Source: Geobacteraceae bacterium (lineage in GTDB: Bacteria > Desulfobacterota > Desulfuromonadia > Geobacterales > Geobacteraceae). From it: DNA of 40,927 bases. Of the stretch, positions 1-40,927 are shown in pieces. Where the stretch lies: NCBI GenBank assembly GCA_009773645.1, contig WSYB01000031.1, positions 1 through 40,927 on the forward strand, given 5' to 3'. The position numbers and the translations under genes were made by a program. How positions within the stretch are numbered: the first letter of the stretch is position 1; each line of letters begins with the position of its first letter. The notes beneath the pieces are model-generated. The model had not been told where the DNA came from. It was given only the letters and a program-made list of their open reading frames with translations, and made no database searches.

Positions 1-1
1 G

Positions 2-280
2 AAAACGGTGGATACCTGCATCATAGTGATGGAGATGCTTCTGGACGGCGAAACCACAATCGTCGGAGCCCTGGCGGATTCGGTCCAGGAGGTCTCCACG
101 TTGGAACCGGACCAGATCGAACCTGCGCCGCGGATCGGGACCCGCATCAATACCGATTTCATAATTGGGATAGGTAAGCAGAACGAGCAGTTCATCATGA
201 TCCTGGACATCGACAGGGTATTCTGCGCAGAAGACCTCAACATCGGGCTTAATGACGTAAAAGAGGCGGTCAATTGCTGA
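2..280 (+). CDS. cheW: CheW-like chemotaxis coupling protein, 3' part only
   Basis: This is the C-terminal part of a CheW adaptor, the cytoplasmic SH3-like protein that links chemoreceptors to the kinase CheA. The gene enters the window already open (first codon at 2, in frame with the stop at 278-280), so its start lies outside. The visible residues run parallel to the complete CheW at 704-1201, sharing DTCIIV/NTCIII, ADSVQEV, and the EPDQIEPAPRIGT/EPEQIEPPPRIGT stretch. The two genes are therefore probably paralogues from a tandem duplication. A hairpin with a T tract follows at 415-463, so this copy probably ends a transcript that starts upstream. Family assignment is secure; the N-terminus cannot be judged. 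Confidence 0.9.
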   Translation, partial: KTVDTCIIVMEMLLDGETTIVGALADSVQEVSTLEPDQIEPAPRIGTRINTDFIIGIGKQNEQFIMILDIDRVFCAEDLNIGLNDVKEAVNC

Positions 281-414
281 GAAAACCGTGAACTGAGCAT
301 GGTTCATCAACGTGAAGCAACAGTTGGAGTGGATTTCATGCTCGCGAAGTAAAAGATACAGTTTCATACAGCCGGCAACAAAAAGTTGCTCCGTAGTGTG
401 ACCTTACAACCATT

Positions 415-463
415 AAAGGCAGATGCGCACTTTTTTAGGAAAGGGCTCAATCTGCCTTTTTTT
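415..463 (+). terminator. Rho-independent terminator after first cheW
   Basis: AAAGGCAGA (415-423) pairs perfectly with TCTGCCTTT (451-459) across a 27-nt loop, and the T run continues to 463. It lies 135 nt beyond the stop of the partial cheW and ends that transcript. Confidence 0.75.
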
Positions 464-562
464 CTCACCGACGTTTCCTTCCTCACGGGCGGTTTGTCCG
501 AATTTTTTTCCCTCGCGGAACTATTGGTAAATACCAACCAGACAATTTTTAAATAAAATATT

Positions 563-589
563 TAAAGATTTGTATTTGAGACCCGATAA
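563..589 (+). promoter_or_regulatory. Sigma-28 (FliA)-type promoter for cheW-mcp
   Basis: TAAAGATT (563-570), an 11-nt spacer, then CCCGATAA (582-589). This closely matches the flagellar sigma-28 consensus TAAAGTTT-N11-GCCGATAA. It sits about 115 nt before the cheW start. Chemoreceptor genes are classic sigma-28 targets, which supports the call; start-site mapping was not possible. Confidence 0.7.
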
Positions 590-703
590 CAATACCAGGA
601 ATTACCTGATATAGGAGGTCGGAAAAACCCGAAAGCGTTTTGGTGTAATGCCGAAAACGGCTCCCGGAATCCGAGAAGAAAGATCCATCTCAGGAGGGAA
701 AAC

Positions 704-1201
704 ATGGTTGAGTTAACACAGTATTTGACGTTCAAGCTGGAGGAGGAAGTGTTTGCCCTGGACATCGGCAAAGTCCGGGAAGTGCTGGACTTCACCACGT
801 TGACCAAGGTGCCGCAGACGCCGGAATTCATGCGTGGGGTGATCAACCTGCGGGGGAGTGTTGTCCCGGTGGTGGACATGCGCCTCAAATTCGGGATGAC
901 GGAAACCGACAAGACGCTCAACACCTGCATCATCATCGTGGAGATCGCGGTGGACGGGGAATGCACGGTTATTGGCGCCATGGCGGATTCCGTGCAGGAG
1001 GTGATCGATCTGGAACCGGAGCAGATCGAGCCGCCCCCGCGCATCGGTACGAAGCTCAATACCGAATTCATCCGAGGGATGGGGAAACGGGACGACCAGT
1101 TCATCATCATACTCGACATCGATAAGGTCTTTTCTTCCGCTGACCTGGCGATAGCCCAGGAAACAGGCGGTGAAGGACCCAAAACAGCGGTCAACGGATA
1201 A
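704..1201 (+). CDS. cheW: Chemotaxis coupling protein CheW
   Basis: A complete 165-residue CheW, the usual size for this scaffold protein that bridges MCP tips and CheA. The N-terminus QYLTFKLEEEVFALDIGKVREVL and the PEFMRGVINLRGSVVPVVDMR segment are characteristic CheW signatures. The ATG at 704 is well supported: a strong AGGAGG lies 8-12 nt upstream. It is closely related to the partial CheW at the window start. An MCP follows 90 nt later, separated by a heptanucleotide repeat array, so the two are probably co-transcribed from the sigma-28-like promoter at 563-589. cheA and cheY are not in the window and presumably lie upstream. Confidence 0.96.
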   Translation: MVELTQYLTFKLEEEVFALDIGKVREVLDFTTLTKVPQTPEFMRGVINLRGSVVPVVDMRLKFGMTETDKTLNTCIIIVEIAVDGECTVIGAMADSVQEVIDLEPEQIEPPPRIGTKLNTEFIRGMGKRDDQFIIILDIDKVFSSADLAIAQETGGEGPKTAVNG

Positions 1202-1206
1202 ATGCG

Positions 1207-1268
1207 GTTCAAAGTTCAAGGTTAGAGGTTCAGAGTTGACTTCGAACATTGAACATAGAACCTTGAGC
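1207..1268. repeat. Heptanucleotide inverted-repeat array A
   Basis: It begins 6 nt after the cheW stop. The left arm has five 7-bp units of the form GTTCNNN (GTTCAAA and GTTCAAG are the first two). The right arm has four units of the complementary form NNNGAAC (such as ATTGAAC and ATAGAAC). The arms pair imperfectly and have no T tract. Same architecture as the other arrays in this window. Confidence 0.85.
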
Positions 1269-1291
1269 ACAAAAAAATGGAGGCACATAAA

Positions 1292-3010
1292 ATGAGGTTA
1301 AACAATCTGAAAATCGGAACGCGGCTCGGGCTCGGCTTTGGTCTGGTCTTACTGCTCATGGTCATATTGACTGCCCTGGGAGTAACCGGAATGGGGAAGA
1401 TTCAGAAAACTCTGCAGCGCATCATTGAAGTCAATTATGAAAAAATCCAGCAGGCAAACATTGCCGCGAAGTCAATCGACGGCATAATATCGTCGATGCA
1501 GCAGATGATGCTCTTCAAAGACAACGCCGCGAGGCTCGAGGAAAAAAAGCAGATCGAAGCCCTGAGGGTCACCTATAGGGAAGCGATGGAGAAAATCGTA
1601 AAACTGGAGGAGAATGAGGAAGGAAAGAAGGCGATCGCCGATGTCGAGAAAGCCATAGAGGTGGCAAAAAAGGCGAACAATGAGATCATCGAGCTGAGCC
1701 TGGCCGGCAAGGCTGATGAGGCGGTTTCCACGTTTGTCAAGGAGGCTGAACCGCTCGACCGTAAAATTGGGGAGACGCTGGACGCCCTGGTCAAATATAA
1801 CGAGGGAAGGATCGACAAGCGTTACAAGGAAGCCGTTGAGACCTTTGCAAACACGCGTCTGACCAACTTCATCATTGCGGGTATCGCACTGCTTTTCGGT
1901 GCATTGACGGCATTTCTCATTACCCGCAGCATAACAAGGCCGTTGAGCACGGCTCTCGGCGTCTCCAATCGGTTGGCGGAAGGTGACCTGACGGCGACCA
2001 TTGAAGTAAACAGCACGGACGAGACCGGCCAGTTGCTTGCGGCCATGAAGAATATGGTGGAAAAACTCAAGGATGTCGTTGCCGAGGTGAAAAGCTCGGC
2101 GGACAACGTGGCTGCAGGGTCCCAGCAGATGAGCTCCGGCTCCGAGGAGATGTCCCAGGGGGCTTCCGAGCAGGCGGCGGCGGCCGAAGAGGCGTCGTCC
2201 TCCATGGAAGAGATGTCCTCCAACATCAGGCAGAACGCCGACAACGCCCTGCAGACCGAGAAGATCGCGGTGAAATCGGCCCAGGACGCTCAGCAGGGGG
2301 GGAAGGCGGTGACCGAGACCGTGGCTGCCATGAAGGATATCGCCGGGAAGATATCCATCATCGAGGAGATCGCCCGACAGACGAACCTCCTGGCGCTGAA
2401 TGCGGCCATCGAGGCGGCGCGGGCCGGCGAGCACGGCAAGGGGTTCGCGGTGGTGGCGTCTGAGGTGCGGAAACTGGCCGAGCGCTCCCAGAAGGCGGCG
2501 GCGGAGATCAGCGAGCTTTCTTCCACCAGCGTCGATGTGGCGGAGAAGGCTGGGGAACTCCTGACCAGGATGGTCCCCGACATCCAGAAGACCGCCGAGC
2601 TGGTGCAGGAGATAGCCGCGGCCTCCCGCGAGCAGGATACCGGCGCGGAACAGATCAACAAGGCGATACAGCAGTTGGACCAGGTGATCCAGCAGAACGC
2701 CGGGGCTTCAGAGGAAATGGCCTCAACGGCCGAAGAGCTTGCCTCCCAGGCAGAGCAGCTCCTGAGCGCCATAGGGTTCTTCACAGTGGATGAGAGAGGC
2801 GCTGCCAAAGTCACGGTGGCCGGCCAGGCAAAGCCGGCGGTAAAGATCCAACGGAAAGCGGTCGGCAAGATAAAAGCGCAACACATCGCCCCTGCTTCGT
2901 CAATCGGTAACGACAGAACGGCTGCCGGCGCCAAATTAGCGGTGAACGCGGACGGATTTGGTCTCGATCTGGGTGGCGACAAGCTGGATAGCGACTTCGA
3001 GAAGTTTTAA
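1292..3010 (+). CDS. Methyl-accepting chemotaxis protein (4HB-type sensor, HAMP, MCP signalling domain)
   Basis: A 572-residue transmembrane chemoreceptor. TM1 is at about 11-33 and a mostly helical periplasmic region at 35-190 fits a four-helix-bundle ligand domain. TM2 is at about 191-212, HAMP at 213-265, then a cytoplasmic hairpin whose conserved tip reads [19 protein letters not shown] near 362-380. I chose the ATG at 1292 over the in-frame ATG at 1277 because the upstream ATG is itself part of the GGAGG that serves 1292. The C-terminus lacks an obvious CheR-tethering pentapeptide. The gene sits directly behind cheW, so the pair probably works as one signalling unit. The ligand cannot be predicted. 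Confidence 0.95.
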
Positions 3011-3017
3011 AAAGATA

Positions 3018-3139
3018 GGGTCAAGGGGCATGGTCAAGGGGCATAGAAAACCTTGATCCTGCCCCTAAATAGTTTCCATCCCAACTCCGGATGAGAAACT
3101 ATTGGTCAGCGCGGAGGCGACCCTTGACCCTTGACCCTC
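3018..3139. repeat. Heptanucleotide array B, convergent, with nested hairpin
   Basis: Between two convergent genes. GTCAAGG and GGCATG units start 8 nt after the MCP stop and pair with the reverse-complementary block at 3051-3065. At the other end CCCTTGA units (3121-3139) run into the stop codon of the minus-strand HD-GYP gene. The unit next to each stop is G-rich on the strand of that gene. The centre holds a different element at 3068-3103. One unit here is 6 bp rather than 7. Confidence 0.7.
3068..3103. repeat. Short inverted repeat related to the 11028-11221 element
   Basis: AATAGTTTCCATCC (3068-3081) faces GGATGAGAAACTATT (3089-3103), a near-perfect palindrome with one extra base and a 7-nt loop. 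The core TAGTTTCCATCC also forms the left end of the larger element at 11028-11221. It could act as a terminator-like hairpin between the convergent genes or be a remnant of a miniature element. Confidence 0.6.
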
Positions 3140-4205
3140 AAAAAGTCTTCAAGTCGCCGGTCTTTTCCAACAGTGAAAGAAGGATACCTACTATGGCGGA
3201 ATCGAGGCCATTCCCTGTCATCTCCCTGATGATGCCAATAGTCTCTTCCTGAGAGCATCCTTTGCGGTAGGGCCTTTCCGACAGCAATGCGTCATATACA
3301 TCTGCCACTGCGACGATCCGCGCTTCGAGGGGAATGTTATTGCCTTTGAGCCCGGATGGGTATCCGCTGCCGTCGCAGCGCTCATGGTGGTAGAGGACGA
3401 TGTTCTGTACAATGGCGGAAAGATTCGCCTTGCGCACCACATCCGCACCCCAGACGGGGTGCATTTTTACGAGTTCAAATTCCTCCCCGGTCAACGACCG
3501 GTTGGCGTTCAGGATTGTTTCCGGCACCCCGATTTTCCCGCAGTCATGGAGCCAGCTGCCGTACTTTATATCCTTTTTGATCTCTTCGGGAAGCCCCAAT
3601 CCCCCGGCTATCTGCAGGGCGTACGCGGCTACCCTGTCGCAGTGCCCCCTGGTCCGGGGGTCCTTGAGTTCAATGGTCTGGGCCAGGGAATGGAGAACAA
3701 ATTCATCCTCTTTTTTCATCGATTGCAACAACCGGAACCGGCGAATCCCGTCTTTTACCGCCTTAATCATTTCTCCCTTCGGCCAGGGCTTTGTGACAAA
3801 ACGGAACACCTCCCCCTTATTGATGGCGGCAAGGGTGGTGGGGAGATCGGCATAGGCGGTCATCATGATCTTCACCGTGTCGGGAGAAATTTTTCCGATC
3901 CGGGCGAGGAGCTCAAGTCCGCTCATCTCCGGCATGACATTGTCGGACACAAGGACGGCTATCTCCTGTCCCGCGAAGAACTTCAGGGCTTCGCGGGGGG
4001 AGCCTGCCGTTAGGATCTTCAACCCCTTGTTCTGAAAAAGGTTCTCAATGTGGCCGAGAACTGCTTTGTCATCATCTACGAATAAAACGGCTTCTTGCAT
4101 ATCGATCCGCTGATTTTTACCCGTCATTTCGGGGGAAGAAAACAAGTGACGGTTTATATGAATTATCTTTTCGGTTTTGTCCGGACAAACTTGAACATCA
4201 TTCAT
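3138..4205 (-). CDS. Response regulator with HD-GYP c-di-GMP phosphodiesterase domain
   Basis: A two-domain response regulator. The receiver (about 36-155 in the longest form) has the acidic pocket VDDD, the phospho-acceptor Asp88 in SDNVMPEMSG, and the Lys in TKPW. The HD-GYP domain (about 168-355) has the metal-binding HD at 220-221 (WLHDCGKIG) and an intact GSGYP at 279-283. It is therefore expected to be an active c-di-GMP hydrolase gated by phosphorylation. The start is uncertain: the longest frame starts at 4205, but the receiver proper begins at the ATG at 4100, and neither has a strong ribosome site. It converges on the MCP gene and is divergent from the GGDEF-EAL gene, so c-di-GMP-degrading and c-di-GMP-making proteins flank one promoter region. 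Confidence 0.93.
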   Translation of the reverse strand: MNDVQVCPDKTEKIIHINRHLFSSPEMTGKNQRIDMQEAVLFVDDDKAVLGHIENLFQNKGLKILTAGSPREALKFFAGQEIAVLVSDNVMPEMSGLELLARIGKISPDTVKIMMTAYADLPTTLAAINKGEVFRFVTKPWPKGEMIKAVKDGIRRFRLLQSMKKEDEFVLHSLAQTIELKDPRTRGHCDRVAAYALQIAGGLGLPEEIKKDIKYGSWLHDCGKIGVPETILNANRSLTGEEFELVKMHPVWGADVVRKANLSAIVQNIVLYHHERCDGSGYPSGLKGNNIPLEARIVAVADVYDALLSERPYRKGCSQEETIGIIREMTGNGLDSAIVGILLSLLEKTGDLKTF

Positions 4206-4299
4206 TGAAGAAAGCGCAGGCTCTTATTCCCCATGTCAAGGTACTTGAATCTCAACGGAGCAGTTTCGGCAAGGTTAGGGATATGCAATAAATAAACTT

Positions 4300-4327
4300 T
4301 AAAGTTTTGGGGACAAGTCCCCGATTA
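4300..4327 (+). promoter_or_regulatory. Sigma-28-like promoter for the GGDEF-EAL gene
   Basis: A perfect TAAAGTTT (4300-4307) is followed after 12 nt by CCCGATTA (4320-4327), close to the sigma-28 consensus with a spacer one base longer than ideal. It lies about 90 nt before the start at 4414. The same box order occurs upstream of cheW, which makes a shared flagellar sigma-28 regulon plausible. Confidence 0.5.
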
Positions 4328-4413
4328 ATTCAGTAGCGCATAAGTATTTTCCTGAAAAACGAACGGGAAAAAACTGAAAAAGAAGTGACGGTCAGGCTTA
4401 GGGGAGCGGTTTT

Positions 4414-6978
4414 ATGTGCACAGGCGCAGTGAAAACAGCGGTGGTCGTAAATGACGACCCTTTACAGTTGCGCTGCACTGCGGCCGTTCTGGAGAAAGAC
4501 GGTTTCAGGGTTTTCCCATGCCAGGAGGCGGCAGAAGCGCTTGCAATAATGGATGAGCTTTCCCCGCCGGATCTCATAGTAACGGACCTGCACATGCCGG
4601 GGATTGACGGCTGGCGTTTTTGCTGGCTGCTGAGGTCTCCCGATTACCCGGCGTTCAATAAGGTTCCCATTCTCGTCACCTCTGCCACATTTTCCGGAGA
4701 GGATGTCCGGCAGATAACCGCAGACCTGGGCGCCAACGCTTTTCTTCCGGTACCCATCAAGGCGTCCGTCCTGCGCTCCCATGCACGATCCCTTATTAAA
4801 GGGGAAATACCGCAAGTATCCTCCCAAGTGCTGATAATTGATGACAGCAGGTCCTTGTCCGGCATGCTCCGGGAAGTCTTTACGGCTCACGGCTATGCCG
4901 TGCATGTTGCCCTGACCGGCGAGGAAGGGCTTGCCCTTTTCCGCAAGCATTTGCCGGGATTGGCAATCCTCGATTATCATCTGCCCGACATCGGCGGCGA
5001 CCGGCTTCTCCATGAAATCAAGCTCTCCTCCCCGTCGGCCGCAGTCATCATGATAACCACAGACTCCACACCGGAACTTGCCACCAGGTTCATGGAAATG
5101 GGCGCTGACGGCTATGTCCACAAGCCGTTCGATCCCGATTACCTGATAAATCTCTGCAAGACGGTACAACGCGGCCGGGCTCTGCTGAGGATTGAAGACA
5201 GGCTGGAGGAGCGGACACAGGAGTTGCAGCAAAGCGAAAGGCGTTTTCGCCTCCTCTTCGACAAAATGCTCAACGGCTGTGCCCTCCATGAAATTATCTG
5301 CGACGAAGACGGCAGGCCGTGCGATTACCGGTTCCTGGAAGTAAACCCCGCTTTTGAAAAACTGACCGGTCTCAGCAGAGACCGGCTCATCGGCAAAAGG
5401 ATACTGGAAGTCTTGCCGGAGACGGAGCCGTACTGGATTGATAACTTTGGTGAGGTTGCCCTGACCGGGAAACCCGCGCACTTTGAAAACTATAGCAAGG
5501 CACTCTGCAAATATTTGGAGGTCGACGCCTACAGCCCCAATCCGGGGTACTTTGCCGTCACCTATGACGACATTACCGAGCGCAAGCAGGCTGAGCATGA
5601 TATCCAGCACCTGGCCTATTACGATCTCCTGACTTCCCTCCCCAACCGTTTACTGCTGCGCGACCGGTTAGAGCAGGTGTTGGCCCAGGCAGACCGGGAA
5701 GGACAGATGGTGGGAATATTGAGCTTCGACCTGGACGAATTCAAGGTGATCAATGATACCCTTGGGCACTCCATAGGTGACAGGTTGCTCAAAGTGGTTG
5801 CCGCACGGTTGGGGAGCCGGGTGCGGAAAGGGGACACCCTGGCCAGAATGGGAGGGGACGAGTTTGTCGTTATTTTGACCGGCGTGAAGCTGACGGAGGA
5901 TGTGGCCCATGCCGCAAAAGACATGCTCAGCGCCTTGTCTTCCCCTTATGAGCTGGATGACCGGGAAGTTTTTATCACCACGAGCATCGGGATTGCCCTT
6001 TACCCCTTTGACGGCAAAGACCCGGACACCCTGCTGAAAAATGCCGACATAGCCATGTACCAGGCCAAGGAAGGCGGACGGAACTCTTACCGGTTTTATA
6101 CGGCCGCAATGAACGCCAAGGCCGAACAGCGGCTGACCATGGAAACAAGCCTGCGTCATGCACTGGAACGGAATGAGTTCCTTTTGCATTACCAGCCTTG
6201 CCTTGACCTTAAAAGCGGCCGTATTACCGGCATGGAGGCGCTGTTGCGCTGGCAGCACCCGACCTTGGGTCTGGTCCCCCCGGATCGGTTTATCCCTACA
6301 GCCGAAGAGACCGGCCTGATTCTTCCCATCGGTGAATGGGTGCTGCACACGGCCTGCGCATGCGTAAAAGCGTTGCAGGAAGCGGGCTTTCCCCACCTGC
6401 GCATGGCGGTCAACCTGTCGGGCAGGCAGCTTAAACGGTACGATCTGGTTGGCGCGGTGGCAAGTGCGCTGGAAGCAACGGGGATTGATCCCACCTGCCT
6501 GGAACTGGAACTCACCGAAAGTTCCATCATGGAAAACATCAAGGAAACAACGAAAATACTGTACGCCATCAGAGAGATGGGGATATCGCTGGCCATTGAC
6601 GATTTCGGGACCGGATATTCATCGTTGAGCTACCTGAAACGCTTCCCAATTCACAAGCTCAAGATCGACCGTTCGTTCGTGCGCGACATACCGGCAAATC
6701 CCGATGACATGGCGATTACACGGGCGATTATCGCCATGGCGCAGAGCTTGAAGCTGAAGGTGACCGCCGAGGGAGTTGAGACGGAGGAGCAGTTGATGTT
6801 CATGAGCGAGCACGACTGCGATGAACTCCAGGGATACTTTATCAGCCGTCCTGTGCCGGTAAGAGAGCTGGTGGATTTTCTGCAGAGCGGGTTCGTTTTT
6901 GCAAAAGGGACGGGTCAGGGGGCGAACTCCTTGCCCCTTGCCACATGCCCCTTGCCCCATGGCCCTTTTTTGTCTTAA
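4414..6978 (+). CDS. REC-REC-PAS-GGDEF-EAL c-di-GMP signalling protein
   Basis: An 854-residue cytoplasmic protein. Domain order: receiver 1 (8-130, acidic pair Asp14/Asp15, phospho-Asp58 in VTDLHMPG), receiver 2 (139-255, LIIDDSRS, LAILDYHLPD, HKPFD), PAS (about 270-390), GGDEF (about 400-560), EAL (about 575-830). The active-site motif MGGDEF near 480 and the EALLRW motif near 607 are intact, as is DDFGTGYSS of the EAL domain. It may therefore make or break c-di-GMP under control of two phosphorylation inputs. The ATG at 4414 has GGGGAG 8-13 nt upstream. The last ~24 residues (Gly/Leu/Pro/Cys-rich) are encoded by a heptanucleotide repeat array and are unlikely to belong to the original EAL fold. 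Confidence 0.95.
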   Translation: MCTGAVKTAVVVNDDPLQLRCTAAVLEKDGFRVFPCQEAAEALAIMDELSPPDLIVTDLHMPGIDGWRFCWLLRSPDYPAFNKVPILVTSATFSGEDVRQITADLGANAFLPVPIKASVLRSHARSLIKGEIPQVSSQVLIIDDSRSLSGMLREVFTAHGYAVHVALTGEEGLALFRKHLPGLAILDYHLPDIGGDRLLHEIKLSSPSAAVIMITTDSTPELATRFMEMGADGYVHKPFDPDYLINLCKTVQRGRALLRIEDRLEERTQELQQSERRFRLLFDKMLNGCALHEIICDEDGRPCDYRFLEVNPAFEKLTGLSRDRLIGKRILEVLPETEPYWIDNFGEVALTGKPAHFENYSKALCKYLEVDAYSPNPGYFAVTYDDITERKQAEHDIQHLAYYDLLTSLPNRLLLRDRLEQVLAQADREGQMVGILSFDLDEFKVINDTLGHSIGDRLLKVVAARLGSRVRKGDTLARMGGDEFVVILTGVKLTEDVAHAAKDMLSALSSPYELDDREVFITTSIGIALYPFDGKDPDTLLKNADIAMYQAKEGGRNSYRFYTAAMNAKAEQRLTMETSLRHALERNEFLLHYQPCLDLKSGRITGMEALLRWQHPTLGLVPPDRFIPTAEETGLILPIGEWVLHTACACVKALQEAGFPHLRMAVNLSGRQLKRYDLVGAVASALEATGIDPTCLELELTESSIMENIKETTKILYAIREMGISLAIDDFGTGYSSLSYLKRFPIHKLKIDRSFVRDIPANPDDMAITRAIIAMAQSLKLKVTAEGVETEEQLMFMSEHDCDELQGYFISRPVPVRELVDFLQSGFVFAKGTGQGANSLPLATCPLPHGPFLS
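6905..6966. repeat. Heptanucleotide array C, inside the 3' end of a coding sequence
   Basis: The right arm is regular: CCTTGCC occurs at 6929, 6936 and 6950, with variants ACATGCC at 6943 and CCATGGC at 6957, all in 7-bp register. The left arm (GGGACGG, then GTCAGGG) is less regular. Unlike the other arrays it is read through by the GGDEF-EAL frame and supplies that protein's C-terminal tail. Confidence 0.75.
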
Positions 6979-7049
6979 TATCCCCCGATAAACGCCGATA
7001 TGAATAACATGGTAGATTATCGAGCGTACATGTTCAGGAGCCCGTTACT

Positions 7050-7916
7050 ATGAGCGATGCCTGTCAGCGTGTGGATAGCGCCGCAAACTTGTCCAATGAG
7101 GATTTCTCCCGTTTAAGCCAGTTCATCTATAAACAGTGCGGCATCAAGATGCCCATAGCCAAAAAAACCATGCTTGAAGCGCGCTTGCAGAAACGGCTGC
7201 GGAGCATGGGAATGAGGTCGTTCAGAGATTATTGCGATTACTTGTTCAGCCCCCAGGGAATAGAGCAGGAACTGGTGCAGATGATCGACCTGGTGACTAC
7301 CAACAAGACCGATTTTTTCCGTGAGCCGGACCATTTTGACTATCTGCAGCAGCGGGTGTTGCCGGAATGGGTACAAAAATACGGGGGTGGCATTAACAGG
7401 AAGCTGATGATCTGGAGCGCCGGATGTTCCACCGGAGAGGAGCCGTATACCCTGTCCATGGTACTGAGCGAATTTGCGGAAAGCTGTCCCGGATTCAAAT
7501 TTCAGATACTGGCCACGGATATCTCCACCAGGGTGCTGGAAAAGGCGAGAACGGCCATATACGAAGAGGAGCGGGTGGAGTCTGTCCCCATGCCCATGAA
7601 GAGAAAATATCTGCTGCGAAGCCGTGACAAAGCCAGTGGTCTGGTGCGAATCGCTCCGGAACTGCGGGAAAAGGTACAGTTTCGTCGCCTGAATTTCATG
7701 GACAGCGACTTCGGCATGCGCGAGCCGATAGATATCATTTTTTGCCGTAACGTGATTATCTACTTTGACCGGCCGACCCAGGAACGGTTGCTGAATCACT
7801 TTTACAACCATATGACTCCCGGCGGGTATATCTTTATGGGGCACTCCGAAACCTTGAACGGTCTGGATGTCCCTCTGGTTACGGTGCATCCGACCATCTA
7901 CAGGAAGCAGAAATAA
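7050..7916 (+). CDS. cheR: Chemotaxis glutamate O-methyltransferase CheR
   Basis: The SAM-dependent enzyme that methylates MCP glutamates during adaptation. At 288 residues it has the usual CheR layout. An all-helical N-terminal domain (about 15-85) precedes the Rossmann methyltransferase, with the SAM-binding motif WSAGCSTGEEPYT near 124-136. FREPDHF lies before it, and IIFCRNVIIYFD and GGYIFMGHSE lie in the C-terminal half. CAGGAG about 12 nt upstream supports the ATG at 7050. cheD and cheB follow on the same strand, so the whole adaptation set (CheR methylates, CheB and CheD deamidate or demethylate) is together. Confidence 0.97.
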   Translation: MSDACQRVDSAANLSNEDFSRLSQFIYKQCGIKMPIAKKTMLEARLQKRLRSMGMRSFRDYCDYLFSPQGIEQELVQMIDLVTTNKTDFFREPDHFDYLQQRVLPEWVQKYGGGINRKLMIWSAGCSTGEEPYTLSMVLSEFAESCPGFKFQILATDISTRVLEKARTAIYEEERVESVPMPMKRKYLLRSRDKASGLVRIAPELREKVQFRRLNFMDSDFGMREPIDIIFCRNVIIYFDRPTQERLLNHFYNHMTPGGYIFMGHSETLNGLDVPLVTVHPTIYRKQK

Positions 7917-7920
7917 GGCA

Positions 7921-7980
7921 GGTTCTAGGTTCGAGGTTCCAGGTTCCAACCTTAAACGCAGAACCTTGAACGTTGAACAG
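7921..7980. repeat. Heptanucleotide inverted-repeat array D
   Basis: It starts 4 nt after the cheR stop and is the cleanest example. Four left units of type GGTTCNA (GGTTCTA, then GGTTCGA) are followed at once by four right units of type ACNNNGA (ACCTTGA, ACGTTGA). All eight units are exactly 7 bp and there is almost no loop. It fills the gap before cheD. Confidence 0.9.
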
Positions 7981-8001
7981 ATTTACACGGGAACATGCCA
8001 A

Positions 8002-8517
8002 ATGGACCCTCATAAAACAAAACTTCCGTTTCATTATCTGAAGCCGGGGGAGATGTTCCTCGGTGAGAACCCCACATTGGTCACGACGCTCCTTGGTTCA
8101 TGCGTTTCGATCACCATGTACAGTCAACGCTTTAGAGTCGGCGCCATCTGCCACGGTCTTTTGCCGTCGTGCAGGGGGAAAGGGCGCTGCGACTGTACGG
8201 AGAGCTTCAGATATGTGGATTGCTCCATCCGGCAGATGATGGGAGGGTTTCATCAACTGGGGATCGTTCGAGAGGAGATCGAGGTTAAGGTCTTCGGCGG
8301 TTCGGACATGTTCAGCTCGGATGAAAAAACGGGGATAAGCATTGCCGTGGGGACGCAGAATGTTGAAATGGCCCTGAAGGTTATTGAAAGGGAAGGGCTC
8401 CGGCTCCTTGTGTCCGATGTCGGGGGGTCTCGTGGGCGGAAGATTTTTTTCTATACCCATACCGGTGAGGTTCTCTTGAAACGGCTCAACGAAACGGATG
8501 GCGTGGCGTTTGACTGA
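8002..8517 (+). CDS. cheD: Chemoreceptor glutamine deamidase CheD
   Basis: A 171-residue cytoplasmic enzyme that deamidates specific MCP glutamines and in some bacteria is a CheC partner. The papain-like catalytic residues are visible: the Cys in LLGSCVSI, the His in AICHGLLP, and the preceding Thr-rich TLVTTLLG. I start the gene at the ATG at 8002. The open frame runs upstream to 7867, but that part overlaps cheR and translates the repeat array, giving no conserved sequence. The ribosome site at 8002 is weak (GGGAAC). A Cys-rich stretch (CRGKGRCDCTE) follows the active-site His. No CheC gene is in the window. Confidence 0.94.
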   Translation: MDPHKTKLPFHYLKPGEMFLGENPTLVTTLLGSCVSITMYSQRFRVGAICHGLLPSCRGKGRCDCTESFRYVDCSIRQMMGGFHQLGIVREEIEVKVFGGSDMFSSDEKTGISIAVGTQNVEMALKVIEREGLRLLVSDVGGSRGRKIFFYTHTGEVLLKRLNETDGVAFD

Positions 8518-8541
8518 CCTTTCCTTTCCCGGGCCGATTGA

Positions 8542-9627
<1,086 letters not shown>

Positions 9628-9630
9628 TTA

Positions 9631-9711
9631 AGGCGAATGGCCGAAGGCGAAAGGCTATAGGATGGATCGCGTAGTCCCTTTCGCCCTTTGCCATTCGCCT
9701 TTTGCCCTTTT
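9631..9711. repeat. Heptanucleotide inverted-repeat array E
   Basis: It starts 3 nt after the cheB stop. Left arm: AGGCGAA twice, with variants TGGCCGA and AGGCTAT (9631-9658). Right arm: four units such as CCTTTGC and CATTCGC (9678-9705). The 19-nt loop has no T tract after the stem of terminator type. It separates cheB from the EAL/HDOD gene. Confidence 0.85.
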
Positions 9712-9730
9712 ATTGTCAAGGAGCTTCCCA

Positions 9731-10966
9731 ATGTCCAAAGAAAAGTTTTTTCTGGGTCGCCAGCCGATACTGAACCGGAACCAGCATATTATAGGGTTTG
9801 AGCTTCTTTTCCGCTCGGCCGACATACACTACGCCGATATCTCCAATTATATGCAGGCCAGTGCCAGCGTAATTATCAATGCGCTTTCGGATTTCGGCAT
9901 TCAGCAGGTGATGGGAAGGCATAAAGGGTTTTTCAACGTCACCGCCGAAATGCTGATGAGTGATGCGCTCGAATTGCTGCCGAAAGAACAGGTGGTCATC
10001 GAACTATTGGAGATGATCGAGATGGACAACGCGATTGTCAAACGCTGCCGTGACCTCAGGGCGCTTGGATTCACGCTGGCTTTGGATGACTGTGTGTATA
10101 CTCCGGCTTGCGAGCCGCTTTACGAGCTGGTCGATATTGTCAAGCTCGACATCTTGCAGATACCCGGACCGACGTTGCCGGAAACAATCAAGCGGTTCAG
10201 TGCCTGGCCGCTCACCCTGCTGGCGGAGAAGGTCGAGACGGCTGAACAGTATGATTTCTGCTGCAAACAGGGATTTGAGCTGTTTCAGGGGTATTATTTC
10301 GCCCGACCGGTTGTTTTGAAGCAAAAACGGGTGGATGTCGCGAAGGTCACCCTGACGAGATTGCTGGAACAGGTGCTTGAGGATGCCGAGATACGGGAGA
10401 TCGAAGAAACCTTCAAGGAGAATCCCAACCTGACATATAACCTGCTGCGCCTGGTCAATTCGGTCGGCATGGGGCTCAAGGAAAAAATAAAGTCGTTGCG
10501 CCACGCTTTAACGGTACTGGGGCTGAAACAGCTGAAGCGATGGATTCTGCTTGCGCTCTTTGCCCATAGTGATTCGCGCGGGGTACAAAGCCCTCTTCTG
10601 GAAACGGCCGCATTGCGCGGCAGGTTGATGGAGCAGCTGGTGCAGCGGCATCCGGCGCTTGAGGGGGATCGTGACTATTCTGACCGCGCTTTTATGACCG
10701 GTGTTCTTTCCTTTATCGATGTCCTGTTCGAGGTAACGATGGTTGAGATAGTCGATCAGCTCAATCTGAGCGACGATATCCGTCAGGCACTCCTGGCCAG
10801 GGACGGGGTGCTGGGCACTATCCTCCTCTTGACGGAAAAGCTGGAGCAGACCGATTTCAATGCCGTTGAGCGATTGTTAAGCCAGTCTCAGCTCAGCCAG
10901 GACCATCTCCTGGCCGCGCAACTGGAGGCGATCAACTGGGTAAGCAGAATGGGTGATTCCTTGTAA
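9731..10966 (+). CDS. EAL-like/HDOD signalling protein, probably non-catalytic
   Basis: A 411-residue protein with an N-terminal EAL-fold domain (about 5-200) and a C-terminal HDOD domain (about 205-390), as in the CdgJ/YuxH family that modulates motility. Its EAL domain looks degenerate: the signature is GFELLFR where active enzymes have EALLR, and the DDFGTG metal loop is DDCVYTP. It is therefore more likely a c-di-GMP binder or protein-interaction module than a phosphodiesterase. I start at the ATG at 9731, which has AAGGAG at 9718-9723. The frame open from 9662 only translates array E. Placement directly behind cheRDB suggests a role in motility or chemotaxis output. Confidence 0.9.
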   Translation: MSKEKFFLGRQPILNRNQHIIGFELLFRSADIHYADISNYMQASASVIINALSDFGIQQVMGRHKGFFNVTAEMLMSDALELLPKEQVVIELLEMIEMDNAIVKRCRDLRALGFTLALDDCVYTPACEPLYELVDIVKLDILQIPGPTLPETIKRFSAWPLTLLAEKVETAEQYDFCCKQGFELFQGYYFARPVVLKQKRVDVAKVTLTRLLEQVLEDAEIREIEETFKENPNLTYNLLRLVNSVGMGLKEKIKSLRHALTVLGLKQLKRWILLALFAHSDSRGVQSPLLETAALRGRLMEQLVQRHPALEGDRDYSDRAFMTGVLSFIDVLFEVTMVEIVDQLNLSDDIRQALLARDGVLGTILLLTEKLEQTDFNAVERLLSQSQLSQDHLLAAQLEAINWVSRMGDSL

Positions 10967-10974
10967 TTCCCTCC

Positions 10975-11004
10975 TTGACACAACCCCGCCTTTTGATGTA
11001 GCTT
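10975..11004 (+). promoter_or_regulatory. Possible sigma-70 promoter upstream of kdsB
   Basis: A perfect TTGACA (10975-10980) followed after 18 nt by the weak -10 TAGCTT (10999-11004). It precedes the repeat element and the kds genes. Only the -35 box is convincing. Confidence 0.35.
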
Positions 11005-11027
11005 AGTACGTCCCGCCTCAGGAAGGG

Positions 11028-11221
11028 ACTATTTTATTTAGTTTCCATCCGGAAACGGTCCTTTTCCGCCTTGGCGGCGTCAATCTTCGGGCTTGCTTGT
11101 GCGACGTACCGATGTACGTCTCCGCGCAACCCCTCGATTTCCTTGCCAGGACGAAAAATTCCTCGTTTCAGAATTGGAAACCAATAGTGTCACATCCGGT
11201 TTCCGGATGGACACTATTTAA
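11028..11221. mobile_element. MITE-like intergenic element with terminal inverted repeats
   Basis: The left end (11036-11055, core TTTCCATCCGGAAA) is the reverse complement of the right end (11200-11218, core TTTCCGGATGGACACTATT) with one or two mismatches. The 194-bp block encodes nothing recognisable and contains a perfect hairpin, GACGTAC (11103-11109) against GTACGTC (11114-11120). No transposase is present. A short sequence with the same end motif lies at 3068-3103. It could be a non-autonomous mobile element or a structured intergenic repeat. It sits immediately before kdsB and must be transcribed if the promoter at 10975 is real. Confidence 0.5.
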
Positions 11222-11236
11222 TGGCCCTTAAATTTG

Positions 11237-11990
11237 ATGAAGATAACCGCTGTAATCCCCGCCAGATTTGCATCCACCCGGTTTGAAGGAAAAGCTCTTG
11301 CCGATATCATGGGGAAGCCCATGGTACAGCACGTCTATGAGCGGACGGCCAGGGCGTCCCTTGTTTCCGAGGTGATCGTTGCTACCGACGACGAACGGAT
11401 CGCTGCTGCCGTCCGGGCTTTCGGCGGCTGCGTAGAGATGACTTCGCGGTCCCATGAAACGGGGACCGACCGGCTGGCTGAAGTGGCAGCACGTCTTGAC
11501 TCGGATATCATTGTTAATGTTCAGGGTGACGAGCCGCTCATTGAGCCGGCAATGATCGACGAGGCGATCATGCCGCTCAGCCTGGATACTTCCATCTTGA
11601 TGGGGACTTTGAAGTCCCGCATCAGGACCCTGCATGACTTTTTGAGCCCCAATGCGGTCAAGGTGGTCACCGATCTGGAGGGTTTTGCCCTCTATTTCTC
11701 CCGCTCCCCTCTGCCCAACTTCCGCGACAAATGGAACGACCTGAAAGACGAGGCCTTTGCTTCCGGCAAGCTTCTCTGTTACAAGCATGTGGGGCTGTAT
11801 GTCTACCGCCGTGATTTCCTGCTTCAGTATGCCCGGATGTCCCCCACCTTCCTGGAGCTGGCGGAAAAGCTGGAACAGCTGAGAGTTCTGGAAAACGGCT
11901 ACCGGATCAAGGTGGTGGAGACCGAGTGCGAATCCATCGGGGTAGATACTCCGGGAGACCTGGAAAAGGTCATTGAAAGGCTGAAAATAC

Positions 11991-12001
<11 letters not shown>
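11237..12001 (+). CDS. kdsB: 3-deoxy-manno-octulosonate cytidylyltransferase (CMP-KDO synthetase)
   Basis: A 254-residue cytoplasmic enzyme that activates KDO with CTP to CMP-KDO, the donor for the LPS inner core. Diagnostic features: N-terminal [15 protein letters not shown] nucleotide-binding loop, [16 protein letters not shown], and YFSRSPLP. The ATG at 11237 matches the family start; a TTG just before it is in frame but unlikely. No Shine-Dalgarno is visible. The final codons (for REG) and stop lie inside a heptanucleotide array that also provides the ribosome site of pyrG. Being next to pyrG couples CTP production to its use. Confidence 0.97.
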
Positions 12002-13626
<1,625 letters not shown>

Positions 13627-13627
<1 letters not shown>

Positions 13628-13705
13628 GCTAAAGGTGAAGGGCTCAGGGCAAAAGGGTTAAACTAAAGGTTTCCCTTTAGCCTTTAGCCCTGAGCCCTTT
13701 GCCTG
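13627..13705. repeat. Heptanucleotide inverted-repeat array G
   Basis: Its first base is the last base of the pyrG stop. The left arm has six units (GGCTAAA, GGTGAAG and variants, 13627-13668). The right arm has four (CTTTAGC twice, then CCTGAGC and CCTTTGC, 13675-13702). The arms are complementary over most of their length with a 6-nt loop. Confidence 0.88.
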
Positions 13706-13739
13706 TTTTCGAAGGCTGTAAAGCCGGCAAAGGAAAACC

Positions 13740-14558
13740 ATGGTCAAAGAAATAATTATCGGCAACGTCAAGATAGGCGCCGACCGGCCCCTGGTGCTGG
13801 TGGCGGGGCCATGCGTTATGGAGAACGAGGCGTCAACCCTGCGCTGCGCCGAGCGCCTCATGACCATCTGCAATGGCGTCTCCGTTCCTCTTATCTTCAA
13901 GGCCTCTTACGACAAGGCAAACCGCACGTCGGTAACTTCCTTTCGCGGCCCCGGTCTGAAAGAAGGGCTGCGTATCCTGGGGAAAGTGCAGTCGGCGCTT
14001 GGTGTGCCGGTCCTTTCGGATATCCACTCTATTGAGCAGGTAGAGCCTGCTTCTGAAGTACTTGACGTGATGCAGATACCGGCATTTCTCTGCCGCCAGA
14101 CCGACCTGGTGGTCGCGGCGTCAAAAAGCGGCCGGGTGGTGAACATCAAAAAGGGGCAGTTCCTCGCCCCATGGGATATGGATAACGTGGTCGGAAAGGC
14201 GCTCTCGACCGGCAACGACAGGATTATCCTGACGGAGCGGGGGGTATCGTTCGGTTACAACAATCTGGTTTCCGATATGCGGAGTCTTCCCATCATGCGG
14301 GGGACCGGGTATCCGGTGATCTTCGACGCCACCCACAGCGTCCAGCTCCCCGGCGGGCAGGGGGGCTCGTCGGGCGGTCAGCGGGAGTTCGTGGAATATC
14401 TTGCCAGGGCGGCGGTGGCGACAGGTATAGACGGAATCTTCATGGAAGTCCACGAAGATCCGGACAAGGCGCTCTGCGACGGTCCCAACTCCATCAAGCT
14501 GGATGAGTTGCCGGCGCTGCTGAAAAAACTGAAGGCGATTGACGCCATCGTCAAATAA
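13740..14558 (+). CDS. kdsA: KDO-8-phosphate synthase
   Basis: Condenses arabinose 5-phosphate with phosphoenolpyruvate to KDO 8-phosphate in the cytoplasm. The 272-residue length fits the family. Visible signatures are VAGPCVMENE, FKASYDKANRTS, RGPGL, DATHSVQLPGG and MEVHEDPDKALCDGPN. The ATG at 13740 has AAGGA just upstream. Its substrate is made by KdsD, encoded next, and its product goes to KdsC, encoded after that. The order kdsB-pyrG-kdsA-kdsD-kdsC thus covers CMP-KDO synthesis from ribulose 5-phosphate. Confidence 0.98.
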   Translation: MVKEIIIGNVKIGADRPLVLVAGPCVMENEASTLRCAERLMTICNGVSVPLIFKASYDKANRTSVTSFRGPGLKEGLRILGKVQSALGVPVLSDIHSIEQVEPASEVLDVMQIPAFLCRQTDLVVAASKSGRVVNIKKGQFLAPWDMDNVVGKALSTGNDRIILTERGVSFGYNNLVSDMRSLPIMRGTGYPVIFDATHSVQLPGGQGGSSGGQREFVEYLARAAVATGIDGIFMEVHEDPDKALCDGPNSIKLDELPALLKKLKAIDAIVK

Positions 14559-14560
14559 AC

Positions 14561-14631
14561 GGTTAGGAGTGAGGAGTTAGGAGTGAGGGGTAACTATTCC
14601 CCTCCTCACGCCTCACTCCTTACCCCTCACG
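14561..14631. repeat. Heptanucleotide inverted-repeat array H
   Basis: It starts 2 nt after the kdsA stop. Four left units alternate GGTTAGG/AGTTAGG and AGTGAGG (14561-14588). Four right units are CCTCACG, CCTCACT and variants (14604-14631). The stem is long and nearly complementary, without a following T tract. Confidence 0.9.
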
Positions 14632-14640
14632 GGGTTTAAA

Positions 14641-15606
14641 GTGATTCTCGAAGAAGCGAAAAAAGTAATCAGGATCGAGGCCGAGGCTCTCATGAACCTG
14701 GCCGATGCCATAAACGGGGAGTTCGAGAGGGCGGTGGAGCTTATCCTTGCCTCAAAGGGAAGGGTGGTTGTTACCGGCATTGGGAAATCGGGACTGATCG
14801 GGCAGAAAATCGCCTCCACCATGGCATCCACCGGTACTCCCGCTTTTTTCCTCCATCCCGCCGAAGGGATACACGGTGACCTGGGGATGATCATGAAGGG
14901 GGACGTGGTGATTGCGGTTTCCAACAGCGGTGAGACAGAAGAGGTGGTACGCATCCTCCCTGTTATCAAACGCCTGGGCGCGAACCTCATCGCCATGGCC
15001 GGCAACTCTTCTTCCACCCTTGCCAGGGCAGGTGATGTTTTCCTCGATATCTCGGTGAAAGAAGAGGCATGTCCTCTCGGTCTCGCACCGACAGCCTCGA
15101 CTACTGCCACCCTGGCCATGGGGGACGCCCTCGCAGTGGCGCTGTTGCTCCAGCGCGGCTTTAGGGCCGAAGATTTCGCCCTCTTCCATCCGGGCGGCGC
15201 CCTCGGGAAGAAACTGATTCTGAGGGTTGAGGACCTGATGCACACGGGGGACGCCATTCCCCATGTGAATGGGGATATGCTCATGCGCGAGGCGCTTTTC
15301 GTCATCACCTCCAAGGGTTTGGGAATTACCGGGGTTACCGATGAGTCGGGGGGCCTCGTCGGGGTTATTACTGACGGGGACCTGCGCCGCGCTCTGGAGA
15401 AAGGGGTCGATATAATGACCCGCAGGGCTTGCGATCTGATGACGGGAAACCCCAAGCGGATCAGACGCTCGGAGCTGGCTGCCAAGGCCCTGCAGCGGAT
15501 GGAGGAGTACTCCATCACCTCGCTCTTTGTTTTTCAGGGGGAAAGCGATGCGAAACCGGTGGGGATTGTGCACCTGCACGATCTCCTGAAGGCGGGCATC
15601 GCCTGA
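14641..15606 (+). CDS. kdsD: Arabinose-5-phosphate isomerase
   Basis: Interconverts ribulose 5-phosphate and arabinose 5-phosphate, the first committed step to KDO. The 321-residue protein has the KpsF/GutQ architecture. An N-terminal SIS sugar-isomerase domain (about 35-175) has VTGIGKSGLIGQKIA, VIAVSNSGETEEV and FHPGGALGKKL. Two CBS domains follow (about 205-320). The start is a GTG at 14641, just after array H; upstream there is only GGGG as a possible ribosome site. The CBS pair is normal for the housekeeping KdsD. Confidence 0.96.
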   Translation: MILEEAKKVIRIEAEALMNLADAINGEFERAVELILASKGRVVVTGIGKSGLIGQKIASTMASTGTPAFFLHPAEGIHGDLGMIMKGDVVIAVSNSGETEEVVRILPVIKRLGANLIAMAGNSSSTLARAGDVFLDISVKEEACPLGLAPTASTTATLAMGDALAVALLLQRGFRAEDFALFHPGGALGKKLILRVEDLMHTGDAIPHVNGDMLMREALFVITSKGLGITGVTDESGGLVGVITDGDLRRALEKGVDIMTRRACDLMTGNPKRIRRSELAAKALQRMEEYSITSLFVFQGESDAKPVGIVHLHDLLKAGIA

Positions 15607-15626
15607 AAGCGGCTGCGCCACTTTCA

Positions 15627-15692
15627 AGGTTCGAGGTGCGAGGAACGAGAAATCATTTCCGGAACCTCGATCCTCGGTCCTCGTTCCTCGCG
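15627..15692. repeat. Heptanucleotide inverted-repeat array I
   Basis: It starts 20 nt after the kdsD stop. Left units AGGTTCG, AGGTGCG and variants (15627-15654); right units CCTCGAT, CCTCGGT and two more (15665-15692). Exactly four units per arm, 10-nt loop, no T tract. Confidence 0.88.
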
Positions 15693-15728
15693 GGCCAAGG
15701 TTCGCCGGTATCGCAGCACGGATAATTA

Positions 15729-16244
15729 ATGAACGAACGATTAGCCAAAATTAAATTACTCCTGCTCGATGTGGACGGGGTTTTGACTGACGGCCGCATC
15801 ATCTTCGATTCCAATCGGGTGGAGAGCAAATTTTTCAACGTCAAGGACGGCCACGGTATCAAGATGGTGCAGAGGGCGGGGGTCGAGGTGGGGATCATAT
15901 CCGGCCGGGAGTCCATAGTGGTCGCCAACCGGGCACAGGAACTGGGGATAAACCGCGTCTACCAGAAGGCGCTTGACAAGTTGGCCCCTTACCTGAAAAT
16001 CCTTGCGGAGACCGGCCTCGACGATTCCCAGGTTGCCTTCATGGGGGACGATATTATTGACATCCCGGTCATGCGCCGAGTTGGGTTCGCCGCAGCTCCG
16101 GCTGACGCCATGGAGTACGTGTTGCCCCATGTCCATTTTGTGACCAGGAATCGCGGCGGATGGGGGGCAGTGCGTGAGGTATGCGACCTCCTGCTGAAGG
16201 GACAGGGAGCCTGGGATGCGGTTACCGCCAGATATTTCCTCTAA
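15729..16244 (+). CDS. kdsC: KDO-8-phosphate phosphatase
   Basis: A 171-residue HAD-family hydrolase that dephosphorylates KDO 8-phosphate to KDO. The catalytic DVDGVLTD motif is near residue 14-21, with IISGRES as motif II, and FMGDDIIDIPVM as the Mg-binding motif near 102. The minimal cap fits the tetrameric KdsC group. No good Shine-Dalgarno precedes the ATG at 15729. A strong terminator 64 nt downstream closes the kds transcript, so the lpt genes further on need their own promoter. Confidence 0.96.
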   Translation: MNERLAKIKLLLLDVDGVLTDGRIIFDSNRVESKFFNVKDGHGIKMVQRAGVEVGIISGRESIVVANRAQELGINRVYQKALDKLAPYLKILAETGLDDSQVAFMGDDIIDIPVMRRVGFAAAPADAMEYVLPHVHFVTRNRGGWGAVREVCDLLLKGQGAWDAVTARYFL

Positions 16245-16307
16245 CCTCGCGGCTTGTAGCAGCCCGTGCCCACCAATCCGTAGAGAAATTCAGGGAAAGA
16301 TTGACAG

Positions 16308-16341
16308 CCCGCTTTCAGGAAACAACCGAAAGCGGGTTTTT
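16308..16341 (+). terminator. Rho-independent terminator after kdsC
   Basis: CCCGCTTTC (16308-16316) pairs perfectly with GAAAGCGGG (16328-16336) over an 11-nt loop and is followed by five T residues. It ends the kdsB-kdsC transcript. Confidence 0.88.
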
Positions 16342-16416
16342 AATTGATTGCAGGGGCGTGATTTCCTGCTATTTTTGTCGTATGTTCCGACGTCGTGCGA
16401 TAATTGGGTTCATACA

Positions 16417-17604
16417 ATGAACGTTAAGTGGAAAGCAAGAGGCCCGGTCGGGGTCAGAAAGGCCGCCGTCAGAATTACAGCCATCTACGCCGTTATCGGA
16501 GGGTTGTGGATTCTCTTTTCTGACAAGCTATTGTCTCTGCTCGTAACGGACCCCACTCTCCTCAGTCGGATGCAGACCGCCAAGGGGTGGCTGTACGTCG
16601 GCGCCACGGCTTTGCTCCTCTACTGGCTTTTGCGTCGGTATCTGGCGGAGGCCGAAAGAGCCGCCAGGGCACGGGGTGAAAGCGAAGCCAGATTCCAGGC
16701 GATTTACCAGACCGCGCCGGTCTCGATATGGGAAGCGGACCTCTCTTTAGTCAAGGCGGACCTCGATACCCTGAAAGCGAAAGGGATCAAGGATTTCAGT
16801 CAATATTTCACTGACCAGCCGGGTTATGTCATGCAAGTCTTGCAGAATCTGCAGGTACTCGATGTAAACGAAACGACGCTCAAAATCTTTGCGGCAGGCA
16901 GTAAAACAGAACTCCTGAGCGCACTGGACCGTGTATTCATGCAGGAATCTCTAACGGTATTTCGCGACGGTCTTGTCGCCATCGCCGAAGGGAAGGGATA
17001 TTTCGAAGCGGAAGCGGTCATGATAACGCTGCAGGGAGATCGAAGGGATATTCTGGTCTCTCTGGCGATCCCGCCCGACAGCACGAAGTTCGGCAATCTT
17101 CCGGTGAGCGTCGTAGACATTACCGAACGCAAAAGGACGGAGGAGATGCTGCGGCTCCTGGAATCCGCCGTCCAGCAGACCAGGGAAGCGATTACCATCA
17201 CAACCGCGGAGCTCGATCCTCCCGGCCCTCAGATCGTCTATGTCAACCCGGCGTTCACCGCCATAACGGGTTATGAGGCCAGGGAGGTCATCGGCAAGAC
17301 CCCCCGGATACTGCAGGGGCCCAAAACCGACCGGAAGCTCCTGGACCGTATGCGCGAGACCTTGTGGCAAAGGCGGCCGTTCCAATGTGAAACCGTAAAC
17401 TACCGCAAGGACGGCTCGGAATTTATCATGGAATGGTATGTGGCTCCTCTGGTGAACAAACAGTTCCAGGTTACCCATTTTGTCGCAATGCAGAGGGATT
17501 TTACCGAACGGAAGCGGGCGGAAGAGGAAATTCGCAATCTTAACGTGGAGTTACAGCGCCGGATCACGGAGCTTGAAGCGGCCAGGGAAATCGGCGGCCG
17601 GTAG
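16417..17604 (+). CDS. Membrane-anchored PAS sensor protein lacking an output domain
   Basis: A 395-residue protein. Two transmembrane helices lie near 14-38 and 50-70, separated by a short loop. A PAS-like region (about 85-230) ends in VVDITERKR, and a second PAS/PAC domain (about 245-365) has YVNPAFTAITGYEAREVIGKTPRI and ends in MQRDFTERKRAEEE. A short helix (LNVELQRRITELEAA) follows and the frame then stops. In hybrid sensor kinases this linker leads into HisKA and HATPase domains; none is present. It may be a kinase truncated at its 3' end or a PAS-only adaptor. I start at the ATG at 16417, before the first membrane helix. A possible promoter (TTGTCG at 16375, GATAAT at 16399) would give a very short leader. 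It lies between the kds and lpt genes. Confidence 0.82.
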   Translation: MNVKWKARGPVGVRKAAVRITAIYAVIGGLWILFSDKLLSLLVTDPTLLSRMQTAKGWLYVGATALLLYWLLRRYLAEAERAARARGESEARFQAIYQTAPVSIWEADLSLVKADLDTLKAKGIKDFSQYFTDQPGYVMQVLQNLQVLDVNETTLKIFAAGSKTELLSALDRVFMQESLTVFRDGLVAIAEGKGYFEAEAVMITLQGDRRDILVSLAIPPDSTKFGNLPVSVVDITERKRTEEMLRLLESAVQQTREAITITTAELDPPGPQIVYVNPAFTAITGYEAREVIGKTPRILQGPKTDRKLLDRMRETLWQRRPFQCETVNYRKDGSEFIMEWYVAPLVNKQFQVTHFVAMQRDFTERKRAEEEIRNLNVELQRRITELEAAREIGGR

Positions 17605-17635
17605 CAGCGCTCTCTTTGTATCCGGACGCCCGATT

Positions 17636-18511
17636 TCAGTCCGGGGTCCGGCTTGCTTTAAGTCCTTCCCCCAGCGTGGGGTAGAGAAGTCCGATCCCGA
17701 GTTTCTCCCGCATTTTGCCGTTGTCCATCTGCCTGGATTCGGAGAAATAGGAGAGGATCAGGGGGTTCATGACCTCCCTGGCCTCTTTCATGGATACCTG
17801 CGGTGGCCTCATGAGTCCGAAGGCATCGGCAACGGCGTTGAAGTAGTGGGTCATGGTACCGCTCTCTCCGTCGCTGACATTGAAAATATCCCCCGCTTCT
17901 CCCTTGTCGGCGGCTGCAATACAGACCCTGGCCAGATCGTCCGCGTGGATGCGGTTGGTGAACGGGGCTTCATGCTCGTAAAGCACCGGATTTCCGCTTT
18001 CGATATGGGGGATGGGGAGGCGTCCGGGGCCGTAAATCCCCGCGACCCGGAGAATGACAACGGGAGCGTTTCTTTCGTTGCCCCATGAAAGAAGAAAAGC
18101 TTCCGCATCCAAGCGGCGCTTGGCCCTTGTGGTTTGCGGATGTGGCGGGGTCTCTTCGGTGACCGCACTCCCTCCGCAGTCGCCGTAAACCCCGCTGGTG
18201 CTCATGTACACCACCTTGTGCGGCTCATCTCCCGGGGCTACGGATGTGCAGAAAGACCGCATCCGCGGGTCAGTCAAACCTCCACCCGGCGGCGGGGCGA
18301 AGTAAAAGACCAGTGCCCCTTTTGTGGGAAGGTTTCTGAGGGAGGGGGGATAGTCCAGGTCTCCGGAGACCGTCTGGATCCCCAGTTTTTCCAACTCTTC
18401 AAAACTTTTGGCCGCCCTGGCCATCGCCACGACTGAGGCATTTTTCTCCATGGCCAACTTGGCAACCCGCTTGCCGACATAGCCGCAGCCGATGATAAGA
18501 ACTCTGTCCAA
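17636..18511 (-). CDS. NAD-dependent epimerase/dehydratase-like (extended SDR) protein
   Basis: A 291-residue Rossmann protein of the extended SDR superfamily, resembling YeeZ-type proteins. The nucleotide-binding motif is IIGCGYVGKR at 5-14 and MSTSGVYGD corresponds to the region of the catalytic Ser. The usual YxxxK is not evident where it would be expected (TRAKRRLDAEAFL lies there), so catalysis is uncertain. HADDLARVC and DIFNVSDGESG are typical of the C-terminal half. The start is a TTG at 18511, supported by AAGGAGAG about 9 nt upstream. It follows the NERD gene by 51 nt on the same strand and probably shares its transcript. The substrate is unknown. Confidence 0.85.
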   Translation of the reverse strand: MDRVLIIGCGYVGKRVAKLAMEKNASVVAMARAAKSFEELEKLGIQTVSGDLDYPPSLRNLPTKGALVFYFAPPPGGGLTDPRMRSFCTSVAPGDEPHKVVYMSTSGVYGDCGGSAVTEETPPHPQTTRAKRRLDAEAFLLSWGNERNAPVVILRVAGIYGPGRLPIPHIESGNPVLYEHEAPFTNRIHADDLARVCIAAADKGEAGDIFNVSDGESGTMTHYFNAVADAFGLMRPPQVSMKEAREVMNPLILSYFSESRQMDNGKMREKLGIGLLYPTLGEGLKASRTPD

Positions 18512-18562
18512 ATGTATCTCTCCTTCTGCTGAAATCGTAATAATTCAATTGCGGTTGTTGCT

Positions 18563-20182
18563 TTACATGGGGTTTCCCGATGCATTCCCTATGGTTCGTC
18601 CGCGGATCAGATTTTCGATCTGAAGGGGTGAAGGGCGCTTGCCGAATTTATGGCTTCTCCTTGCTTCCGCCTCAATATTTTCCAGCATCGCCACCAAACG
18701 GTCGATGGCTGTTATCCTGTAAAATTTCCCAATCTGGCTCCCTATCTTCGAAAGGTCGGACCCTTCCTGGAATACAATGACCCCGTATACCGAAATGTCC
18801 CACGGACTCCGCTTCTTCACGATGTGCATGAGACTCATGCAGTATTCGTTCACCTGGTGGAAGGGGTTGTCTCCCCAGAGGCTGTCAATCTGTTTTTTCC
18901 CCATCTCGTTGCGGCAAAACCATTTGTCGTTTTCAATGTCCCCATCGGAATCTATAGTCCCAAGGTAATTTTTTGCCTCGATGACAATCAGGCATTCTTT
19001 GCTTACGACAATGCAATCGGTGAACTGGCTGTAATTTTTACCGGCGGCAACATTAAAGCTGTTTATCAGGAGCCATTCTCCCTTCAGGTATTTAGGGCTT
19101 TTATAGATACATTCGAACATCTTCTGTTCAAAGGCGTTTGAAAATTTTGTTTTAACCGCGTATTCCAGCGCATTATAAGTTTCTTTTTTGTCCTTGTCTG
19201 AGGCTCCTTCAAATTCCGCAATCTTAGCCCGCAGAATCTCCATTTCCTGCTTGGATTTATTCAGTTCTTCATGCAATTTTGCTGATTGTTCCTGTTTTCC
19301 CTCTTCAATTTCCTTGATAACGTCTTCGGCAAACTTCTTATATTGATAATCGTCCTTTACTTTTTGTTCCAGTTCTTTAATTCTATTGAGGTATATTTCA
19401 AATTGTGCGGATGTGTACCTGTTCTGCTCTTCCAGTTGGTAGTTCTTTTCCTCCAGGAGCTTCAGGTAGTTGTCGGCGTTATTGATCAATTCATACTCAC
19501 GCTGCTTGGCGGTCCATAACTGCAAGCGTCTTATTCCGAGCGACAGTTCTAAAACCAGCCAGATCAAAAATCCGCCCAGCAGGCATACCTGCATGGTTTT
19601 CAGGTAATACTTCCAGGGTCCTGCATCTTTAAAGGGCTCCTTGATCCACTGGCTGTAATCCTCGCCGAAGCTGTGGGGCATGTTGCTGAGGATATACAGA
19701 CGGCCAATAATCTCGCCCTGGTTCGTCGCAGTATTTCGGCGTACGCCTGGTTTTTGCCGTTCAGTGGGTAGGGGGATGGCCCCTTGCAGCACTACGTATG
19801 GTTCCTTCACCAGATCGGCGGGAGTTGGGAACTTTCGCCAATTCAGATCAGGGTTGGAGGAATAGAGAATTTTCTGGTCGGGGCAATCCTGTTTTCCCGC
19901 CGGACAATCTGTGATGACGAATCCGAATACCCCAAAATTGCTGTCCAATACCTGTTGCAATGCCACTATATCGTTCATGATCAGATAGTATGACAGCCTT
20001 GTCCTTAACTGGTCGGACAGGAAATTGAGATCGGTGGTATGGATCTTAAACAGCGCTTTGTTGTAATGATTATCGTAATTCTCCCTGTTGAGAGGTTGTG
20101 CAATTACTATGGACAGCGCCATGATGATGGAAAACCTCAGGATAATATAGAAGAACTGCCTTATGGACATTACTTTTCCCAT
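18563..20182 (-). CDS. Two-TM receptor-like protein with coiled coil and NERD nuclease domain
   Basis: A 539-residue protein. TM1 is at about 6-28, a 165-residue extracytoplasmic domain follows, and TM2 is at about 194-216. A long charged coiled coil (about 222-325) leads to a C-terminal NERD domain (about 345-475). The extracytoplasmic part has the style of small sensory domains of membrane receptors. In the NERD domain the PD-(D/E)XK-like residues are visible: Asp389 (FTDCIVV), Glu402 and Lys404 (VIEAKNY), and the family-typical NPFHQ near 439-443. This is inferred to be a membrane receptor whose output is a nuclease-like domain; activity and target are unknown. The ATG at 20182 has AAGGA 10 nt upstream. 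The gene is visibly more A/T-rich than its neighbours, which may indicate acquisition. It lies on the opposite strand to the surrounding LPS genes. Confidence 0.85.
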   Translation of the reverse strand: MGKVMSIRQFFYIILRFSIIMALSIVIAQPLNRENYDNHYNKALFKIHTTDLNFLSDQLRTRLSYYLIMNDIVALQQVLDSNFGVFGFVITDCPAGKQDCPDQKILYSSNPDLNWRKFPTPADLVKEPYVVLQGAIPLPTERQKPGVRRNTATNQGEIIGRLYILSNMPHSFGEDYSQWIKEPFKDAGPWKYYLKTMQVCLLGGFLIWLVLELSLGIRRLQLWTAKQREYELINNADNYLKLLEEKNYQLEEQNRYTSAQFEIYLNRIKELEQKVKDDYQYKKFAEDVIKEIEEGKQEQSAKLHEELNKSKQEMEILRAKIAEFEGASDKDKKETYNALEYAVKTKFSNAFEQKMFECIYKSPKYLKGEWLLINSFNVAAGKNYSQFTDCIVVSKECLIVIEAKNYLGTIDSDGDIENDKWFCRNEMGKKQIDSLWGDNPFHQVNEYCMSLMHIVKKRSPWDISVYGVIVFQEGSDLSKIGSQIGKFYRITAIDRLVAMLENIEAEARRSHKFGKRPSPLQIENLIRGRTIGNASGNPM

Positions 20183-20310
20183 CAATGGTTAATCCTTGAT
20201 TTTTTTTATTACTCTGCATCTTTTCCCAATGATTTTGCAAGAGCTAATTCCGCCGGAAATGGTAAAATAATTATGAACAACGGCTTCGATGGGTTAAGAT
20301 TAATCCCCCG

Positions 20311-20329
20311 TCTTCAATCTTTGTGCCAA
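20311..20329 (-). promoter_or_regulatory. Possible sigma-54-like promoter for the NERD gene
   Basis: On the minus strand, TTGGCACAAAGATTGAA matches the sigma-54 -24 box TGGCAC perfectly. The -12 element is TTGA where TTGC is expected, with correct GG-to-GN spacing of 10 nt. The leader would be about 115 nt. The -12 mismatch makes this tentative. Confidence 0.3.
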
Positions 20330-20355
20330 ATTTCCCCTTCCCCGCCACAATCCGC

Positions 20356-20384
20356 TTTACAGCCATTTTTTATGGTGTTATACT
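20356..20384 (+). promoter_or_regulatory. Sigma-70 promoter for lptC
   Basis: TTTACA (20356-20361), an ideal 17-nt spacer, and TATACT (20379-20384). The predicted transcription start, around 20391, is only about 6 nt before the lptC ATG at 20397, leaving no room for a ribosome-binding site. Confidence 0.65.
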
Positions 20385-20396
20385 CTCTTCGAAATT

Positions 20397-20972
20397 ATGA
20401 TAAAGCGGAATAAAATCAGGCAGCTTCTGGCCTTGGTTATCGTGTTGGCCGGAATATCGCTTGTGGCGGCAATCCTCTTTGAGGTGTACCGGGAAAAGCG
20501 GCCTGCAGAGCGGTTGTCTCGGCTTCCCAAAAACATTGACGTATCTCTGCAAAAAATCCATTATACCGAGACGAAGAACGGGGTGCGGAAGTGGGACCTT
20601 TTGGCCGACAAGGCGGAATACGACAAGGTGAAGGAGATCACCCGATTGACCGGTGTCCGTATGACCGTCAAAGGTGACCGCACGACAGGAGATATTGTCC
20701 TGACCGCCGACCGGGCCGATTATCTCAACAAAACCAGGGATGTAAGACTTTCCGGGAACATTGTGGCAAGAAGCGGAACGGGGATGGCGTTTTCTACGGG
20801 TCATGCGGAATATATCGCCGCCAGGTCCGTGATCCGAACCACAGATCGGGTAAGGTTCGCCGACGGTAATCTGACCGTGGAAGGGGTCGGGATGGAGCTT
20901 ATGACCGATTCAAGAAGCGTAAAAATAGTGCGGGACGTAACCGCAACAGCAAGGTCCGGGTCCGGCCGATGA
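20397..20972 (+). CDS. lptC: LPS export protein LptC
   Basis: A 191-residue bitopic inner-membrane protein of the LptB2FGC extractor, passing LPS to LptA in the periplasm. It has a single N-terminal TM helix (about 8-28) and then a periplasmic beta-jellyroll region with the LptC pattern (TKNGVRKWDLLADKAEYD, VLTADRADYLNKTRDVRLSGNI). The ATG at 20397 has no Shine-Dalgarno, in keeping with the nearly leaderless transcript predicted from the promoter at 20356. It overlaps lptA by 4 nt. In many bacteria lptC follows kdsC directly; here three genes separate them. Confidence 0.92.
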   Translation: MIKRNKIRQLLALVIVLAGISLVAAILFEVYREKRPAERLSRLPKNIDVSLQKIHYTETKNGVRKWDLLADKAEYDKVKEITRLTGVRMTVKGDRTTGDIVLTADRADYLNKTRDVRLSGNIVARSGTGMAFSTGHAEYIAARSVIRTTDRVRFADGNLTVEGVGMELMTDSRSVKIVRDVTATARSGSGR

Positions 20973-21478
20973 TGAAAACGGGAATTCTGGTCATCTCCCT
21001 TGTTCTGGCGTTAGCCGGCGGGGGCAATGCGGGTGGAGGCGCCGGCGGAGAGCGGCGCAGTCTGCCGATTCAGTTAAAGGCCGATGAACTTGTTGCCGAT
21101 AGCACTAACAGGACCGCCACTTTTGTGGGGCGGGTCTCGGCCCGGCAGGGGGACGTAACCATTTACTCCGACAGGTTGGTTATCAACTACTCCGAGCGCA
21201 ACAACGAAGTGGAGAAGGTGGAGGCGTTCGGCAACGTGCGCATCGTTCAGGGTAACCGGCTGGGAGAGGCCGGCCATGCGGTCTATGACAATAAAGCGGG
21301 TAAGATAACCCTTGATACAAACCCGAAGGTACATGAGGGGAATAATGTGGTTTCGGGGAAGGTGATCACCTATTTTGTTGACGAACAGAAAAGTATGGTT
21401 ACCGGCGGGCCGGATGTGCGCGTTGAGGCGGTCATCCATCCCAGGGATAAGGGGAAAGATGACGGCAAAAAACCTTGA
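20969..21478 (+). CDS. lptA: Periplasmic LPS-binding protein LptA
   Basis: A 169-residue periplasmic bridge protein carrying LPS from LptC to the outer membrane. The N-terminal signal peptide (about 1-21) has a hydrophobic core and a Gly/Ala-rich end. The OstA-like jellyroll motifs follow: [66 protein letters not shown]. The start overlaps the lptC stop (ATGATG at 20969; the second ATG at 20972 is also possible). The 3' end overlaps lptB by 20 nt, so the three genes are translationally coupled. Confidence 0.95.
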
Positions 21479-22199
21479 ACGGACCCTTTACACCAGCGGG
21501 TTGAAAAAAAGTTTCGATAATCGGGCGGTTGTTAACGGCGTGGACCTGGAGGTCTCATCCGGCGAGGTGGTGGGGCTTCTGGGGCCGAACGGTGCGGGTA
21601 AGACCACCACGTTCTATATGGTGGTCGGTCTGTGCCGTCCGGACAGCGGCCAGGTATTTCTCGACGGCGAAGCCATCACGGAACTTCCCATGTATCTTCG
21701 GGCCCGCAGGGGTATTAGCTATCTTCCCCAGGAGCCCTCGGTCTTCAGAAAACTGACGGTTGAGGAAAATGTCCTGGCTGTGCTGGAAACGATGGAGCTT
21801 TCCAGCGGTCGCCGCCATGAAAGAGCGGAAGAACTCCTGGAGGATTTCAAGATAACCCATATCGCCGGGAGGAAGGGTTTCGCCCTTTCCGGCGGTGAAC
21901 GCCGCCGGGTGGAAATAGCCCGGGCACTGGCGACCAACCCCTCCTTCATTCTGCTGGATGAACCGTTTGCCGGCATAGACCCCATAGCGGTCATTGATAT
22001 CCAGAACATTATTGCCGATCTCAAAGGGAGAGGGATCGGGGTACTGATTTCGGACCACAACGTCCGGGAGACCCTTGTCGTCTGCGAAAAGGCCTATATT
22101 TTGAACGCCGGTGAAGTCCTTGAATGCGGCGACCCGGTGCAGATAGCGGAAAGCAAAAAGGCACGGGAGATATACCTGGGAGAGAAGTTCAAACTATAA
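21459..22199 (+). CDS. lptB: LPS export ABC transporter ATPase LptB
   Basis: A 246-residue cytoplasmic ATPase powering LPS extraction by LptF/LptG, whose genes lie at 38643-40891. It has Walker [10 protein letters not shown], the Q-loop in [16 protein letters not shown], signature [15 protein letters not shown], Walker [14 protein letters not shown] and the H-loop SDHNVRET. I start at the ATG at 21459 because AGGGGA precedes it; the frame extends further upstream only across lptA. The product is the usual length. rpoN follows after array J. Confidence 0.97.
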
Positions 22200-22204
22200 A
22201 AACA

Positions 22205-22281
22205 GTTCTATGTTCTAGGTTCTAAGTTCAATGTTAAACATAAAGCTTAAAACGTAGAACGTAGAACGTAGAACGTAGAAC
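22205..22281. repeat. Heptanucleotide inverted-repeat array J
   Basis: It starts 5 nt after the lptB stop. The left arm has five units of GTTCTAN/GTTCAAT type (22205-22239). The right arm is four identical copies of CGTAGAA (22253-22280), the most homogeneous run in the window, which suggests recent slippage or expansion. A 13-nt A/T-rich loop separates them. Confidence 0.9.
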
Positions 22282-22293
22282 GGATGTTAAGCT

Positions 22294-23745
22294 ATGGCTA
22301 TTGAAATGCGCCAACAAATGAAGCTGGCCCAGCAACTGGTGATGACCCCCCAGTTGCAGCAGGCTATCAAGCTCCTCCAGCTTTCCAGGCTTGAGTTGCA
22401 GGATGTTGTGCGCCAGGAGTTGGAAGAGAACCCGGTGCTTGATGAGTCGCTGGAGATGGAGGAGAACAAGGAGGCCGAACAGCTTGAACTGACTGAAAAG
22501 GAAGCCGCGCCGGAGCCGGAAGCTGTTGATTTCAAGGAAGTTACAGCCGGTGAGGAAACCCTGCGCGAGATGGATTGGGAATCCTATCTGGAAGGTTACA
22601 ATTACAGCGCCGGCGAGCAATATTTTGACGACGACGACGACAGGCCTTCCTACGAAAATATCCTGACCAAAAAGAGCACACTGTTTGATCACCTGATGTG
22701 GCAGCTGAACCTGACCAGGCTCTCGGAAAAGGAAACCGAGGTCGGCACCGAGGTCATCGGCAATATCGATGAGGACGGCTATTTCCGGGCAACCCTCGCC
22801 GATGTGGCGGCGGCCTGCCAAGTGGATGAACCTTTAGTGGAAGCTGTTTTGAAAAGGGTTCAGGACTTCGATCCGCCGGGAATTGCGGCCAGAGACCTGC
22901 GGGAATGTCTCCTGCTCCAGGTGCAGCAGCTCGGCATGGAGGGGAGCCTGGTAGAAGTGCTGCTGCGTGATCATTTAAAGGATCTTGAAACCCGCAAGTA
23001 CAAACAGATAGCCCGGACGGTCGGGTGCGATATCAACGACATCCTGCTGACGGCAAAGATCATTGCGACCCTTGACCCCCAGCCCGGCCGGGTCTTCGGC
23101 CAGGATGACGTCCATTATATTTCACCCGACATATTTGTGTATAAGATCGCTGATGAGTATGTGGTGGTATTGAATGACGAGGGGCTCCCAAATCTTCGGA
23201 TCAATCCGTTATACGCCGGTGAATGGAAAGCAGGGCAGCAGGCTGACGCCAAGGTTGAGGAATACCTGAACGACAAAATCCGCTCTGCAATGTGGCTTAT
23301 CAAAAGCATCCATCAGCGGCAGCGGACCATTTACAAGGCGGCCAAAAGCATCGTAAAGTTCCAGCGCGATTTCTTCGACCGGGGTATTGAATACCTGAAA
23401 CCGCTTGTGCTGCGGGATGTTGCCGAGGATATAGGGATGCACGAGTCCACCATCAGCCGCGTTACCACGAGTAAGTATATGCAGACGCCGCAGGGGCTGT
23501 ATGAGCTGAAATATTTCTTTAACAGCGGCATTTCCACAAACGGCGGCGATTTTATCGCTTCCGAGAGCGTTAAGAACAAGATCAAAGAGATTGTAGGGTC
23601 CGAGGACCCCCGCAAACCGTACAGCGACCAGACCCTGGCTGAACTGCTGTCGGCCAATAACATCAATATTGCCCGGCGCACCGTGACAAAGTACCGGGAA
23701 ATGCTGAAAATCGGTTCGTCGTCGGAGAGAAAGAGACTTTTTTAA
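22294..23745 (+). CDS. rpoN: RNA polymerase sigma-54 factor
   Basis: The 483-residue alternative sigma factor that recognises -24/-12 promoters and needs AAA+ activators. Region I is the Gln/Leu-rich N-terminus (QQMKLAQQLVMTPQLQQAIKLLQLS) and an acidic linker (about 45-110) follows. The core-binding domain includes LDPQPGRVFG, the helix-turn-helix region has RDVAEDIGMHESTISRVTTSKYMQTPQG, and the RpoN box ARRTVTKYREML is near the C-terminus. The ATG at 22294 has only a weak ribosome site. The order lptB-rpoN-hpf-ptsN-rapZ is a widely conserved neighbourhood. Confidence 0.98.
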   Translation: MAIEMRQQMKLAQQLVMTPQLQQAIKLLQLSRLELQDVVRQELEENPVLDESLEMEENKEAEQLELTEKEAAPEPEAVDFKEVTAGEETLREMDWESYLEGYNYSAGEQYFDDDDDRPSYENILTKKSTLFDHLMWQLNLTRLSEKETEVGTEVIGNIDEDGYFRATLADVAAACQVDEPLVEAVLKRVQDFDPPGIAARDLRECLLLQVQQLGMEGSLVEVLLRDHLKDLETRKYKQIARTVGCDINDILLTAKIIATLDPQPGRVFGQDDVHYISPDIFVYKIADEYVVVLNDEGLPNLRINPLYAGEWKAGQQADAKVEEYLNDKIRSAMWLIKSIHQRQRTIYKAAKSIVKFQRDFFDRGIEYLKPLVLRDVAEDIGMHESTISRVTTSKYMQTPQGLYELKYFFNSGISTNGGDFIASESVKNKIKEIVGSEDPRKPYSDQTLAELLSANNINIARRTVTKYREMLKIGSSSERKRLF

Positions 23746-23770
23746 GAAACATTATTTTTAAGGAGGAATT

Positions 23771-24316
23771 ATGCAGATTACCACAACATTCAGACACATG
23801 GAGCCGAGTGATGCTCTGAAAAGCTATGCCGAAGAAAAGCTGGAAAGGATCAAAAAATATATCGATGAACCGACAATCGCCCAGGTTTTCCTGACCGTTG
23901 AAAAGATCCGCCACTCCGCAGAAGTTACCATAACCGCCAAAGGGATTACCATCAAGGCCGCGGAGGAGACCAACGACATGTATTCGGCCGTCGATGCCGT
24001 GGTGGACAAAATTGAGCGGCAACTGCGCCGCTACAAGGAGCGGCTCAAGGAACACAAGCCTGCTGAAGTGGTTCGTGAGCGGAAGGTTGTGAAAAGTATC
24101 GTTGAGGCCGAAAGTATCGAGCAGCGGAGGGAACCGGTAATCATCAGGACCAAAACCTTTTCCATCAAACCGATGTCCGTGGAAGAAGCCGTCATGCAGA
24201 TGGACCTTCTCCACAAGGATTTTCTTGTTTTTACCGATGCGGGCACTGAAAATATCAACGTTATCTACCGCCGTAAGGACGGTAACTATGGTCTTATCGA
24301 GCCTTCGAAAGGATAA
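23771..24316 (+). CDS. hpf: Ribosome hibernation promoting factor, long form
   Basis: A 181-residue ribosome-associated protein. The N-terminal S30AE domain (about 1-100) starts MQITTTFRHMEPSDALKSYAEEKLER and binds the 30S subunit. After a charged linker, a C-terminal dimerisation domain (about 122-180: VIIRTKTFSIKPMSVEEAVMQM, FTDAGTENINVIYRRKDGNYGLIEP) joins ribosomes into 100S particles. Two-domain length identifies the long HPF rather than the short enterobacterial form. AAGGAGG precedes the ATG at 23771. Confidence 0.96.
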   Translation: MQITTTFRHMEPSDALKSYAEEKLERIKKYIDEPTIAQVFLTVEKIRHSAEVTITAKGITIKAAEETNDMYSAVDAVVDKIERQLRRYKERLKEHKPAEVVRERKVVKSIVEAESIEQRREPVIIRTKTFSIKPMSVEEAVMQMDLLHKDFLVFTDAGTENINVIYRRKDGNYGLIEPSKG

Positions 24317-24319
24317 ATC

Positions 24320-24347
24320 GGTGACGGGTGACGCGTGACAAGTGGAA
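24320..24347. repeat. Heptanucleotide array K, single short arm
   Basis: It starts 3 nt after the hpf stop: GGTGACG twice, then CGTGACA and AGTGGAA (24320-24347). No right arm is visible before the ribosome site of ptsN. Confidence 0.75.
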
Positions 24348-24370
24348 AAGCCATCGTTGCCGGAGGATAG

Positions 24371-24832
24371 ATGAAGATTAATCTGCTCTTGCAGCCGGAG
24401 GATATAATTCCCGCTCTTTCCTCTGCAGCAAAGGAAGCGGTCCTCAATGAGCTCGCGGCAAAGGTGGTGGAGCGGCATCCCGGTCTGGACCATGCTGAAC
24501 TTCTGAAGATATTGCTTGAACGGGAAAAATTGGGGAGCACCGGCATCGGGGACGGCATTGCCATTCCCCACGGCAAGATGAAACAGGCAAAAGGCCTTGT
24601 GCTGGTCTTTGGCAGAAGCCTTTCCGGCGTGGATTTCAATGCCCTCGACGACAGGAAGGTGAATCTGTTCTTTCTGCTCGTCGCACCTGAAGACGCTGTC
24701 GGTATTCATCTGAAAATGCTGGCCCGGATATCACGGATACTGAAAGACCCGGCAATCCGCAAAGGGCTTCTGGAGGCTCCGGATGCCGCCGCGATTTTCA
24801 AAATCATCCGCGAACAGGACAGCCGCTATTGA
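24371..24832 (+). CDS. ptsN: Nitrogen-regulatory PTS EIIA component (EIIA-Ntr)
   Basis: A 153-residue cytoplasmic regulatory EIIA of the fructose type. The phospho-acceptor is His67 in GIAIPHGKM. It has no attached sugar-transport domain and therefore acts by binding partners according to its phosphorylation state. GGAGG lies 4-8 nt before the ATG at 24371. The end overlaps hprK by 4 nt. Phosphate should come from HPr (27132-27398) and PtsI (27379-29142) in the same cluster. Confidence 0.95.
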   Translation: MKINLLLQPEDIIPALSSAAKEAVLNELAAKVVERHPGLDHAELLKILLEREKLGSTGIGDGIAIPHGKMKQAKGLVLVFGRSLSGVDFNALDDRKVNLFFLLVAPEDAVGIHLKMLARISRILKDPAIRKGLLEAPDAAAIFKIIREQDSRY

Positions 24833-25788
24833 ATACTATCAGTCTTTCCATCGAAGTCCTCCTCAATGACGAGGAATACGGCTTGGACCTCAAGCTGATT
24901 GCAGGGAGAAAAGGGCTTCACCACAGAGTTCACAGCTCCCGCATTCAGAAACCTGGCCTGGCGCTGACCGGCTATACGGAACACCTCCATCCCGACCGGG
25001 TCCAGGTGCTGGGTAACACTGAAATTTCTTATCTGCGCCAGATCCCGGAACAGGCGGCGATTGATTACGTTGTCAAGCTGTGCGCTTTTCCGATCTCATG
25101 CTTCATAATCACCAAAGGGCTCGACCCCCCCGATTTCCTGAAGACGGAGACGGAAAAGGCCGGGATACCTCTTCTGGTGACATCCCACCAGTCATCCACC
25201 TTTATTTCCCTCATTACAAAATTTCTTGAGGAAAGGCTCCTCCCTACGACCCATATCCATGGGGTTCTGGTCGATGTTCTAGGGGTCGGTGTCCTCCTGT
25301 TGGGAAAGAGCGGTATCGGCAAGAGCGAATGCGCCCTGGATCTCGTGATCCGCGGGCACAGACTGGTGGCCGACGATGTAATCTTTATAAAAAAGAAGAT
25401 GCCGGCAGCTCTGGTCGGGCAGGCCGGAGAGACGATCCAGCATCACATGGAGATCAGGGGGCTGGGAATCATCAATATCAAGGACCTGTACGGCGTTTCC
25501 TCAATTCGTGAAAAAAAAATCATCGACATGGTGCTGGAGCTGGTCGAATGGGACCCGGTCCATGAGTACGACCGGCTGGGTATTGACGACCAGATCTACA
25601 CCATTTTAGGGGTAGGACTTCCGCATCTCAAGATCCCGGTCCGTCCCGGGCGCAACCTTACGTCCATCATCGAGGTGGCAGCCAGGAATTTCCTGCTCAA
25701 GGGGATGGGTTATCATTCGGCCAAGGAGTTTCACGAAAAACTCCTGGCGCGCATGGAAGTCCGCCCCCTGGGTGATGAGGTGGAATGA
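24829..25788 (+). CDS. hprK: HPr(Ser) kinase/phosphorylase
   Basis: A 319-residue bifunctional enzyme that phosphorylates and dephosphorylates HPr on Ser46. The N-terminal domain (about 1-135) is followed by the catalytic domain with HGVLVDVLGVGVLL, the P-loop GKSGIGKS at 159-166 and the HprK signature EIRGLGIINIKDLYG. It begins with a TTG at 24829 that overlaps the ptsN stop (TTGA), so translation is coupled. The target serine is present in the HPr encoded downstream. Confidence 0.95.
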   Translation: MNTISLSIEVLLNDEEYGLDLKLIAGRKGLHHRVHSSRIQKPGLALTGYTEHLHPDRVQVLGNTEISYLRQIPEQAAIDYVVKLCAFPISCFIITKGLDPPDFLKTETEKAGIPLLVTSHQSSTFISLITKFLEERLLPTTHIHGVLVDVLGVGVLLLGKSGIGKSECALDLVIRGHRLVADDVIFIKKKMPAALVGQAGETIQHHMEIRGLGIINIKDLYGVSSIREKKIIDMVLELVEWDPVHEYDRLGIDDQIYTILGVGLPHLKIPVRPGRNLTSIIEVAARNFLLKGMGYHSAKEFHEKLLARMEVRPLGDEVE

Positions 25789-25789
25789 G

Positions 25790-26647
25790 ATGCGGATATT
25801 GATTATTACGGGACTTTCCGGTTCCGGCAAATCCACCGCCGTACGTGCCCTGGAGGATGAAGGTTTCTTCTGCCTGGACAATTTGCCGGTTACGCTGTTC
25901 CCGACATTTATCGAACTGGTGGACAAGTCTAAGGAAAGGGTCCGTGACGTTGCCCTGGTGATGGATATCCGCGGCCGGGACTTCCTCAAGGGGTACGAGA
26001 AGGTTTTTCAGGAGATCGGGGAAGAGGGACACTCCGTTGAGATAATCTTTTTCGATGCCACCGATGAGGTGCTGATCCGGCGTTTTTCCGAGACGCGGCG
26101 CCGCCATCCTGCCCAGGAGAGCGGATCCGTGCCCGAGGGGATCCGCTTTGAGCGAGAGTTGCTTTCAGGGCTCAAGAGGATGGCCACCTTTATCATCGAC
26201 ACATCGGAATTGAACGTCCATCAGTTGAAAGAGCTGGTCATTGCCCGCATCAAAGGAGGTCAGGAGGCCAGGGAGTTGACGGTTCATCTGCAGTCGTTCG
26301 GCTACCGCTTCGGGATACCTCTTGAGTCGGACCTGGTGATGGATGTCCGGTTCCTGCCGAACCCCCATTTTGTCCCGGAACTGAAGGAGTTTTCCGGCCT
26401 CGACCCGGGGGTCAGGAATTATGTTCTGGAAAAGCCTGAGACCGCGGTTTTTCTGGGAAAGCTCACGGACATGCTGGAGTTCCTTCTGCCGGGCTACCGG
26501 CACGAGGGGAAATCTTATCTGACCATCTCCATCGGATGCACAGGCGGCAGGCACCGTTCGGTGGTCATTGCCGAAGAATTGCGTGCATTTTTCAACGGTC
26601 AAAAGGTAAACCTGAAGGTAACCCACCGCGATATGGAAAAGGGATAA
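25790..26647 (+). CDS. rapZ: RapZ-family nucleotide-binding protein
   Basis: A 285-residue member of the RapZ/YvcJ family. It has an N-terminal P-loop (ITGLSGSGKST, about 6-16) and the C-terminal hallmark IGCTGGRHRSV near 246. In E. coli RapZ steers GlmZ small RNA to RNase E and so controls GlmS; in this lineage the target is unknown. I use the ATG at 25790: the GAGGTGG at 25775-25781 serves it, and an in-frame ATG at 25772 lies within hprK. It is 1 nt beyond the hprK stop, in the conserved ptsN-hprK-rapZ context. Confidence 0.93.
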   Translation: MRILIITGLSGSGKSTAVRALEDEGFFCLDNLPVTLFPTFIELVDKSKERVRDVALVMDIRGRDFLKGYEKVFQEIGEEGHSVEIIFFDATDEVLIRRFSETRRRHPAQESGSVPEGIRFERELLSGLKRMATFIIDTSELNVHQLKELVIARIKGGQEARELTVHLQSFGYRFGIPLESDLVMDVRFLPNPHFVPELKEFSGLDPGVRNYVLEKPETAVFLGKLTDMLEFLLPGYRHEGKSYLTISIGCTGGRHRSVVIAEELRAFFNGQKVNLKVTHRDMEKG

Positions 26648-26651
26648 TGTC

Positions 26652-27047
26652 ATGATAGGATTGGTTCTGGTGACACATGCCGGGATGGCCCGCGAGTTAT
26701 TGACCGCGGCGGAAATGATCGTGGGAAAGCTTGATCTGGTCGAGACGGTAGGCATTCAACAGGATGATCCGGTCGAGGGAATAAGGAATTCCATAACCGG
26801 GGCGATTGAAAGGGTTAACGACTCCGGAGTGATAATCATGACCGACATGTTTGGCGGCACCCCCTCCAACATGAGTCTTTCCTTCCTGGAGGATAACAGG
26901 GTGGAGGTCCTGACCGGGGTCAACCTGCCGATGGTGATAAAATTCGCCGCCGAGCGCGGAAAGCGCGGTGTGGCTGAACTGGCAGGCCTGTTGAAGGAAT
27001 GCGGCAGGGAGAGTATATCGGTGGCTGGGGAGTATCTGAAGAAGTGA
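26652..27047 (+). CDS. PTS EIIA component, mannose/sorbose family
   Basis: A 131-residue stand-alone EIIA-Man-type protein. His9 in LVTHAGMA is the predicted phospho-acceptor, and IIMTDMFGGTPSNMSL is the family signature. There is no EIIB, EIIC or EIID gene nearby, so it is more likely a regulatory phospho-carrier than part of a sugar importer. It starts 4 nt after rapZ. Its stop codon lies within the first unit of array L. Confidence 0.93.
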   Translation: MIGLVLVTHAGMARELLTAAEMIVGKLDLVETVGIQQDDPVEGIRNSITGAIERVNDSGVIIMTDMFGGTPSNMSLSFLEDNRVEVLTGVNLPMVIKFAAERGKRGVAELAGLLKECGRESISVAGEYLKK

Positions 27048-27114
27048 AAGGTGAAAAGTGAAAGGTGAATTATAAGCAGGGTTTTTTCACCTTTCACCCT
27101 TCACGTTTCACGGT
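27042..27114. repeat. Heptanucleotide inverted-repeat array L
   Basis: The left arm (27042-27069) alternates AAGTGAA and AGGTGAA; the EIIA stop TGA is in the first unit. The right arm (27087-27114) has TCACCTT, TCACCCT and two more, complementary to the left. Four units per arm. Confidence 0.9.
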
Positions 27115-27131
27115 TCTCGATAAAGGAAGAC

Positions 27132-27398
27132 ATGCTCGAACAGGAATTCACCATTGTCAACAAACTGGGGCTTCACGCCAGGGCCTCCGCCCTTTTTGTA
27201 AAGACCGCCAGTCATTTTAAATCGGAGATCAGGATTGCCCGGGAGGGTGTGGAGGTCAACGGAAAAAGTATAATGGGGATCATGATGCTTGCCGCCGGCA
27301 AGGGGAGCGTCATCCGGGTAAAGATTGAAGGAGAAGACGAAGCGGAGGCGATGTCTTCCCTGGGAGAGCTTGTACAGAATGGCTTCGGCGAAGACTAA
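27132..27398 (+). CDS. ptsH: Phosphocarrier protein HPr
   Basis: An 88-residue HPr. His15 in NKLGLHARAS takes phosphate from PtsI. Ser46 in GKSIMGIMMLA is exactly at the regulatory position, so this HPr can also be modified by the HprK encoded 1.3 kb upstream. AAGGAAG precedes the ATG at 27132. Its end overlaps ptsI by 20 nt. Together with EIIA-Man and PtsN it forms a regulatory relay without a permease. Confidence 0.96.
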   Translation: MLEQEFTIVNKLGLHARASALFVKTASHFKSEIRIAREGVEVNGKSIMGIMMLAAGKGSVIRVKIEGEDEAEAMSSLGELVQNGFGED

Positions 27399-29142
27399 AA
27401 ACAGGTTTTTACAGGGGGTCGGGGCTTCTCCCGGCATTGCCATCGGAAGCGCGCGGATTACCGATCGAAGCCGGGTTGCGGTGGTCGAGGAGAAGGTCAC
27501 GCAGGCCGAAATCCCGGCCGAGGTGAATCGCTTTAATAACGCCCTCCGCGCTGCGAAAGAAGAGCTCAAGGCTTTAAAACAGCAGATATCCGAACAGAAG
27601 GGTACGGAACATCTTTATGTCATAGACACCCATCTGCTGATCCTTGAAGACAGCATGCTGACCCTTGAGACTGTGGGATTCATCGAAAATGAGGGGGTCA
27701 ACGCCGAAGGCGCCCTGAAAAGGACCCTGCTGAAATTCAAGGAATTCTTCGCCACGATCGAAGATGAATATCTGCGCGAGCGAAGCGGCGATGTGGAGAC
27801 GGTGATCGAGCGGGTCATCCGCAAACTGGTCGGCCACAGCCAGGAACCGCTCAACACAGTGGAAGGGAAGGCGCTCATTGTCGCCCACGACCTTTCACCC
27901 GCCGACATTCTGCAGATCGACAAGGAAAAGGTGATCGGCTTTGTCACCGACCTTGGGGGAAAAACTTCCCATTCCGCCATCCTGGCCCGTGCCTTGGAGA
28001 TTCCTGCGGCGGTCGGTCTGGAACGGGCGACTGCAGATATTGCCGACGGCGACTCTGTCATAATAGACGGCACAACCGGCGTTGTGATCATAAATCCCGA
28101 CCAGGAGACCTTCCGCGAGTACCTGCAACGCAAACTGCATTACGAATACCTGGAGCGGGAGCTATTAAAGCTCAAGGACCTTCCGGCGGAGACCACCGAC
28201 GGCCACCGTATTCTGTTGAAGGGTAATGTGGAATTCTTTGAAGAGGTCCCCTCCGTCAAGGGGCACGGCGGCGAGGGGATAGGGCTGTATCGGACGGAGA
28301 TGCTCTTTTTCAACCGCACCGAGCTTCCCGATGAGGAGGAGCAGTTTGCCGCTTATTCAACTCTGGTCCGATCAATGGCGCCGCACGCGGTAACCATCCG
28401 CACCCTCGATGTGGGAGGAGACAAATTCGTTACCGGCCTTAATCTTGCGGATGAGCTGAATCCTGCCCTGGGGTTGCGGGCCATCCGTCTCTCTTTGCGG
28501 CAGCCCGACACCTTCAAGCCCCAGCTGCGGGCGATCTTAAGGGCTAGCGCCCTGGGGCGGGTGCGTATTTTCTTCCCCATGGTGTCCGGGGTGGCCGAAA
28601 TCCGGGCGGTCAAAGCGCTCCTGGAGGAGGCGAAGGAGGATCTCCGGGCGGCGGGTATCCCCTTTGATGAACATATCGAGATCGGCATCATGATCGAGAT
28701 CCCGTCCGCCGTTATCATTGCCGACCTCCTTGCCCGTGAGGTCGACTTTTTCAGCGTCGGCACCAACGACCTGATCCAGTATTCGCTCGCCATAGACCGG
28801 ACCAACGAACACCTCTCCAACCTTTATGAGCCGCTCCACCCGGCCGTGCTGCGGTCCCTGAAGATGGTGGTGGATGCCGCCCATGTCGCCGGTATCGACG
28901 CCTGTATGTGCGGAGAGATGGCGGGGGAGCCGGAATACCTTCCGATCCTTCTGGGGCTCGGGTTCGACGAGCTTTCCATGAACGCCGTATCAATCCCCCG
29001 GGTGAAAAAAATCCTGCGCCTCTGTGCCAAAAGCGAAGTGGAAAAGATTGTGACCAAAGCCCTCACCTATCCCACCGCCCAGGAGGTCGAATCGTACCTC
29101 AAGAGCGAGATCGCCGCCCACTATTCCGAAAGTTTCGACTAG
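27379..29142 (+). CDS. ptsI: PTS enzyme I (phosphoenolpyruvate-protein phosphotransferase)
   Basis: A 587-residue cytoplasmic enzyme that transfers phosphate from PEP to HPr. Active His198 is in GGKTSHSAILAR. The PEP-binding TIM barrel (about 270-580) includes GIGLYRTEMLFF, DVGGDKF, FFSVGTNDLIQYSLAIDR and the catalytic Cys in CMCGEMAG. I chose the ATG at 27379 (GGAGAG upstream) over 27325, which lies deep in the HPr gene. It ends the PTS cluster; a convergent subtilase gene follows after 65 nt without an obvious terminator. Confidence 0.97.
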   Translation: MASAKTKNRFLQGVGASPGIAIGSARITDRSRVAVVEEKVTQAEIPAEVNRFNNALRAAKEELKALKQQISEQKGTEHLYVIDTHLLILEDSMLTLETVGFIENEGVNAEGALKRTLLKFKEFFATIEDEYLRERSGDVETVIERVIRKLVGHSQEPLNTVEGKALIVAHDLSPADILQIDKEKVIGFVTDLGGKTSHSAILARALEIPAAVGLERATADIADGDSVIIDGTTGVVIINPDQETFREYLQRKLHYEYLERELLKLKDLPAETTDGHRILLKGNVEFFEEVPSVKGHGGEGIGLYRTEMLFFNRTELPDEEEQFAAYSTLVRSMAPHAVTIRTLDVGGDKFVTGLNLADELNPALGLRAIRLSLRQPDTFKPQLRAILRASALGRVRIFFPMVSGVAEIRAVKALLEEAKEDLRAAGIPFDEHIEIGIMIEIPSAVIIADLLAREVDFFSVGTNDLIQYSLAIDRTNEHLSNLYEPLHPAVLRSLKMVVDAAHVAGIDACMCGEMAGEPEYLPILLGLGFDELSMNAVSIPRVKKILRLCAKSEVEKIVTKALTYPTAQEVESYLKSEIAAHYSESFD

Positions 29143-29207
29143 TCTCCAGTCCCATTTTCCCTCTCAGCCAAGATATACCGGCTCTCTCCCCCCTTTATAT
29201 AATTTAC

Positions 29208-31406
29208 TTACAGGATGACGAGATTTGCCACGGATAGCGTGCCTGCCCCGACGGTCAGAGTGCCGTAAATTGACGAAAGTCCCGTTGCTGCGCCGTAGGC
29301 GTCGTCATAGCCGCCGCTGATGGTTACGGAAATGTTGCGGTCGAGCAGAAGGTTTTCATAGAATGTCACTGCCTTTGCCTGGATTGTTGCGCCATCTGCA
29401 GCGACGGCAAAGGCGGCTGCCAATGTCGTATAATAGCCCGGCGATGGTGCGTTCATGAGCACCGGAGGTTTGAGGTTGAAAACGGCGGAAACCGGAAGAT
29501 CGGAGGTCATGGTTATCTGACAGGGACCGGTGCCGCTGCAGCTTGCCTGCCATCCGGCAAAAAGGGAATCTGACGCCGCGGCCGGGGCGAGGGTAACTGT
29601 TGCGCCCTGGGTGAAAGAGGCTCCGCAGATGGTCCCGCAGTCGATGCCGGAAGGCTGGCTGGTCACGGTTCCGCTCCCGGTGCCGCTCTTGCTGACGGCG
29701 AGTGTAGCGACGGTATTTATCCCGGTCCCGCTCAGGGGCACGGTCAGTGGAGGATCGGGGTCGTCGGAGGAAATCAGGAGCGTGGTGCTCAAAATGCCTG
29801 CGGCAGTGGGGCGGAAACGGACGCCGACGGTACAGGAAGAGGCAGCGGGGAGGGAGACGCCGGAGCAATAGTCGCTGTCGATTGCAAACTGGTCGGCAGC
29901 GCTGCCGGTGCGGGATATCTGCCCGACGGCAAGAGAGGTCGCGCCGTTGTTGGTGATGGTAACGGCGCTGACAGGCGAGCTGCCGCCGACCGTCACGCTC
30001 CCCAGGTCGAGACCGGCCGGAGAAACGCCGATATCGGGGTAATTAAGCGCCGCTTCCAGGTTGAGGCGCGGTTTTACATAGGTAACGGACCGGACGGTGG
30101 TGATGCCGTCCCCGCTGGCTGTCAACCTGCCGGAGACGGCATCGGCGGTAAGCGACGGATGAGCCCCCTTCAGCACCGCGACGGCCCCTGCCACGTGGGG
30201 AGTCGCCTGTGAGGTCCCGGCGTACGTGTAGCCGGCTGCCGTAGTCCAGGCGCCCGGGGCAAGGATCGACATGAAACCGGCCATGTTGGAGAAGCAGGTG
30301 GTCTTGTCGGCGGCTGTATTGTTGTCCGTACAGGCCGAGGTATGGATTACGCCGATGTCGGCGTCGTATACCGCCCCGACCGATACCGCTCCGGGTACGC
30401 AGGCCGGCGACGATATGGCTCCGTCAAAAGCGTCATTGCCCGAGGCGATAACGGTGACCACCCCCAAGCTTTTAAGGGTGGCGACGGCGTTGGCCAGGGG
30501 GTCCGTGTTGCAGGGAGAGGAATAGCTTCCTCCCCCAAGGCTCATGTTCACCGAAACGATGTTGTAGGTGCTCCGGTTGCCGACCACCCAGTTCAAAGCG
30601 GACAAAAGGTCGGAATAATAGGCATAGCCGTCGGTGCGGAAGACATCGAGGGCTATCAGTTTCGTATCGGGGGCCACTCCGGCGACTATTCCCGCCACAT
30701 TGGTGCCGTGGCCGTCATCGTCCGGGCTGCCGTCATTGGGGGCGAAATCCTGGGCATAGACCACCTTGCAGGAAGCGGGAACGCCGGGAGCGGAGCAACC
30801 GCCGAAGGCCGCCAGGGTATAATTGATTCCGGTGTCAAGCACGGCGACGGAAGTGCCGCTGCCGGTCATCCCGGCAGAATGGACCTGCGGGGCGCGGATG
30901 AGGGGGAGGCTTTGCGCCAGAAAATGCCTGAGGGGGCGGTTTTCGTGCACCGACAGGACCTCCGGCTGCTCCAGAAGGTCGGCCAGGGCCGCGCCGTCCA
31001 TCTCCAGGTGCATGACCGGAAAATGGTCGTAGAAGGTCAGTTCCATGACGTCTTTTTTATGGGACAGGGCGGAAAGGAGCCGTTTTTTCCTGTCGGTCAA
31101 TTTCATGACGCGTGCTTGTAATGGCGGGACATTTTTGTCATTTGACGATACCTCCCCGGCAATGGGCGGCGATTCCGCATTCTCATCGAAGATGACGATG
31201 ACTTCGCTCCGGCCATGAAGGGCGATCTTATCCCGCACTTCTTTCGCCAGCCGACCCTGGTCCACATGGCGCTGCAGGGATGCATTCAGGAAAAAGTCCG
31301 ATCCCCAGAGGAGACGCGGGGCGGCCACCAGCAGCACGAGGCAAAGCACGCATCCGCCGATCGCCGTTTGGGGAAGGCAAGTTTTATTTGGTATTGTTCC
31401 GGACAT
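29208..31406 (-). CDS. Secreted subtilisin-like (S8) serine protease with C-terminal accessory domains
   Basis: A 732-residue exported protease. Residues 1-35 look like a Sec signal peptide (hydrophobic CVLCLVLLVAA). Residues 40-160 resemble a subtilase pro-region. The catalytic triad is intact: Asp191 (VAVLDTGIN), His233 (DDGHGTNVAG), Ser399 (AGTSQATPHVAGA), with oxyanion Asn324 (ASGND). After about residue 465 come a choice-of-anchor-type beta domain (IGVSPAGLDLGSVTVGG), a Cys-containing bacterial-repeat region near 575-645 (VTSQPSGIDCGTIC, LFAGW), and a beta-rich tail. Pairs of Cys suggest disulfides. The start at 31406 has no clear ribosome site. Substrate unknown. Confidence 0.93.
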   Translation of the reverse strand: MSGTIPNKTCLPQTAIGGCVLCLVLLVAAPRLLWGSDFFLNASLQRHVDQGRLAKEVRDKIALHGRSEVIVIFDENAESPPIAGEVSSNDKNVPPLQARVMKLTDRKKRLLSALSHKKDVMELTFYDHFPVMHLEMDGAALADLLEQPEVLSVHENRPLRHFLAQSLPLIRAPQVHSAGMTGSGTSVAVLDTGINYTLAAFGGCSAPGVPASCKVVYAQDFAPNDGSPDDDGHGTNVAGIVAGVAPDTKLIALDVFRTDGYAYYSDLLSALNWVVGNRSTYNIVSVNMSLGGGSYSSPCNTDPLANAVATLKSLGVVTVIASGNDAFDGAISSPACVPGAVSVGAVYDADIGVIHTSACTDNNTAADKTTCFSNMAGFMSILAPGAWTTAAGYTYAGTSQATPHVAGAVAVLKGAHPSLTADAVSGRLTASGDGITTVRSVTYVKPRLNLEAALNYPDIGVSPAGLDLGSVTVGGSSPVSAVTITNNGATSLAVGQISRTGSAADQFAIDSDYCSGVSLPAASSCTVGVRFRPTAAGILSTTLLISSDDPDPPLTVPLSGTGINTVATLAVSKSGTGSGTVTSQPSGIDCGTICGASFTQGATVTLAPAAASDSLFAGWQASCSGTGPCQITMTSDLPVSAVFNLKPPVLMNAPSPGYYTTLAAAFAVAADGATIQAKAVTFYENLLLDRNISVTISGGYDDAYGAATGLSSIYGTLTVGAGTLSVANLVIL

Positions 31407-31492
31407 CGAGCGGTTTAATCTGCAATACGCATTCCTTTCTAATCTTTTCCCGCCGGCCTGTATTCAGGCCGCATCAATCCTTAACCTGGCAA

Positions 31493-31524
31493 GAAAGCCG
31501 CCCTCATTGTTGAGAGCGGCTTTC
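31493..31524. terminator. Strong hairpin between the subtilase and metK starts
   Basis: GAAAGCCGC (31493-31501) pairs with GCGGCTTTC (31516-31524), extended by CTCA against TGAG around a TTGT loop. The following T richness is weak. It lies in a divergent region, where it may insulate the two promoters or attenuate a transcript. Confidence 0.5.
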
Positions 31525-31537
31525 GATTGTTTCTCCC

Positions 31538-31567
31538 TTGACAAACCTACCTGTCTGGCGTTATAAA
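31538..31567 (+). promoter_or_regulatory. Sigma-70 promoter for metK
   Basis: A perfect TTGACA (31538-31543), an 18-nt spacer and TATAAA (31562-31567). The predicted leader is about 55 nt, too short for a SAM riboswitch. Confidence 0.7.
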
Positions 31568-31627
31568 TTACAGTCTTTTCTAAAAAATTTCTGCTCGTTC
31601 GAGTAAATATGAGGAGGTTTTATCAAG

Positions 31628-32797
31628 ATGGAAATGAAGGACTTTATCTTTACTTCCGAATCGGTTTCGGAAGGGCACCCCGACAAGGTTGCCGACCAGA
31701 TTTCAGACGCGATTCTTGACGCCATTCTCGCCCAGGACCCGAAATCACGCGTTGCCTGCGAAACTCTTGTGACGACCGGCATGGCCGTTGTCGCCGGCGA
31801 GATCACCACCAACGCCATCGTCGACTACCCGAAGGTCGTTCGCGAAACCATCAAGGAGATCGGCTACAACGACTCGGCCATGGGTTTTGACTGGGAGACC
31901 TGTGCGGTCCTCACTACCATCGATAAGCAATCCCCGGACATTTCCCAGGGGGTTACGGAAGGGGAAGGGCTGTTCAAGGAGCAGGGGGCCGGCGACCAGG
32001 GGTTGATGTTCGGCTATGCCTGCAATGAAACCGTTGAGCTCATGCCGATGTCGATCCTGCTCTCGCACAAGCTGGTAAAGAAGCTTGCCGACGTCCGCAA
32101 AGCCGGTGTTCTGAACTTCCTCCGTCCCGATTCCAAATCCCAGGTTTCCATCCGCTACGTGGATGACAAGCCGGTGCACGTGGATACGGTGGTCGTTTCT
32201 TCCCAGCATACCCCTGAAGTCTCCTATGAGACCATCAAGGAAGGGATCATCGAAGAGGTGGTGAAAAAGGTCATTCCGGCGGAACTTATGGACGCAAACA
32301 CCCGTTTTCTCATCAACCCCACCGGCCGCTTCGTTGTCGGCGGTCCCATGGGTGACTGCGGGCTTACCGGCCGCAAGATCATCGTTGACAGCTACGGCGG
32401 GCACGGCGCCCATGGGGGCGGCGCGTTCTCCGGCAAGGACCCTTCCAAGGTGGACCGCTCCGCCGCCTACATGGGGCGTTACGTCGCCAAGAACCTGGTT
32501 GCCGCAGGTCTCTGTGAAAAGTGCGAAGTGCAGGTGGCCTATGCAATCGGTGTGGCCGAGCCGGTTTCGGTAATGGTCGACACGTCCGGTACAGGCAAGA
32601 TCCCTTCCGCACGTATCGCCCAGATCGTCCGGGAGGTCTTTGACCTCCGTCCCCGCGCCATTATTGAGCAGCTCGACCTCCTCCGCCCGATCTACAAGAA
32701 GACCGCCGCCTATGGCCATTTTGGTCGCGAGCTCCCCGAGTTTACCTGGGAGCGGACTGATAAGGTCGCTATCATTAAGGAGAAGGCGGGCTTTTAG
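31628..32797 (+). CDS. metK: S-adenosylmethionine synthetase
   Basis: A 389-residue cytoplasmic enzyme making SAM from methionine and ATP. It has [24 protein letters not shown] at the N-terminus, [11 protein letters not shown] in the middle, and [25 protein letters not shown] in the last third, all diagnostic. GAGGAGG (31611-31617) is best spaced for the ATG at 31628; a second ATG at 31634 is in frame. The gene has its own promoter, and a perfect 14-bp hairpin follows. ahcY, which handles the by-product of SAM use, is 3.2 kb away. Confidence 0.98.
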
Positions 32798-32807
32798 AAG
32801 TTAAAAG

Positions 32808-32936
32808 CCGGGATTCGGGAACCGGGAAGCGTAAAACCAATCAGCAAGAAAGGCCGGGTGGCATCGCCACCCGGCCTTTCTTTTCTCTTCCCGCTTCCCG
32901 CTTCCCGGTTCACGGTTCACGGTTCACGCCTCGCGC
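32808..32936. repeat. Heptanucleotide array M, enclosing a terminator
   Basis: The left arm (32808-32835, CCGGGAT, TCGGGAA, CCGGGAA) starts 10 nt after the metK stop. The right arm (32888-32936, seven units including TTCCCGC and TTCACGG) runs through the stop codon at 32924 of the convergent response-regulator gene and into its last codons. A bidirectional terminator at 32849-32880 forms the loop. Confidence 0.85.
32849..32884. terminator. Bidirectional Rho-independent terminator
   Basis: A perfect 14-bp stem, 32849-32862 against 32866-32879, with a 3-nt loop, followed on the plus strand by C/T-rich TTTCTTTTC. It lies between convergent metK and the response-regulator gene and can serve both. 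Confidence 0.88.
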
Positions 32937-33637
32937 GCGCCGCGCGAGAACCGGTACCCCACCCCGCGTACCGTCTGAAAATAGACCGGGTTTGCCGGGT
33001 TGGGTTCAAAATATTTCCTGAGTCTTACAATAAAATTGTCCAAAGTCCGCGTTTCGGTGTTGGAAGAGTATCCCCAGACCTTTTCCAGCAAAGCTTTACG
33101 GGTGATGGCTTCCCCCTCCCTTTGGAAAAAAAAGGCGAGCATCTTTACTTCCAGTTCGGTCAGATCTATTTCTCCCTGGGCGGTCTTGGCATGGTAGGAG
33201 AGGAGAAATACTTCGTTGTCGCCGAATCTGTACGCCTCCTCTACCGGTTCCGGCCGGTACCAGGAGGAGCGGCGCAGCATACCTCCGACCCGTAGAAGAA
33301 ACTCACTCAGGCTGAACGGTTTTGTCAGGTAGTCGTCGGCCCCGCTCTCAAGCCCGGTTATCCTGTCACCCTCCTCGGAGCGGGCCGTCAGTATCAGCAC
33401 CGGCACGCGGGTGTCCATTTGCCTTATCTCCTTGCAGACCTTAAAGCCGTCCATCCCCGGCAGCATCACATCCAGGATGACCAGGGAAAAACGATCGTAC
33501 TTGAGCCTCTCCAGCGCCTCCTCGCCGCTCTCCACGTGGCTGACCCGGCAATTCTCCTGTTCCAGGTTAAAGCATATCCCGCGGGCCAGGTGAATTTCGT
33601 CTTCCACGAGAAGGATGTGCGGTTTCTCTTCAGGCAT
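32924..33637 (-). CDS. OmpR/PhoB-family response regulator
   Basis: A 237-residue DNA-binding regulator. The receiver (about 5-120) has LLVEDEIHLARG, the phospho-Asp in VILDVMLPGMDG, and KPFSL. The winged-helix DNA-binding domain (about 135-230) ends in the typical TRTLDNFIVRLRKYFEPNPANPVYFQTVRGVGYRF. The start at 33637 follows the kinase stop by 3 nt, with AGAAGGGG as ribosome site inside the kinase gene. The last residues (SRGAREA) are encoded in array M. A direct repeat of TTACAAT at 34652-34669 upstream of the operon is a candidate binding site. Confidence 0.95.
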   Translation of the reverse strand: MPEEKPHILLVEDEIHLARGICFNLEQENCRVSHVESGEEALERLKYDRFSLVILDVMLPGMDGFKVCKEIRQMDTRVPVLILTARSEEGDRITGLESGADDYLTKPFSLSEFLLRVGGMLRRSSWYRPEPVEEAYRFGDNEVFLLSYHAKTAQGEIDLTELEVKMLAFFFQREGEAITRKALLEKVWGYSSNTETRTLDNFIVRLRKYFEPNPANPVYFQTVRGVGYRFSRGAREA

Positions 33638-33640
33638 CGT

Positions 33641-34609
33641 TTACCCCTTCTCCGGTCCCCGATCACCGGTTTTCAACGGCAGCGTTATCAGAAAGGTGCA
33701 TCCTTTTCCCGCCCCTTCGCTCGTCACCGTGATCCGCCCGCCATGCTCCTTTATGACCGACTTTACTATATAAAGGCCCAATCCGGTGCCGCGGATGTTC
33801 TCGCCCGGTCTTCTTACCCGATAAAACATCCGGAATATCTTTTTAAGGTCTTTGACATCAACTCCCATTCCTTTGTCCTGAAACGTGAGGAGACACTTCT
33901 TCCCCGCCGCTTTCAAGCAGACCCTGATATCTGGAGAACCCTCTGCGTAAAGGACGGCGTTCTCAAAAAGATTGCGGAGCACCATCTCCATTCCTTCCAC
34001 ATCGACAGCCGCCCTGATCCCCTTTTCCACCTCGAGGGCGAGGTTTCCACCTTCCGGAAGCTTGCTTCTCTTTCGCTCCATAAATTTAACGATAAAATCG
34101 GAAAAATCAATTGCGGTATAGTGAGCTCCGCGTCGTCGGTGCTCAAGCTTCCCCGCCATCAGGAGGTTGTTGATCAGGCCGTTCAGCCGCTCGGTATCGG
34201 ACAGCATGGTGTCGAGAAAACGCTCCAGTTTTTCCGCCGGAGGTTTGCGGAGCCTTATGGTTTCCAGGTGGAGCTGGATGGAGGCGAGCGGCGATTTAAG
34301 CTCATGGGTGACCTGGGAAATGAAGTTCTTCTGCTCTTTGTATAGTGTTGATTGGCGTTTCCAGTAGAGAAAGATGACGTACACTCCGACCAGGATGACG
34401 AACAGAAGGAACAGCCCCTCCACCAGTACGAGCCAGTTGACGCTTTGCCCCACCAGTTCCGGTTTATAGCGCACGGCCAGATCACGGAATTCCTTGTGGC
34501 TCCCGATGAACCAGTAAACCCAGAAAATGACCAGCAACACCCATACAAGCTGGATGCCGATGAAGGCCGTCAGGGGACTGAAAAGTTTTTTAAACCAGTT
34601 CATGATCAC
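33641..34609 (-). CDS. Membrane sensor histidine kinase
   Basis: A 322-residue kinase paired with the response regulator that follows. Two TM helices (about 15-35 and 60-82) enclose an extracytoplasmic loop of only about 25 residues, so sensing is probably in the membrane or through a partner. HisKA has His102 in VTHELKSPLAS. HATPase motifs follow: N box LRNLFENAVLYAEG, G1 FQDKGMGV, G2 GTGLGLYIVKSV. The start is either a GTG at 34609 or the ATG at 34603; neither has a clear ribosome site. Signal unknown. Confidence 0.94.
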   Translation of the reverse strand: MIMNWFKKLFSPLTAFIGIQLVWVLLVIFWVYWFIGSHKEFRDLAVRYKPELVGQSVNWLVLVEGLFLLFVILVGVYVIFLYWKRQSTLYKEQKNFISQVTHELKSPLASIQLHLETIRLRKPPAEKLERFLDTMLSDTERLNGLINNLLMAGKLEHRRRGAHYTAIDFSDFIVKFMERKRSKLPEGGNLALEVEKGIRAAVDVEGMEMVLRNLFENAVLYAEGSPDIRVCLKAAGKKCLLTFQDKGMGVDVKDLKKIFRMFYRVRRPGENIRGTGLGLYIVKSVIKEHGGRITVTSEGAGKGCTFLITLPLKTGDRGPEKG

Positions 34610-34651
34610 TGTGTAGCATCTAACCCCGCAATATGCAAGGACTATTTCCTT

Positions 34652-34669
34652 TTACAATACTATTACAAT
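34652..34669. promoter_or_regulatory. Direct repeat, candidate OmpR-family operator
   Basis: TTACAAT at 34652-34658 and again at 34663-34669, an 11-bp period, which is the geometry of Pho-box-like sites bound by OmpR/PhoB regulators as tandem dimers. It lies in the divergent region between the histidine kinase and the flavoprotein gene, so autoregulation or control of the neighbour is plausible. Confidence 0.45.
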
Positions 34670-34742
34670 CGTCAAATACGGTTTCTGGTAAGCTGACGAC
34701 AGTCGTGAGTAAGCGAAAAATCTTGCCGGGAGGCGTTTGGAG

Positions 34743-35825
34743 ATGATAAAGCCTTTGAAAATAGGTAAATACGAAGTGAAGTACCCGCTCATCCAGGGAG
34801 GGATGGGGGTTCGTATCTCCGGCGGCTCGCTGGCCGGTCATGTTGCCAAATGCGGCGGAGTCGGGTTGGTTGCCGCGGCCGGTATCGCCCTGAACAGCGG
34901 ATTTTACAAGGGAGACAATTATGTGCAGGCCGATCTGGACGGTTTCAAGGCCGAGCTGGAAAAGGCCTACGGAATAGCGCCGGACGGCGTTATCGGCGTC
35001 AACGTCATGGTAGCCCTGTCCGATTATGAACTTCTGGTAGAGGCAGCCATAGAGGGCGGCGCAAAGGTAATAGTCTGCGGTGCCGGGCTGCCCCTGACCT
35101 TGCCGGGAATTACAGCCCATGCTCCAGATGTGGCGCTGGTTCCGATTGTCTCTTCGGCGCGGGCCGCTCATCTCATTGCCAAAAAGTGGGAAAAAGGGTA
35201 TGGTCGCCTTCCCGATGCGGTGGTGGTGGAGGACCCGGACACCGCCGGCGGGCACCTGGGAGAAAAGCTGGAAAACATCGGCACCGGCGAGTATGACCAG
35301 TATGCTACCGTGCGCGAGGTGAAGGAGTTTTTCCGGGCCGAATACGGCAGGGATATACCGGTTATCGCCGCCGGCGGCATATGGGATCGGGCCGACCTTC
35401 TGCAAGCGCTGGCCGAAGGGGCCGATGGCGTGCAGATGGCGAGCCGCTTTGTGCCCACCGTGGAATGCGACGCATCGCCCGAATTCAAGCAGGCTTATCT
35501 CGACTGCTGCCGGGAGGATATCGGCCTGATCATGAGCCCTGCGGGGCTGCCGGGCCGCGCCATTCTCCGCAACCAGGAGAGTATCGTCCTCTACGATGAG
35601 ATGAACGCGACGGGATGCACGACCGCTTGCCTGAAGAAATGCTCTTACAGGGAGTCCGGCGAGCGCTTCTGCATCGTGAAGGCCCTTGACCGGGCTCAGC
35701 GAGGGGATGTGGAGACCGGCCTCGTGTTCTGCGGTTCTAACGCCTGGAAGGCGGACCGGCTTACCTCCGTCCGGGAGATATTTGACGAACTGTTTGGAAG
35801 CATGGCCGCAGAGGAAGCGGCCTGA
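34743..35825 (+). CDS. Nitronate monooxygenase/2-nitropropane dioxygenase-like flavoprotein
   Basis: A 360-residue FMN-dependent TIM-barrel protein of the NMO/FabK superfamily. N-terminal IGKYEVKYPLIQGGMGVRISGG and the phosphate-binding part VIAAGGIWDRADLLQALAEGADGVQMASRF are characteristic. Near the C-terminus there is a Cys cluster (C-x3-C-x3-C-x8-C, within GCTTACLKKC and the following residues) not needed by the basic fold; it might bind metal or form disulfides. True substrate is open: nitronate oxidation or an enoyl-reductase-like reaction are both possible. GGGAGG (34728-34733) supports the ATG at 34743 over the TTG at 34737. It is followed by array N. Confidence 0.9.
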   Translation: MIKPLKIGKYEVKYPLIQGGMGVRISGGSLAGHVAKCGGVGLVAAAGIALNSGFYKGDNYVQADLDGFKAELEKAYGIAPDGVIGVNVMVALSDYELLVEAAIEGGAKVIVCGAGLPLTLPGITAHAPDVALVPIVSSARAAHLIAKKWEKGYGRLPDAVVVEDPDTAGGHLGEKLENIGTGEYDQYATVREVKEFFRAEYGRDIPVIAAGGIWDRADLLQALAEGADGVQMASRFVPTVECDASPEFKQAYLDCCREDIGLIMSPAGLPGRAILRNQESIVLYDEMNATGCTTACLKKCSYRESGERFCIVKALDRAQRGDVETGLVFCGSNAWKADRLTSVREIFDELFGSMAAEEAA

Positions 35826-35828
35826 AGG

Positions 35829-35877
35829 CCGGGATGCGGCATAAAGGCCGGGAAGCGGGAAGCGGGATGCGGGAAGC
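35829..35877. repeat. Heptanucleotide array N, single arm
   Basis: Seven units in register: CCGGGAT, GCGGCAT and AAAGGCC, then GGGAAGC three times with one GGGATGC. It begins 3 nt after the flavoprotein stop and runs up to a terminator. The complementary word occurs 1.6 kb away, after ahcY (array O). Confidence 0.85.
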
Positions 35878-35879
35878 GT

Positions 35880-35914
35880 AAAGAAGGCGACGGTTTTTGA
35901 CCGTCGCCTTCTTT
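35880..35914 (+). terminator. Rho-independent terminator after the flavoprotein gene
   Basis: A perfect 15-bp stem, 35880-35894 against 35900-35914, with loop TTTTG and ending in CTTCTTT. It directly follows array N. Confidence 0.85.
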
Positions 35915-35945
35915 GCGTCTGCGTACTATTCCCTGCATTTCAGCT

Positions 35946-35974
35946 TTGACCTGGTTGACGAAAAGTGTTATAAA
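35946..35974 (+). promoter_or_regulatory. Sigma-70 promoter for ahcY
   Basis: TTGACC (35946-35951), a 17-nt spacer and TATAAA (35969-35974). The predicted leader to the ATG at 36020 is about 40 nt, so no SAH or SAM riboswitch is present. Confidence 0.65.
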
Positions 35975-36019
35975 AATCGCTTTGAATCTATTACAGCAAT
36001 CGAAAGACGGAGGGAAGAA

Positions 36020-37447
36020 ATGGGATTACATGAGGCAAAAGACGCCGGCGCGGCGTTTAACGATTATACGGTACGGGATATCTCGCTGGCTGCCTGGGGG
36101 CGCAAGGAGATGATCATCGCCGAGACCGAGATGCCGGGACTCATGGCCATCCGTGAGGAATACGCCAAGACCCGGCCGCTTAAGGGCGCGCGCATCGCCG
36201 GCTCGCTGCACATGACCATTCAGACCGCCATGCTTATCGAAACCCTGACGGCGCTTGGCGCCGAGGTGCGCTGGGCATCGTGCAACATCTTCTCCACGCA
36301 GGACCACGCCGCTGCGGCCGTTGCCGCTGCCGGCATCCCGGTCTTCGCCTTCAAGGGGGAGAGCCTGGCGGAATACTGGGAGTTCACCCACAAAATCTTC
36401 GAGTGGCACGACGGCGGCGCTCCCAACATGATCCTGGACGACGGCGGCGATGCCACCCTGCTGCTGCATCTGGGAAGCGACGCCGAGAAAGACCCGTCGG
36501 TCATTGCCAATCCCACCTGCGAGGAAGAGCAGTACCTGTTCGCCGCCATAGGCAAGCGCCTGACTGAAAAGCCAGGCTGGTACTCTAAAGCTGCCGCCAA
36601 TATCAAGGGCGTTACCGAAGAAACCACTACCGGCGTGCATCGCCTCTATGAAATGCACAAAAAGGGCACACTCAAGTTCCCAGCCATCAACGTCAACGAC
36701 TCGGTCACCAAGTCCAAGTTCGATAACATCTATGGTTGCCGCGAGTCCCTGATGGACGGCATCAAGCGCGCCACCGACGTGATGGTCGCCGGCAAGGTGG
36801 CGGTCATCTGCGGCTACGGCGACGTCGGCAAAGGATGCTCCCAGGCCATGCGCGGTCTCCAGGCCCAGGTCTGGGTCACCGAGATCGACCCGATCTGCGC
36901 CCTGCAGGCGGCCATGGAAGGGTACAAGGTCGTCACCATGGAGTACGCCGCCGACAAGGCCGACATCTTCGTCACCACCACCGGCAACATCGACGTCATC
37001 ACCCACGAGCATATGAAGGCGATGAAGCACAACGCCATCGTCTGCAACATCGGACATTTCGACAACGAGATCGAGGTTGCCAAGCTTAAAGATTACCAGT
37101 GGGAGAACATCAAGCCCCAGGTGGATCATGTCATCTTCCCGGACGGGAAAAGGATCATCCTCCTCGCCGAAGGGCGTCTGGTCAACCTCGGCTGCGCCAC
37201 CGGCCACCCCTCCTATGTCATGTCCTCCTCCTTCGCCAATCAGACCCTGGCGCAGATGGAGATATTCTGCAACCCCGGCAAATATCCGGTCGGCGTCTAC
37301 ACTCTGCCCAAGGAACTTGACGAGAAGGTGGCCCGTCTCCAGCTCAAGACCCTCGGTGCCATGCTGACCGAGTTGACCAGTGAGCAGGCCGCATACATCG
37401 GGGTGCCGAAGGATGGGCCGTATAAGACGGACCACTACCGGTACTGA
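36020..37447 (+). CDS. ahcY: Adenosylhomocysteinase
   Basis: A 475-residue NAD-dependent enzyme hydrolysing S-adenosylhomocysteine to adenosine and homocysteine, which relieves product inhibition of methyltransferases such as CheR. Visible signatures: [30 protein letters not shown], the NAD-binding [18 protein letters not shown], and GHFDNEIEV. The C-terminal [12 protein letters not shown] is the classic AhcY end. The ATG at 36020 has GGAGGG upstream; the frame is open to 35897 but that part crosses the promoter. The gene has its own promoter and terminator. Confidence 0.98.
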
Positions 37448-37463
37448 AGTCAGTTTTCCCGTA

Positions 37464-37499
37464 AAAAAAGCCGCCTGCAACATCGCAGACGGCTTTTTT
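37464..37499 (+). terminator. Rho-independent terminator after ahcY
   Basis: 37464-37478 pairs with 37485-37499 with one internal mismatch; the right side ends in six T. The A-rich left side makes it usable from the opposite strand too, where the IPT gene converges. Confidence 0.85.
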
Positions 37500-37512
37500 C
37501 TATTGTGCGCCG

Positions 37513-37540
37513 TTTCCCGGTTCCCGCTTCCCGGTTCGTT
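37513..37540. repeat. Heptanucleotide array O, single arm
   Basis: TTTCCCG, GTTCCCG, CTTCCCG and GTTCGTT (37513-37540) in 7-bp register. It abuts the stop codon (37540-37542) of the minus-strand IPT gene, so on that gene's strand it is a G-rich arm just after the stop. The word is the complement of array N. Confidence 0.78.
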
Positions 37541-38508
37541 CACGGTGCGCTGACGGATACCACTGAACTTTCCTCGCCGTTGGGGTTGATAACCTGCACC
37601 GTGAAACTCTTCTGGACGGGACTGTAGGGGTAACGCTGGTAAATCATCCGGTTACAGTTGATAAAAATGACCCTTTCCCGCTCGGTGGCATTTGTCGTCC
37701 CGCTGTAAATGCGTTTTGTGTCCACGGCCAGCGGCGAACCGGTAGCCTCCAGACTTTTTTCCTCCGTGATTGCCAGCGCAGCCCCCTGCTGGAAATTTCT
37801 CCCCGTAATGATCAGGTTGTAGTAATTGACGTATGTTTCTCCCTGGGTGATGCTTTCCATTTCCGGCTTGGAATCGATAAGGAGTCCCAGAACTCCCGAA
37901 GCGGCGTCTTCCGTGTTTTTGACCTGGATGTTATGGAGCCCGGCGGCCACCTGGGGAACCATGAAGGAAATGGACTCCGACGACTGGAAACGGCTTCTGA
38001 TACCGGCACCGTCGAAAAGTATCTGGGATTTCTCCTGGAAATTGTAGCCGTTGACGGTCACTTCACGGTCCCTGCCGGTGGAGCACGCGTCGATTTTGTC
38101 CGGCGATAGCGATGTGGCTACCGGTTTTTGGGGCATGATGGTGAAATTGTATATCCTGCTGGTGGCGCCGTCCGCCCTCTTGAGAAAGAGGGCGTAAAGC
38201 CCGGCCTCGAGCTTTGGGATGTCGAAGGAGAGCTGTTTAGGGCCGAGCACCCTGGTCGGCACTTCCTGGTTGCCGAGAAAAGCGGTGGTCTTGTCGGTGA
38301 AGCCGGTGCCGTAAAGGGTGACGCTTATTCCCGGCTCTCCCTGGGCCGGGACGATGCTGAGGACGTTGACGGGAGATACCTTCTCCTCCTGGGCCTGACC
38401 GGACTTTTGGCCGGTCCGGGGAGGGGTCAGAATCTTCAGGGCGCCGAAGACGGGATGCGCCGCCAGGAGCGTGACGATGGCCAATGAGATGATAAACCGA
38501 TAAGGCAC
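37540..38508 (-). CDS. Exported protein with three IPT/TIG-like domains
   Basis: A 322-residue protein with an N-terminal signal peptide (MPYRFIISLAIVTLLAAHPVFGA, about 1-23) followed by three immunoglobulin-like IPT/TIG modules. They are at about 45-135 (VNVLSIVPAQGEPGISVTLYGTGF), 138-215 (TSLSPDKIDACSTG) and 220-322 (YYNLIITGRNFQQG). Such modules are common in cell-surface and periplasmic binding proteins; no catalytic domain is present. The start is a GTG at 38508, with AAAGGAG at ideal distance. A longer frame from 38568 would put the signal peptide inside. Function is unknown; it may be a surface adhesin or scaffold. Confidence 0.85.
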   Translation of the reverse strand: MPYRFIISLAIVTLLAAHPVFGALKILTPPRTGQKSGQAQEEKVSPVNVLSIVPAQGEPGISVTLYGTGFTDKTTAFLGNQEVPTRVLGPKQLSFDIPKLEAGLYALFLKRADGATSRIYNFTIMPQKPVATSLSPDKIDACSTGRDREVTVNGYNFQEKSQILFDGAGIRSRFQSSESISFMVPQVAAGLHNIQVKNTEDAASGVLGLLIDSKPEMESITQGETYVNYYNLIITGRNFQQGAALAITEEKSLEATGSPLAVDTKRIYSGTTNATERERVIFINCNRMIYQRYPYSPVQKSFTVQVINPNGEESSVVSVSAP

Positions 38509-38577
38509 GGCAATTTCTCCTTTCAAAATTCGACATATATTACACGGTTGACAAGAACTACCTGTCATTCTTGGGCA

Positions 38578-38605
38578 ATTAAAGCATGGCGGATAACGTT
38601 GTCAA
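38578..38605 (-). promoter_or_regulatory. Sigma-70 promoter for the IPT protein
   Basis: On the minus strand TTGACA (38605-38600), a 16-nt spacer and TTTAAT (38583-38578). The leader would be about 62 nt. Confidence 0.6.
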
Positions 38606-38642
38606 ATGTTTTTGACCGCGTAAAAATATATCACGGCAGCCG

Positions 38643-39722
38643 TTAACGATTGACCGTCATGGCCAGCCATACCCCCACGGCGGCAAAGAGGAAGTTGGCC
38701 GCCCAGGCGGAAATCAGCGGCGAGAGCACCCCCCCCTGGCCGAAAGAGAGAACGACGGCGTTTATCATGAAATAACCGAAACCAATGCCGAGGCTCACCC
38801 CGATGCCGAGGGCTATGCCGCTGGTGCGCCCCCCGCGCAGGGCGAAGGGTATGCCGAGAAAGGCCATGACTAAGCTGGCAAAGGGAAGCGATATCTTGGA
38901 GTGCATCTGAGCCCGGTATCTGGTGGCGTCATACCCTCCTTTTTCAAGCTTTTCACAGTACCGCCTGAGTTCCAGGAACCCCATATTGTCGGTGTATTTC
39001 CCCAGCACCCGCAGGTCGTCGATCTTAAGATGCAGATACACGGGCATCTCTCTCACCGTTGCGCTGCGCACCACATTTCCTCCCGCAAACTCTCTTACCG
39101 CTACATCTTTTAACAGCCAGTGATCGGAGCTGAGTATCCCCTGCGACGCCTCGATCCGTGTCGTCGGGCTCATTTCTGCGCCAAACCGCCACAGGGTAAC
39201 ACCTTTCAGGGTCCTGGTCGCCGGGTCGAAGAGCCTGGCCTGAAGGGTGGAGTTTTCTTCCCGGTACCAGATGTTCTGCTGGCGGAAAAATGTGTTGGGG
39301 CTTTTTTTCGCGATCAGCACATCTTCGATGTACTTCATCCTTTCAAAGCTCTTCGGCACAATCAGTTCAGCGCTAAAGAGGGTGAAGAGGCTTATGAAAA
39401 ATGCCGCGATCAGGATGGGAGCGGTAATTCGAACAAGACTGATGCCACAGCCGCGCATGGCGACAATCTCGCTGTTGCGCGACAGAACCCCCAGCGTGAG
39501 CATGGTGGCCATCAAAACCGCCAGCGGGGTAATCTGGTTAAGGATTTCCGGGATCTTGTACAGAAAGAAGAGGGCCATGACCTGAGGTTCACCCCCGGCG
39601 CGGGAGAACTTGCCGATTTTTTCCAGAAAGTCAATGACCAGGTAAATGGCGATAAACGAGCCTATACAGAGGGAAAGCATCCGGAGATACGCGGCGGTGA
39701 TATAACGGCTGACGATCTTCAC
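38643..39722 (-). CDS. lptG: LPS export permease LptG
   Basis: A 359-residue inner-membrane subunit of the LptB2FG transporter that extracts LPS from the inner membrane. It has six predicted TM helices, three before (about 10-30, 50-80, 98-120) and three after (about 275-355) a large periplasmic domain, as expected for YjgP/YjgQ proteins. The start is a GTG at 39722 that overlaps the lptF stop (GTGA), so the pair is translationally coupled. The partner ATPase gene lptB and the bridge genes lptC and lptA are 17 kb away in this window. The order lptF then lptG identifies this as LptG. Confidence 0.93.
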   Translation of the reverse strand: MKIVSRYITAAYLRMLSLCIGSFIAIYLVIDFLEKIGKFSRAGGEPQVMALFFLYKIPEILNQITPLAVLMATMLTLGVLSRNSEIVAMRGCGISLVRITAPILIAAFFISLFTLFSAELIVPKSFERMKYIEDVLIAKKSPNTFFRQQNIWYREENSTLQARLFDPATRTLKGVTLWRFGAEMSPTTRIEASQGILSSDHWLLKDVAVREFAGGNVVRSATVREMPVYLHLKIDDLRVLGKYTDNMGFLELRRYCEKLEKGGYDATRYRAQMHSKISLPFASLVMAFLGIPFALRGGRTSGIALGIGVSLGIGFGYFMINAVVLSFGQGGVLSPLISAWAANFLFAAVGVWLAMTVNR

Positions 39723-40891
39723 GATAGGTTCCTCTGCCGCTGAAAACTCTCCCGCAGCCAGCGGAAGCAGAATGTCGTCACGTCGAAGAGGAAGAAACGC
39801 TCTTCATTTGCGGTCTTGCGGAACAGGTATACGCCCAGGACCAAAAAGACCAGGTTCGGAGCCCATACGGCTGCCGCCGGATGGAGCAATTCGCGTTCTC
39901 CCAGGGCCTTGCCGATGGAAAGAACGATGTAGTAGATGAGGAGTACACCAATGCTCAGGGAGAAGCCGGCTCCTTTGCCGGAGCGCTGGTTCTGGATCCC
40001 GAGCGGCATCCCCACCAGGACGAAGATGAAGCAGGCAAAAGGGAGGGCAAAGCGCCGGTGGAATTCGAGCCGCATGTCGAGTCGCATCTTCCGGTCAACC
40101 GAGGGGGAGCGGATGCCGTGACGCAACTCTTCCATGGACATGTCCAGTTCGTTCTTCAATATCTCCCGGATCGTCTCCTGGAGATTGACGCTCAGGTCGT
40201 AATCAGCGAATTCTATCAGGCGGTAGCCGGTCTTTCCCAGGGGATGATGGATGCTGCCGTTCTTGAGCTGCATCCTCAGTATCCTTGTTGCCGGGTCTAT
40301 GGCGATCACGCCGTTTTTGGCGAAGATGGTGGAAGAATCTGACGGGTTCCTTTCGTCATGGATGAGGATGCCGGACATGGTATGTTCCTCCCGGCTGTAG
40401 CGGTCGAGGTAGATGATCATGCCCGGAAAGTCGTCGATGAACACCCGCTCCTTTATACTCAGGTCGGCCCTGCTCTGCATTACATTGAACAACAGCTTCT
40501 TGAACGAGATATTCCCCCAGGGGAGGGCGTAAACGGTGATGAATGTGGTGCAGATATAAGCGATGACGGCGAAAGCGAACACCGCCGGCAGCAGTCCATA
40601 AAGGCTTACCCCGCAAGCTTTCATGGCGGTTATCTCGCTGTCGGCCGAAAGCCTGCCGAATGCCAGCAGCACCGCCAGCAGAAACGCCATGGGGATGGTA
40701 ACCAGGCAGAAATAGGGGAGGAGATAGAGGACCATCCGCAGGACGTCGGTAAGGGGAACCCCTTTGGCCACAACCAGATCGGCCAGTTTCAGGAGCCGCC
40801 CCATGAGAAGGACGGAGGTGAATGTCGCCATACCCAGCAGGAACGGAACGGTTATTTCCGTGAAAAGATAGCGATGGAAGGTCTTTTTCAT
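39719..40891 (-). CDS. lptF: LPS export permease LptF
   Basis: A 390-residue inner-membrane partner of LptG. The N-terminus MKKTFHRYLFTEITVPFLLGMATFTSVLLMGRLLKL and the following TM helices match the YjgP family. A periplasmic jellyroll (about 120-255) is followed by C-terminal helices. I start at the ATG at 40891, the usual family start, although an in-frame ATG exists at 40909; neither has a clear ribosome site. The promoter must lie at or beyond the window end. Confidence 0.92.
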   Translation of the reverse strand: MKKTFHRYLFTEITVPFLLGMATFTSVLLMGRLLKLADLVVAKGVPLTDVLRMVLYLLPYFCLVTIPMAFLLAVLLAFGRLSADSEITAMKACGVSLYGLLPAVFAFAVIAYICTTFITVYALPWGNISFKKLLFNVMQSRADLSIKERVFIDDFPGMIIYLDRYSREEHTMSGILIHDERNPSDSSTIFAKNGVIAIDPATRILRMQLKNGSIHHPLGKTGYRLIEFADYDLSVNLQETIREILKNELDMSMEELRHGIRSPSVDRKMRLDMRLEFHRRFALPFACFIFVLVGMPLGIQNQRSGKGAGFSLSIGVLLIYYIVLSIGKALGERELLHPAAAVWAPNLVFLVLGVYLFRKTANEERFFLFDVTTFCFRWLRESFQRQRNLS

Positions 40892-40927
40892 GACCAAAGC
40901 ATCATACATGAGATGGGGGGGGAAGTA

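Follow-up and report, generated by a model that had tools for sequence, protein, structure and literature searches.

A receptor-like membrane protein with a NERD nuclease-fold domain in Geobacterales and on cyanobacterial plasmids

Background

Can a bacterial receptor answer a signal from outside the cytoplasm with a nuclease? The question is raised by one gene in a 40,927-nucleotide stretch of a Geobacteraceae genome (contig WSYB01000031.1; hereafter the window), for which the original prediction, made from the letters alone, proposed a membrane receptor-like protein ending in a NERD domain. The outputs tabulated for receptors with Cache domains are kinases, MCPs, c-di-GMP enzymes, cyclases, phosphatases, Ser/Thr kinases, ion channels and transcription factors, and the main text of this survey contains no word beginning with 'nuclease' (PMC4822843). 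Nor do the titles and abstract beginnings listed by searches of an open-access library describe a receptor of this sort that ends in NERD or a toxin.

Gene and protein architecture

The gene (18563..20182, minus strand, as are all features of the protein given below) was delimited by the ORF call and its homologues. The open reading frame at 18563-20185 gives 540 amino acids if started at the TTG at 20185, while the alternative ATG starts at 20182 and 20170 give 539 and 535, respectively. Residues are numbered here from the ATG at 20170; the numbers of the original prediction are these plus four. The gene is A/T-rich compared with its neighbours, as had been noticed (GC of 0.457 against 0.551 in the flanks). 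Low GC is not a trait of the family, in which 21 relatives deviate by -0.088 to +0.037 from their own flanks, and it is a weak sign of recent transfer, with only three of 22 copies (those of the window, L030 and L031) lying more than 0.06 below their flanks.

The proposed receptor layout was recovered in the order of a transmembrane (TM) segment, a periplasmic domain of about 162 residues, a second TM segment, a coiled coil of 131 residues and NERD. Hydropathy is maximal at residues 6-24 and 195-213. TM1 (20090..20155; about residues 6-27) is placed by hydropathy and by a model helix at 3-45, and TM2 (19532..19597; about residues 192-213) by hydropathy and by the unbroken model helix 186-270. 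The periplasmic sensor-like domain between them (19601..20086; about residues 29-190) measures about 162 residues between the hydropathy peaks, close to the roughly 165 first estimated. From TM2 onward the AlphaFold model has two long helices, 186-270 and 275-322, and on this model we place the coiled-coil linker at residues 214-344 (19139..19531). The linker has 131 residues in the window protein and L040, 132 in L039, and 214-481 in the four cyanobacterial NERD relatives described below. It is followed by the NERD nuclease-fold domain (18668..19138; residues 345-501, the Pfam part at 18770-19093). NERD is the only domain above its Pfam cut-off in the window protein, and the same scan gave no match to RmuC (PF02646). 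Weak matches to HpsJ, SMC and LMBR1 were put down to likeness in coiled coils or membrane helices.

A complete set of presumed catalytic residues

The C-terminal domain matches NERD (PF08378) at residues 360-467 (48.9 bits, gathering cut-off 22.1; E = 1.1e-12), and NERD is present in 18 of the 18 family members scanned (Pfam, E up to 1). What we take to be the core motif of NERD and PD-(D/E)XK domains, an acidic residue and ExK followed by Q-x3-Y, is found entire in the window protein. The six presumed active-site residues, E348 (19127-19129), D385 (19016-19018), E398 (18977-18979), K400 (18971-18973), Q439 (18854-18856) and Y443 (18842-18844), together span 18842..19129 and are identical in 22/22 Geobacterales proteins and 4/4 cyanobacterial NERD relatives. 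Three of them, D385, E398 and K400, are the Asp389, Glu402 and Lys404 singled out at the outset, all unchanged in the 22 aligned proteins. Given that 29 of 191 NERD positions are invariant, the chance of all six being so is 7.6e-6 if columns are treated as exchangeable. The NPFHQ motif (435-439) held in part: N, P and Q occur in 22/22 sequences and H in 21/22, but H is replaced by T, Q or E in the four cyanobacterial relatives.

The assignment to a PD-(D/E)XK-related fold is borne out by the NERD model (residues 343-506), which resembles solved nucleases of this class. Foldseek placed XPB-Bax1 complexes and Can2 in its top rows (best E = 0.0036), and a second comparison over Foldseek's own list scored Can2 highest among solved chains (7bdv, Z = 10.1 over 122 residues at 3.1 A), followed by a McrBC chain (6hz4_M, Z = 9.6), VC1899 (1xmx, Z = 9.3), Can2 again (8q44, Z = 9.2) and Cdn1 (Z = 9.0); an archaeal repair endonuclease (2vld) reached Z = 8.1. 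Judged by its residues and modelled fold, the putative NERD nuclease may cleave nucleic acid. In the VIA comparison the NERD part also had a row for Upx (9wuf, Z = 9.9), while the rows at residues 212-330 were long helices from unrelated proteins.

A sensor-like periplasmic domain

None of the Pfam sensor families (Cache, PAS, CHASE) matched any of 18 outside-domain sequences at E up to 5, and 2CSK_N matched two of the 18 full proteins (best E = 0.053). The best Foldseek E-value for the domain was 0.83 against the PDB and 0.051 against viral proteins. The outside domain modelled alone is weak (mean pLDDT 66.6). In VIA this model has extracytoplasmic sensors in 13 of its first 14 rows at moderate scores (Z = 5.6-7.4), with four of these entries being WalK/YycG and three KinD and therefore not independent, and with a Z of 7-8 being common for models without true relatives. 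The fourteenth row is a Bacillus subtilis domain of unknown function, and from there to the fiftieth all rows are ribosomal (Z up to 5.1). The domain may be Cache-like, but we do not file it as a Cache member because no Pfam Cache model matches. A sensor-profile match to nicotinate phosphoribosyltransferase (3os4, E = 0.0007) spans 64 mainly helical positions, and we regard it as accidental. The hhalign comparison of alignments A3 and A7 was set aside, as they have members in common and are not independent.

In 22 Geobacterales sequences 15 of the 162 positions of the domain are invariant, with residues 28 and 44 counted in 21 because L023 starts late in the alignment. Cys89 and Cys96 (19883..19906) are present in 22/22 Geobacterales proteins and in three of six cyanobacterial ones, and the turn there is shorter in the three cyanobacterial sensors that lack the pair. 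Moreover, D47, Q72, T87, L120, L128, I155-G156-R157 and Y159 are identical in all nine proteins of an alignment that covers three kinds of output.

Distribution in Geobacterales

The same architecture is found in 22 of 97 related genomes (the window's own included; one is a contig-end fragment, L044, excluded from all residue counts) and in 9 of 28 genera. A broader profile of the sensor matched 23 of 141 genomes of the order. Identity to the window protein is 61% in the nearest genus, 41-45% in other genera and 39% in the contig-end fragment. On these alignments the family is real and no chance occurrence. Both the outside domain and the active residues of NERD are kept among homologues, and their pairing, as the original prediction required, occurs beyond the window gene, in Geobacterales and in cyanobacterial plasmid proteins.

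In all 15 genomes of the window's own family in which it matches, the sensor is seen solely as part of NERD proteins. Rows of the gene tree cluster by genus, as expected from vertical descent. Two features speak against simple descent: under midpoint rooting, the window and its nearest relative fall with rows from another family, and the second copy in G068 is placed among other genera of the window's family, where it may represent either a binning error or a transfer. RmuC, which we take to be a membrane-anchored coiled-coil protein of nuclease fold, is encoded separately in the window's own genome and occurs in 90 of the 97 relatives whether or not they carry the receptor-like gene; a role as a stand-in for RmuC is therefore rejected. 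A scan of genome contigs with six short peptides gave no relatives, and one with two short peptides gave matches at 17 loci in Geobacterales and at four in Halobacillus, the latter in the NERD part only. No relative was found in viral contigs (searches by short peptide patterns) or in phages that would suggest a viral origin. An apparent restriction to Geobacterales was overturned by the relatives on cyanobacterial plasmids.

Exchange of outputs on cyanobacterial plasmids

Four proteins on cyanobacterial plasmids (L148, L149, L151 and L153) combine the same sensor with NERD. Two others carry it on a different output, and the exchange of outputs rests on these two proteins. In Aulosira (L152) the sensor is joined to a HATPase_c histidine kinase (38.0 bits, cut-off 26.4), and a gene with a receiver (response-regulator) domain lies 2 bases downstream; the window protein matches this kinase over residues 1-259 (E = 1e-28). 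In Synechococcus (L150) the sensor is joined to a RelE/ParE-like domain. RelE/ParE is matched only thinly. With the C-terminal part scanned alone the scores are 27.0 and 23.3 bits (cut-off 23), and in the whole proteins they are 21.5 and 21.6 bits, under the cut-off. BLASTP finds no match between the two RelE-like domains. WD-repeat matches in the C-terminus of G407 were discarded, as no single stretch passes.

Since the same module stands on a kinase and on a nuclease-type domain, the outside domain is best read, from sequence comparison, as the input domain of a receptor. The receptor half of the original prediction gains independent support from the Aulosira kinase, but its defence half finds no support in the Geobacterales neighbourhoods and is only suggested by some of those on cyanobacterial plasmids, where restriction- or defence-like genes lie near three of six loci.

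Three of the four sensor-NERD plasmid loci continue with a gene whose product joins a PhnD-like phosphate/phosphonate-binding domain to a staphylococcal-type nuclease (SNase), and two of these products have lipoprotein-like N-termini as judged by eye. In two sensor-NERD loci a gene annotated as acid phosphatase follows; one, when scanned, scored 202.6 bits with the e(P4) 5'-nucleotidase model, just under the cut-off of 216. Nostoc commune SO-36 has an 815-amino-acid protein that unites NERD, PhnD-like and SNase domains, and the gene after it is annotated e(P4). The window's own genome has a single match to PhnD-SNase, a 137-amino-acid frame on another contig, in the SNase part only.

Genomic context in Geobacterales

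An NAD-dependent epimerase gene (17636..18511, minus strand) follows the receptor-like gene on the same strand after 51 bases and is possibly co-transcribed with it; by eye, an epimerase is again next downstream in the nearest relative, L023. Upstream, an intergenic region (20186..20396) separates the gene from the divergent lptC. The statement that the gene opposes the LPS genes around it is correct for lptC, lptA and the plus-strand SIS/CBS and HAD-hydrolase genes (14641-16244), but not for the co-directional epimerase. The lptC setting was seen in none of the 22 other loci compared. Recognisable neighbours across all 23 loci are multihaem cytochromes or housekeeping genes, names having been given by eye in two loci and extended to the others by clustering, with many neighbours unnamed. 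We saw no conserved neighbour in the window that points to a signal or substrate. A defence island in Geobacterales was rejected, as no defence genes were recognised by eye in the 23 loci.

Possible mode of action

The protein may be an inner-membrane one-component receptor in which an envelope signal releases or positions a tethered nuclease, a reading to which we assign a probability of about 0.5. The Cache-like periplasmic domain between the two TM helices would sense an envelope or extracellular signal, and the change would be transmitted through TM2 and the long, probably dimeric coiled coil to NERD, which, with its complete PD-(D/E)XK-type active site, would cut nucleic acid near the membrane. 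While inactive, the nuclease would be held off the chromosome by its tether. The ligand, by this account, would gate catalysis from outside; the substrate would more likely be DNA than RNA, and the purpose would most likely be to guard the membrane against incoming DNA or, second most likely, to process DNA under envelope or redox stress. An anti-phage role is plausible and unproven.

A rather unlikely possibility is that nothing is gated: the outside domain would do no more than hold the protein in place, next to a channel, at an injection site or with the replication or division machinery, and the tether alone would control the nuclease, in the manner of SNIPE or RmuC. SNIPE (TM, DUF4041, GIY-YIG) does work in E. 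coli through membrane placement (PMC13190303), and RmuC is present in most relatives, as given above. Membrane segments also occur in other NERD proteins: in a phylum sample of 28 other best-scoring loci, of which 23 were recovered (L124, L125, L134, L138 and L143 uncounted), 10 of the 23 proteins carry one or two TM segments. None of these ten has an outside loop of at least 100 residues, however, and the N-terminal region of SNIPE is very poorly conserved (PMC13190303), whereas the outside domain here keeps its 15 invariant positions and is shared with a histidine kinase.

Sensing of extracellular nucleic acid or phosphate, with the receptor answering nucleotides, phosphate or DNA and NERD acting in a response of DNA use or exclusion, would fit the PhnD-SNase genes beside the cyanobacterial copies, the acid phosphatases with their e(P4)-like match and the Nostoc fusion. 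We regard it as improbable, because the PhnD-SNase gene is absent near the window copy, the Geobacterales neighbourhoods are of cytochromes or housekeeping genes, and SNase is so common on cyanobacterial plasmids (41 records match, mostly in the SNase part) that adjacency is weak evidence. Least probable seems a NERD that binds DNA or acts as a scaffold without cleaving, as may hold for SmdA, with the protein coupling the state of the envelope to cell shape, division or the nucleoid. The membrane NERD protein SmdA is required for normal division (PMC9040797), and the window gene sits between lptC and the epimerase; yet, according to its authors, several of the best-conserved NERD positions are missing in SmdA (PMC9040797), whereas here the six presumed catalytic residues are all in place, and the lptC setting was not seen again in the other loci compared.

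Beyond the single protein, we tentatively entertain a receptor family of two phyla, in which one sensor would stand interchangeably on NERD, on a RelE/ParE-type toxin or on a kinase with a receiver-toxin partner, turning envelope signals into direct attack on nucleic acid or translation and not into transcription. On cyanobacterial plasmids, together with the exported binding protein-nuclease fusion and the 5'-nucleotidase, DNA might then come under attack on either side of the membrane.

Comparison with known systems

Can2 and Card1 of type III CRISPR systems are PD-(D/E)XK nucleases switched by a sensor domain, and the likeness lies in the modelled fold of NERD. They differ in being soluble and in sensing cytoplasmic cyclic tetra-adenylate through a CARF domain. 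SNIPE (PD-lambda-1) is, like the window protein, a single elongated inner-membrane protein with its nuclease domain in the cytoplasm, but it has GIY-YIG and DUF4041 instead of NERD, one TM segment and a demonstrated role in defence (PMC13190303). It is toxic to its host once taken off the membrane, and the autoinhibited state proposed for it raises the same question of silencing (PMC13190303). Cache receptors such as WalK, CusS, KinD and the chemoreceptors share an outside domain between two TM helices and the order of helix then sheet (PMC4822843); the window protein differs in the Pfam result given above.

SmdA of Staphylococcus aureus was the only studied bacterial membrane NERD protein found in our literature search (PMC9040797). 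It resembles the window protein in its membrane anchor, long helix and C-terminal NERD-like domain, and differs in having 302 amino acids, one TM segment, a short extracellular part and the incomplete NERD residues already mentioned; its role is in cell division and shape (PMC9040797). With two TM segments and a large outside domain, the window protein does not belong with SmdA. To the knowledge of the SmdA authors, NERD function had been experimentally unstudied (PMC9040797).

If the gated reading is true, a receptor would answer an outside signal in a new way, by a nuclease or toxin. This would offer a way to silence a membrane-bound nuclease until needed, and would give the NERD domain a testable role; the exchange of outputs on one sensor makes gating testable with chimeras.

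Defence proteins with NERD (MAD6, PglW, Mokosh MkoA and the candidate PDC-M16A) resemble the family in the NERD region. When their models were run against the 18 members, MAD6 matched 16 and PglW four in the first scan, and PDC-M16A matched 11, MkoA 10 and PglW five in the other. Matches to the window protein are confined to residues 344-499 for MAD6, with 23.4 bits where the cut-off is 460, and to residues 359-479 for MkoA.

Architecture of the receptor-like NERD protein

The protein is encoded on the minus strand by one long frame (18563-20185; 540 aa), which can also start at an ATG at 20182 (539 aa) or at 20170 (535 aa). Residues are numbered here from the latter, so that D389, E402 and K404 of the original prediction become D385, E398 and K400. 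Hydropathy gives two transmembrane stretches with peaks at 6-24 and 195-213, while Pfam places NERD at residues 360-467 (E = 1.1e-12; 48.9 bits vs a cut-off of 22.1) and finds no other domain above its cut-off. The AlphaFold2 model (18 input sequences, mean pLDDT 82.7, pTM 0.45) has a helix at 3-45, two shorter helices, four strands inside 82-162 and a helix at 168-177, followed by long helices (186-270 and 275-322) and a C-terminal mixed alpha/beta domain. Together, these analyses confirm the predicted receptor-like membrane protein ending in NERD. The gene is also A/T-rich as claimed (45.7% GC vs 55.1% in the flanks); lptC and lptA run divergently from it, and on its downstream side an NAD-epimerase gene of the same strand begins after a gap of 51 bases. 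Nearby, positions 16348-17604 of the window encode a PAS-domain membrane protein with a trailing helix (418-aa frame), which may be truncated; Pfam detects no kinase or other output in this frame.

One sensor-like domain, several outputs

Relatives of the protein were found by tblastn in eight cyanobacterial plasmid records, and queries with the Nostoc or Synechococcus sensor returned the same eight. Six distinct proteins were read, one sensor sequence being common to three Synechococcus records. Four of the six end in NERD (Nostoc MS1, 683 aa; Cylindrospermopsis, 586; Calothrix, 646; Nostoc C052, 888); all exceed the Pfam NERD cut-off and keep all six presumed catalytic residues. In the Aulosira laxa protein, the sensor (E = 1e-28 to residues 1-259 of the window protein) precedes a kinase domain of the HATPase_c family (E = 2.5e-9; 38.0 bits vs a cut-off of 26.4), and a receiver-domain gene (E = 5.4e-18; 7500-8435 of the Aulosira locus L152) starts 2 bases after the kinase gene. 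Because the sensor is placed ahead of a histidine kinase adjoining a receiver gene, it is, on the usual logic of such proteins, an input domain. This fusion strengthens the predicted receptor reading and is the strongest argument for regarding the window protein as a receptor.

The C-terminal 110 residues of the Aulosira receiver protein score 23.3 bits against ParE_toxin (cut-off 23) when scanned alone and 21.6 in the whole protein; the pair would be a two-component system with a toxin as its output. The Synechococcus elongatus protein likewise carries the sensor (E = 4e-20), and its C-terminal domain, when scanned by itself, matches ParE_toxin with 27.0 bits (cut-off 23); within the whole protein the score is 21.5. 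The domain also matches Rv2866 in the PDB (E = 0.0018). BLASTP gives no match between the Aulosira and Synechococcus RelE/ParE-like domains. Whatever the output, nine sensor residues (D47, Q72, T87, L120, L128, I155, G156, R157 and Y159) are common to all nine aligned proteins. A 475-aa protein of genome G407 (L168:349-1776, minus strand) matches the sensor profile weakly (E = 9.7e-5) and, read by eye, consists of a transmembrane segment, an outside domain of about 140 residues (...FGPYALVLTDRAGEV...), a second transmembrane segment, a coiled coil and a C-terminal domain, which perhaps represents a further output type.

No Pfam sensor family was detected for the outside domain scanned alone in 18 members, up to E = 5; the sensor-kinase input family 2CSK_N appears in two of the 18 full proteins (best E = 0.053), too weakly to count. 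Modelled alone, the domain has a mean pLDDT of 66.6, and the best Foldseek hits, with E = 0.83 in the PDB and E = 0.051 for viral proteins, are not convincing. In a second look with VIA-align, 13 of the top 14 rows are extracytoplasmic sensor domains (Z = 5.6-7.4: four WalK/YycG, three KinD, CusS, a LapD-like protein, TlpC, Tlp1, TlpQ and a histidine kinase), with ribosomal proteins following at Z of 5.1 or less. The outside domain therefore looks like a sensor in these models, but the structural matches alone are only suggestive, since Z values of 7-8 are common without true kinship according to VIA-align's own note.

A conserved NERD output

The active residues D385, E398 and K400, which were predicted to be in place, are identical in 22/22 aligned proteins (the window protein and 21 relatives, one contig-end fragment left out), as are E348, Q439 and Y443. 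We take these six to be the PD-(D/E)XK active-site set; their Q-x3-Y motif is shared with RecB-like nucleases. Invariant positions make up 29 of 191 in the NERD region, giving a chance of 7.6e-6 that all six would be invariant, a figure resting on the assumption, not true here, that alignment columns are exchangeable. The modelled NERD part matches Can2 (7bdv; Z = 10.1 over 122 residues), a McrBC chain (9.6), VC1899 (9.3), Cdn1 (9.0) and the repair endonuclease 2vld (8.1); McrC, VC1899 and Cdn1 are themselves nucleases of the same fold. XPB-Bax1 complexes and Can2 head the Foldseek rows (best E = 0.0036). From conservation and modelling the output domain looks catalytic, catalysis itself being predicted.

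In two-transmembrane receptors, a change in the outside domain usually moves the second transmembrane helix and repacks the coiled coil. By this route, a signal arriving outside the membrane would change the Cache-like domain, move the second transmembrane helix and alter coiled-coil packing, so that NERD domains would be released or paired and nucleic acid would be cut at the membrane. Signal reception and cleavage by the putative nuclease, the two ends of this chain, are inferred.

Comparison with known systems

Modular transmembrane receptors and membrane-tethered nucleases are already known kinds, of which the window protein appears to be a new variant. Nucleases are not among the many Cache-receptor outputs tabulated in the available part of one survey (PMC4822843), and our literature search turned up no bacterial membrane NERD protein, other than SmdA, that has been studied (PMC9040797, in part). 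In the portion of the SNIPE paper available (PMC13190303), this membrane-tethered nuclease protects E. coli, cutting phage DNA during injection, and is toxic without tethering. The window protein is alike in layout but is not a SNIPE, because DUF4041 and GIY-YIG are absent from it and its outside domain is conserved. It also resembles Zorya and Kiwa in layout, which an available section of a review groups with SNIPE as membrane-located systems (PMC12904381). NERD occurs in the defence system Mokosh type I (PMC10952713, in part), and NERD-containing defence models match the NERD part of the family (MAD6 in 16 of 18 members, the candidate PDC-M16A in 11 and MkoA in 10). The defence role suggested originally is plausible; there is a chance that the window protein belongs to a broader class of receptors with outputs attacking nucleic acids.

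Distribution of the family

Window-type proteins are present in 22 of 97 related genomes, the window's own counted, and in 9 of 28 genera. Identity to the window protein is 61% for the nearest relative, 41-45% for others and 39% for a contig-end fragment; by sequence, the protein is a member of a family. GTDB genomes gave 17 of the loci, including Geomonas, Geotalea, Geomobilimonas and Geobacter, which assigns the window to the same order as Geobacter; in four Halobacillus loci from the same scan the match is confined to the NERD part. A broader sensor profile reaches 23/141 genomes and 10/29 genera of the order, the extra genome (G501) encoding a 526-aa protein of like layout by eye. In phylum samples, the Geobacterales sensor profile hits 3/395 genomes, all in the window's taxonomic family, the NERD-region profile the same three plus two with short frames (243 and 260 aa), and the broader sensor profile 4/326, one weak and from outside the order. 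The gene tree groups by genus, but with midpoint rooting the window protein and its nearest relative are placed among members of another taxonomic family.

Genome G068 has a second receptor copy (L043, contig C129) whose sequence and cytochrome setting are those of another family, indicating either a binning error or transfer. A shorter NERD protein of the same order (L141, genome G049; 322 aa) has two transmembrane segments about 65 residues apart. The other NERD match in the window's own genome (L002/L045, contig C63) is a 127-aa frame that, by eye, reads like the YraN/UPF0102 family rather than NERD proper.

Gene neighbourhoods

Judged from neighbouring gene names read by eye, the Geobacterales settings do not look like defence islands. 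A Sua5-like gene is found upstream in seven loci of one taxonomic family (one a contig-end fragment; the second G068 copy excluded), and gltX follows the NERD gene in the five whose contigs continue. In five of the seven, a gene for a small three-helix membrane protein (118-125 aa; L025, L031, L032, L039 and L044) lies between the Sua5-like and NERD genes, directly upstream of the latter and overlapping its start in four; its product is a possible partner of the receptor.

By eye, a large multihaem cytochrome gene lies immediately upstream on the same strand in 9/22 fetched loci (L027, L030, L036-L038 and L040-L043), and a cytochrome fragment in a tenth, fetched later (L169). In a Geomonas-type genus, a close cytochrome copy (85-100% identity) occurs in 4 of 19 genomes, and these are precisely the ones with the NERD gene; the four NERD genes form one clade, and therefore the co-occurrence may be one event rather than four. 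A Cys89-Cys96 pair, present in 22/22 aligned Geobacterales proteins and 3/6 cyanobacterial ones (the remaining three have a shorter turn), could form a structural or redox-sensitive disulfide. A redox cue, prompted by the cytochrome neighbours, is a guess.

Restriction- or defence-like genes are seen in three of the six plasmid settings: an N6 methylase, HEPN proteins and the PADLOC candidate family PDC-S58 in Synechococcus, GmrSD and HNH genes in Aulosira, and HsdR_N in Nostoc MS1. At each of the remaining three, the receptor gene is followed by one whose product combines a PhnD-like phosphate/phosphonate-binding domain with a staphylococcal-type nuclease (L153:8643-10352, L151:7838-9634 and L149:8019-9875), and in Nostoc commune SO-36 these parts and NERD are joined in a single protein (L154:5137-7584). 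An acid phosphatase gene comes next in two of the three; counting the fusion locus, three of four (L151, L153 and L154) continue with a gene annotated as acid phosphatase or e(P4) 5'-nucleotidase. The phosphatase scanned is e(P4)-like, scoring below the model cut-off. In Nostoc MS1 and Synechococcus, separate thermonuclease genes are also annotated close to the receptor, but genes of this kind are common on cyanobacterial plasmids.
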